DNA from: Fibrobacteria bacterium
Lineage (GTDB): Bacteria > Fibrobacterota > Fibrobacteria > UBA11236
Direction: 5' to 3'
Length of the DNA stretch: 39,121 nucleotides
NCBI GenBank assembly: GCA_025360005.1
Contig: JANYDA010000064.1
Coordinates: 1-39,121, forward strand
A model generated the notes under the pieces. It worked only from the letters and a program-made list of their open reading frames with translations. It did no database searches and was not told the origin of the DNA. Position 1 is the first letter of the stretch. Every line of letters starts with the position of its first letter. A program made the position numbers and the translations under genes. Below, in pieces: positions 1-39,121 of the stretch.

Positions 1-131
1 CGGTTGCGGAAGGACTTAACTCCAAAATTCAGCTCATCAAGGCGGGGGCACGGGGGTTCCGCAATTTCGCCAACTTCAGGGTTGCCATACTTTTCCATTG
101 CGGCGGTCTCAAATTACGTCCACACGAATGA
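1..131 (+). CDS. ISL3-type transposase, C-terminal fragment (runs off the left edge)
   Basis: The frame starting at base 3 is open from the window edge to TGA at 129-131 and encodes about 42 residues. They include [22 protein letters not shown] and [10 protein letters not shown]. From knowledge of the family, this is the usual C-terminal tail of ISL3 (IS204/IS1001/IS1165) DDE transposases. Only the tail is inside the window, so whether the enzyme is intact cannot be judged. The stop lies about 10 bp inside the proposed end of the element (see 120-149). The minus-strand lipoprotein gene ends inside this element. The family call rests on motif recall, not on a search. Confidence 0.72.
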
Positions 132-2012
132 CTGTAGAGCCGAAAAAATAGGTGTTTGATTATTGGTCGGCGAATTCGGCGCCACATTCACTACCGGAAT
201 CCCCGGGCTGGTAATATCGACGATCACGAAAGCGCTTCCGGTAGAAGACCAATTCCCTACCGAATCTTCTTCTTGCACATAAAGTTTTTGCGTGCCTTCA
301 CCGAGGGGAGAAGAGGGCTTATAGCTAGAATCTTTTCCCTGGAAAGCACCCACGGAAAAATTTTCATCCCCCAATTTATATCGGTAGAACCCCTTGCCCC
401 CGTTGCCTCCGCTTTTCCAGGTCCAAGTGGGCTGTTGATTATTCGTCGGAGACGCCGGATTAGCGGAAATAATCGGAATAGATGGCGGTTTGGTATCGAG
501 ATAAACCCTGATGGAATCGGCTCCGAAGTTACCCAAGGAATCCGTATACGACCTGCGGATAATGTTTAGCCCTTCGGTTTTCAGATTTTCGGTAGTGTCC
601 TTTGGTTGGGATTGATCGCCCACCTTCCATTTCACTACCACCAGAGAGTCCCGGGTCGCGAAACCCATAAGTGGATTCAGGATAGCTACATCGACCACGC
701 GCATTGAATCCGCGATACTTAACTTCAATGTCAGCTTGGAGGTTGCCGGCGGAAGGTGCGAATCCGCAGCGACGATTTCGCAATCCTTCTGCCCGGCATC
801 CCGGAAACCCGGATTGAATGACCACTTCATTGACGACCTATCAAGCGTTCCGCAGGTCGTCGTCATTTCCACCGAATCATTTTCGGCATCCCCAATGTAG
901 AGATCGCTCAGTCCTTGGGTGATAGGGGCGCCTTCTTTGGCGGACAAATTGATGGATGCCGACTTCCATCTTGGCGCGCTGTTTGAATCCTGGACCGTGA
1001 ACTGGATGAAAAGCTGACCGATTTCGGAAGGCGTGCCATTGTCCTTGCCTCTAAGGATCAAGTCCGCCAAAGTGGACTCACCCGAAACAACACAGCGGAA
1101 TGAAGGCTTGAACGTCAACAAACCGAATACTGTATCAAATTTTAACTCACCGCAATTGGACCAAGCGGGACTCACAAGAGGTAAAAAGGCCGCTATGTTT
1201 CCTGAATCCGGATCTTGGACAAGGGCGTGGAGAGATGCGGTAACTCCCTCCTTGATCGTAAACCTGGGGCCGATATCGGGAGGTGCCAGAGATAAAGAGG
1301 GTGGCCGATTGACCTTGCCAACCGACACGATCAAAATCTGAACCGCTTGTTTTTGTAAAGAGTCCGTCAATGCGACACGGAAATGGTAAGTGCCTTTGGC
1401 TGAACCGGGGGAAAACACAAGGACCAACGAATCCCCCGCGCTGTTAACGGAAATGGCATTGGCCCCATCGATGAAGAGCGAACGAAGGCTATCGAGATTT
1501 TGGATTGCGATTTGCAACCCGCCGTTATCGCTGGCGGCTTTCACAACTATGCGCCTGGTCTCTCCCTCGGCCATTGCGGTATTCCGAAGTCCGGCAATGA
1601 AAACCGGGCCATGTTGACCCAGATCTGCCGGCAAGGGGGATTTGTATACGATGGGTTTGGGGGATGCCTGCCCATTCGCAAAGGCAACTCCGATTTCCAG
1701 GGCTACCTGCTTATTTTTAAAGCCTACCACGCGCACCACGAAATTGCCGGCGACGCCTTCACCGAGGGGCATATCCTGCAATTGACCGGGATCCGTATAC
1801 ACCCCGTGGAAAAGGGTCTTCGCGAAGAGGGTATCGCTTCCGGATATCGTATAGAGATCGAGATGGATGGAGTCGTATTTTCCCGAAGCCGTTTTAAGTG
1901 AATCATTCAGATGGAAGGTTAGGGTGCCGGGTTTGCTGGTATCCGACAAATTGCAACTCCAGCCCCAAATCCCGATAAGTAAGAGTAAACCAAATCGGAT
2001 CCGCGCTTTCAT
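114..2012 (-). CDS. Cadherin/Ig-like repeat lipoprotein, 3' end truncated by an IS
   Basis: About 632 aa. The start at 2012 (MKARIRF) gives a lipoprotein-like signal peptide ending GIWGWSC, with a G-rich SD-like stretch about 7 nt upstream; an in-frame ATG at 2030 overlaps the previous gene and is less likely. The body is a string of beta-sandwich-like modules: repeated NRPPSL/NSAPRW openings typical of cadherin-like or He_PIG-type domains, then Ig-like units with the signature SPTNNQ(Q/T)P. The first such unit is complete ([34 protein letters not shown]). The second breaks off after [10 protein letters not shown], and the last eight codons plus the stop read into the insertion-sequence end. 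It is therefore a disrupted cell-surface adhesin or scaffold protein. Whether the shortened product still works is unknown. Confidence 0.75.
120..149. mobile_element. Proposed right end of the ISL3-type element and target duplication
   Basis: Read on the minus strand, the element would begin GGCTCTACAGTC at 141. ISL3-family inverted repeats commonly start with a GGCTC-like sequence. The 8 bp just outside, 142-149 (GAAAAAAT), are AT-rich and of the length this family duplicates on insertion. The other end lies outside the window, so neither the inverted repeat nor the duplication can be confirmed. The boundary is supported independently: the lipoprotein's repeat similarity stops here. Confidence 0.5.
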
Positions 2013-2013
2013 T

Positions 2014-2673
2014 TCAAAGCCCCCCATCATAATGGATCGATTTGGATGGGCTTCCTTTCATTATGAAATAACCTGTCGCGCCCACTCCGGCAGCAAGCAC
2101 GATCGCGCCAGTCCAATAGGGCCAAGTCGATCTCCCTAGGATTTTTGGCTGTGAGGTCGTGGGATGCAGATCCTTTTGCGCGGTTGAGTCCGCAAGCACG
2201 AGTGTAGGTCGCGCATGGCGGATCTCGAATTCCGTCTGCACATTTCGGAATATCATATAAATCATATCGCTGGCATACATGTCCATGATTAGAACGGACG
2301 GTTCGATCGTCAGCAGCTGGTACATGAACTGCTTCCCTTTTTCCATCGTTTCATAACTCGCCGCGTACATTACGCCCAAATGCTTATAAGCGAATACGCT
2401 ATCCCTATGGGTTTTCAGTTGGCCATTTTTCCGCGCGGTTTCCAACTGTTTGATGGCGGGCTCGAACTCCCCATCCACATAAAGGGAATGAATGGTGGTG
2501 GTATCCAACTCGGCCGAGTCGATGTCTATTTTCGGGCGCGCATGCGAAGAGGATTTTCCGGATGGCGTTTTGCCGGCAACAGCAGCGGCTGCGAAAGAAA
2601 AGGAGGCGAGGAGCCCGATGAAGGTTGTCCAGAGTGAATGGCGCACAGCTGGAAAATAACTAGAACCCGGCAC
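2014..2673 (-). CDS. Exported/membrane protein of unknown function with helical repeat-like middle
   Basis: About 219 aa from a GTG start. A hydrophobic N-terminal segment (LWTTFIGLLASFSFAAAAVAG) looks like a signal peptide or anchor. The middle (about 55-150) is helical and TPR-like: LYVDGEFEPAIKQLETARKNG, then YKHLGVMYAAS. A second hydrophobic stretch (WTGAIVLAAGVGATGYFIM) lies near the C-terminus. This resembles the small periplasmic TPR proteins placed next to adhesin or secretion genes, but I do not recognise the family. Its TGA stop (2016-2014) is 1 bp from the lipoprotein start, so the two are surely co-transcribed. The terminator at 2690-2731 separates it from the gene upstream. A GTG nine codons downstream is an alternative start; neither has a clear ribosome binding site. 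Confidence 0.65.
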   Translation of the reverse strand: MPGSSYFPAVRHSLWTTFIGLLASFSFAAAAVAGKTPSGKSSSHARPKIDIDSAELDTTTIHSLYVDGEFEPAIKQLETARKNGQLKTHRDSVFAYKHLGVMYAASYETMEKGKQFMYQLLTIEPSVLIMDMYASDMIYMIFRNVQTEFEIRHARPTLVLADSTAQKDLHPTTSQPKILGRSTWPYWTGAIVLAAGVGATGYFIMKGSPSKSIHYDGGL

Positions 2674-2689
2674 TTTTCAATTGATCCGA

Positions 2690-2733
2690 GTCACAAAAAA
2701 TAACGGCTTCCTCGATTCGGGAAGCCATTATTC
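2690..2733 (-). terminator. Rho-independent terminator after the 2762-3706 gene
   Basis: GGCTTCC (2705-2711) pairs with GGAAGCC (2719-2725) around an 8-nt loop, and flanking TAA/TTA bases extend the stem across one mismatch. On the minus strand the stem is followed by TTATTTTTTG, a good U-tract. It sits directly downstream of the exported-protein gene at 2762-3706. Confidence 0.75.
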
Positions 2734-2761
2734 GCCATCGGGAGAAGATTATCCTGGCCGC

Positions 2762-3706
2762 TTAGCGCGAATAGAAGAATTTGCCGAGGATGCGGTTGCC
2801 GGCTTGGACGAAATAGACGCCCGTTGGGGCATCGGCCCCAGCGGAGGTTTTCCCGTTCCATTGATATAGATAGCCGGTGGGATGAAGGGCGGCAACCTTG
2901 TTCCCCATCATGCCGTAGAGGCTCAAGGGTTCGCTTGTGTTCACGCCTTTCTCGCCGGCGCGGATTAACACCAGGTTGCCGGTTTGATTGGCCTGGAAGC
3001 CAGTCATGGTTTTTTTCGCGGAGACCACGGAGACTGGCGCGGGCTTGTTTTCATAGCTGAAAGTCAGCATTTGTACGGTGAAATAGGCTTTGTGTTTGTT
3101 AGTGAACGTGGTGTTCATCAGGCCAGTTGCAGCCAGCAATCGATCGTATAAGGAAGCCGAATCCGCTGGTCCGCTCGGTCCCACGTAGCCCGAGCTAACA
3201 TGCCAAATAAGCGTGGAATCATCCTGCACGGAATCGACATAGGTTACTAATGAGTATGCGTTCACGAAAGCCGTGGCGTTCGCATTAGTCCGGCCCAAGT
3301 ACGCGACAAGCGCATCGGCGGGGTGGTAAAACCCGAACCAGAAATCATACTTGAATTTGTCAACTTGAGTGCTTGAGTCGAACAGTTCGATTTGGTAGCT
3401 CTTATCCGTGGTATCCGTGAAGGCCGATTTCCCCGCTCCCTTTGTCTTGAAGACGATAGTCGTGGCGCCCTTGCTGCAGGAACCATCGAACTTGCTCACG
3501 AATTTGTAATTCGCCGATTGGCTAAGGATATCCAGATTGGAAAGGTTGGGATTGATTACCTTGGCGGTTCCCTTGGTCAAGCTTTTGGGATTAGCTCCGG
3601 TATAAAACGTCTGTGAAACCGACTGCAAATTGTAAGTATCATCGCAAAGCGCCGCCAAGGTCAGGGAGGGTACCAGACCCAATAACGCCACAACCAATAC
3701 TTTCAT
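2762..3706 (-). CDS. Secreted protein with FlgD-like/type IX-type C-terminal module
   Basis: 314 aa from the ATG at 3706, preceded by AGAGG at a good distance. A longer frame to 3745 adds only 13 residues in front of an otherwise typical signal peptide (MKVLVVALLGLVPSLTLA). The mature middle part is not recognised; it has many Thr/Ser/Asp residues and looks beta-rich. The last 70 residues (LSLYGMMGNKVAALHPTG, YQWNGKTSAGADAPTGVYFV, KFFYSR) match the pattern of FlgD-like Ig folds used as C-terminal sorting or anchoring domains of type IX-secreted proteins. Export to the cell surface is therefore likely; the function is unknown. It is monocistronic, ended by the terminator at 2690-2733. Confidence 0.7.
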   Translation of the reverse strand: MKVLVVALLGLVPSLTLAALCDDTYNLQSVSQTFYTGANPKSLTKGTAKVINPNLSNLDILSQSANYKFVSKFDGSCSKGATTIVFKTKGAGKSAFTDTTDKSYQIELFDSSTQVDKFKYDFWFGFYHPADALVAYLGRTNANATAFVNAYSLVTYVDSVQDDSTLIWHVSSGYVGPSGPADSASLYDRLLAATGLMNTTFTNKHKAYFTVQMLTFSYENKPAPVSVVSAKKTMTGFQANQTGNLVLIRAGEKGVNTSEPLSLYGMMGNKVAALHPTGYLYQWNGKTSAGADAPTGVYFVQAGNRILGKFFYSR

Positions 3707-3769
3707 TTTCGCCTCTATTGCCGGGTTAACGGGTGCCCTTGCCAAACCATCAATCTAGGCGAATTCCCG

Positions 3770-3868
3770 TTATTTGCAAAGCCATTTCCAGTCGTTGCCG
3801 GGGAATTTAGGCCAGTTCCCAAGCGCCTGGATGATTTCCTCGAAAAGGCCCTTAACCGCAATTTCCAT
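3770..3868 (-). CDS. Possible Trp-rich small protein, 32 aa
   Basis: A short frame from ATG (3868) to TAA (3770) in the gap between divergent genes. It encodes MEIAVKGLFEEIIQALGN followed by WPKFPGNDWKWLCK. The composition (three Trp, amphipathic first half) looks more protein-like than most chance frames. AAGGA lies about 11 nt upstream, rather far for a ribosome binding site. I do not recognise it. It could equally be the remnant of a longer gene. Confidence 0.22.
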   Translation of the reverse strand: MEIAVKGLFEEIIQALGNWPKFPGNDWKWLCK

Positions 3869-3885
3869 GTTTCTAGATCCTTGCA

Positions 3886-5112
3886 ATGGCATTTCCCGTC
3901 CAAAAACCCTGCCGAATCCTCTACATCACCTCCACCTACAGCCGCGACGAAAAGGACAACCAGAACCCCTGGATGGTGGACACCATCCGCCACCTCCAGG
4001 CCAAGGGCTATGAAATCGAAGTGCTCGCGCCTGCCTATCGGGGATTGCCCAGCCACATCGTAGGCGGGGTCAAGGTGCATCGCTTCCGATATTTTTTCCG
4101 GGAGCGGGAAACCCTCACCCATGATCAGGGCGCGCCCAACAAAATCCGCGGCAGCCTGCTCGTCAAGCTGCTCTTCTTCCCGTACCTGTTTTTCGGCATG
4201 CTCGCCGCCATGCGGGTAGCACGCAAGGGACGGTACCAATTCATCCACTGCCATTGGCCTTTCCCACACGGACTCATGGGTTGGGCCGCATGCCTGGCGG
4301 CGCCGGGAAAGCCCAGGCTCATCCTCCACTTCCATGGGGCCTGCCTATTGTTGGCCGCCAAGTTCAAGCCCATCGCGCCCATGCTGCGCTTCTGCCTGCG
4401 CCACGCCCATGGTGTGGTCTCCAATTCCAGCTTCACGGCCGGGCTGGTGGCCGCGCTCATGCCCTTGAAGCCCGTGGAGCAAAGCGTGATCGGATTCGGA
4501 TCGCCTTTGTCCGGGGATCCGCTCCCGCCCGCGCAAAACCGGACCAAGATCATCCTCACCGTGGGGCGTGTGGTGGAGCGCAAAGGCATCGCTTATCTCC
4601 TGCGCGCGCTTCCCAAAATAGCCGCCGTCATGGAAGCTAAGGTGGCCATCGTGGGTAAGGGCGATCCCAAGGTGGAAGCGGATCTGCATAAGGTGGCCCA
4701 GGAATTGGCGCTGGGCGACAAGGTGATCTTCGCGGGCAAGGTGCCGGAAGCCGAACTCATCCAATGGTACCGCACCTGCGACGTGTTCTGTCTGCCCGCC
4801 ATCGTGGATTCGCAGGGTGAAACGGAAGGCTTGGGCGTGGTGCTGCTGGAAGCCTTGAACTATGCGCGCCCGGTGGTGGCTTCCAACGTGGGCGGCATTC
4901 CGGACATCATCAAGGACGGGCGCACCGGCCTGCTCTGCCCGCAAAAGGATCCGGAGGCCCTGGCCGCAGCCATCGTGAAATTGCTTTCCGATCCGGAGCT
5001 GGGCGAAAGGCTGGGCCGCCAGGGACGCGCCTTCGTAGGCAAGGAATTCTCTTGGGAGAACATCGATTCGCTTTGGGAAGCCTTCTACGCCAAGGCCGCC
5101 GCGCGCTCCTGA
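3886..5112 (+). CDS. GT4-family glycosyltransferase
   Basis: 408 aa with the GT-B fold of family 4 retaining glycosyltransferases. The N-terminal domain opens with RILYITSTYSRDEKDNQNPW (glycine-poor variant of the usual acceptor-side loop) and contains FIHCHWPFPHGLMG. The C-terminal donor-binding domain has ILTVGRVVERKGIAYLLRAL, VFCLPAIVDSQGETEGLG and the E-x7-E motif (EGLGVVLLEAL), followed by PVVASNVGGIPDII and GLLCPQKDPEALA. These are the sugar-nucleotide-binding elements. The substrate cannot be read from sequence. The flippase nearby and the polyprenyl-P sugar transferase at 11609 suggest surface polysaccharide assembly. The ATG at 3886 has no clear SD. It is convergent with the GGQ-protein gene, with 7 bp between their stops. 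Confidence 0.88.
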   Translation: MAFPVQKPCRILYITSTYSRDEKDNQNPWMVDTIRHLQAKGYEIEVLAPAYRGLPSHIVGGVKVHRFRYFFRERETLTHDQGAPNKIRGSLLVKLLFFPYLFFGMLAAMRVARKGRYQFIHCHWPFPHGLMGWAACLAAPGKPRLILHFHGACLLLAAKFKPIAPMLRFCLRHAHGVVSNSSFTAGLVAALMPLKPVEQSVIGFGSPLSGDPLPPAQNRTKIILTVGRVVERKGIAYLLRALPKIAAVMEAKVAIVGKGDPKVEADLHKVAQELALGDKVIFAGKVPEAELIQWYRTCDVFCLPAIVDSQGETEGLGVVLLEALNYARPVVASNVGGIPDIIKDGRTGLLCPQKDPEALAAAIVKLLSDPELGERLGRQGRAFVGKEFSWENIDSLWEAFYAKAAARS

Positions 5113-5119
5113 GCTGAGC

Positions 5120-5707
5120 TCACTTCAAGGGATGCAATCCGTTGGCGGCGCGGATGGCCCGCGCCCGCGCCCATACCGCCTTGTCGGACTTATAGAAGCG
5201 CGTCAATGCGGAGGCGGTGCAATTCAAGGCCGCTGCGGCCGGCGCCAACTGGCCTTTATGCCATGCAAGCCTATGCAAGGCGCGCAAAGCAAAGCCGGGG
5301 AAGTCTTGATGATCGGGACTGGCCCCGGCCCGGAACGGGGGCAGGCCGGGGTTCGCCAGCTTTTCCCGCCTCTCCAGGCCCTCCGGATCGCAAGCGGGAT
5401 CCAGCGAGGCCAGATCGGCGCATAGCGCCATCCCCAGGCGGAGCCTGGCCAAAGCGGCGTGCAGATTGCGCAGGGAGGCGCGCGAATCCACGGATTCGGC
5501 GGTGAGGCCGGATTCGGGATGCGTCAGTCGCACGCCGCTGTAGACGCGGTTGCGCTTCTGGCCGCCGGGCCCGGACCCCTGGAAACGCGCTTGGCCGCAG
5601 GCCGCCAGCAGGGTTTCCGCCGGCAGCGACAGCCACCGATACGCGGATGCTACGGTAACCTTGCTGCTACTCCCGGACGCGGGCTCCGGATCGGGGGGCC
5701 TGCCCAT
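5120..5707 (-). CDS. Class I release-factor-like GGQ protein
   Basis: 195 aa. Around residues 43-60 it has FQGSGPGGQKRNRVYSGVRL, the GGQ motif that triggers peptidyl-tRNA hydrolysis, followed by THPESGLTAESVDSRAS as in RF1/RF2 domain 3. The codon-recognition domains of full release factors are absent, so it resembles rescue factors of the ArfB/PrfH type. Unlike ArfB, it lacks a plain basic tail: its C-terminal 60 residues (ALRALHRLAWHKGQLAPAAA, ALTRFYK) look like a small helical, HTH-like module. It follows the flippase gene by 23 bp on the same strand and may be part of that transcript, with no obvious functional link. Confidence 0.75.
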   Translation of the reverse strand: MGRPPDPEPASGSSSKVTVASAYRWLSLPAETLLAACGQARFQGSGPGGQKRNRVYSGVRLTHPESGLTAESVDSRASLRNLHAALARLRLGMALCADLASLDPACDPEGLERREKLANPGLPPFRAGASPDHQDFPGFALRALHRLAWHKGQLAPAAAALNCTASALTRFYKSDKAVWARARAIRAANGLHPLK

Positions 5708-5730
5708 CCCCTACCTGCCCGGCCCAGGCA

Positions 5731-7257
5731 TCAGGGCGCGTCCGCATTGCCCGCGGCCCGGGAGCCCGGCAGCGGAAGCCCGCCGCGCAGTTCGTTCAGC
5801 CGCAAGGCCCCGGTCAGAAAGGGAAGCGCCCAGAAGGCCGCCATCGCGGCCCAGCGCATGCCCATGGGAAAGTCTCCCGGGCGCATCTGCACCAGGGTTC
5901 CCAAGGCCCAACCCAGGGCCAGCCAGATGAGGATGGGCGCCATGCGCAGCCAGGATAGTTCGATGGGGAACAATCGCTGGCTGCGGCGCATGGTCATGAT
6001 CGCGATCACCAGGTAGCAGAGGATGGCGGACAGCGTGGCGCCCCACAGGCCCAGTAGCGGGATAAAGATGATATTGCCGAGGATGGTGACCACGGCCCCG
6101 GCCCCGTTGGTCCAAATCAGGTACTTGGTCTGCTTGGCGATGTACAGCCCCAAGGTGAAATGCACCACCCAGGCCTGGAAGGCATAGGCCAGCAATACCC
6201 CCGGCACAATCCCCAGCCCGGCCCAGAAGGCCGGCGCGATGATGGGCCGTCCGCCCGCCAAAGGCAAGGCCACCAGCTTGTCCAGGAATACCATCAAGGT
6301 AACCGACGCGTAACCCACGAAATGGCAGAGGTATCTCAGGATTCGCCCGAACAGCTCGGCCGCGTCCGCGTCCTTCTGCCGCTGCTGGAAGAAAGGCTGC
6401 CAGGCCATGCGGTACATCTGCACCAGCAACATCCCGAAAATGCCCAGCTTCCACGCCGCGGCGAAGATGCCGGAAAGTTGCAGCACATCGTAACCCTTGC
6501 CGGGATAGAGCCTATCGATATCGCCCTGCTTGAGCAAGCGCATGAACATGCGCCCGGCCATCTCGTTAATGTTGCCGTACAACCCCGCCGGCACCAGCGG
6601 CAGGCCGAAGCGCAGGAGTTGGCGGAAGGCGGGGCCCTGCAACGCCGCGCGCACGTTTTCGAACAGGATGGGCAGCACCAGCACGAGCGCGAAAGCGCTG
6701 GCCGCCAGGTTGGCCCAGAAAACTCCTTCCAATCCCTTATGCCAATGCAGAACGAACAGCAGGTTGCCGGCGATGTTCACTATCACGTTGCCCAGGTTGA
6801 TGAGCGCGAAACGGCCCGCCGCATGCTTCAGGCGCAGATGCGCCATCGGCACCACCCGCAGGGTATCCAGCATCAGGATGCCCGCCGCGTAGACGAAGAG
6901 CTTGCGCTGCGATCCGGGGATCATGAAGGCTCCCGCCAGCGGCCCGGAGAAAAGCACCAGCAATAGCGAGAACCCGCCGGCGCCCAGCGCCTGGCTCCAG
7001 AACGCCGTGGAGAACAGCCGCTTGCGGCCATCCGTATCCACGTCGATGGACAGGCGCAGGTAGGCCGAATCGAACCCGAACTGGTAGAGCACGTTCAGGA
7101 AGGCGACCAGGATGAAGATGTAGTTCTGAATCCCGAAATCGGAAGTGGTGAGGACGTGCGTATAGAACGGCACCAACAGGAAGTTGAGGAAGCGGCTGGC
7201 GATGGAAGAGACGCCGTAGACCAGGGATTCCTTGGCGAGGGCGCGTATGCGGCTTAT
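5731..7257 (-). CDS. Polysaccharide flippase (Wzx/MATE-like), probable ATA start
   Basis: About 508 aa and highly hydrophobic, with some 12-14 predicted membrane helices. It belongs to the oligosaccharide flippase (MOP superfamily) that moves undecaprenol-linked sugar units across the inner membrane. Its early FYTHVLTTSDFGIQNYI is a typical Wzx motif. The first conventional start is TTG at 7176, which would remove half of the first helix. The frame is open upstream and reads SRIRALAKESLVYGVSSIAS, the usual N-terminus of this family. ATA at 7257-7255 sits exactly where ATG is expected, 7 nt after GAGGGG and 1 bp after the TAG of the phosphoesterase gene. I therefore place the start there; a sequence error or a mutated ATG is the alternative. 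Confidence 0.85.
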   Translation of the reverse strand: MSRIRALAKESLVYGVSSIASRFLNFLLVPFYTHVLTTSDFGIQNYIFILVAFLNVLYQFGFDSAYLRLSIDVDTDGRKRLFSTAFWSQALGAGGFSLLLVLFSGPLAGAFMIPGSQRKLFVYAAGILMLDTLRVVPMAHLRLKHAAGRFALINLGNVIVNIAGNLLFVLHWHKGLEGVFWANLAASAFALVLVLPILFENVRAALQGPAFRQLLRFGLPLVPAGLYGNINEMAGRMFMRLLKQGDIDRLYPGKGYDVLQLSGIFAAAWKLGIFGMLLVQMYRMAWQPFFQQRQKDADAAELFGRILRYLCHFVGYASVTLMVFLDKLVALPLAGGRPIIAPAFWAGLGIVPGVLLAYAFQAWVVHFTLGLYIAKQTKYLIWTNGAGAVVTILGNIIFIPLLGLWGATLSAILCYLVIAIMTMRRSQRLFPIELSWLRMAPILIWLALGWALGTLVQMRPGDFPMGMRWAAMAAFWALPFLTGALRLNELRGGLPLPGSRAAGNADAP

Positions 7258-7258
7258 G

Positions 7259-7990
7259 CTAGCGCCCCTCGGAAAGCCGGTTGATGAGGAACTCCGCGAA
7301 GCCGCTTTTCTTCATGGCCGCCTGGGTCTTGCTGATATCGTAAGCCACGCGGATGATCTCCACGCTCATCTTCTCCGTATCGCACAGGCACCAGCTGGCC
7401 AGCGGGTTGCGATCGCGGGGCTGGCCCACGCTGCCGTCGTTCACCAGGATGCGTTGGTCGGGCTCCAGCGTGTATAAGAGGGTCTCCGAGACCTTGAAGG
7501 ATTGCTCCCCTTCCATGATCACCACTATGGGCCAATGGGTATGGCCGATGAAGCAGATCTTTTCCGTGAAGAAGGAGAACGCGTCCACCGCATCGTCCAG
7601 GCTGGATACGTATTTCCAATCCGCCGGGGACCAGGGGCTGGCATGCACGAACAGCAGCGGCGGCTCGGAGACCATATACGGCAGCTTGGAGAAGAAATCG
7701 ATGGAAGCGGGCGTCAGGACCTTGCTGGTCCATTCGATGGCTTTCTGGGCGTTGTAGTTGTTCCAGCTTTCGGAGGATTCGCGGCCGATGGCCACGCTGT
7801 CATGGTTGCCCAGAATGGTGATGTCGCTGTTCTCGGCCACCAGTTCCACGCATTCGTTGGGGAAGGGGCCATAGCCGACGATATCTCCCAGGCAGACCTT
7901 CTTGTCCACTCCCAGGCGTTTCATCGACTCAAGCACCCGCTGGAGGGCTTCCAAATTGCCATGGATGTCGGAATAAATTCCGTACTTCAT
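7259..7990 (-). CDS. Metallophosphoesterase (YfcE/MJ0936-like)
   Basis: 243 aa calcineurin-like phosphoesterase. The five metal-binding blocks are all visible: YSDIHGN (D8, H10), GDIVGYG (D36), GNHD (N62, H63), LLFVHASPW and GHTHWP. Length and spacing fit the cytoplasmic YfcE/MJ0936 group of phosphodiesterases; the physiological substrate is not known for most members. It heads a minus-strand run with the flippase 1 bp downstream, so both are translated from one mRNA. It has its own promoter-like box (TGCTAATTT) 8 nt before the ATG, in the 17-bp gap after the preceding gene. Confidence 0.9.
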   Translation of the reverse strand: MKYGIYSDIHGNLEALQRVLESMKRLGVDKKVCLGDIVGYGPFPNECVELVAENSDITILGNHDSVAIGRESSESWNNYNAQKAIEWTSKVLTPASIDFFSKLPYMVSEPPLLFVHASPWSPADWKYVSSLDDAVDAFSFFTEKICFIGHTHWPIVVIMEGEQSFKVSETLLYTLEPDQRILVNDGSVGQPRDRNPLASWCLCDTEKMSVEIIRVAYDISKTQAAMKKSGFAEFLINRLSEGR

Positions 7991-7998
7991 GAAAGCCT

Positions 7999-8007
7999 AA
8001 ATTAGCA
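7999..8007 (-). promoter_or_regulatory. Extended -10-like box, TGCTAATTT, 8 nt before the phosphoesterase ATG
   Basis: TG (8007-8006) plus TAATTT (8004-7999), then AGGCTTTC and ATG at 7990. The expected transcription start would fall at or within 2 nt of the start codon. The same nine bases occur before murG. Confidence 0.45.
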
Positions 8008-10743
8008 TTATTTGGGCGCTGCGTCGGAAGCGCCGGCCGGTTCGCTGGATTTGGCCGCCAACACGGAAGGCGTTTCCATGAAAGCGGTGCGCTCCGGATC
8101 CTTGGCACAACGGAAACCGACTTTGAAATTCCGGAAACCCGGCCGGTTATTGTACCGGGCGCTCAGGCTGAGGGAGCTGGATTCGCTATACCAGCTGGCC
8201 CCGCGGATGACCTTGGCCGTACCGGTGCCCGGGCCCTTGGGATGATCCAGGTCCGCGGCATTGTAGTCGCCGTACCAGTCTTCCACCCATTCAAATACGT
8301 TACCGGCCATATCGTGCAGGCCCCATGCGTTCGGCTTCTTGAGGCCGACCTTCTGCGTGCGATTGTCCGAGTTGTCGCGATACCAGGCATAATCGCCGGG
8401 ATCCTCCGAGCCCCAATAAAAGGAGGAATTGGCCCCGGCGCGAGCGGCGTATTCCCATTCCGCTTCGGTAGGCAGGCGTCCGCCGGTTTCCCGGCAAAAG
8501 TTGTCCGCCTCTTCCCAAGTCACCCTGTCCACGGGCAAGGAATCCTGCAGCTGATAGGAAGGGTTGCGGCCGGCGATCTTTTCATATTCGGTCTGGGTTA
8601 CCTCGAACTTTCCCAGGAAAAGCGGTCCCACCTGGATCATGCGGCCGTCTTCGCGGCGAAAGCCGCCGCGCGGCAGGTAAACCACGGGATAGGCGGAAGC
8701 GAACGCCTTGGGAGGCTGCGGCACTTGCGGCTCCGGGGATTTGATGGTGAAACTGCGTACCGGACCCTCGCTACGATCCAGGCCGTCGCTGGCGATCACT
8801 TTCCAGAAGTAGGTGATACCGGGCTTAAGGTCCGTAAGGCTCAAGGAAGAATCCGCCAAGCCGCTGACGCGGAGGGAAAGCGGCGGGAACCTGGTATCCA
8901 GGTAAACCGAATACTGCACCTTGGCGCCCGCGTCCGGATCCCCGCCTTTCCAGGCCAAAGCCACGGGCGCGCTGTCCGAAACCACGGCGCCTGAATCCGG
9001 AAAGCGGGCGATGGGTTGGAAGGGCGGACGATTGGGGGACGGGGAAAGGAATGCCACGCCTTCCGCAGGGAAGGCAGGGCTGATGCCCAAGCCGTTCACG
9101 CCCATGGCGCGGAAACGGTATTGGCTGTTCGGCTTCAGGAGGCCGGTCCGGATTTTTGGGGCGACGGCTTTGTCCAACACGGTTTCCCAGGGGCCGGAGC
9201 CCACCTTTTGTTGGATGATGTAGTAGTCCGAACGGGGATAGGTCTGGCATTGCAGCAGAATGCGGTTGCTGTCCGCCTCCTTGATGGCCAATGTCCCTTC
9301 CCTGGGCGGTGAGAACACGGTCTGTTCACCGCTGAAGAGCAGGAAATTGCGGAGCGCATCCGGCCCGGTGAAATTGGTACGCGTTTCCATGAAGATGTTC
9401 GCGCCCAGGCTCAACTCCTTGTTGCCTGCGGAGGCGGTGGAATCGCTATTGGCGTTATTGGCAGGGACTGACCGGGGTTGCCAACCTAAACCCCCCTGGG
9501 TAACCGAGGCGTTACTGGATGCGAGAGGGCCGTTCGCGGCCGCCTGCCATGGAAGGGCCGGAAAGTTGTTGGCGAAGGCGCTCCCCGCCGACATGGCTCC
9601 CTGGGCCCAGGGAGCGCCGGGCGATGGACTGGGCGATGCCGAAAAGCGAACGAAGGGCTCGAAGGTGAATACCGGCCCCTGGACGCCGTCCAGAAGCATT
9701 TCCACGCGCGGCTTGACGGACATCTTGACCTGGCCGTCGCCAGCCAATTCGCGCAGGGCCTTGTCGGCCCAGGTCATCTTGTTCTCAGCCAACGGCCGCC
9801 ATTGGCCGTCCGTGAAGCCGAGTTCGCCCTTGATGGAATTGCGGATGTGGAAATTCCCCTGCGCGGAAAAGGTTTCCCCCCGCGAATGGGTTTCCACATG
9901 AAGGAAAGGGCGGTTCTGTACGCGCAGAAAGAGCCCGGAACCCAACGGCACCAGGGAGGGCGCTTTGCCCGGCAGCTCTTCCTCGTAGTCGAAATCTCCG
10001 GCGCCGGAAACGGAGGTTTTGACGCTGGCCATGACATCGCAATCGCCCGCCACCCGGAATTGAAACAACTCCACATTGCCGGCGCGCACCCGTATCCTGC
10101 CGGTTACGGTAGGCTGGAACAGGACTTGCGCCCCGCTCATGCCTATTCCCATCTGGGCATAGGCGGCCGCGCCGTCCGCGGTGGTACCGATCACGTCCTG
10201 GGATTGGGTCAGATCGGTCAGAGCCTGGTTCAGGTCCATGCGCGTCTTAAAGGCGATGTCGCAATCCTGCACGGCGTCCGGGAGATCCGCGTCTACGGTC
10301 TTGAGGATCCACCGGCGGCCGATGAGGCCCGGCTGGGGCTGCCCGTCCGCGTCCACTATCTTGCGGAGAATGCCGCCGAAAGAGGTATCCGCTATCACGG
10401 TGCCTATCACCGGGACCGAGCCTTCCGGCAGGTCCAGGACCAAGGTGCCGGGAGTGGCGACATAGTCCACCACCTTGCCGTTGCCGGGCAATGTCAGGTC
10501 CAGGTAATTGGGGGCGAATTGGGTGGGGGTCGATCCCATTTCCTCCACGAAGGCGGCGTTTTCGATCTCATAACCTTCGACGCGGATTTTCGCGAGATCA
10601 GGGGCCTGGATGGAGTCGTCCACCGTGATGACGAGCGTATGCTGGCCCACGGCGGCGTTTTCCACCTGCAAAGCTCCCAATGCCAGGGCGCCTGAGCAAA
10701 GCCCCGCCACGGCGAAAACTGCATGTCGGATCCGGGCCAGCAT
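8008..10743 (-). CDS. Exported protein with Fn3-like modules and a C-terminal SUMF1/FGE-fold domain
   Basis: 911 aa from ATG at 10743, which overlaps the TGA of the upstream gene (TGATG). The signal peptide is MLARIRHAVFAVAGLCSGALA. The N-terminal two thirds are beta-rich and unrecognised. Around 500-670 are two Fn3-like modules (PNSQYRFRAMGVNGLG; LKPGITYFWKVIASDG). Residues of about 680-880 form a formylglycine-generating-enzyme fold: GKFEVTQTEYEKI, GGRLPTEAEWEYAARAG, GLHDMAGNVFEWVEDWYGDY, VIRGASWY, VGFRCA. The two catalytic cysteines of true FGE are absent: serines occupy the SWYSESSSLS stretch. It is therefore probably a binding or structural module, as in GldJ/GldK-type and Fibrobacter-type paralogues. 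Surface location is likely; the ligand is unknown. Confidence 0.8.
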   Translation of the reverse strand: MLARIRHAVFAVAGLCSGALALGALQVENAAVGQHTLVITVDDSIQAPDLAKIRVEGYEIENAAFVEEMGSTPTQFAPNYLDLTLPGNGKVVDYVATPGTLVLDLPEGSVPVIGTVIADTSFGGILRKIVDADGQPQPGLIGRRWILKTVDADLPDAVQDCDIAFKTRMDLNQALTDLTQSQDVIGTTADGAAAYAQMGIGMSGAQVLFQPTVTGRIRVRAGNVELFQFRVAGDCDVMASVKTSVSGAGDFDYEEELPGKAPSLVPLGSGLFLRVQNRPFLHVETHSRGETFSAQGNFHIRNSIKGELGFTDGQWRPLAENKMTWADKALRELAGDGQVKMSVKPRVEMLLDGVQGPVFTFEPFVRFSASPSPSPGAPWAQGAMSAGSAFANNFPALPWQAAANGPLASSNASVTQGGLGWQPRSVPANNANSDSTASAGNKELSLGANIFMETRTNFTGPDALRNFLLFSGEQTVFSPPREGTLAIKEADSNRILLQCQTYPRSDYYIIQQKVGSGPWETVLDKAVAPKIRTGLLKPNSQYRFRAMGVNGLGISPAFPAEGVAFLSPSPNRPPFQPIARFPDSGAVVSDSAPVALAWKGGDPDAGAKVQYSVYLDTRFPPLSLRVSGLADSSLSLTDLKPGITYFWKVIASDGLDRSEGPVRSFTIKSPEPQVPQPPKAFASAYPVVYLPRGGFRREDGRMIQVGPLFLGKFEVTQTEYEKIAGRNPSYQLQDSLPVDRVTWEEADNFCRETGGRLPTEAEWEYAARAGANSSFYWGSEDPGDYAWYRDNSDNRTQKVGLKKPNAWGLHDMAGNVFEWVEDWYGDYNAADLDHPKGPGTGTAKVIRGASWYSESSSLSLSARYNNRPGFRNFKVGFRCAKDPERTAFMETPSVLAAKSSEPAGASDAAPK

Positions 10744-11234
10744 CACCTTACCTTGGTCATTACCCTTTTCATGACCACCTTGCCGTTGATGCGCAGGGTC
10801 ATGAACTTGATTCCGTTATTGTCGCCGTCCTTGAGCGCGAAGAGGGGCAAAGGGAAAACGCCCGTGACCATATTGCCGGAGAACACCGTCGCCAGGTTCT
10901 TGCCGTAAAAATCCATCATCACCACTTCTACATAACCCGGCGAAGGCAAGGTCAAAGTCACCTGCACGCCGCTCTTACCGATGTTACGGACCACCATATT
11001 TAACTTGAGGGTAACGTCTTGGGACTTGGGCGCGTCGATTTTGGTTTGAGTGCCCAATTCGACATTGGTTTCCAGGTCGCGCGTTTCTCCGCGGCCATTG
11101 GTCAATTCCGGAACCTGGATCCTGATGGTTTCCGCGCGCAAGGGTTCGCGCAAGCGCAGAATGATTTTTTGCTTTCCGGCCCAGGAGGAAGCGATGGCCA
11201 GGAAAACCCATCCGATTGTTGCCGTAAATTTCAT
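10743..11234 (-). CDS. Small exported protein, partner of the SUMF1/Fn3 protein
   Basis: 163 aa from ATG at 11234; the frame runs further upstream, but this start has GGGAAC in front and a clean signal peptide (MKFTATIGWVFLAIASSWA). The rest is beta-rich. It includes LKLNMVVRNIGKSGVQVTL and a C-terminal module (GYVEVVMMDFYGKNLATVF, TLRINGKVVMKRV) resembling the FlgD-like/type IX C-terminal fold. Its TGA overlaps the ATG of the SUMF1/Fn3 gene, so the two are translationally coupled and may form one surface complex. No defined family recognised. Confidence 0.65.
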   Translation of the reverse strand: MKFTATIGWVFLAIASSWAGKQKIILRLREPLRAETIRIQVPELTNGRGETRDLETNVELGTQTKIDAPKSQDVTLKLNMVVRNIGKSGVQVTLTLPSPGYVEVVMMDFYGKNLATVFSGNMVTGVFPLPLFALKDGDNNGIKFMTLRINGKVVMKRVMTKVR

Positions 11235-11294
11235 TGCTGTTCCCGTTTCGTCCAAAGCCGTCAAGTGTAAACTAAACCGGCGGCTTTTTCCCAC

Positions 11295-11608
11295 TTAAGC
11301 CTTGCCCCTTGGGAAGGCTCAGATCGCCCCATTAACTATACCGTTTTTTGCCTCTCCTCGCCTGATAAAAGTCTATCTTCCTCAAATGTAAATGCTGATT
11401 TTACCAAGGCTTACTCGGTTCCTTTTCCCTCCTTAGGGCGATTGGCCGGAATGCGAAAATCTTACTTGACAAACTCATTGCGCATGGAACGGATGGTACC
11501 GGAATTTTATGGGGGACAAACCCTGATCCACTGTCGTATACTGGCCTCGGTTTGGCATGTGAGAGACGTCGAAATGTCGCTTAAGAAAAAAATAAACCTA
11601 TCTTTTGA
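11295..11608. other. 314-bp intergenic region between divergent genes
   Basis: No convincing gene. It contains candidate promoters in both directions. TATAGT on the minus strand (11340-11335) lies about 100 bp before the small exported-protein gene. TATACT on the plus strand lies before the sugar-transferase gene. A short frame at 11442-11642 overlaps the next gene and has no coding character I can support. Confidence 0.5.
11513..11542 (+). promoter_or_regulatory. Candidate promoter for the sugar-transferase gene
   Basis: GGGACA (11513-11518), an 18-nt gap, then TATACT (11537-11542). The -10 is one base from consensus and the -35 matches at four of six bases. It would give a leader of about 60-105 nt depending on the start used. 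Confidence 0.35.
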
Positions 11609-13189
11609 ATGGAAAGCCTTTCCGTTCGATTGTCATTTCTGATCCAAGCGCTTATGAATAAAACCTTCCGGAATCCGCAAAAGCCCCTGGGCGATCGCAA
11701 AATCGACCGTGTTTTGGAAGATTCGGAGTCGAAACTGTCCCGGCTCGCCGCCATCGAATTCGCCCGGACCTCGCAACCGTCGTCCCGGTTGATAGCCCTT
11801 TCGCATTACCAGCAAATCCTTACCACCTTCCAGGTGGTCGCGGATGCGCTAACCATCGTTCTCAGCTTTCTGGCCGGATATTATCTCTGGAGACTGGTGG
11901 GGCCTATGGTCGCCATCGATATCTATGAACCGGAATCCGTCTACCGGTATTACTCCTTCCTGGGCGTGACCCTGAGCACCTGCCTGGTCGGCATGGAAGT
12001 CCATGGACTGTACCAACCCCAGCGCAGCCTGATGAACGTGCGGGAATTCGAACTCATCCTGATGACATGGGGCAAAGCCTGCCTGTTCACGTTGGGCATC
12101 ATGTTCCTGGCCCATCAGCTTTATTTCAGCCGGGGTATTTTCGTGCTGACCTGGGTTTGCCTGCTGGTATTCATGACCGTACAGCGTTACGGCTTTTTCA
12201 AGTTCAACAACTTTCTCCGCCGCAAGGGCTTCATCGAAACCACCGCGCTCATCTATGGAGCGGGCGTGGTGGGACGCAAGCTGATGGAAAAATTCAAGCA
12301 ATCGCCCAAGCTCGGCTACCATGTGGCGGGCTTCATCGATGACAATAGCGGACTATCCGGAAAGGCCGTGCTGGGCGCGCCCGTATTGGGAGACTTCACC
12401 AACTTGCGGGAAACCATCAAGGCCACCGGCGCCACCAAGCTGTTCATCGCCTTGCCCCAGGTGCCCTCCAAGGTGGTGGTGGATATCCTCAATGTTTGCC
12501 GGGAAACCGGATGCGAGTTCCAAATCGTCCCGTCGCTCTACGATATCGTCATCCAGCGCGTGAAGATCACGGAAGTAGAAGGTATCCCGCTTATCGGCCT
12601 GACGGAACCCAAATACACATTCAAGACCCGGGTGGCCAAGCGCATTTTCGATATTGCCGCTTCGCTGCTTTTGATAGCCGTGCTTTCCCCTGTGTTGCTG
12701 GGCCTGGCCCTGTTCGTCAAGCTTTCCAGCAAAGGCCCCATTTTCTTCGTGCAGAAGCGCGTGGGCTATCAAGGCCGTCGCTTCCGCTTCTTCAAATTCC
12801 GCTCCATGTACACGGATACGCCGGTCTATGCCGTAACGCCCCAATCCGGAAACGACCCCCGCATCACGCCCATCGGCCGGTTCCTGCGCCGCAGCTCGCT
12901 GGATGAATTGCCCCAATTGTTCAACGTGATCATGGGCGACATGAGCCTGGTGGGACCCCGCCCGGAAATGCCTTTCATCGTGGATCAGTACAATGAACTG
13001 CACAAGCAACGCCTGAACGTCAAGCCCGGCATCACCGGCCTATGGCAAATCAGTGCGGACAGGAAAATAGCCATCCATGAAAACATGGACTACGACATGT
13101 ACTACATCAACAACCAGAGCTTTCTGCTGGACGTGGTCATCCTGCTCCGCACCATCCTCAGCTGCGTAAAAGGCATCGGAGCCTACTAA
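11609..13189 (+). CDS. Polyprenyl-phosphate sugar-1-phosphate transferase (WbaP/WcaJ type)
   Basis: 526 aa (511 if ATG 11654 is used; neither start has a clear SD). It starts exopolysaccharide or O-antigen repeat synthesis by moving a hexose-1-phosphate onto undecaprenyl phosphate at the inner membrane. The N-terminal part has about four membrane helices (85-190). A Rossmann-like domain follows (LIYGAGVVGRKLMEKF, GYHVAGFIDDN). The C-terminal catalytic domain begins KRIFDIAASLLLIAVLSPVL and has GPIFFVQKRVGYQGRRF, FKFRSMYTD, LDELPQLFNVIMGDMSLVGP (the conserved Asp-Glu catalytic pair and DMSLVGPRP), and LNVKPGITGLWQIS. The length is normal for the family. It is monocistronic, ended by the terminator at 13251-13285. 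Confidence 0.92.
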   Translation: MESLSVRLSFLIQALMNKTFRNPQKPLGDRKIDRVLEDSESKLSRLAAIEFARTSQPSSRLIALSHYQQILTTFQVVADALTIVLSFLAGYYLWRLVGPMVAIDIYEPESVYRYYSFLGVTLSTCLVGMEVHGLYQPQRSLMNVREFELILMTWGKACLFTLGIMFLAHQLYFSRGIFVLTWVCLLVFMTVQRYGFFKFNNFLRRKGFIETTALIYGAGVVGRKLMEKFKQSPKLGYHVAGFIDDNSGLSGKAVLGAPVLGDFTNLRETIKATGATKLFIALPQVPSKVVVDILNVCRETGCEFQIVPSLYDIVIQRVKITEVEGIPLIGLTEPKYTFKTRVAKRIFDIAASLLLIAVLSPVLLGLALFVKLSSKGPIFFVQKRVGYQGRRFRFFKFRSMYTDTPVYAVTPQSGNDPRITPIGRFLRRSSLDELPQLFNVIMGDMSLVGPRPEMPFIVDQYNELHKQRLNVKPGITGLWQISADRKIAIHENMDYDMYYINNQSFLLDVVILLRTILSCVKGIGAY

Positions 13190-13250
13190 GGCATTAGGCC
13201 TTGCGTTGCCTCGGCAGCGGAGTTACCGGAAGATCCTGAACCTGTCTCAT

Positions 13251-13285
13251 AAAAAAAGGCCCGCCGGCAAAGCGGGCCTTTCCAT
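13251..13285 (-). terminator. Strong terminator between convergent sugar-transferase and purM genes
   Basis: GGCCCGC (13258-13264) and GCGGGCC form a GC-rich stem with a loop of about 7 nt. The minus strand then has seven T's (13257-13251), ideal for purM. The plus strand has TTTCCATTT, so it probably serves both genes. Confidence 0.88.
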
Positions 13286-13319
13286 TTCCGGATCCTGAAA
13301 GCTCCGGGCTCCGCGAGAT

Positions 13320-14495
13320 TCACAGTTCATAGGTATAGGTGGCCTTCCCGTCGCTCAAGAGCAATCGGTTGGCGCCTTGCGTGGCCTCCGTACGGCCCAC
13401 GATGCGCGCCTCCACCTGGAACGATTTGGAAACGGCGATGACGGCTTCCGCTACGGAGGGTTCGCAGAGGATTTCCATGCGATGGCCCATGTTCAGGGTG
13501 CGATAGAGTTCGCGCGCGGACATGGCCGGATTGTCCCGGAGCAGACGGAAGGCCGGAGGCGGATCGAACAGGTTGTCCTTGATATAGGCGATCCCGCGCC
13601 CAAAGCGCAGGCATTTGGCCTGGCCCCCCCCCGTGTTGTGGAAGACGGCGGCTACCGCATTCCCGGCGTTCTCCAACACGGCCTTGAGGATGGGCGCATA
13701 GGTGCGCGTGGGGGAAAGCAGCGCCTGGCCCACCGTCATGTTGGAACCGGGCAATGCATCGCCCATGCGGTACCGGCCGGTATAGGCCAGAGCAGTTATT
13801 TCCGGCGCGAAAACCTCCGGATAGGCCGTCTTGTAATGCGATGAGAGGAATTCATGGCGCAGCATGGTGTAGCCATTGCTGCCCAGGCCGGAGTTCTCGG
13901 CGCTTTCATAGCTGGCGCGTCCGCCGGAATAGAGACCCACGATGGCGAGACCGGCTTTCAGCTTATCGCCGGATAGGATTTGCTTGCGAGGCGCGCGCGC
14001 GACCAAGGTGGAATCGACCACCAGAGTCCGCACGGTATCGCCCAGGTCCGCCGTTTCCCCGCCGCCGCTTTCGATGACTATGCCCTGCGCCGCGAACATG
14101 GCGATGCAGTCCCGGTAGCCGGCGATGATTTCCGCGATGGCATCCCCGGGGATGAGCTTGGCGTTGCGGCCGATGGTGTTGGACAAAAGGAGCGGCCCGA
14201 ACACGCCCACGCAGGCCAGATCATCGATGTTCATCACCAGGGAATCCTGCGCCAAACCACGGAAGGCGGAGAGATCCCCGGTTTCCTTCCAATGCAGGTA
14301 GGCGAGGATGGCTTTGGTCCCGGCCCCGTCCGCGTGGATGAGGACGCAATGATCGGGGTCGCCCGTCAGCGTGTCCGGAAGGACCTTGCAAAAAGCTCCC
14401 GGGAACAGGCCGGGATGCTCTCCGGCGATGGCTTTATGGACTTCGGCTTTGTCGGCGGAGGCGCCGCGATCTTCATAGCGGATGGGATTGCTCAC
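13320..14495 (-). CDS. purM: Phosphoribosylformylglycinamidine cyclo-ligase (AIR synthase)
   Basis: 391 aa from GTG at 14495. It closes the imidazole ring of FGAM to AIR with ATP, the fifth step of purine synthesis. Start chosen because YEDRGASADKAEVHKAI just after it is the conserved N-terminus; the open frame continues some 185 codons upstream but antisense to chrA and without similarity. Visible PurM features: HADGAGTKAILAYLHW, MNIDDLACVG, ESGGGETADLGDTV, VGLYSGGRASYESAENSGLG, HNTGGGQAKCLRFG. The length fits the longer (about 390 aa) form found in Bacteroidetes/Fibrobacter-type bacteria, not the roughly 345 aa proteobacterial form. A TGTTATATT box lies 7 nt before the GTG and there is no SD. 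Confidence 0.93.
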   Translation of the reverse strand: MSNPIRYEDRGASADKAEVHKAIAGEHPGLFPGAFCKVLPDTLTGDPDHCVLIHADGAGTKAILAYLHWKETGDLSAFRGLAQDSLVMNIDDLACVGVFGPLLLSNTIGRNAKLIPGDAIAEIIAGYRDCIAMFAAQGIVIESGGGETADLGDTVRTLVVDSTLVARAPRKQILSGDKLKAGLAIVGLYSGGRASYESAENSGLGSNGYTMLRHEFLSSHYKTAYPEVFAPEITALAYTGRYRMGDALPGSNMTVGQALLSPTRTYAPILKAVLENAGNAVAAVFHNTGGGQAKCLRFGRGIAYIKDNLFDPPPAFRLLRDNPAMSARELYRTLNMGHRMEILCEPSVAEAVIAVSKSFQVEARIVGRTEATQGANRLLLSDGKATYTYEL

Positions 14496-14502
14496 GGCGG
14501 GA

Positions 14503-14511
14503 AATATAACA
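14503..14511 (-). promoter_or_regulatory. Extended -10-like box, TGTTATATT, 7 nt before purM
   Basis: TG (14511-14510), T, TATATT (14508-14503), then TCCCGCC and the GTG start at 14495. No purine-rich SD fits in the gap, which suggests a leaderless purM mRNA. Confidence 0.45.
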
Positions 14512-14579
14512 TTCCCGAAACGCCCGCATCCCTTGGCAATCCCTTGGAATCGGTCGCGCGAGAACCTAGCGTTGGGCCC

Positions 14580-15782
14580 ATGCGGCTTAGAAACGAGGCG
14601 TGGACCGTGGCGGGATTGTTCCTCAAGCTGGGTCTTACCGCCTTTGGCGGGCCCGCGGCCCATATCGCCTTGATGCGGCGGGAAGTGGTGGATAAGCGCC
14701 GCTGGATGAGCGAAGAAGCTTTTCTGGACCTGGTGGGCGCGACCAACCTGATTCCCGGTCCCAACTCCACGGAAATGGCGATCCATATCGGCTACCTGCG
14801 CGCGGGCTGGCCGGGACTTTTGTTGGCCGGCACGGCTTTCATCATCCCTGCCGTGCTGATGGTGATGGGCCTGGCCTGGATTTATGTCCGATCCGGTTCG
14901 GTGCCGCAGGTGGGCTGGCTCCTGTACGGCGTGAAGCCCGTGGTCATTGCCCTGATTATGCACGCGCTGTGGAAGCTGGGCCGCAAGGCCCTGAGCGGTT
15001 TGCCGGAAAGGGCGGGCTTTGCGGCGGTGCTGGGCCTGTATTTCCTGCATGTGAATGAGATAGCCTTGTTGTTGGGCGGCGGAGCGGCGATAGCCTTGGT
15101 GGAGGCAATGTGGAAGCGCGGATCCGGAAGCGGGAGGCGGGCAAGCGGAACCGCGAACGGCGGCGACCGGACGGATGGGACGCGCAAGATGGGCGCGGCG
15201 GGGATGCTGGCGGGAGCGCCGGCTCTGGCCTCCGTAGCGGCAACGTTACCCTTCAGCCTGACGCTTCTGTTCTGGAAATTCCTGCGGATGGGATCGGTGC
15301 TGTACGGGAGCGGGTACGTGCTGCTGCCTTTCTTGCGGAGCGAATTCGTGGAGCGGACGGGCTGGTTGAGCGAAGCTCAATTGATGGATGCGGTTTCCGT
15401 GGGCCAGGCCACGCCGGGGCCATTCTTCACCACCGCCAGCTTCGTCGGGTACCTCCTGGGCGGGGTACCGGGCGGGTTACTGGCGACGCTGGGGATCTTC
15501 CTGCCCGCCTTCGTATTCGTGGCGGCTTCCAATCCCTGGCTTCCCCGCATCCGGAAAACGCCCGCATTGGGCCGCTTGCTGGACGGGGTCAATGCGGCTT
15601 CCCTGGCGTTGATGACCGGGGCCGCTTGGCAAACGGGCAGGTCTTCCATCGTGGATGCCGTCAGCGCCGTGATCTGCGCCCTGGCCGCGTATCTGTTGTT
15701 CCGGCGCGAAACGGCCTCCACCTGGCTGATGGCGGGCGGCGGGATGATTGGCCTGGCGGCGAAGTGGCTGGCCTCTGGGTAA
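14580..15782 (+). CDS. chrA: Chromate transporter family protein (two CHR domains)
   Basis: 400 aa, divergent from purM with 84 bp between. The first CHR domain (about 5-180) has LFLKLGLTAFGGPAAHIALM, WMSEEAFLDLVGATNLIPGP and NSTEMAIHIGYLRAGWPG. The second (about 215-400) has FWKFLRMGSVLYGSGYVLLP, GWLSEAQLMDAVSVGQATPG and FTTASFVGYLLGG. These are the FGGP/GPN-type and GYG/TPGP motifs of long ChrA proteins, which export chromate or related oxyanions through some ten membrane helices. The two halves are joined by a hydrophilic linker (KRGSGSGRRASGTANGG). ATG 14580 gives the conserved RNEAWTVAGLFLKLG start; no strong SD is visible. The substrate is assigned by family only. Confidence 0.9.
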   Translation: MRLRNEAWTVAGLFLKLGLTAFGGPAAHIALMRREVVDKRRWMSEEAFLDLVGATNLIPGPNSTEMAIHIGYLRAGWPGLLLAGTAFIIPAVLMVMGLAWIYVRSGSVPQVGWLLYGVKPVVIALIMHALWKLGRKALSGLPERAGFAAVLGLYFLHVNEIALLLGGGAAIALVEAMWKRGSGSGRRASGTANGGDRTDGTRKMGAAGMLAGAPALASVAATLPFSLTLLFWKFLRMGSVLYGSGYVLLPFLRSEFVERTGWLSEAQLMDAVSVGQATPGPFFTTASFVGYLLGGVPGGLLATLGIFLPAFVFVAASNPWLPRIRKTPALGRLLDGVNAASLALMTGAAWQTGRSSIVDAVSAVICALAAYLLFRRETASTWLMAGGGMIGLAAKWLASG

Positions 15783-15818
15783 CACAAAGGTTACCATGGG
15801 CGCGTGGGAAGGAAGCAG

Positions 15819-15846
15819 CCCGCCCCTTCCGCTATTCCCGGGCGGG
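15819..15846. terminator. Possible hairpin between convergent chrA and DedA genes
   Basis: CCCGCCC (15819-15825) can pair with GGGCGGG (15840-15846) around a 14-nt loop. No U-tract follows on either strand, so it may only stabilise mRNA ends. Confidence 0.3.
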
Positions 15847-15856
15847 TGCGGGCGCC

Positions 15857-16504
15857 TCAAGGCCCGGTGGGCTTGGCGCGCGCGCGGAAATACCCGATCA
15901 CGGCCGGGCTGATAGAGAGCAGGATGATGGCGATCACGACCAAGGTGAAATTCTTCTTGACCACGGGGATGTTGCCGAAGAGGTACCCGGCGCCAACGCA
16001 GACGCCCACCCACAACAGCGCGCCCGTAAGGCAGAAAAGGATGTAGCTGCGGAAGCGCATGGTTCCCATGCCCGCCACGAAAGGCGCGAAGGTGCGCACG
16101 ATGGGGACGAAGCGCGCCATGATGATGGTTTTGGCCCCGTGGATGCGGTAGAAATCGCGCGTGCGCTCCAGGTGGCTGCGCTTGAAGAGGCGGGAATCCT
16201 CCTTGCGGAACAGTCCCGCGCCCAGGAGTTTGCCGGCCGTATAGTTGACCAGATCTCCGGACAGGCAGGCCAGGAAGAGCAGGGGAAACAGCCAGGTTAC
16301 CTGAAGCGAGCCCAGCGCCGCCAGGGAACCGGCGGCGAAAAGCAGCGAGTCCCCGGGCAGGAAAGGAGCCGCCACCAGGCCGGTTTCGCAGAACACGATC
16401 AAGAAGAGGATGGCGTAGGTCCAGATCCCGTATTGGCCCACCACTTGGGTGAGATGCGCGTCCAGATGCAGGAACAGATCGGCGATATGCTTGAGGATTT
16501 CCAT
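15857..16504 (-). CDS. DedA-family membrane protein
   Basis: 215 aa. The VTT/DedA core is clear: FCETGLVAAPFLPGDSLLFA (the E and F/LPG motif), GDLVNYTAGKLLG, FYRIHGAKTIIMARFVPIVR (the conserved R and MARFVP(I/F)VRTFAPFVAG) and FRSYILFCLTGALLWVGV. There are about five membrane segments. DedA proteins recycle lipid carriers; some members flip undecaprenyl phosphate back across the membrane. Placement 10 bp after murG, which uses undecaprenyl-linked substrate, fits that role, though the exact lipid here is inferred. It is probably in one operon with murG. Confidence 0.9.
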   Translation of the reverse strand: MEILKHIADLFLHLDAHLTQVVGQYGIWTYAILFLIVFCETGLVAAPFLPGDSLLFAAGSLAALGSLQVTWLFPLLFLACLSGDLVNYTAGKLLGAGLFRKEDSRLFKRSHLERTRDFYRIHGAKTIIMARFVPIVRTFAPFVAGMGTMRFRSYILFCLTGALLWVGVCVGAGYLFGNIPVVKKNFTLVVIAIILLSISPAVIGYFRARAKPTGP

Positions 16505-16513
16505 GCCTAAAGG

Positions 16514-17602
16514 TTAGCTAAAGCGGGAGATGACTTCCATCACCTTTTCCGCTCCGTTCCTGAAGGGGCTCCCGCGCATAGCCTGCCGGTGCATCTCCGC
16601 TTGCGCGCCCAGGATTTCCAGCTCCTGCAACAGCCGTCCTCCGCCCATCTCTTCTTCCGGCAGCACGCGGCTGTAGCCTTCCGCGGCGAAAGCGTTCGCG
16701 TTGAGGATTTGGTCGCCGCGGGAGGCGGTCAGCGGCAGCGGCACCAGCAGATGCGGCTTCTGCAGGGCCAGGAACTCGAAGATGGCGTTGGAGCCGGCCC
16801 GCGAGAGGATGATATCGGCGGCGGCCAATACGTCCGGCATTTCCGCGGATACGAATTCCACTTGCCGGTAGCCGGGCATACCTTCCAGCGCTGCATCCTT
16901 GCCTGCCTTGCCGCATAGGTGGGCCACGCGGTAACGCGCGAGCAGATCCGGAAGCGCCGCGCGCACGGCCTTGTTGAGGTTGCGCGACCCCATGCTCCCG
17001 CCCACGATAAGGAGCAACGGTTTCCAAGCCTTCGCGGCGGGATCCGCGCGCAAGCCCAGGAAGGTTTCACCCTTCGCCCCATTGCCCTGGAAAAGTTCCG
17101 CGCGTATGGGCGCGCCGGTGAGCACCGCCTTGGCCTTGGGCAGATGCGGCATGGTCTCCGGGAAGCTGGCGCACACGGCCTCGGCGAAGGGGATGGCCAG
17201 CCGGTTTGCCAAGCCCGGCGTCAGATCCGATTCATGCACGATGACGGGGATACCGCGCGCGCGCGCGGCGAACACCACGGGCACGGCCACGAACCCGCCT
17301 TTGGAGAATACCAGCCGCGGCCGCAAGCGCCCCAAAAGGCTCCAGGCCTTTACCGCTCCCGCGAGGACGCGGAAGGGATCGGAAAAATTCCTCCAATCGA
17401 AATAACGGCGCAATTTGCCCGATGGAATCCCGTGGAATGGAATACCCGCCGCCTCCACCAATCCTTTTTCGATGCCGGTTTCCGATCCGATGTACTCGAC
17501 GCGCCAGCCGTGGGCGATGAGCAAGGGCAGCAACGCCAGGTTGGGAATGACATGACCGGCGGTGCCGCCACCGGTGAGGACGATTGTGCGCTGGGCATTC
17601 AT
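16514..17602 (-). CDS. murG: MurG: lipid II-forming N-acetylglucosaminyltransferase
   Basis: 362 aa from ATG at 17602. It transfers GlcNAc from UDP-GlcNAc to lipid I, giving lipid II at the inner face of the membrane. The N-terminal domain has LTGGGTAGHVIPNLAL (glycine loop 1), GIEKGLVEAAGIPFHGI, KGGFVAVPVVFAA and VIVHESDLTPGLANRL. The C-terminal domain has LLIVGGSMGSRNLNKAV, AADIILSRAGSNAIFEFLAL and the substrate loop LTASRGDQILNANAF. Full length for the family. Unusually it is not inside a mur/fts cluster but only paired with the DedA gene. The start is set by family alignment: the frame stays open to 17926 but the extra residues do not look like MurG. A TGCTAATTT box lies 8 nt before the ATG. 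Confidence 0.95.
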   Translation of the reverse strand: MNAQRTIVLTGGGTAGHVIPNLALLPLLIAHGWRVEYIGSETGIEKGLVEAAGIPFHGIPSGKLRRYFDWRNFSDPFRVLAGAVKAWSLLGRLRPRLVFSKGGFVAVPVVFAARARGIPVIVHESDLTPGLANRLAIPFAEAVCASFPETMPHLPKAKAVLTGAPIRAELFQGNGAKGETFLGLRADPAAKAWKPLLLIVGGSMGSRNLNKAVRAALPDLLARYRVAHLCGKAGKDAALEGMPGYRQVEFVSAEMPDVLAAADIILSRAGSNAIFEFLALQKPHLLVPLPLTASRGDQILNANAFAAEGYSRVLPEEEMGGGRLLQELEILGAQAEMHRQAMRGSPFRNGAEKVMEVISRFS

Positions 17603-17610
17603 GGTTGGGG

Positions 17611-17619
17611 AAATTAGCA
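17611..17619 (-). promoter_or_regulatory. Extended -10-like box, TGCTAATTT, 8 nt before murG
   Basis: TG (17619-17618), C, TAATTT (17616-17611), then CCCCAACC and ATG at 17602. The sequence between is pyrimidine-rich with no SD. Identical to the box before the phosphoesterase gene at 7990. Confidence 0.45.
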
Positions 17620-17633
17620 ATTCCCTGACTGCT

Positions 17634-17676
17634 ACTTGACCGCCAAGGGCTGGACACTTGACCGCCAAAGCTGGAG
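17634..17676. repeat. Two tandem 22-bp direct repeats upstream of murG
   Basis: ACTTGACCGCCAAGGGCTGG (17634 on) is followed immediately by ACTTGACCGCCAAAGCTGG (17656 on), nearly identical apart from one or two bases. It could be a pair of protein-binding sites in the divergent murG/unknown-gene region. It could also be decayed end repeats of an IS21-like element, whose ends carry tandem repeats of this sort. No transposase is present nearby. Confidence 0.6.
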
Positions 17677-17759
17677 ACCGCGGACTTGATTGCCCGGACA
17701 GGCGCTGCCCGCAAGGCCCGGATGGGTTAACGCGACGGCGGGATGGCGGGCCCGTAAAG

Positions 17760-17768
17760 TGGTACAAT
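17760..17768 (+). promoter_or_regulatory. Extended -10-like box, TGGTACAAT, 6 nt before the 17775 start
   Basis: TG (17760-17761), G, TACAAT (17763-17768), then GGCTGG and ATG at 17775. If used, the message would start at about the start codon. Confidence 0.4.
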
Positions 17769-17774
17769 GGCTGG

Positions 17775-19184
17775 ATGCCGCTGACTACGCCATGGAACCA
17801 TATGGAAGAAACCCTGGGAATGCTCCAGGACTTCGATCTGGGCGCGCAGCGGCTTTCCGATTTCTTCAAAGGCAAGGAAGAGAAGTTCTCCCCGGATGAG
17901 TTGATGGATCTCTTTTTCCAAGGCAACCCTCCCTACAAGGTGTTGGAACGCCTGCTCTTCTTCCTCTTCGATATCGGAGTGCCGGATCGGCAAACCGGCA
18001 GCCGCGCCCTGCAACTCCGCCGCCTGCGCCGGCTGTGGAAACGCATCGGCGCGGGCAGCGATCTCACCGACAGCGAACATGAATTGGCGGATAAGACCGA
18101 GTGGCTTTTCGGCCTGGCCGCGGACGGCGTGGAGGCGGGCGTTACCGCCGCCCGGGCTTCCTTCCAGAAAGTCCTGGACGGCGGCGGCTTGCCGGAGGGC
18201 GAACGATCCTCCCTGGTATGCTTGATCCGATCGGAGGCGGAAGCCCTGCGGGACAGGGTGAACTGGCTTTCCGAGAATACCGATCCGTACAACCTCAAGA
18301 CCATGGCGCGCATCCTGCCGCGCCTGCGTATCTACGACGAGGCCGTGCACGAAGGCCTGGACCTGGCCAACCGCCAGGAGAACGGCGAGCCGGTGGGCCT
18401 CAAGATAGTGAGCTTCGAGGCCCACATGAAGGAGGGTCTGTTCAGGAAATGGCTGAACAAGGTAGGCAAAAAGGAAAGCCTCTCGCGATTGGCCCGCATG
18501 ATGGAAACCCAGCGCGTAAAGAAGATCCCGACCATGGATCTGATCGCCCTGGGAACCCTGTGCCGCTGGACCTTCGAGGCCGCCAACGAAAAATCCGGGC
18601 CCATGGATTGGCTCGAAAAGGCCATGGCCTGCTATCATGACGGGATGTTCTCGGTGGAGGCGGGGGATTCCGCGCGCATATTGCTGCCGGCCCTGACCGG
18701 CAGCGGCGCCAAAATGGCGGGCTCCAAGATCACCGGCAACTTCGGCGTCAAATCCTTTCCCGCCTGGGTAGGCCGGGACCTGCTCACCAAATCCTTCCTC
18801 AAGGGCGTGGACGAGGGATCCCTGGACATCAAGGCCGTCATCACCCAGAACATCACGCGCGATTCCATCCTGGAAGCTTTGCTGGGGAATCCCAAAGTGT
18901 TCCAGAAGCCGGGCCTGGTGGCTTTCATCGCTTCCACCAGCCGCTCTATAGGCCTGCTGAGCAGGATAGCCAAGACGCGCACCCTGCATTCCGGTTTCGC
19001 AAACCGGGACGTACCCTTGGCGTTACTGCAGAGCCCCTGTAACATCCCTGTTTCCCTGCTGAAACCTTTCATCAACGTCCGCAACGTGCCCCTCATCGAC
19101 CTGAAGCATTTGGCCCGCACCAAGGCGGGCATCCGCCGCCAGGTCAAGGACGAGGCCGAAGCGTATTTGAAGAGCCGTACATAA
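17775..19184 (+). CDS. Protein of unknown function, 469 aa, largely helical
   Basis: I do not recognise this protein. It has no signal peptide, no clear membrane helix and no known catalytic motif. It is rich in Leu/Lys/Glu and looks mostly alpha-helical, with many charged helices (LRRLRRLWKRIGAGSDLTDS; KVGKKESLSRLARMMETQRV). The C-terminal third has repeated short segments (KAVITQNITRDSILEALLG; VPLALLQSPCNIPVSLLKPF) that might be HEAT-like repeats. Codon use and GC resemble the neighbours. ATG 17775 is preferred because a -10-like box is 6 nt upstream; ATG 17802 is an alternative. It is monocistronic. A cytoplasmic scaffold or regulatory role is only a guess. Confidence 0.65.
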   Translation: MPLTTPWNHMEETLGMLQDFDLGAQRLSDFFKGKEEKFSPDELMDLFFQGNPPYKVLERLLFFLFDIGVPDRQTGSRALQLRRLRRLWKRIGAGSDLTDSEHELADKTEWLFGLAADGVEAGVTAARASFQKVLDGGGLPEGERSSLVCLIRSEAEALRDRVNWLSENTDPYNLKTMARILPRLRIYDEAVHEGLDLANRQENGEPVGLKIVSFEAHMKEGLFRKWLNKVGKKESLSRLARMMETQRVKKIPTMDLIALGTLCRWTFEAANEKSGPMDWLEKAMACYHDGMFSVEAGDSARILLPALTGSGAKMAGSKITGNFGVKSFPAWVGRDLLTKSFLKGVDEGSLDIKAVITQNITRDSILEALLGNPKVFQKPGLVAFIASTSRSIGLLSRIAKTRTLHSGFANRDVPLALLQSPCNIPVSLLKPFINVRNVPLIDLKHLARTKAGIRRQVKDEAEAYLKSRT

Positions 19185-19359
19185 GGCGGACTTCCCGGGT
19201 TCAACATGGTAAGAGATCGCCTTGGTTCGATTTCTTTTAGGGGCTAGGGCTAGGTAGGATAAGGGTGGGTCTGAGCGGTTTTTATGCGACCGCTTGGAAG
19301 CGGCGGTAGAATGCCCCGCCGTTAGCCCAGCCGCCCCAAAGAATGCCCTTCTTAGTCTC

Positions 19360-19388
19360 TTGACGAGCCCATACTTCCTATCTATTTT
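19360..19388 (+). promoter_or_regulatory. Promoter of the Rrf2-cysT-cysW unit
   Basis: TTGACG (19360-19365), a 17-nt spacer and TATTTT (19383-19388). This is the best -35/-10 pair in the window, about 24 nt before the Rrf2 ATG. Confidence 0.65.
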
Positions 19389-19400
19389 TTAACATATAGG
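19377..19400. promoter_or_regulatory. Candidate Rrf2 operator over the -10 box
   Basis: CCTAT (19377-19381) and ATAGG (19396-19400) form an inverted repeat around 14 AT-rich bases that include the -10. A further AATAGG lies at 19404-19409. Rrf2 regulators usually bind AT-rich dyads of about this size in their own promoters, so autoregulation is likely (inference). Confidence 0.5.
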
Positions 19401-19411
19401 AATAATAGGTT

Positions 19412-19867
19412 ATGCTCTCCATGCGCGCGAAATATGCCCTGAAAGCCCTGGTGTACCTGGCCAAGGTGCAACCGCGCGGTCCGGTTTTGATCGGCGATAT
19501 CGCCGAGTCGCAGAAACTGCCGCGCAAGTTCCTGGAGCAGATCCTGCTGGAGCTGAAGAACCTGCGTGTGCTCAAGAGCCGACAGGGAAAGGGCGGCGGC
19601 TACCTGCTGGCCAAGGAGCCGGCGCAAATCGAGGTGGGCCATATCGTGCGCGTCTTCAACGGGCCGTTGGCGTTGGTGCCTTGCGTAAGCGTTACCGCGT
19701 TCGAGAAATGCGAGGAGTGCCTGGACTTCGATCATTGCGGGATAAGGCGCGTGATGCAAAAGGTGCGCGACGTAACGGCGGAGATACTGGACGGGACCAC
19801 GCTGGAAGCGCTGGTGGCCATCGAGGCTTCCGAGAGCGACGATGCCGCCCACATGTATTTCATCTGA
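19412..19867 (+). CDS. Rrf2-family transcriptional regulator of sulfate uptake
   Basis: 151 aa. The N-terminal winged helix has MRAKYALKALVYLAK, GDIAESQKLPRKFLEQILLE and SRQGKGGGYLLAKEP, the Rrf2 signature. Four cysteines (C91, C100, C103, C109) lie in the C-terminal region, in the motif PCVSVTAFEKCEECLDFDHC. Rrf2 proteins with this cysteine pattern are often encoded just before sulfate-transport genes and may hold an Fe-S cluster or sense cysteine-related thiols; the ligand here is not established. It is followed 51 bp downstream by cysT on the same strand, so it probably controls its own operon through the dyad at 19377-19400. Confidence 0.9.
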   Translation: MLSMRAKYALKALVYLAKVQPRGPVLIGDIAESQKLPRKFLEQILLELKNLRVLKSRQGKGGGYLLAKEPAQIEVGHIVRVFNGPLALVPCVSVTAFEKCEECLDFDHCGIRRVMQKVRDVTAEILDGTTLEALVAIEASESDDAAHMYFI

Positions 19868-19918
19868 GCGAGAAGAGGATGAGCGCGCTTTGAGTCAGAT
19901 GGTGAAGGCGGGCAGGTA

Positions 19919-20794
19919 ATGGAAAGCACCACGATATCGCAGCCTAAGGCGCGCGCGCGGCTGCGGCGTAAAAAACATCCCTCCGTGATCCCGGGTTTTG
20001 GGCTGACGATGGGATTCACCTTGCTCTACCTGAGCCTGATTGTGCTGATCCCCTTGTCCGCCATTTTCATCAAGGCATCCCATCTCACCTGGCCGCAACT
20101 CCATGATTTGATCACGGACAAGCAGGTGTTGCTGGCATTCCGCTTAAGCTTCCTGAGTTCGGCGGGAGCGGCGCTGGCCAACGGCGTGTTCGGCCTGTTG
20201 GTGGCGTGGGTGCTGGTGCGCTACAGGTTTCCCGGGCGAAGCCTGCTGGATTCCATGGTGGATCTGCCCTTTGCCCTGCCCACCGCCGTGGCCGGAATAG
20301 CGCTTTGCGCCGTCTACTCGCAGACGGGCTGGATAGGTTCGATGCTGGAGCCGCTGGGGATCAAGGTGGCCTATACCTCCCTGGGCGTTACGCTGGCCTT
20401 GGTGTTCATCGGGCTGCCGTTCGTGGTGCGCACGGTGCAGCCGGTGTTGGAGGATTTGGACAAGGAAGTGGAGGAAGCCGCGACATCATTGGGCGCCAAC
20501 CGCCTGCAGATATTCACCAAGCTGATATTGCCGGCGGTGGGCCCTTCCCTGTTCACGGGCGTGTCGCTGGCCTTTGCGCGGGCATTGGGCGAATACGGAT
20601 CGGTGATCTTCATCTCCGGCAACCTGCCCATGAAGACGGAAATCGTCCCCCTCATCATCGTAAGCAAACTGGAGCAATACGACTATGCGGGAGCGACGGC
20701 GGTGGCGTGCATCATGCTGGTGCTCTCCTTCTCCTTGCTCCTAGGCATCAACCTTTTGCAGAAATGGGCCGGCGGCGCTGCGCGCTCTCGCTGA
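19919..20794 (+). CDS. cysT: Sulfate/thiosulfate ABC transporter permease CysT
   Basis: 291 aa with about six membrane helices after a basic N-terminus. The sulfate-permease patterns are clear: LPGFG-like start ([20 protein letters not shown]), [56 protein letters not shown] and the EAA loop ([20 protein letters not shown]), followed by [16 protein letters not shown]. The EAA loop docks the ATPase CysA. ATG 19919 has AGG close upstream. cysW follows 16 bp later. Confidence 0.94.
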
Positions 20795-20810
20795 ACGCAA
20801 GGGAACCATT

Positions 20811-21755
20811 ATGAACGCCCCCATCGGAAGGGAAATCCCTCCGCCGCCTGCGTCCAAGCCGCTGCAAGACCCTACCCGGGCGCGACTGCGCAAGCTGGAC
20901 ACCAAACAGGCGGTCACCAGCGAACCCCTCTGGCTGCAACGTATCCTCATCGGAGCGGCGGTGCTGTACCTGTTCCTGCTCCTCTTTGTCCCGCTGCTCA
21001 CCGTGTTCGCGGGCGCTTTGGAAAAGGGCATCGCGGCCTACCTGCATTCCTTCGGCGATCCGGACACGCTGTTCTCCATCCGACTCACCTTGCTGATTGC
21101 CGCCATCGCGGTGCCGCTCAATCTCACCTTCGGGGTGGCCGCCTCCTGGGCCATCGCCAAGTTCGATTTTTGGGGGAAGAACGTATTGACCACCCTCATC
21201 GATCTGCCCTTCGCGGTTTCTCCCGTGGTCTCCGGCCTCATCTACGTGCTCCTCTTCGGCAAGCAGGGATGGTTCGGCCCGCTGCTGGACGCGCACGACA
21301 TCAAGATCATATTCGCGGTGCCGGGCATAGTGCTGGCCACCATCTTCATCACCTTTCCTATGGTGGCGCGTGAGCTGATCCCGCTGATGGAAGAGCAAGG
21401 TAAGGAAGAAGAGGAGGCCGCCCGTACGCTGGGCGCAAGCGGATGGCAGACGTTCTGGCACGTGACCTTGCCCAATATCAAATGGGGCCTGCTCTACGGC
21501 GTGATCCTGACCAACGCGCGCGCCATGGGCGAGTTCGGCGCGGTCTCGGTGGTTTCCGGGCATATCCGCGGCATGACCACCACCTTGCCGTTGCAGGTGG
21601 AAATCCTGTACAACGAATACAATTACGTGCAGGCCTTCTCGGCGGCCTCGTTGCTCTGCTTTCTGGCCCTGTTGACTTTGGCCGTCAAAGCAGTGGTGGA
21701 AAAGCGCGCGGACCGCGCCCGTAAGGACGCCGTGACCGCGCCGGGCAAGGGTTAG
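20811..21755 (+). CDS. cysW: Sulfate/thiosulfate ABC transporter permease CysW
   Basis: 314 aa, six membrane helices, the second half of the CysT/CysW heterodimeric channel. Visible: RLTLLIAAIAVPLNLTFGVA, IDLPFAVSPVVSGLIYVLLF, FPMVARELIPLMEEQGKEEE, the EAA loop (EAARTLGASGWQTFWHVTLP) and NARAMGEFGAVSVVSGHIRG, all typical. AAGGGA precedes the ATG. The N-terminus has an extra proline-rich stretch (REIPPPPASKPLQDP). No cysA or sulfate-binding gene follows: the next gene is on the other strand, so these subunits must be encoded elsewhere. Confidence 0.94.
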   Translation: MNAPIGREIPPPPASKPLQDPTRARLRKLDTKQAVTSEPLWLQRILIGAAVLYLFLLLFVPLLTVFAGALEKGIAAYLHSFGDPDTLFSIRLTLLIAAIAVPLNLTFGVAASWAIAKFDFWGKNVLTTLIDLPFAVSPVVSGLIYVLLFGKQGWFGPLLDAHDIKIIFAVPGIVLATIFITFPMVARELIPLMEEQGKEEEEAARTLGASGWQTFWHVTLPNIKWGLLYGVILTNARAMGEFGAVSVVSGHIRGMTTTLPLQVEILYNEYNYVQAFSAASLLCFLALLTLAVKAVVEKRADRARKDAVTAPGKG

Positions 21756-21821
21756 CGGCCAGCCGATTGGAATCGTCGGCGCCGAGGATGAACGTGCCGG
21801 CCCACAAAGAGGGCAGCTCGG

Positions 21822-22265
21822 CTAAAGCGAGGCCAGGACTTCAGCGGCATGGCCTTCCGGTTTCACGGCCTCGAAGACGCGTGCGATCTTTCCGTCCCGG
21901 ATGATGAATGTGGTCCGGAAAATGCCGTGGTTGCCGCTGGGTTTGAGGCCCCACACGCCGTATCGCTCCGCCACCGCGTGGCCGGGATCGGAAAGCAGGG
22001 GGAAGTTCAAAGCGTATTTGTCGCGGAAGGCCTGATGGCTGGCCATGTCGTCCGGACTGACGCCGAAGACGTGCGCCTTGTCCAGGAATTGCGCGCGCGC
22101 ATCGCGGAACTCCTTGCATTCGACCGTGCAGCCCGGGGTATCGTCCTTGGGATAGAAGAACAGCACGATGGGCTTATCGCTCAGGCCCGCGAGCGAAACG
22201 CTTTTGCCTTCATCGTTCATGAGGGTGAAGAGCGGGGCTGGATCTCCGGATTGGGAAATGGGCAT
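21822..22265 (-). CDS. bcp: Thioredoxin-dependent peroxiredoxin (Bcp/PrxQ)
   Basis: 147 aa. It reduces hydrogen peroxide and organic hydroperoxides. The start at 22265 (MPISQSGDPAPLF) has AGGAG 7-9 nt upstream and matches the family. The motif FFYPKDDTPGCTVECKEFRD holds the peroxidatic Cys46 and a second Cys four residues on, the CxxxC arrangement of many PrxQ proteins. GVSPDD, FPLLSDP, GVWG and RTTFIIRDGKI follow in normal order. It is divergent from a bacilliredoxin-like gene, so the two probably share a promoter region and an oxidative-stress role. Confidence 0.94.
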   Translation of the reverse strand: MPISQSGDPAPLFTLMNDEGKSVSLAGLSDKPIVLFFYPKDDTPGCTVECKEFRDARAQFLDKAHVFGVSPDDMASHQAFRDKYALNFPLLSDPGHAVAERYGVWGLKPSGNHGIFRTTFIIRDGKIARVFEAVKPEGHAAEVLASL

Positions 22266-22319
22266 GATAGGCTCCTGTCTTTCTGGTGCGGCAAACGGCT
22301 TACCTGAATTTAATACTTT
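22266..22319. promoter_or_regulatory. Divergent promoter region of bcp and the YtxJ-like gene
   Basis: A 54-bp AT-richer gap. Plus strand: TTTAAT (22309-22314) lies 5 nt before ATG 22320. Minus strand: a TATTAAATTC stretch lies farther from bcp, which has a normal leader with AGGAG. No regulator site recognised. Confidence 0.35.
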
Positions 22320-22694
22320 ATGCGGATGAACGAAACGATGCATTTGCATACGGCGCGGCAAGCCCGGGACGCGGTGTCCGCCTCCGGACGGATGCCGGTC
22401 TTCGTCTTCAAGCACAGCACGCAATGCGGCCTCAGCGCGCGCGCCATCCGGGAGTTCCGGACTTTCGCGGCAGGCCAGGCGCCGGGCCTAGCCTATTGCC
22501 AAGTGGATGTGATCGAATTCCGGGCCGCATCCGACGCGCTCGAAACCTTGTCATTGGTGCGGCATGAATCGCCGCAGGTGCTGGCATGGCTGGACGGGGA
22601 ATGCTTGTGGCATGCGAGCCACGGCGGCATCAAGGCGGCGGCGCTGGCCGAGCAGGCGCAGAGGTTGCGCGATCGGGCGGAGAGAGATCAATGA
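22320..22694 (+). CDS. YtxJ-family bacilliredoxin-like protein
   Basis: 124 aa thioredoxin-like fold. The motif FVFKHSTQCGLSARAIREF carries the single active Cys36 in a CGLS setting, where Bacillus YtxJ (BrxC) has CPIS. LVRHESPQVLAWLDGE and LWHASHGGIKAAAL match the conserved cis-Pro and HASHG parts of the family. YtxJ proteins remove bacillithiol from S-bacillithiolated proteins, so this suggests the host uses bacillithiol or a relative (inference). The stop overlaps the ATG of the next gene (ATGA), and bcp is divergent. A second ATG at 22326 is possible. Confidence 0.85.
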   Translation: MRMNETMHLHTARQARDAVSASGRMPVFVFKHSTQCGLSARAIREFRTFAAGQAPGLAYCQVDVIEFRAASDALETLSLVRHESPQVLAWLDGECLWHASHGGIKAAALAEQAQRLRDRAERDQ

Positions 22695-23554
22695 AGTATC
22701 CCGCACTGGCCGCCATGTCCGTCTTGTTGGGCGCGCAGCCCGGACATGCGCTTCATTTCGCGGCCTATGGCGACACGCGCACCAATCCGGACATCCATCA
22801 AACCGTCATCGATGCCGTGGCCAAGGTCAACCCGGAGCTGGTGATTTTCTCCGGCGATCTGTGGGACGGTTATGGGCCCAACACGGCGGCATCGCAGGCC
22901 AAATTCAAATCCGTGATCACCAAAAATCCCGCCATCGCGGAACTGCTGGAAAAGAACCTCTACCTGGTGGCGCGCGGCAACCATGAATCGGAGGCGGATC
23001 TGCTCTCCTTCCAACCCACCTTGGTGCGGGACGGCAAGGCGGTCTACTCCTTCACCCAGGGCAATTGCTTCTTCGTAAGCCTGGCCATGGATCCTATGGT
23101 CTCCCTGGCATACCTGGAGACGCAACTGCAATCCCCGCCCGCCCGCCGGGCCGCCTGGAAGTTCGTCTACTCGCATTACCCGGTCTACAGCACCGGCGAC
23201 CATGGCGCCAAAGGCCTGCCGGAACTGGAGAAGCTGTGCGACAAATACCGCGTCGCCGTTGTCTTCAACGGGCATGATCACATCTACGAACGCAGCAACC
23301 AGATTTACGCGGGCAAGGTAGTGGACAGCACCAGCAGTCTGAGCGCGGGCCGCGGCACCGTGTACATCGTGTCCGGCGGCGGCGGCGCGCCGTTATACCC
23401 CGCGGGCCGGCAGTGGTGGACCCGGTTTTCCCGGAGCGTGAACAATTTCTGCGACGTAAAGGCGGATGACAGCCTGCTCACGGTAACAGCCATGTTACCC
23501 GACGGCAAGACCCTGGACTTCTTTACGGTGAGCAAAATCCCCGTCTCCCGCTAG
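22691..23554 (+). CDS. Secreted metallophosphoesterase (purple acid phosphatase-like)
   Basis: 287 aa with a signal peptide (MKYPALAAMSVLLGAQPGHA). The metal-binding blocks are AAYGDTRTN, VIFSGDLWDGYG, ARGNHESE, FVYSHYPVYSTG and VFNGHDHIYERSN, in the order of purple acid phosphatase-type calcineurin-like esterases. It probably acts in the periplasm on phosphomonoesters or diesters. ATG 22691 overlaps the TGA of the bacilliredoxin-like gene and has AGAGAG upstream, so translation is coupled. The reason for pairing with a thiol-redox gene is not apparent. Its end is 9 bp from the convergent cytochrome gene. Confidence 0.88.
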   Translation: MKYPALAAMSVLLGAQPGHALHFAAYGDTRTNPDIHQTVIDAVAKVNPELVIFSGDLWDGYGPNTAASQAKFKSVITKNPAIAELLEKNLYLVARGNHESEADLLSFQPTLVRDGKAVYSFTQGNCFFVSLAMDPMVSLAYLETQLQSPPARRAAWKFVYSHYPVYSTGDHGAKGLPELEKLCDKYRVAVVFNGHDHIYERSNQIYAGKVVDSTSSLSAGRGTVYIVSGGGGAPLYPAGRQWWTRFSRSVNNFCDVKADDSLLTVTAMLPDGKTLDFFTVSKIPVSR

Positions 23555-23563
23555 GCCGGGAGC

Positions 23564-24022
23564 CTACTTGCCTTGGGGCGTATTGGGCGAGCCGCGTTTG
23601 ACCCAATCCACCAGCAGCTTGCGCTGCGTATCCGTAGGCTGGGCGGGGAAACGCGGCGGGGGCATGATCTTGTCTTCCAGGGAATCCTTGTCCACGCGGC
23701 CGGGAACGGCCCGGGAGGCGGCTATCCATTCGGCATAGGTATCGACGCTGAAATCGCGGTGGGCGCGCGCCTGGGCGCGGCTTTTGCCATGGGCGGAATG
23801 GCAGTCCGCGCAATATGTCTCCACTATCGCGCGGGCGGTGTCGTAGCGGCAGCCCGCCAAAATCCGGGCGGAGCCGGCGGAGTCCGGAGGAGCGGATGCG
23901 GCGGCGCCCGGAGGCGGCATGGGAGCGGGCCCGCGGCAGCCGCCGATGAAGGCGCCGGAGAGCAGGAGCAGAAAGCCGGGGCATAAGGCAGACGTCATGG
24001 CCCGGAAAAGGTTCATCCGCAT
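23564..24022 (-). CDS. Monohaem c-type cytochrome-like lipoprotein
   Basis: 152 aa. The signal sequence ends LLLLSGAFIGGC, a lipobox; a Pro/Ala-rich linker (GPAPMPPPGAAASAPP) follows. The haem site is YCADCHS (CxxCH), and MPPPRFPAQPTDTQRKLL holds a candidate axial Met. This small single-haem design matches the CxxCH modules of outer-membrane or periplasmic lipoproteins common in Planctomycetes and FCB bacteria, often linked to beta-propeller partners. The next gene on the strand is just such a propeller. ATG 24022 has no SD, but a TGCTATTTT box sits 7 nt before it. Confidence 0.85.
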   Translation of the reverse strand: MRMNLFRAMTSALCPGFLLLLSGAFIGGCRGPAPMPPPGAAASAPPDSAGSARILAGCRYDTARAIVETYCADCHSAHGKSRAQARAHRDFSVDTYAEWIAASRAVPGRVDKDSLEDKIMPPPRFPAQPTDTQRKLLVDWVKRGSPNTPQGK

Positions 24023-24029
24023 GGAGGGG

Positions 24030-24038
24030 AAAATAGCA
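24030..24038 (-). promoter_or_regulatory. Extended -10-like box, TGCTATTTT, 7 nt before the cytochrome ATG
   Basis: TG (24038-24037), C, TATTTT (24035-24030), then CCCCTCC and ATG at 24022. The intervening bases are anti-SD-like, so ribosome binding by SD pairing is unlikely. Confidence 0.45.
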
Positions 24039-24043
24039 TTTGA

Positions 24044-24958
24044 TCAGGTGCTGTGGGGGCGCTTGAATACCAGCAGGAGCGGGCGCTTATCGGCCGGGTC
24101 CCCTTGGCGTCCCACGCCCTTGTTGTCCAGGACCACATAGATGGACTGGCCGTCCATGGCCAGCCCGCGCGCCAGGCCCATTTTGAGTCCCGCATAACCG
24201 TACTTGGGATCATTGCTCACATGGCCGAAGGTCCAATAATCGCCTTCGGTATATTCCTGACCGTTCCATTTGAGCTGGCAGATGGCATCGGCGTTGGCGG
24301 ACAAGGCCCAGAGTTTACCATTGTCCTCCGCCAGGTCCGAGAAGTCCGGCTTGCGGCGGCCCGCAGGGAGCGGCAGCTTGGACTTGTCGGCCAGCAGAGC
24401 GTTGACGACGGGCTTGGGGCCCGAGAGATCCACCTGCAGCAGGCCGCGCGGCTCCCGCGAGGCGGCCACCACGAACTTGCGCTTGCCCGCGATGGCGATG
24501 CCTTCGATGCCGGAGTTCTTCCCGGAGAACAAGCCCTTTTCCGAACCGGCTTCCAAAAGGCCCGGGCCTTCCCACTCCCCGTCTCCGCCCGATTCCACTT
24601 TCATGATGCGGCAATCGGCGTCGCTGGCCAGGTAGGTGTTGCCCTTTCCGTCCGCGGCGAGGCCGCGCCAGGACATCCTACCGGTCCCATCCTTGGGGCG
24701 ATGGATCTTCACCAGCTCCTTGAAGACGGCTTTGTCCGCTTGCAATTCGATCTTGAAGATGGCGTCATCATGGAAGCTGGAAACCAGCAACAGGTTTTTG
24801 CCGTCCCAGGCCAATCCGGACGGCTGCACCAGCACCGGCCCGTCCAAGGGAAGCGCTTGCTGCAAATCGAGTTTCTGCTGCGCGCCGGCGGCCAAGGCGA
24901 GCATCGCAAGCGTTCCCGCCCATGCGAAACCGCTTTTCCAAGTGATCGAATGTGCCAT
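24044..24958 (-). CDS. Secreted beta-propeller protein
   Basis: 304 aa with a signal peptide (FAWAGTLAMLALAAGAQ). The mature part shows repeated blade patterns: PSGLAWDGKNLLLVSSFHDD, RGLAADGKGNTYLASDADC, GIEGIAIAGKRKFVVAASRE, DFSDLAEDNGKLWALSANAD, ARGLAMDGQSIYVVLDNKG. Five or six blades can be counted, suggesting a six-bladed NHL/SGL or SdiA-regulated-like propeller. No catalytic residues stand out. GGGGG lies before the ATG. It is upstream of the cytochrome lipoprotein by 21 bp on the same strand, so the two may be co-transcribed and act together in the periplasm, although the cytochrome also has its own promoter-like box. Confidence 0.78.
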   Translation of the reverse strand: MAHSITWKSGFAWAGTLAMLALAAGAQQKLDLQQALPLDGPVLVQPSGLAWDGKNLLLVSSFHDDAIFKIELQADKAVFKELVKIHRPKDGTGRMSWRGLAADGKGNTYLASDADCRIMKVESGGDGEWEGPGLLEAGSEKGLFSGKNSGIEGIAIAGKRKFVVAASREPRGLLQVDLSGPKPVVNALLADKSKLPLPAGRRKPDFSDLAEDNGKLWALSANADAICQLKWNGQEYTEGDYWTFGHVSNDPKYGYAGLKMGLARGLAMDGQSIYVVLDNKGVGRQGDPADKRPLLLVFKRPHST

Positions 24959-25164
24959 CTGGTATCCCCCCGTGAAATATCCGGCACCCCCATGCCGCCC
25001 AGCGTGAATCTAATCCAGCCGGCCGGGAAAGGTATTGGGTTTCCTGAGCCTGGCATGGGATATCGAGCGTGAAGCCGGTTCCGGTTCATGCCGACGCAGG
25101 GCCCGAGGGGGCGGAGAACCCGCCGCCCGGAACGAAAGCTTCCGCTCGGAGCGTTCGCAGACGC

Positions 25165-26277
25165 TTAGCCGGATGCCTTGGCCAGCCAATCCAAGGCTCC
25201 CAGGGTCCCATGCCACGGATTCATGTTTCCCCGCGCATAGGTTTCCGCTTCTTCCGGGCTGCCCGACGCGGCCGCGGGAGGAATGCTCCGGGAGGTTTTA
25301 CTCCGCTTCAAAAGGAATCCCGGAACGTGCGGATTGGATTTGACGGCCTGCTTAAGGGCCCCGTTGGCGGCCGGGCCGGGCCCTTGGCGCCGGAACAGCC
25401 ATAGCGCCCGGGTATAGCTGATGGATGGGGAGGTATCATCCGGGTAACGTCCCAGCAATTCACCCAGCTCCTCGTCCGCGCCCCACTCCAGCAGGCATTG
25501 GAGAAGGATATACCGCACGCCCTGGTTGTCGGATGGATTCAACCGCAACAGTTCGCGCAAGTGGCCCAGTGCCTCTTCCTTCTTGCCCACGTCCCGCAGG
25601 CACAGCGCCAGTCCCAGGCGCGCGCGCATGTAGGGCCGCGTTTCCATTACGGCCCAGAAATCCCCCGCGGCTTCCGCAAAGAGCCGCGGATCCATGGCGC
25701 GCTTGCCCGCGTCCACGGCTTTGCGGTACAGGGACAAGGCCGCCTCCTGGGTATCCGCTTCCTCCTCCGCCAGGATGATATAGGCGTCGGCGCAGTCCGG
25801 GCACAGCTCCAGGGCGCGATGCGCCAGTTCCACCTTGACCACGTCCTCCGAGTTCCATGCTTCGTAGATGAGGCTCTGGGCCTCGTCGAGCGGATCGAGG
25901 GAGGCGGACGGGGGGATTTCCCCGCTGGCGATCTTGCTCTCCAGCAAGGCGTCCAGTTCGGCGTCCGACATGAAGTCTTTGCCGCCGAATATTTGGGTGA
26001 GGCTCGCCATCACCTTATCCAAGCCCAGATCATCTTCCTTCGCATCGCCGGCATCGCCCTTGGCCTTGCCGAACAATTGACCCAAGCCGCCCAACTTGGC
26101 GAGATCGGCCATGAGATCCGCGCCCCGGAAATCCTCGTCGTCCTCTTTGGGTTCAAGCTTGGCCTTGGCGGGCTTGGCCGGCTTGGCCGACGACGGTTTC
26201 CCCGGCGCGGGTTTGGCCGGATCGGCTTTGGCGCGCAGGCCGGCGCCCTTCTTCTTGCTCGGCTCCTTTTTCTTCAT
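25165..26277 (-). CDS. ST7-like tetratricopeptide repeat protein
   Basis: 370 aa, cytoplasmic. The first 45 residues are a Lys/Ala/Pro-rich low-complexity tail (PAPGKPSSAKPAKPAKAK). The rest is helical with TPR-like units: ALELCPDCADAYIILAEEEA, FWAVMETRPYMRARLGLALC, LRELLRLNPSDNQGVRYILL, GRYPDDTSPSISYTRALWLF and a C-terminal GSPEEAETYARG. The ETRPYMRAR and LNPxDNQGxRY motifs are those of the widespread ST7-like TPR proteins. Their role is not settled; TPRs usually mediate protein-protein contacts. GGGAG precedes the ATG. MscS lies 70 bp upstream on the same strand. Confidence 0.82.
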   Translation of the reverse strand: MKKKEPSKKKGAGLRAKADPAKPAPGKPSSAKPAKPAKAKLEPKEDDEDFRGADLMADLAKLGGLGQLFGKAKGDAGDAKEDDLGLDKVMASLTQIFGGKDFMSDAELDALLESKIASGEIPPSASLDPLDEAQSLIYEAWNSEDVVKVELAHRALELCPDCADAYIILAEEEADTQEAALSLYRKAVDAGKRAMDPRLFAEAAGDFWAVMETRPYMRARLGLALCLRDVGKKEEALGHLRELLRLNPSDNQGVRYILLQCLLEWGADEELGELLGRYPDDTSPSISYTRALWLFRRQGPGPAANGALKQAVKSNPHVPGFLLKRSKTSRSIPPAAASGSPEEAETYARGNMNPWHGTLGALDWLAKASG

Positions 26278-26347
26278 GGTCTCCCGTGGGTCATGCGATT
26301 GGGAATAAGCCCGGCCCCGCAGTGGAAGCCTTCGGCAAAACTAGTAA

Positions 26348-27424
26348 TCAAGACGGGGGCGGAAAGACAACGCGCGCGGGGAGGGCGAAGCGGATGCCCG
26401 CCTTTGCGAATTCTTCCTGCAAGCCCAGGTTGACCTGATGCTGGATATCCAGGGAGCGTCCGAAATCGGGATTCTCGATCACGTAGGCGGTCTCGACGCG
26501 CAGCCCCAACTCCGCGAACTCGCGGAAATGGGAACGCTCGAACGTCACGTCCGGGAAGCCGGCGAATTGGGCCTGGATAAGCGCGGGCAGGGAACGCAGG
26601 GTTTCCGGAGGCGTGGCATAGTCCAGCTGCAGGCTGAAGACCACGCGGCGGCGCAGCATGCGCTTGTAATTCTGCACGCGCGAATCCGTGAGGAATTTGT
26701 TGGAGACCACTATCTGCTCGCCGTCCGGGCTGCGCAGGCGCGTGGTCTTGAGTCCAATCCTCTCCACCTCGCCCTGGTACTGGTCCACCTTGATGACGTG
26801 CCCCACCTCGAAAGGCTGATCGAAGAAGATGACGAAGTAGGAGAACAAATCCCCCAGGATGGCCTGCGCCGCCAGGGCCACGGCGATGCCCGTGATCCCC
26901 AGGCCGGCCACGAATGCGGAAACCTTGATCCCCAGGTTGTCCAGCAAGAGGATGAAGCCCAGGATCCACACCACTATCTTTGCCATTGTGATGATGCCGT
27001 TGAGGTTCTTCTCGCGCACGACGGTATGATCGGATCCTTGGCGCGACCAATAGGAACGGATGGAATGGTTCACCACCTCCATCAAAAGGCGGATCAACAG
27101 CAAAGTCAGGATCACGGTGATGAGGCTGCGCAGCCCGTCCCGCAGGGAGGTTTTCAAGTCCAGGTCCCGCACGCCCAGATAGATGATCAGCGCGTAGAGG
27201 GCGGGAACCACGTCCCGCTCCAGCAGCCGGGCCAGCAAATCGTCCCAGGTGGTAACCGTGGCCGCGAAGATCCTGCGCAGGCGGCGGATGATGAACACCT
27301 GGAACACGCGCACCAGCGCCAGGCCGATGAGGACGCCCACGGCGGTCACCAGGATTTCGCGGAGGCTATTGCCCAGGATGCGGTATTCCAGCAGGCGGGA
27401 AGTGGAGTCGGCGATTTCGTGCAT
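26348..27424 (-). CDS. Small-conductance mechanosensitive channel (MscS family)
   Basis: 358 aa. About four membrane helices come before the pore region: VGVLIGLALVRVFQVFI, VVPALYALIIYLGV, SLITVILTLLLIRLLM and IVVWILGFILLLDNLG. The pore helix GLGITGIAVALAAQAILGDL matches MscS TM3 (A/G-rich), followed by FFDQPFEVGHVIKV, the start of the beta domain, and the conserved TTRLRSPDGEQIVVSNKFL. The C-terminal alpha/beta vestibule (RRRVVFSLQLDYATPPETL) is complete. It releases solutes on hypo-osmotic shock. Two lower-similarity helices at the N-terminus make it slightly longer than E. coli MscS (286 aa). Confidence 0.93.
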   Translation of the reverse strand: MHEIADSTSRLLEYRILGNSLREILVTAVGVLIGLALVRVFQVFIIRRLRRIFAATVTTWDDLLARLLERDVVPALYALIIYLGVRDLDLKTSLRDGLRSLITVILTLLLIRLLMEVVNHSIRSYWSRQGSDHTVVREKNLNGIITMAKIVVWILGFILLLDNLGIKVSAFVAGLGITGIAVALAAQAILGDLFSYFVIFFDQPFEVGHVIKVDQYQGEVERIGLKTTRLRSPDGEQIVVSNKFLTDSRVQNYKRMLRRRVVFSLQLDYATPPETLRSLPALIQAQFAGFPDVTFERSHFREFAELGLRVETAYVIENPDFGRSLDIQHQVNLGLQEEFAKAGIRFALPARVVFPPPS

Positions 27425-27488
27425 GGGAGCGGTCTGTCCTTCTACCGGGTTGGGAAGGAAATTTAGTTATGCGGGAGCGAACCGGGCG

Positions 27489-29897
27489 CTAGCCCGGCGT
27501 TGCAGCCGGCGTCGGCGCCGAAGCGGCGGTCAAGGCCAGCCCGAACTCGGTCACTATCGGCAAGTGATCGGAAGCCAGGCGCGTGAGATGGGTGCGCGGC
27601 ACCTCCACCTTGAGTGTCGTCAATCCCTCGTTGTAGAAAATGTGATCGATACGGCTGACGGGATAGCGGCCGGGAAAGGTATTGCGCGATTTGTGCCCGT
27701 CCATGTCCTCCTGCGCTTCGCGCAGGCCGCCGGTCAAGGTGCGGTAAACCGCCGAAGAAGGGAAGGCGTTGAAATCCCCGCATAGTATGAGCGGTCCGGA
27801 AAACACGGCGCCTCCCAGCCATTCCGGTCCCAGCAGGGCTTGCGCCTGGCGCTGGCGCTCCAGGGAAAAGAGTCCGAAATGGGTGTTCACGAAATGTATC
27901 TCCATGCCGTGGAAATCGAACTTGACCCATTGCGCTCCGCGCGTTTCGATGGCGCGGCCCTGCAATCCCGGCAATGCCTCCGCTTTGATCGATTCCATGG
28001 CGTGCATGGCAAGAATGGCGTTGCCGTAGCCGTCCTGCAGCATTTCCAGATCGGCGGGGAAGTGGTACTCCTCCCTGAGGTGCTTGGAGATGGCGCGGGC
28101 CTGATCCCCCGGCTTGGGCCCGTAGCACTCCTGCAAGGCGATGATGTCCGGCTCGTACTGGGCGATGACGCGGGCGATGCGCGCGGCGGAGATCTTTCCG
28201 TCCATGCCGCTGCAGCCGTGGATGTTGTAGGTCATTACGCGCAGGGATTTTTCCGCCGCGCGCCGGCGGCGCGGATAGGATTGGTTTACGGAAACCGTCC
28301 CGCGCAGGTGCAGGGCCGCTTCGCGGATATGCGTATAGCGCAGGTAGGCGCCATGGGCGGGCAAAGGCGCGTTGAAGGGGAACAAGCCGAAGGCGTGCGT
28401 CTCCCGGTAACCGGGCCCGCCGTGGGCGCCGTTCTCCCACACGAAGCTGACAGGCCGGGCCTTGGGATTCCAACCCGCGATCACGAAATCCCCCGAGTGG
28501 GGATGATGGCAGGAAACCACCAGATCGCGCCCGCATTCCTCCGCGAACGGATGCTGGGGCCCCAACACCAGGGCGGCGTCGCGCGGCAACTGATATTGCC
28601 CAGTCGGTGTCACCGCGATGGCCGTCCCGGGCCCGTCCGCGTACATGACCATAGGGATCTGCGCCTTATCCACCAGCTTGCGCGCCAGTCCGGCCCGGAG
28701 GCCCGGCTCGTTCGGATGGGGCAGATAGATGTGGCCGTAAGGCCCCACCGCTATCACTACCGTGGCTCCCGGCTGGACGGGAACTTCCGCTCCCACCGTG
28801 GATCCGGCCCGCCGTTGCAGGTAGCCTTCCATATGTTTGGACGCGTGGTGCTCGCTCTCCACCATGCGAGGAGCGCGGCGCGTGGCCGCAGCGGCGACGG
28901 GCGCGCCCAGGACTTCGGAAACGGCCGCTTCCAGGGAACGGCCGTGCAATTTAGGGTAGGGGATCGCGGATTCCTGCCCGTGGTCGGAATAGATCCACAC
29001 GTCATAATCGCGCCGGATGGATCTTTGGGCGGCCTTCCATACGCGCCCGACGCAATTGTCTATCCCGCGCAGGGCGAAATGGGCGAATTTCGAGGAGGGC
29101 CCGCGCCGATGGGACTGTTCGTCGTAGCCCACGAAATTGAGGTGCACCACGGGTAACCCGCGCGCTACGTCCATGCCCGCCTGCACGGTGATGAGCTCGC
29201 GCAGCCCCACCACCACCAGCACCCGCGAAAAGACGAAGAGAAGCTCCTGGCGCACCTCATGGCGGGAAATGGCCCCGCGCACGGAGTCGTAGAGGGCGAT
29301 GAAGAATTCCACCGCCAACAGCGCCGCCAAGCGGGCGAAGCTGGGAAGGTTCCAGAGCAGCACCGCCAGGATTCCCAGCGGCCGGGCGCGCTTGAGCAGA
29401 TCCGCCGTCCCCAATCCGGAGGCGCACCAATGGGATTCCTCGGCCCCGCCGGAATACATGTTGGAATAGGCGCTGCCTTCCGTCAGCAGGCCTTGGCCTG
29501 CCGCTTTGAGGATGCCTTCCACGCGCAAGGCGCATTCCGGCTGGAGCAGCTTCATGTACCGGCCGCTTTCCCGGTCTCGATAGGCGAACGCCGGGATGGC
29601 GCCCTTGACGCCGTAGAAAAGCTCCGCCTGGGCCGCGGCGGTGGTGGAAGGGATGCCGGAATACACATCGTGGAGATGGTAGCCTTCCCGCTTCAGCAGC
29701 TTGCGGAGGAACGGCATGTGCCCGGTCCGGAGAGCCTTCTCCAATTGCCCCTTGGCGAGTCCGTCGATCTGGATCAGCACCAAACCGCGGCGATGGTCGG
29801 CCTGTACCTTGGGAAGCCGCAACAGGCGCAGGGACCATTCGCTGCGGCTGAGCCAGCGCCGCGCCTGCCGCAACCGGGATTCAAGGACATGGATCAA
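27489..29897 (-). CDS. Fusion of an alkaline-phosphatase-superfamily phosphodiesterase and an EEP-family phosphatase
   Basis: 802 aa from TTG at 29897, whose bases overlap the TGA of the glycosyltransferase gene (TTGA). The first part (about 35-540) is a type I phosphodiesterase/NPP-like domain: LVLIQIDGLAKGQL (metal Asp), YSGIPSTTAAAQAELFYG (candidate nucleophile Thr), LNFVGYDEQSH, VWIYSDHGQES. It includes a hydrophobic stretch (GILAVLLWNLPSFARLAALL) that may hold it at the membrane. The second part (about 550-785) is an endonuclease/exonuclease/phosphatase domain: VMTYNIHGC, IIALQECYG, VNTHFGL, LCGDFNAFPSS, RIDHIFYN, ASDHLPIV, with all catalytic residues present. Both are metal-dependent phosphoester hydrolases. 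The joining of the two and the tight link to a GT4 gene suggest work on a phosphorylated glycolipid or nucleotide-sugar by-product; that is inference. Confidence 0.82.
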   Translation of the reverse strand: MIHVLESRLRQARRWLSRSEWSLRLLRLPKVQADHRRGLVLIQIDGLAKGQLEKALRTGHMPFLRKLLKREGYHLHDVYSGIPSTTAAAQAELFYGVKGAIPAFAYRDRESGRYMKLLQPECALRVEGILKAAGQGLLTEGSAYSNMYSGGAEESHWCASGLGTADLLKRARPLGILAVLLWNLPSFARLAALLAVEFFIALYDSVRGAISRHEVRQELLFVFSRVLVVVGLRELITVQAGMDVARGLPVVHLNFVGYDEQSHRRGPSSKFAHFALRGIDNCVGRVWKAAQRSIRRDYDVWIYSDHGQESAIPYPKLHGRSLEAAVSEVLGAPVAAAATRRAPRMVESEHHASKHMEGYLQRRAGSTVGAEVPVQPGATVVIAVGPYGHIYLPHPNEPGLRAGLARKLVDKAQIPMVMYADGPGTAIAVTPTGQYQLPRDAALVLGPQHPFAEECGRDLVVSCHHPHSGDFVIAGWNPKARPVSFVWENGAHGGPGYRETHAFGLFPFNAPLPAHGAYLRYTHIREAALHLRGTVSVNQSYPRRRRAAEKSLRVMTYNIHGCSGMDGKISAARIARVIAQYEPDIIALQECYGPKPGDQARAISKHLREEYHFPADLEMLQDGYGNAILAMHAMESIKAEALPGLQGRAIETRGAQWVKFDFHGMEIHFVNTHFGLFSLERQRQAQALLGPEWLGGAVFSGPLILCGDFNAFPSSAVYRTLTGGLREAQEDMDGHKSRNTFPGRYPVSRIDHIFYNEGLTTLKVEVPRTHLTRLASDHLPIVTEFGLALTAASAPTPAATPG

Positions 29898-31183
29898 GCA
29901 GGACCGCCTGGGGATGCGTCCGCGCCTACCAATGCGGTTCCGGCCGCATGGGCCAGGCTGCCGAGCAGTTTCCATTCCGCGGAAATCATGCGCATGGCGC
30001 TTTGCCAGGAGTCCTCTTCGGGGATCTCCCATGCGGCTTTTTTCTTGATGACGGACCGGTATACCACGGCCAGCCTATCCGCGGAGATTTCGATCGACAT
30101 CCCCTTGGCCGTCTTATGCGCCTGCCGGGAAAGGATCTTGCGCGCCTCTTCCGGGAGCGCCGCCACCCAGTCCAGCGCGGCGCAGAAGGAGTCTTGATCC
30201 TCCACGGCTATCTTGCGGCCGTTGCTGCCGTCGTGCACCACTTCGCGCACGCCGCTGGCGTCCACGGCCACCACGGGCGTGCCGGCCGCCATGGCTTCCA
30301 CCATCACCATCCCCTGGGTCTCGCTCTGGGAGGCGAAGGCGAATACATCCATGGCCGCGTAAGCATCGGCCAAACCCTCTCCCAGCAGGATGCCGGCGAA
30401 GCGCACCCTTTCCAGGACTCCCTCGGAAGCGAAAAGCGCTTTCATCTCCGCTTCCAACGGCCCCGTGCCCGCCACCAGGAACCAGGCCTCCGGCCGCGCG
30501 CGCAGGAAGGCCGCCGCCGAACGGGCCAGGAACATCAGGTTCTTCTCCGGCGCCAACCGGCCGATATGGCCCACCGTGAAAGCTTTTTCCGGGATGCCGA
30601 GGCCTTGCCGGAAGCGGACACCGGAACCGCGCTCGAAGCGGCCCACGTCCACGCCGGTGGGGATCACGGTGATGGGCGAAGTGACGCCGCGCTGGGAAAG
30701 CAGGGCCGCCACCGATTGGCTGGGCGCGATAACATGATCGCAGAGGTTGGCGTAGCCGGTGGAAAGCTCGATCACGAATCGCTTGAGGGCGTCCGACTGG
30801 TTGGAAACGTAATGGGTGTATTGCTCGTACAAAGTATGATGCGTGAAGATGAGCGGCAGGCCGCGCCCGGATGCGATGCGAAGCGCGGTGTCCCCCAGCA
30901 GAAAAGGATGGTGGGCGTGGATGATATCCGGCTGGAAGCGATCGAGCGGCTCTTTGAGCAGTCCCGGCACGGGCAGGCGCACGGAAAAATCGCTGCCGTT
31001 GAAGCGCTGGATGGCGGGCACCCGTACCACGCCGGTTTCCTCTTGCGCCGCGTCCGGGAAGGCCGGCGCCACCACCATCACCTCGTTGCCCGCGTGCCGC
31101 AGGGCCGCCGCGAAAGTTTCCACGGAACGGGCCACCCCCCCCACGTGGGGCAGATAGGTGTTGGTGAACATGGCTATGCGCAT
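29894..31183 (-). CDS. GT4 glycosyltransferase (diacylglycerol/PIM-like subgroup)
   Basis: 429 aa. The acceptor domain opens MRIAMFTNTYLPHVGGVARS and has DIIHAHHPFLLGDTAL and FTHHTLYEQYTHYV, characteristic of the lipid-glycosylating subgroup that includes diacylglycerol glucosyltransferases and PimB-like mannosyltransferases. The donor domain has VGHIGRLAPEKNLMFLARSA, FLVAGTGPLEAEMKAL, FAFASQSETQGMVMVEAMAA (E-x7-E) and GTPVVAVDASGVREVV. A lipid acceptor is thus favoured over a polysaccharide, but not proven. The C-terminus extends about 60 residues past the usual end and overlaps the fused phosphodiesterase gene by 4 bp. TATTTT lies 6 nt before ATG 31183. Confidence 0.9.
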   Translation of the reverse strand: MRIAMFTNTYLPHVGGVARSVETFAAALRHAGNEVMVVAPAFPDAAQEETGVVRVPAIQRFNGSDFSVRLPVPGLLKEPLDRFQPDIIHAHHPFLLGDTALRIASGRGLPLIFTHHTLYEQYTHYVSNQSDALKRFVIELSTGYANLCDHVIAPSQSVAALLSQRGVTSPITVIPTGVDVGRFERGSGVRFRQGLGIPEKAFTVGHIGRLAPEKNLMFLARSAAAFLRARPEAWFLVAGTGPLEAEMKALFASEGVLERVRFAGILLGEGLADAYAAMDVFAFASQSETQGMVMVEAMAAGTPVVAVDASGVREVVHDGSNGRKIAVEDQDSFCAALDWVAALPEEARKILSRQAHKTAKGMSIEISADRLAVVYRSVIKKKAAWEIPEEDSWQSAMRMISAEWKLLGSLAHAAGTALVGADASPGGPA

Positions 31184-31189
31184 GCTTCC

Positions 31190-31195
31190 AAAATA
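31190..31195 (-). promoter_or_regulatory. -10-like box, TATTTT, 6 nt before the GT4 start
   Basis: TATTTT (31195-31190), then GGAAGC and ATG at 31183. It lacks the TGn extension of the other boxes but has the same spacing to the start codon. Confidence 0.3.
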
Positions 31196-31284
31196 AACCC
31201 TTTCGCGCGCGAACCAAGCGATACCGATATCCCCGCCGCGATAGTTCGGGGAGAAACGGGAAAGGGATCAGGGGTGGGGTTCTT

Positions 31285-31293
31285 TGCTATATT
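31285..31293 (+). promoter_or_regulatory. Extended -10-like box, TGCTATATT, upstream of TerC
   Basis: TG (31285-31286), C, TATATT (31288-31293), about 76 nt before the TTG start of TerC. The 11-mer TTGCTATATTC around it recurs before the RND gene. Confidence 0.42.
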
Positions 31294-31369
31294 CAGCTTT
31301 TATCCCTGCCGCCGCCCGGGCGGTCCGGTCTTTCTGCCGGTCTTGTTTTGGATATCCAAGGGAGCGCAT

Positions 31370-32083
31370 TTGGACAGCCTGAATCCCGGTTCCAGCGGCG
31401 GATTCCTCATCAGTTCGCTCAGCATCATCCTCATCAATATCGTCCTTTCCGGGGACAATTCCGTGGTGATAGCCATGGCGGTCCATTCCCTTCCCAAGGA
31501 CAAGCGCTTGAAGGGGATTTTCATCGGCACGCTGGGCGCGGTGCTGTTGCGCATCGCTTTCACCTGGTTCGCGTCCCATCTCCTGGAGACGCCTTTTCTC
31601 AAACTGGTGGGCGGCGCCCTGATCCTGTGGATCTCCGTTAAGCTGCTCTTGGAGGATCATGGGGTAGCCGCCAAGGAAAAGCAGGCCGTTACGGTATGGC
31701 ACGCGGTATGGATGATCCTGGTGGCGGACTTCACCATGTCCCTGGACAACGTGCTGGCGGTGGCCGGCGTTTCGCATGGGAACATGACCCAATTATGGCT
31801 CTCCCTGGGGCTCAGCATCCCCTTGGTGATTTTCGCGAGTACCTTGCTTTCCAAGCTGATGGACAAATATCCCTTCATCCTGATCCTGGGCGCGGCTTTG
31901 CTTGGCAAGGTGGGCGGCGAAATGATCATCACCGATCCCGGCTTGTACAGTTGGTTCAAATTGGATTCCGTGCCCCTGAAATTGGCCTTTGAAGCGGTTT
32001 GCACCGCAGGCGTACTCCTAGTCTCCTTCTGGCTCAAGCGCCGCCATGCCGGTAACGATAATGCCGCGGCCCAGGAGCGGTAG
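31370..32083 (+). CDS. TerC family membrane protein (YjbE type)
   Basis: 237 aa from TTG at 31370, chosen because AAGGGAG lies 6-7 nt upstream; the first in-frame ATG (31474) would lose the first helix. About seven membrane helices. The two conserved acidic motifs are [20 protein letters not shown] and [20 protein letters not shown], the metal-binding D-N pairs of TerC. Members of the YjbE/YkoY group export manganese or help load exoenzymes with metal; the ion here is by family only. The C-terminal tail overlaps the start of the DNA glycosylase gene by 38 bp in another frame. Confidence 0.9.
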
Positions 32084-32681
32084 CCTTCCGCGATCGTTCT
32101 ACACGCGCGCCACCATCACGGTGGCACGGGACCTGCTCGGCGCCGTAATGGTCCACGATACTCCGGAAGGCCGCGCCGCAGGCCGCATCGTGGAAACGGA
32201 AGCGTACCTCCGCGACGATCCGGCCTGCCATGCCTTCCGGGGCCCCACTCCCCGCACCCAAGTCATGTTCGGGCCTCCCGGCCGGGCCTACATCTATCTC
32301 ATCTACGGGATGTACCATTGCTTCAACGTGGTCACGGCCGCCCACGGCACGGGCGAAGCGGTTTTGATCCGGGCCCTGGAACCGCTGGAAGGGCTGCCGC
32401 TGATGGCGCGCAGGCGCGGCACGGAAAGGCCCAAGGACTTGTGCAGCGGACCGGGCAAGCTGGTGATCGCCATGGGGATAGGCAAGCACCTGAACGGCGC
32501 GGACCTGAAGAACGGCCCTTTGCGGATCCTGTCCGCATCAAGCCGCCCGTTAACGGAAGGCCAAGCGGCGGCATCCGACCCCGGTAACATCAAGGTTACT
32601 ACCCGGATAGGCATCACGCAAGCGGCGGAGCTGCCGCTGCGTTTCTATCTGGAGGGGAATGCGTTTGTGTCTAGGAGATGA
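32046..32681 (+). CDS. 3-methyladenine DNA glycosylase (AAG/MPG family)
   Basis: 211 aa, usual length. It removes alkylated purines and hypoxanthine from DNA for base excision repair. Motifs: [32 protein letters not shown] (catalytic Glu in ETEAY and the Asp/His after it), [72 protein letters not shown]. All fit the AAG family. The start is uncertain: ATG 32046 lies inside the TerC gene, and ATG 32061 is an alternative. It is coupled to TerC by overlap, with no evident functional link. Confidence 0.93.
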
Positions 32682-32725
32682 AGGGAAGAGAAAACCGATT
32701 TACAATCCCTCTCCTCGCCTTATCC

Positions 32726-35365
32726 TCACTCATGCAACGGCTCCGCCGGGCAAAGGACTTCCAACATCCAGGGAAGCAAGGTGAACATGATTACCAGACC
32801 GGTGCCAATCCCCAAGGTGGCCATGAGGCCGATGGTCTGCATGCCTTTGTGGGTCACGAAGCAGAGGCCCACGAACCCGAAGGCGTTGTTCAAGGTGCCG
32901 GTTAGGACGGCTGATCCGGTGGTGGTGTAAAGCTCGCCTATCTTGCCGGCGCCCAATTCCATGCGGCGGTGGTACAGATGGATCACCGAATCCACCGACA
33001 CGGACAATATCGTGGGCAGGACCACCAGGTTGAACATGCCCAGCTTTAGCCCCAAGATGCCCATGATCTTGTAGGTCCAATAGGAGGACAGCGCCACGAA
33101 GCCGCAACTGATCACCACGCCCCGCCAGGAACGCATGTCCAACCAGGTGATCAGGATCAGGAACAGGAAGGTCACTACCGCCAACCGTACGCCGTCGTCC
33201 TTGACCATGCGCACCACGTCCGCGTAGATGAAGCCGCTGGACGCCACCATCACCTTGCCGTCCTTGGAAGGCACGGTGCCGAATCGCTCTTGGAACTTGC
33301 CGCTTTCCAGCGCGTCGCTTTCGAGCAACTCCCCGTAGAGGTAACCGAACTCTCCCTTACGGCCGTCCGCTTCCGTGAGGAAACGCTGCGCCCAGGTGGG
33401 CAGGGAATCGAAGCCGAAAGTACCGGGATTGAGATACTGGCGCAGCAACTGCAGGTCCGCGCGCGCGGAACTGTCCACCCTGTCCAGCGCCCGCGCGGAA
33501 CTGTCCACCCTGTCCAGCGCCCGCGCGTCCAGCAAATGCGTGATCTCGGCCAGGATGGCCGCGCGCTTCGACTGTTCCGCCGCCGCCGGTACGAAAGACT
33601 GCACGGTGGCGAAGCTCTTCATCATGCTGTCGGCGGGATTGCCGTAGCGGGAGGCCAGGGAATCGTGCACGGATCGCATCTGCTCCTCGCTTTTGCCCAG
33701 GATCACCGAAGGCGAAGTGTTGCGGCCGGCTCCCACGGCGCGACCATAGCTGATGCCGGAGCTGGTGCTCTTGCCGCGCAGATTGCGGAAGTCGTTTTCG
33801 AACCGGGTGGGGGGGCCAAAGGAGATCGCCACCGTGAACAAAGCCGCCAGCAACGCCACTATCCGGATTGTCCTGAGGCTCAATGTCATTTTCGGCAGCA
33901 AGAGCCCGCCTTGCACGGAAGCGGTGCCCGGCAGGAGCAGAGCCACGATTTTGTTCAGGATCCGTGAATGCGCCCGCTTCTGGATGCTTTCCGCCAGCCG
34001 CGAGAAAAGGAAGAAGAGGGGCGGAATGACCAGCCAGGTGGTGATGAGCGCGAAGGTGATGCCGATGCTGACCACCACCCCGAACTCCTTGAAGCCCTTG
34101 AAGTGGCCCAACTGGAGGCTGAGCATGGCGAAGATGTTGGTGGCGGCGCCGGAAAGCAGGGAGCGGCCCGTGGAGTAGACGGCCTCTATCATGGCGTCCA
34201 AAGGATTGAGGCCCTTACGGTTCTCCTCCGCCCAGCGCGAATAGAGATGCACCGTGTATTCGATACCCAACCCCAATATCAACGCCAGGATGAACGCGGT
34301 GAGGATGGTGAGACGCTGGTAGATGACGAAGGTGAGGCCGGTGGTCCAGGCCATGGCCACGAACAAGGGCACGTTGATGATGATCAGGTTCACCACCCTG
34401 CGCACGAAGAACCACAGCAGCACCACCATAAGGACGAAGGAGATGGTGCCGGCGGTGATGATGTCCCCGCTCACCTGGTTTATCTCGCTGAAGTTGCGGT
34501 AGGCGCCCACCACTTGCGCATAGACTCCATCCCCCATGCGGCCCGCGCTCATGGATCTCAGCAAGGCCGTGCCGCGCTCGTAGATGCCTTTGGCGAAGAT
34601 GGCGTCCGTGGAGGGACGGTTCATCTGGGCCAGCACCACCCCTACCCAGACCTTCTTGTCGGCATGCCATCCCATCAGGCGGTTCTTCAGAGAGTCCGGA
34701 CGCGGAGGCGGGGGCGGCTCTTCACCCTCTTTCAACTTGGCGGCTTGCTTGGCTCCGGAGGCGACGCTGTCTCCGTTACGCCTCTGGAGTTTGGCGAGCA
34801 GCGCATCCACCATATCCTGGGGAAGGCCCTGGCGCCGCAACGCTTCCGGATCGGGCCAGCCCTTAAGGCTGGGTTTGGGCGCTTCGTCATCCAGGCTTTC
34901 GATGAGGGGATTGGCCTTGGCGAAATCCGCGCCGATCATGCCGGAAATGCGATCGCGCAAATCCGTCAATTGATCGGCCGGCAAATACAGAAGCGCATGC
35001 CTTTCGAAAAAGCTGCGATCCTGATCGTACTGGGTCCACACCACTTCCTTCCAATGCCCCAGGGAATCGGAGACCGCTTTCTGGAATGCGCCCACCGCTT
35101 CCGGCGAAGGCGACTGGAACGCGATGGTGAGCAGATCGGTGCTGCCCATGCGCTTTTCCGCCTCCTGTAAGGCGACCACGGAGGGGGTGCCTTTGGGCAG
35201 GAGCACGCGCAGATCGGTATCGATGCGGAGCTTGCTGGCGAGGATGGTGGCGAACCAGGTGAACAGTCCCAGCACCAGGATGGGCAACCAGGGACGCCGG
35301 TAGGAGAGACCCACGTAGGCGAGCACCACCTTATACCAGAGTCCTGAATGTTCGTTAGGTTTCAC
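32726..35365 (-). CDS. RND superfamily (MMPL-type) exporter
   Basis: 879 aa from GTG at 35365. It has two repeated halves, each with a leading helix (WLPILVLGLFTWFATILA), a large periplasmic loop and a bundle of five or so helices. Signature stretches are FILALILGLGIEYTVHLYSR and SVSVDSVIHLYHRRMELGAG in TM4-like positions of the halves, where the acidic residues carry protons in RND pumps. The periplasmic loop starts KLRIDTDLRVLLPKGTPSVV, typical of MMPL and hopanoid/lipid exporters (HpnN-like). The substrate is probably a lipid or other hydrophobic compound. It contains an exact 30-bp in-frame tandem duplication (33462-33521). Without an adjacent MFP or TolC gene, it is not an ordinary HAE drug pump. 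Confidence 0.87.
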   Translation of the reverse strand: MKPNEHSGLWYKVVLAYVGLSYRRPWLPILVLGLFTWFATILASKLRIDTDLRVLLPKGTPSVVALQEAEKRMGSTDLLTIAFQSPSPEAVGAFQKAVSDSLGHWKEVVWTQYDQDRSFFERHALLYLPADQLTDLRDRISGMIGADFAKANPLIESLDDEAPKPSLKGWPDPEALRRQGLPQDMVDALLAKLQRRNGDSVASGAKQAAKLKEGEEPPPPPRPDSLKNRLMGWHADKKVWVGVVLAQMNRPSTDAIFAKGIYERGTALLRSMSAGRMGDGVYAQVVGAYRNFSEINQVSGDIITAGTISFVLMVVLLWFFVRRVVNLIIINVPLFVAMAWTTGLTFVIYQRLTILTAFILALILGLGIEYTVHLYSRWAEENRKGLNPLDAMIEAVYSTGRSLLSGAATNIFAMLSLQLGHFKGFKEFGVVVSIGITFALITTWLVIPPLFFLFSRLAESIQKRAHSRILNKIVALLLPGTASVQGGLLLPKMTLSLRTIRIVALLAALFTVAISFGPPTRFENDFRNLRGKSTSSGISYGRAVGAGRNTSPSVILGKSEEQMRSVHDSLASRYGNPADSMMKSFATVQSFVPAAAEQSKRAAILAEITHLLDARALDRVDSSARALDRVDSSARADLQLLRQYLNPGTFGFDSLPTWAQRFLTEADGRKGEFGYLYGELLESDALESGKFQERFGTVPSKDGKVMVASSGFIYADVVRMVKDDGVRLAVVTFLFLILITWLDMRSWRGVVISCGFVALSSYWTYKIMGILGLKLGMFNLVVLPTILSVSVDSVIHLYHRRMELGAGKIGELYTTTGSAVLTGTLNNAFGFVGLCFVTHKGMQTIGLMATLGIGTGLVIMFTLLPWMLEVLCPAEPLHE
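33462..33521. repeat. Two exact 30-bp tandem copies inside the RND gene
   Basis: The unit beginning CGCGCGGAACTGTCCACCCT occurs at 33462-33491 and again at 33492-33521, identical in all 30 bases, with a further partial CGCGCG after. It doubles the 10-residue segment ALDRVDSSAR in the second periplasmic loop without changing frame. Confidence 0.97.
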
Positions 35366-35393
35366 TGGGGTTTTCCGGGAAGGAGGTCTCGTG

Positions 35394-35420
35394 ATTATAC
35401 AATAGCGCAGAATATAGCAA
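35394..35420 (-). promoter_or_regulatory. Promoter region of the RND gene
   Basis: On the minus strand TATAAT (35399-35394) is a perfect -10, 28 nt before the GTG start. Fifteen bases upstream is TTGCTA (35420-35415), a possible -35. The overlapping TGCTATATT (35419-35411) also matches the extended -10-like box found before other genes. Confidence 0.55.
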
Positions 35421-35455
35421 GCCGGCCGGATGAGGGGGATTCTCTCCGTTTTTTT

Positions 35456-35461
35456 TATACT
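35456..35461 (+). promoter_or_regulatory. -10-like box, TATACT, before corA
   Basis: TATACT lies 10 nt before ATG 35472, after a run of T's. The predicted leader would be only a few nucleotides. Confidence 0.35.
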
Positions 35462-35471
35462 TTCCGCGGCT

Positions 35472-36443
35472 ATGGACGGACTGCGCGGGTATCTGATCAA
35501 GTCCGATAAATCATGCTCCCACGTGGATACGGTTTCCGCGCTGGATTCCGCTACCGCCCCGGAGACCAAGCTGCTGTGGGTGGATATCTACGGCGAACTT
35601 TCCGGGGAAGTCGAATCCGCGCTGGGGCGCGTGCTGGGTTGGCATCCCATCGTATTGGAGAACTTCCACCTGGCCAGCTCGCGGCCCAAGCTGATCAACT
35701 TCGACCGTTACAGCCAGGTGACCCTGCACGCTTTGAATCTCGATCGGCCCGCCGAAGAGAGGCTTACCATCGAAATCGACGTGGTAATCGCCAAGACTTA
35801 CCTCATCACCTACCACCGCCACCCTGTGAGAAGCATCGAGGAGACGCTCGAGGATCTGAGCGCGGGCAGGCTGGCCTCGGTCGGCGCCGATGAATTGCTG
35901 TACCATATCATTTCCCACGGGATCGACAAGTATACGCCCGCCATCGAGGAGAAGAAGGATCTGATCGCCTCCCTGGAACAGGAGGCCCTTTACGATCCGG
36001 GCCAGAACCTTTTGGAACGTATCGTGCTGCTGCGCGATGAGGTCATGGAGTTGGCCGTGGTCATGACCCCGCAGCAACTTATCCTGACGCAAATGGCCAC
36101 GGGCGTGTGCCGGCACGTACGCCCGTTCATCCGACCCTATTTCAAGGATGCCGAAAGCCGCCTGCGCAACCTCATCGATGAGCTGGTCACCTACAAGGAG
36201 ATGCTCGCCAATTCCCTGGAGCTGTACCGCTCGGCCATGTCTTCCCGCACCAACGACACCATGAAGGTACTCACCATCCTATCGGTGATGTTCATGCCGC
36301 TCAACTTCCTCACCGGCCTGTTCGGCATGAACGTGGGCGTGCCGCTGTCGGGACACCACCACGCCTTCAGCTTCATACTCATTCTGTGCGGCGTGAGTTT
36401 CGCGGGCATGATGATCTACTTCAAAGCCAAGTCCTGGTTCTGA
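35472..36443 (+). CDS. corA: CorA family Mg2+/Co2+ transporter
   Basis: 323 aa from ATG at 35472 (MDGLRGYLIKSDKSCSH). The cytoplasmic N-terminal domain (about 1-255) is alpha/beta then long-helical (IDKYTPAIEEKKDLIASLEQ). The C-terminus has two membrane helices: TMKVLTILSVMFMPLNFLTG, then the selectivity loop LFGMNVGVP with the invariant GMN, and the last helix (FSFILILCGVSFAGMMIYF) ending in a basic tail. The pentamer forms an inward Mg2+ channel; in this family Co2+ and Ni2+ can also pass. It is divergent from the RND gene across 106 bp. Confidence 0.93.
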   Translation: MDGLRGYLIKSDKSCSHVDTVSALDSATAPETKLLWVDIYGELSGEVESALGRVLGWHPIVLENFHLASSRPKLINFDRYSQVTLHALNLDRPAEERLTIEIDVVIAKTYLITYHRHPVRSIEETLEDLSAGRLASVGADELLYHIISHGIDKYTPAIEEKKDLIASLEQEALYDPGQNLLERIVLLRDEVMELAVVMTPQQLILTQMATGVCRHVRPFIRPYFKDAESRLRNLIDELVTYKEMLANSLELYRSAMSSRTNDTMKVLTILSVMFMPLNFLTGLFGMNVGVPLSGHHHAFSFILILCGVSFAGMMIYFKAKSWF

Positions 36444-36468
36444 AGCGCGGGCTGGTAACCCCCGCTTC
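36442..36468. terminator. Hairpin spanning the two convergent stops (corA and GCS2-like)
   Basis: GAAGCGCGGG (36442-36451) pairs with CCCCCGCTTC (36459-36468) with one mismatch and a 7-nt loop. It includes the last bases of both stop codons (TGA of corA at 36441-36443, and TGA of the minus gene at 36469-36467). No U-tract. Probably a two-way mRNA end. Confidence 0.5.
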
Positions 36469-37720
36469 AGCCCACGGAGAAAGCTTCGTCCCCGTCCAGG
36501 CACTCGCACAGGCGCCTGTAAACGGAGGGATAGCGCGCGGGCAGCGGGGCCGCCCGTAGAATCCGTTCCGACAGGTTGCCTTGGGATAGGATCAATTCAA
36601 TGGCCGGCAGGAAAGCCGCATCGGCCGCGGAGGCTTTCGCATCGGCATCCGCGCCCGCCCTTGCGCCCAGGCTCACGGCCGTCAAGGACCTGATGAAGGC
36701 TCCTACGGTGGGCTGCGCATCCACGCCGAAAGCGGCGAACGGGAACGCGGCCGGCATGGATGCGGCCATGCCCAGCCTTGCGCTGTCCAGGAACAGGGAT
36801 CGCAGCAGGCCTTCCGGGACCTTCCGGTGCGCGGCCAGCGGATCCTCCCCCGTATCCAGCGCGTGGCGTAACATGCATGTTATCCAATGGCACAAGGCCA
36901 GATCCGCGGTGGGCCGTTCCTGCGTATCCAGGCAGCGGATCTCGATGGTGTTCCGATCGAAACGCGCGATGGCGGCGCGCGAATTGAGCCATTCTTCCTG
37001 CATAATGCCCTCTGTATCCAGCGGCGCGATGTCGCGGAACATCGGCGCCAGGATTTTCTCGCGGTATTCCCCTTCGCTGCCCACCGGCTCCGGGATGATG
37101 CCGCCGATGATGGAGGGCAAGCGCCGTTGGTTATTCACGTAATGGGAAAGGCGCCCGTCCAGCCAGCCGTGGTGGGCGCCATCATGGACGGGGCTGGAGG
37201 CGGCGAGCGCAGGCAGCAAGGGCAAAAGCAGGCTGATGGCGTTGTGCAGCCGGGAGAATTCCGCGTCCCCGGAAAAAGGCAGGTTGAGATGCACGCTCTG
37301 GATGTTGAACCAGCCGTGGCCGCGAACGCCGAAAAGCCGGTCGTAGGTTTCATAGATGGCGCGATCCTGGTGCGGCCAGATCCTGGATTCGCGGGCCGGG
37401 TCCATGAAAGGATGCATGCCGCCGGGCATCAAGCGGCAATCCCAGCGCGCCAGGGCGCGGTTGGCTTGCTTCACGTAGGCGGCGAAGTCGCGGGCCTGTG
37501 CGGCCAGATCGCGGGCGGGCCGTTTGCATTTGAGCTCCAGCACGTGCGCCGCCAGCTCATTGTCCGCTTCCACGTTGCCGGCGGCGGGATGGGAATCCGG
37601 GTCGCCGCCCAGGGCCGCGAGCAACCGATCCGCGGAAGGATCCACGGCCAGGGTATCGCAATGCACCACGGCGTACTCGATCTCGACGCCGAAGACTTCG
37701 AAAAGGGAATAGCGGTTTAT
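36467..37720 (-). CDS. GCS2-family glutamate-cysteine ligase-like enzyme, probable ATA start
   Basis: About 417 aa. The family activates the gamma-carboxylate of glutamate with ATP and joins it to an amine such as cysteine. From the start it reads [26 protein letters not shown] is the conserved N-terminal G-x-E-x-E-Y motif. The first standard start (GTG 37669) would cut it off. The only candidate at the natural position is ATA (37720-37718), overlapping the TAA of the ligase gene before it (ATAA), with AGGT 7 nt upstream. Other features: [30 protein letters not shown] (substrate-binding strand), [18 protein letters not shown] and [20 protein letters not shown]. The real acceptor need not be cysteine, given the ATP-grasp partner. 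Confidence 0.85.
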
Positions 37721-39121
37721 CGGACGACCTGCAGGTTGAGGAGCTTTACGATCTCGGCCGGCATGGCCGGCTCGCGATCCTTGCGCTGCTTAAGCTTGTC
37801 GATGCGGTTGACGAACTCTTCCATGATGGTGTTGTAGAGGGAATCCTTCAGCACCTGGTCCTCCACGCCCACGTCGATGTTGGGATTGTCGTTCACTTCC
37901 ACCACGTAGGGTTTTTTGCCCACCACCTTGATATCCACGCCGTACAGGCCGTCGCCGATAAGCTTGGCGGCCTTGAGCGCGGTGTTGATGATGAAAGGCT
38001 CCACCTGGGAAACATGGTAGGTCAGGTGGGCGCCCTCGCCCGTCTTGCCGTCCTGGTGGTGGTTGATGATCTGCCAATGGTTCCGGGACATGAAATACTT
38101 GCAGGCGAACAGGGGCTTGCCGTTGAAGATGCCTATGCGCCAGTCGAACTCGGTGGGCATGAACTCCTGCGCGATGATGTAGTCCGAGCGCTTGAAGTAT
38201 TCCTTGCATACCGAGGCCAGTTCGCCCGGGTCCTGCACCTTGACCACGCCGCGCGAAAACGATCCGTCCGGGATCTTGATGATGATGGGGAACGAGAACT
38301 GCTCATAGATGTCGACGACATTGTCCTCGCTCAGGATGAAGGTCTTGGGGCGGGGGATGCCTTCCCGCTTGAACAGCTCGTTGAGGAAGATCTTATTGGT
38401 GCAGTACAGGATGGATTTGGGATCGTCGATGACGACGATCTTCTCCTTCTCCGCCTTCTTGGCGAAGCGGAAGGTATGGTGATCGATGGAGGTGGTCTCG
38501 CGGATGAAGAGGCCGTCGAATTCCGGCAAGTGGGCGAAATCCTTTTTCTCGATCACTTCCACGGAGAGGCCGTTGTTCTTGCCGGCCTTGATGAATTTCT
38601 GGATGGCGGCATCGTCCGAGGGCGAGAACCGTTCGGTGGGATTGTGCAGGATGGCCAGATCGTAGCGGGCGGAATTGTTCTGGCGCTTGATGCCCCAGCG
38701 GTGGATGGTGAATTCCACCAAGGCTTCCAGGAACACGGCGATGTGGGATTCCGGGATGCTGTTGATGGACATGGAGCGGATCGAAGTCAGGATCCATTGC
38801 TTTTCGCGGCGGAAGTAGACCTTGAAGAACGGGCAGGGGAACAGGTTGAAGAACATGCGCGAGATCTTCTCGTACTTCTTGGACACGTTCTTGCCGAAGT
38901 ACACGGACAGCTCGTATTTGTTGTCCGTGATGTTGGCCAGATCCTTCTGGATCTGCGCGTTCAAATCGTCCGTCTCGATCAGGTAGAATTCCTTTTTCGA
39001 GAGCGCCTGCATGGTGGAGATGTTGGGCAGCACCTTGTGGCCACGGGCCTCCGCGACCAAACTTACGTAGTAGCCCGATCCCAGGTAGCCGTAATTGTTG
39101 GCCAGGTTGATGATCTTCAGC
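37717..39121 (-). CDS. RLAN-domain RimK-like ATP-grasp ligase (5' end outside the window)
   Basis: At least 467 codons; the frame is open to the window edge and reads [20 protein letters not shown] there, so only a short N-terminal piece is missing. The first 200 residues match the RLAN (RimK-like ATP-grasp N-terminal) type: [40 protein letters not shown]. The ATP-grasp core follows: [77 protein letters not shown] then DNPNID, with metal-binding Glu/Asn. RLAN proteins are predicted to ligate amino acids onto a peptide or protein. Stop TAA overlaps the next gene's ATA, so the two are coupled. Confidence 0.88.

Follow-up and report, generated by a model that had tools for sequence, protein, structure and literature searches.

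The window, that is the whole stretch of 39,121 nucleotides analysed here, is the entire contig C19, one of the 65 contigs of a 98% complete genome of 4.98 Mb. Two ligase genes occupy its last part on the minus strand, and a genome-wide count found a single member of each of the two families. The features referred to below are as follows.

37717..39121, minus strand: RLAN-domain RimK-like ATP-grasp ligase (PF14401 and PF08443); 467 C-terminal codons are in the window, and the initial ~40 are on contig C17.
36467..37720, minus strand: GCS2-family gamma-glutamyl carboxylate-amine ligase (PF04107), 417 aa if the start is the ATA at 37720.
37676..37690, minus strand: GhExE Mg/ATP signature of GCS2 (here G-V-E-I-E), upstream of the first canonical start, GTG 37669.
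37717..37730, minus strand: RLAN/GCS2 junction AGGT-CGTCCG-ATAA, an SD-like AGGT followed by ATA, the putative start of GCS2, which shares bases with the RLAN stop TAA.
35430-36443, convergent: CorA gene downstream of the RLAN-GCS2 pair.
22341..22643, plus strand: BrxC/YtxJ bacilliredoxin, with a second copy on contig C9.

The analysis of domain matches confirmed the gene pair at the positions proposed by the sequence-only reading. The first protein matched PF14401 (RLAN) with E=1.8e-41 (141.7 bits against a gathering score of 25) and PF08443 (RimK) with E=3.3e-10 (40.3 bits against 21); the second matched PF04107 (GCS2) with E=7.3e-28 (98.2 bits against 21). Scores against subfamily models were below cut-off, namely 79.7 for RLAN against the RimK subfamily TIGR00768 (cut-off 143.4) and 58.8 for GCS2 against the YbdK subfamily TIGR02050 (cut-off 176.4). 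Both proteins keep their family signatures. Invariant RLAN residues include K282, D326-W-R328, E408 and N410-D-N412-P, and the GCS2 of the window keeps every position that is invariant in an alignment of 19 relatives, including G9-E11-E13 (GhExE), N52-E53, H57, E60, H101-P102, R188, R246, R254 and E258. The loss of active-site motifs that the earlier reading had named as evidence against itself was thus not seen. GhExE is the Mg/ATP-site signature of the superfamily to which GCS2 belongs (PMC2588565).

Predicted structures agree with these assignments. The best PDB matches of the RLAN AlphaFold model (pLDDT 87.6) were RimK (5zct, 7qyr, 7qys) and ArgX/LysX (3vpb, 5k2m), with alignments of ~310 columns, so that none of the matches listed could extend over the RLAN domain too. 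For the GCS2 model (pLDDT 90) the nearest solved fold was YbdK (1r8g, E=8.7e-13, TM 0.67-0.77), followed by plant glutamate-cysteine ligase and then GshA, with the depupylase Dop and the Pup ligase PafA lower; a sequence search of solved structures with GCS2 returned the plant enzyme alone, at marginal E. The pN/pS ratio was 0.02 for RLAN in comparison with one relative and about 0.20 for GCS2 in comparison with two relatives, the latter indicating purifying selection and hence that the GCS2 protein is made. Overall, the window ends in a genuine, intact pair of genes for predicted amide-bond-forming enzymes.

The start of GCS2 needed separate consideration. It had been proposed that the RLAN stop codon overlaps the GCS2 start; this holds only for a non-canonical ATA start and fails for ATG, GTG or TTG, none of which precedes GhExE, the first being GTG 37669, which lies beyond that motif. 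From ATA 37720-37718 onward the GCS2 frame is open; the last two bases of this ATA are the first two of the RLAN stop TAA (37719-37717), and AGGT sits six bases upstream of ATA. Five species of the genus share the junction CGATAAAC without any difference, and in all five the GCS2 frame is open from ATA. In the four species other than that of the window, ATA is followed by 26 to 74 in-frame stop-free codons rich in Pro/Ala/Ser and then by the GCS2 domain; the linkers of all four stay open in about 3% of base shuffles. In the codon usage here, CGA makes up 4% of Arg codons. In three of these four species a GTG or TTG in frame within the linker is a possible start, and in the fourth a GTG occurs late; a true lack of alternatives to ATA is thus confined to the window. 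A sixth species has a GCS2 with a normal ATG after a separate RLAN stop. A -1 frameshift fusing RLAN to GCS2 would be the rival to an ATA start. As no slippery heptamer is visible, we prefer, without regarding it as proven, a start at AUA that is coupled to the stop of RLAN.

The contig end was correctly taken to truncate RLAN at 39121, and the missing 5′ part was located at the end of contig C17. The C17 end and the C19 start map to the sister sequence at 9942 and 9946, three bases apart, in frame and inside RLAN. In the nearest relative (G002, locus L023) a 230-aa C39-like peptidase gene precedes RLAN and overlaps its start. The corresponding C39/papain-like peptidase gene of the genome studied here (C17:149020-149706) lies 188 bases from the C17 end; its product is 90% identical to the G002 copy and is a stand-alone protein of 229 aa without GNAT. 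Across this join C39, RLAN and GCS2 are adjacent and co-directional. The operon order C39, RLAN, GCS2 across C17 and C19 would follow from the sister genome, where the genes are continuous, while no contig spans the join; the same arrangement recurs throughout the genus and in many phyla. Amino-acid identity to the sister species is 99% for RLAN (37717-39121 compared with L023:8654-10174), 90% for C39 and 75% for GCS2. In three of the six genomes sampled from the genus the RLAN gene is split by a contig break (window end 39121; G001 C173/C217; G004 C8/C36), probably an assembly effect of the high RLAN conservation.

Of the neighbours expected by the sequence-only reading, the papain-fold peptidase was found, but it stands alone here instead of being fused to GNAT; M20 peptidases and ferredoxins were not recurrent in a coarse search in which shadow ORFs dominated the large clusters and weak associations could be missed. 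No conserved small protein or ORF adjoins the operon in the genus, and a RiPP precursor or small tagged protein there was rejected on this ground. A defence system was likewise rejected, there being no PADLOC match. A gene for a DUF4412 protein lies directly upstream of C39 in the same direction (L038:8125-8904, equal to C17:148125-148904), and a gene for a transglutaminase-core protein is divergent from it (L038:6550-8088, equal to C17:146550-148088); both are conserved in the genus.

The distribution of the genes was analysed in 61 genomes of the class, the figures not being corrected for relatedness. RLAN was found in 47 of the 61. GCS2 was present in 45 of the 47 RLAN-bearing genomes, normally beside RLAN, and in none of the 14 without RLAN, so the pairing is not due to chance; for the C39 gene the figures were 44 of 47 and 0 of 14. 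Two genomes, G016 (L033) and G055 (L032), carry an orphan RLAN with no GCS2 or C39 detectable anywhere in either. An N-formylglutamate-amidohydrolase-like (FGase) gene is a recurrent neighbour (13 loci). In some genomes it directly follows GCS2; elsewhere C39 is apart from RLAN and forms an overlapping pair with FGase (e.g. 342133-342816 and 342813-343493 in G032). A Legionella record lists a RimK family protein, a glutamate-cysteine ligase family protein and an N-formylglutamate amidohydrolase consecutively. A profile search (A5) found no linked-type FGase in any of the six genomes of the genus, and the genome studied here has just a distant member, at C21. A scan of named genomes for RLAN gave more than 580 matching stretches. 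Among the best 80 examined, the GCS2 arrangement was seen in Bacteroidota (Roseivirga, Adhaeribacter, Balneolaceae), Planctomycetota, Nitrospirota and Verrucomicrobiota, and also in Krumholzibacteriia, Tectomicrobia, desulfobacterial and some proteobacterial loci.

Comparison of 99 RLAN loci, with counts taken from those having enough flank, revealed two types. Stand-alone C39 occurred with GCS2 at 20 loci and without it at one, and the GNAT-C39 fusion with GCS2 at none and without it at 37 (Fisher p about 1e-14; this value is not independent evidence, since GNAT versus GCS2 requires one change on the RLAN tree and the exclusivity is a single deep split). The GCS2 loci all group within a single 36-row clade (SH-aLRT 99, quick method). 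Four loci have GCS2 but no adjacent C39, and 19 have neither partner; Rhodanobacter/Lysobacterales loci without nearby C39 or GCS2 form one clade (L082, L094, L100, L105, L108, L117, L118, L121). The long form was identified by Pfam as DUF3335 fused to GNAT in two examples, the rest being classed by length and domain position, and the GNAT domain of one fusion passes the NCBIfam RimI cut-off (87.6 versus 86.4). Both types retain the peptidase's Cys, His, Asp and Gln. Only three diagnostic RLAN columns separate them (V18/C, I121/L and P321/Y), P321 being five residues before the D-W-R motif. The placing of GNAT-papain and GCS2 in one cluster, as in the earlier reading, therefore mixes two variants that never occurred together across the 99 loci. 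The presence of a near-identical RLAN in both suggests one ligation step served by alternative N-capping enzymes, which would be gamma-glutamyl (GCS2) or acetyl (GNAT).

Based on these observations we tentatively read the locus, at somewhat less than an even chance, as the 3′ part of a C39-RLAN-GCS2 operon for the synthesis, and probably also the trimming or recycling, of a short N-capped peptide. GCS2 with ATP would activate the gamma-carboxylate of glutamate and couple it to an amine to yield an amino acid with a gamma-glutamyl cap; RLAN would then activate the free carboxylate of this product as an acyl phosphate and add a further amino acid. Such an order would parallel GshA followed by GshB, with a product other than glutathione. 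The C39-like Cys/His/Asp enzyme would cleave the product, as the FGase-like amidohydrolase may in other bacteria; in the sister clade a fusion of the peptidase to a RimI-like GNAT takes the place of GCS2, which suggests acetyl capping. The analysis shows the genes and their order, the families with their intact signatures, purifying selection, the association of the genes and the split between GNAT and GCS2. From these we infer the reaction order, the substrates, the product, its status as a free metabolite and the role of the peptidase. An N-capped short peptide is most simply expected from a gamma-glutamyl ligase, an ATP-grasp ligase and a cysteine hydrolase in one operon, and the swap of GCS2 for an acetyltransferase around a near-unchanged RLAN fits two routes for blocking the amino group before carboxylate activation. 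Against it stand the RLAN genes without partners in G016 and G055 and the absence of linked FGase from the genus; nor does metabolite synthesis obviously need a C39-type peptidase. A broader statement, which we regard as doubtful, is that the peptide made by RLAN bears a cap which is swapped between lineages (gamma-glutamyl with GCS2 in one clade across many phyla, acetyl with GNAT-C39 mostly in proteobacteria) and that in five species GCS2 would start at AUA or arise by frameshift fusion and carry a Pro/Ala/Ser-rich linker that is disordered and variable.

Proteins or carrier proteins are the targets of many close fold relatives of RLAN (RimK, LysX/ArgX), which makes modification of a protein target, rather than of a free peptide, a serious rival, although in our estimate a rather unlikely one. 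RimK and ArgX/LysX are the nearest RLAN folds, and the cysteine peptidase is the most constant partner, as would suit a ligase/protease pair such as RimK/RimB (PMC12239564); GCS2 is in turn related to the Pup ligase family (PMC2588565). Protein tagging is disfavoured by the lack of a conserved small protein adjoining the operon in the genus and by the RLAN score below the RimK subfamily cut-off. The co-occurrence of two hydrolases with two ligases would also suit a Puu-like catabolic scheme, in which an amine or amino acid would be marked for degradation by GCS2 and RLAN and the resulting conjugates would be hydrolysed by C39 and FGase. However, the coarse recurrent-neighbour search found no oxidase, dehydrogenase or uptake gene recurrent at RLAN loci, and the extreme RLAN conservation better fits a core function; we consider this scheme improbable.

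Ordinary synthesis of glutathione or gamma-glutamylcysteine, with GCS2 as a GshA-like and RLAN as a GshB-like enzyme, would follow the same two-ligase logic; the GCS2 family includes glutamate-cysteine ligases and RLAN weakly matches glutathione synthase models. Nevertheless, every glutathione and YbdK family model scored far below its cut-off, and neither a glutathione synthetase ATP domain (PF02955) nor a classical GshA (PF04262) was found in the 98% complete genome, so a glutathione pathway was rejected. BshC is present on contig C40 and, with the two BrxC/YtxJ copies, suggests the use of bacillithiol. Taken together, these presences and absences make glutathione unlikely as a product of the genome and leave such a role for the pair very improbable. 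The earlier suspicions that GCS2, here a single gene, may not serve glutathione and that the YtxJ-like bacilliredoxin hints at another thiol both stand.

Returning to the N-capped peptide, its parts are probably not new. Iyer, Abhiman, Burroughs and Aravind reportedly predicted in 2009 that RLAN/RimK-like ATP-grasp neighbourhoods with GCS2 and GNAT-papain make or modify peptides. The locus described here has the same families and fits that general prediction, but its papain-like gene stands alone, GNAT is absent, and the GCS2-type and GNAT-type form separate clades. PMC10318531 also refers to Iyer et al. 2009 where it treats GNAT-DUF3335 proteins as candidate peptide ligases. The GNAT-DUF3335 (C39-like) loci of Pseudomonas and other Proteobacteria have a homologous RLAN (45-50% identity) and the same C/H/D triad, with a RimI-like acetyltransferase domain where GCS2 stands here. 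RimK/RimB glutamylation of ribosomal S6 (PMC12239564, PMC10092738) likewise pairs an ATP-grasp ligase of the same fold with a peptidase; the present operon differs in the extra RLAN domain, in C39 in place of an aspartic peptidase, in the added GCS2 and in scoring below the RimK cut-off. YbdK (PDB 1r8g) shares the fold and the GhExE signature with the GCS2 of the window, which lies below the YbdK subfamily cut-off and whose family normally adjoins RLAN. In glutathione synthesis by GshA and GshB a gamma-glutamyl ligase is also followed by an ATP-grasp ligase, but the genome has no canonical GshA or GshB, the families differ and the operon includes a peptidase. A search of the literature on RLAN, DUF3335 and related terms found no functional study and no described RLAN product. 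As far as we know, the families and the prediction that they make or modify peptides are already published, and production of a small peptide by the cluster has probably been predicted before. Two points may be novel, namely the reading of the GNAT/GCS2 split as an exchange between clades and the ATA junction.

RLAN ligases are widespread among bacteria, as the more than 580 stretches matched in the scan show. The split into GCS2 and GNAT types yields a testable statement, that RLAN acts on an amino acid whose amino group is blocked, and comparison of deletion strains in tractable hosts could reveal a common small peptide or protein mark.
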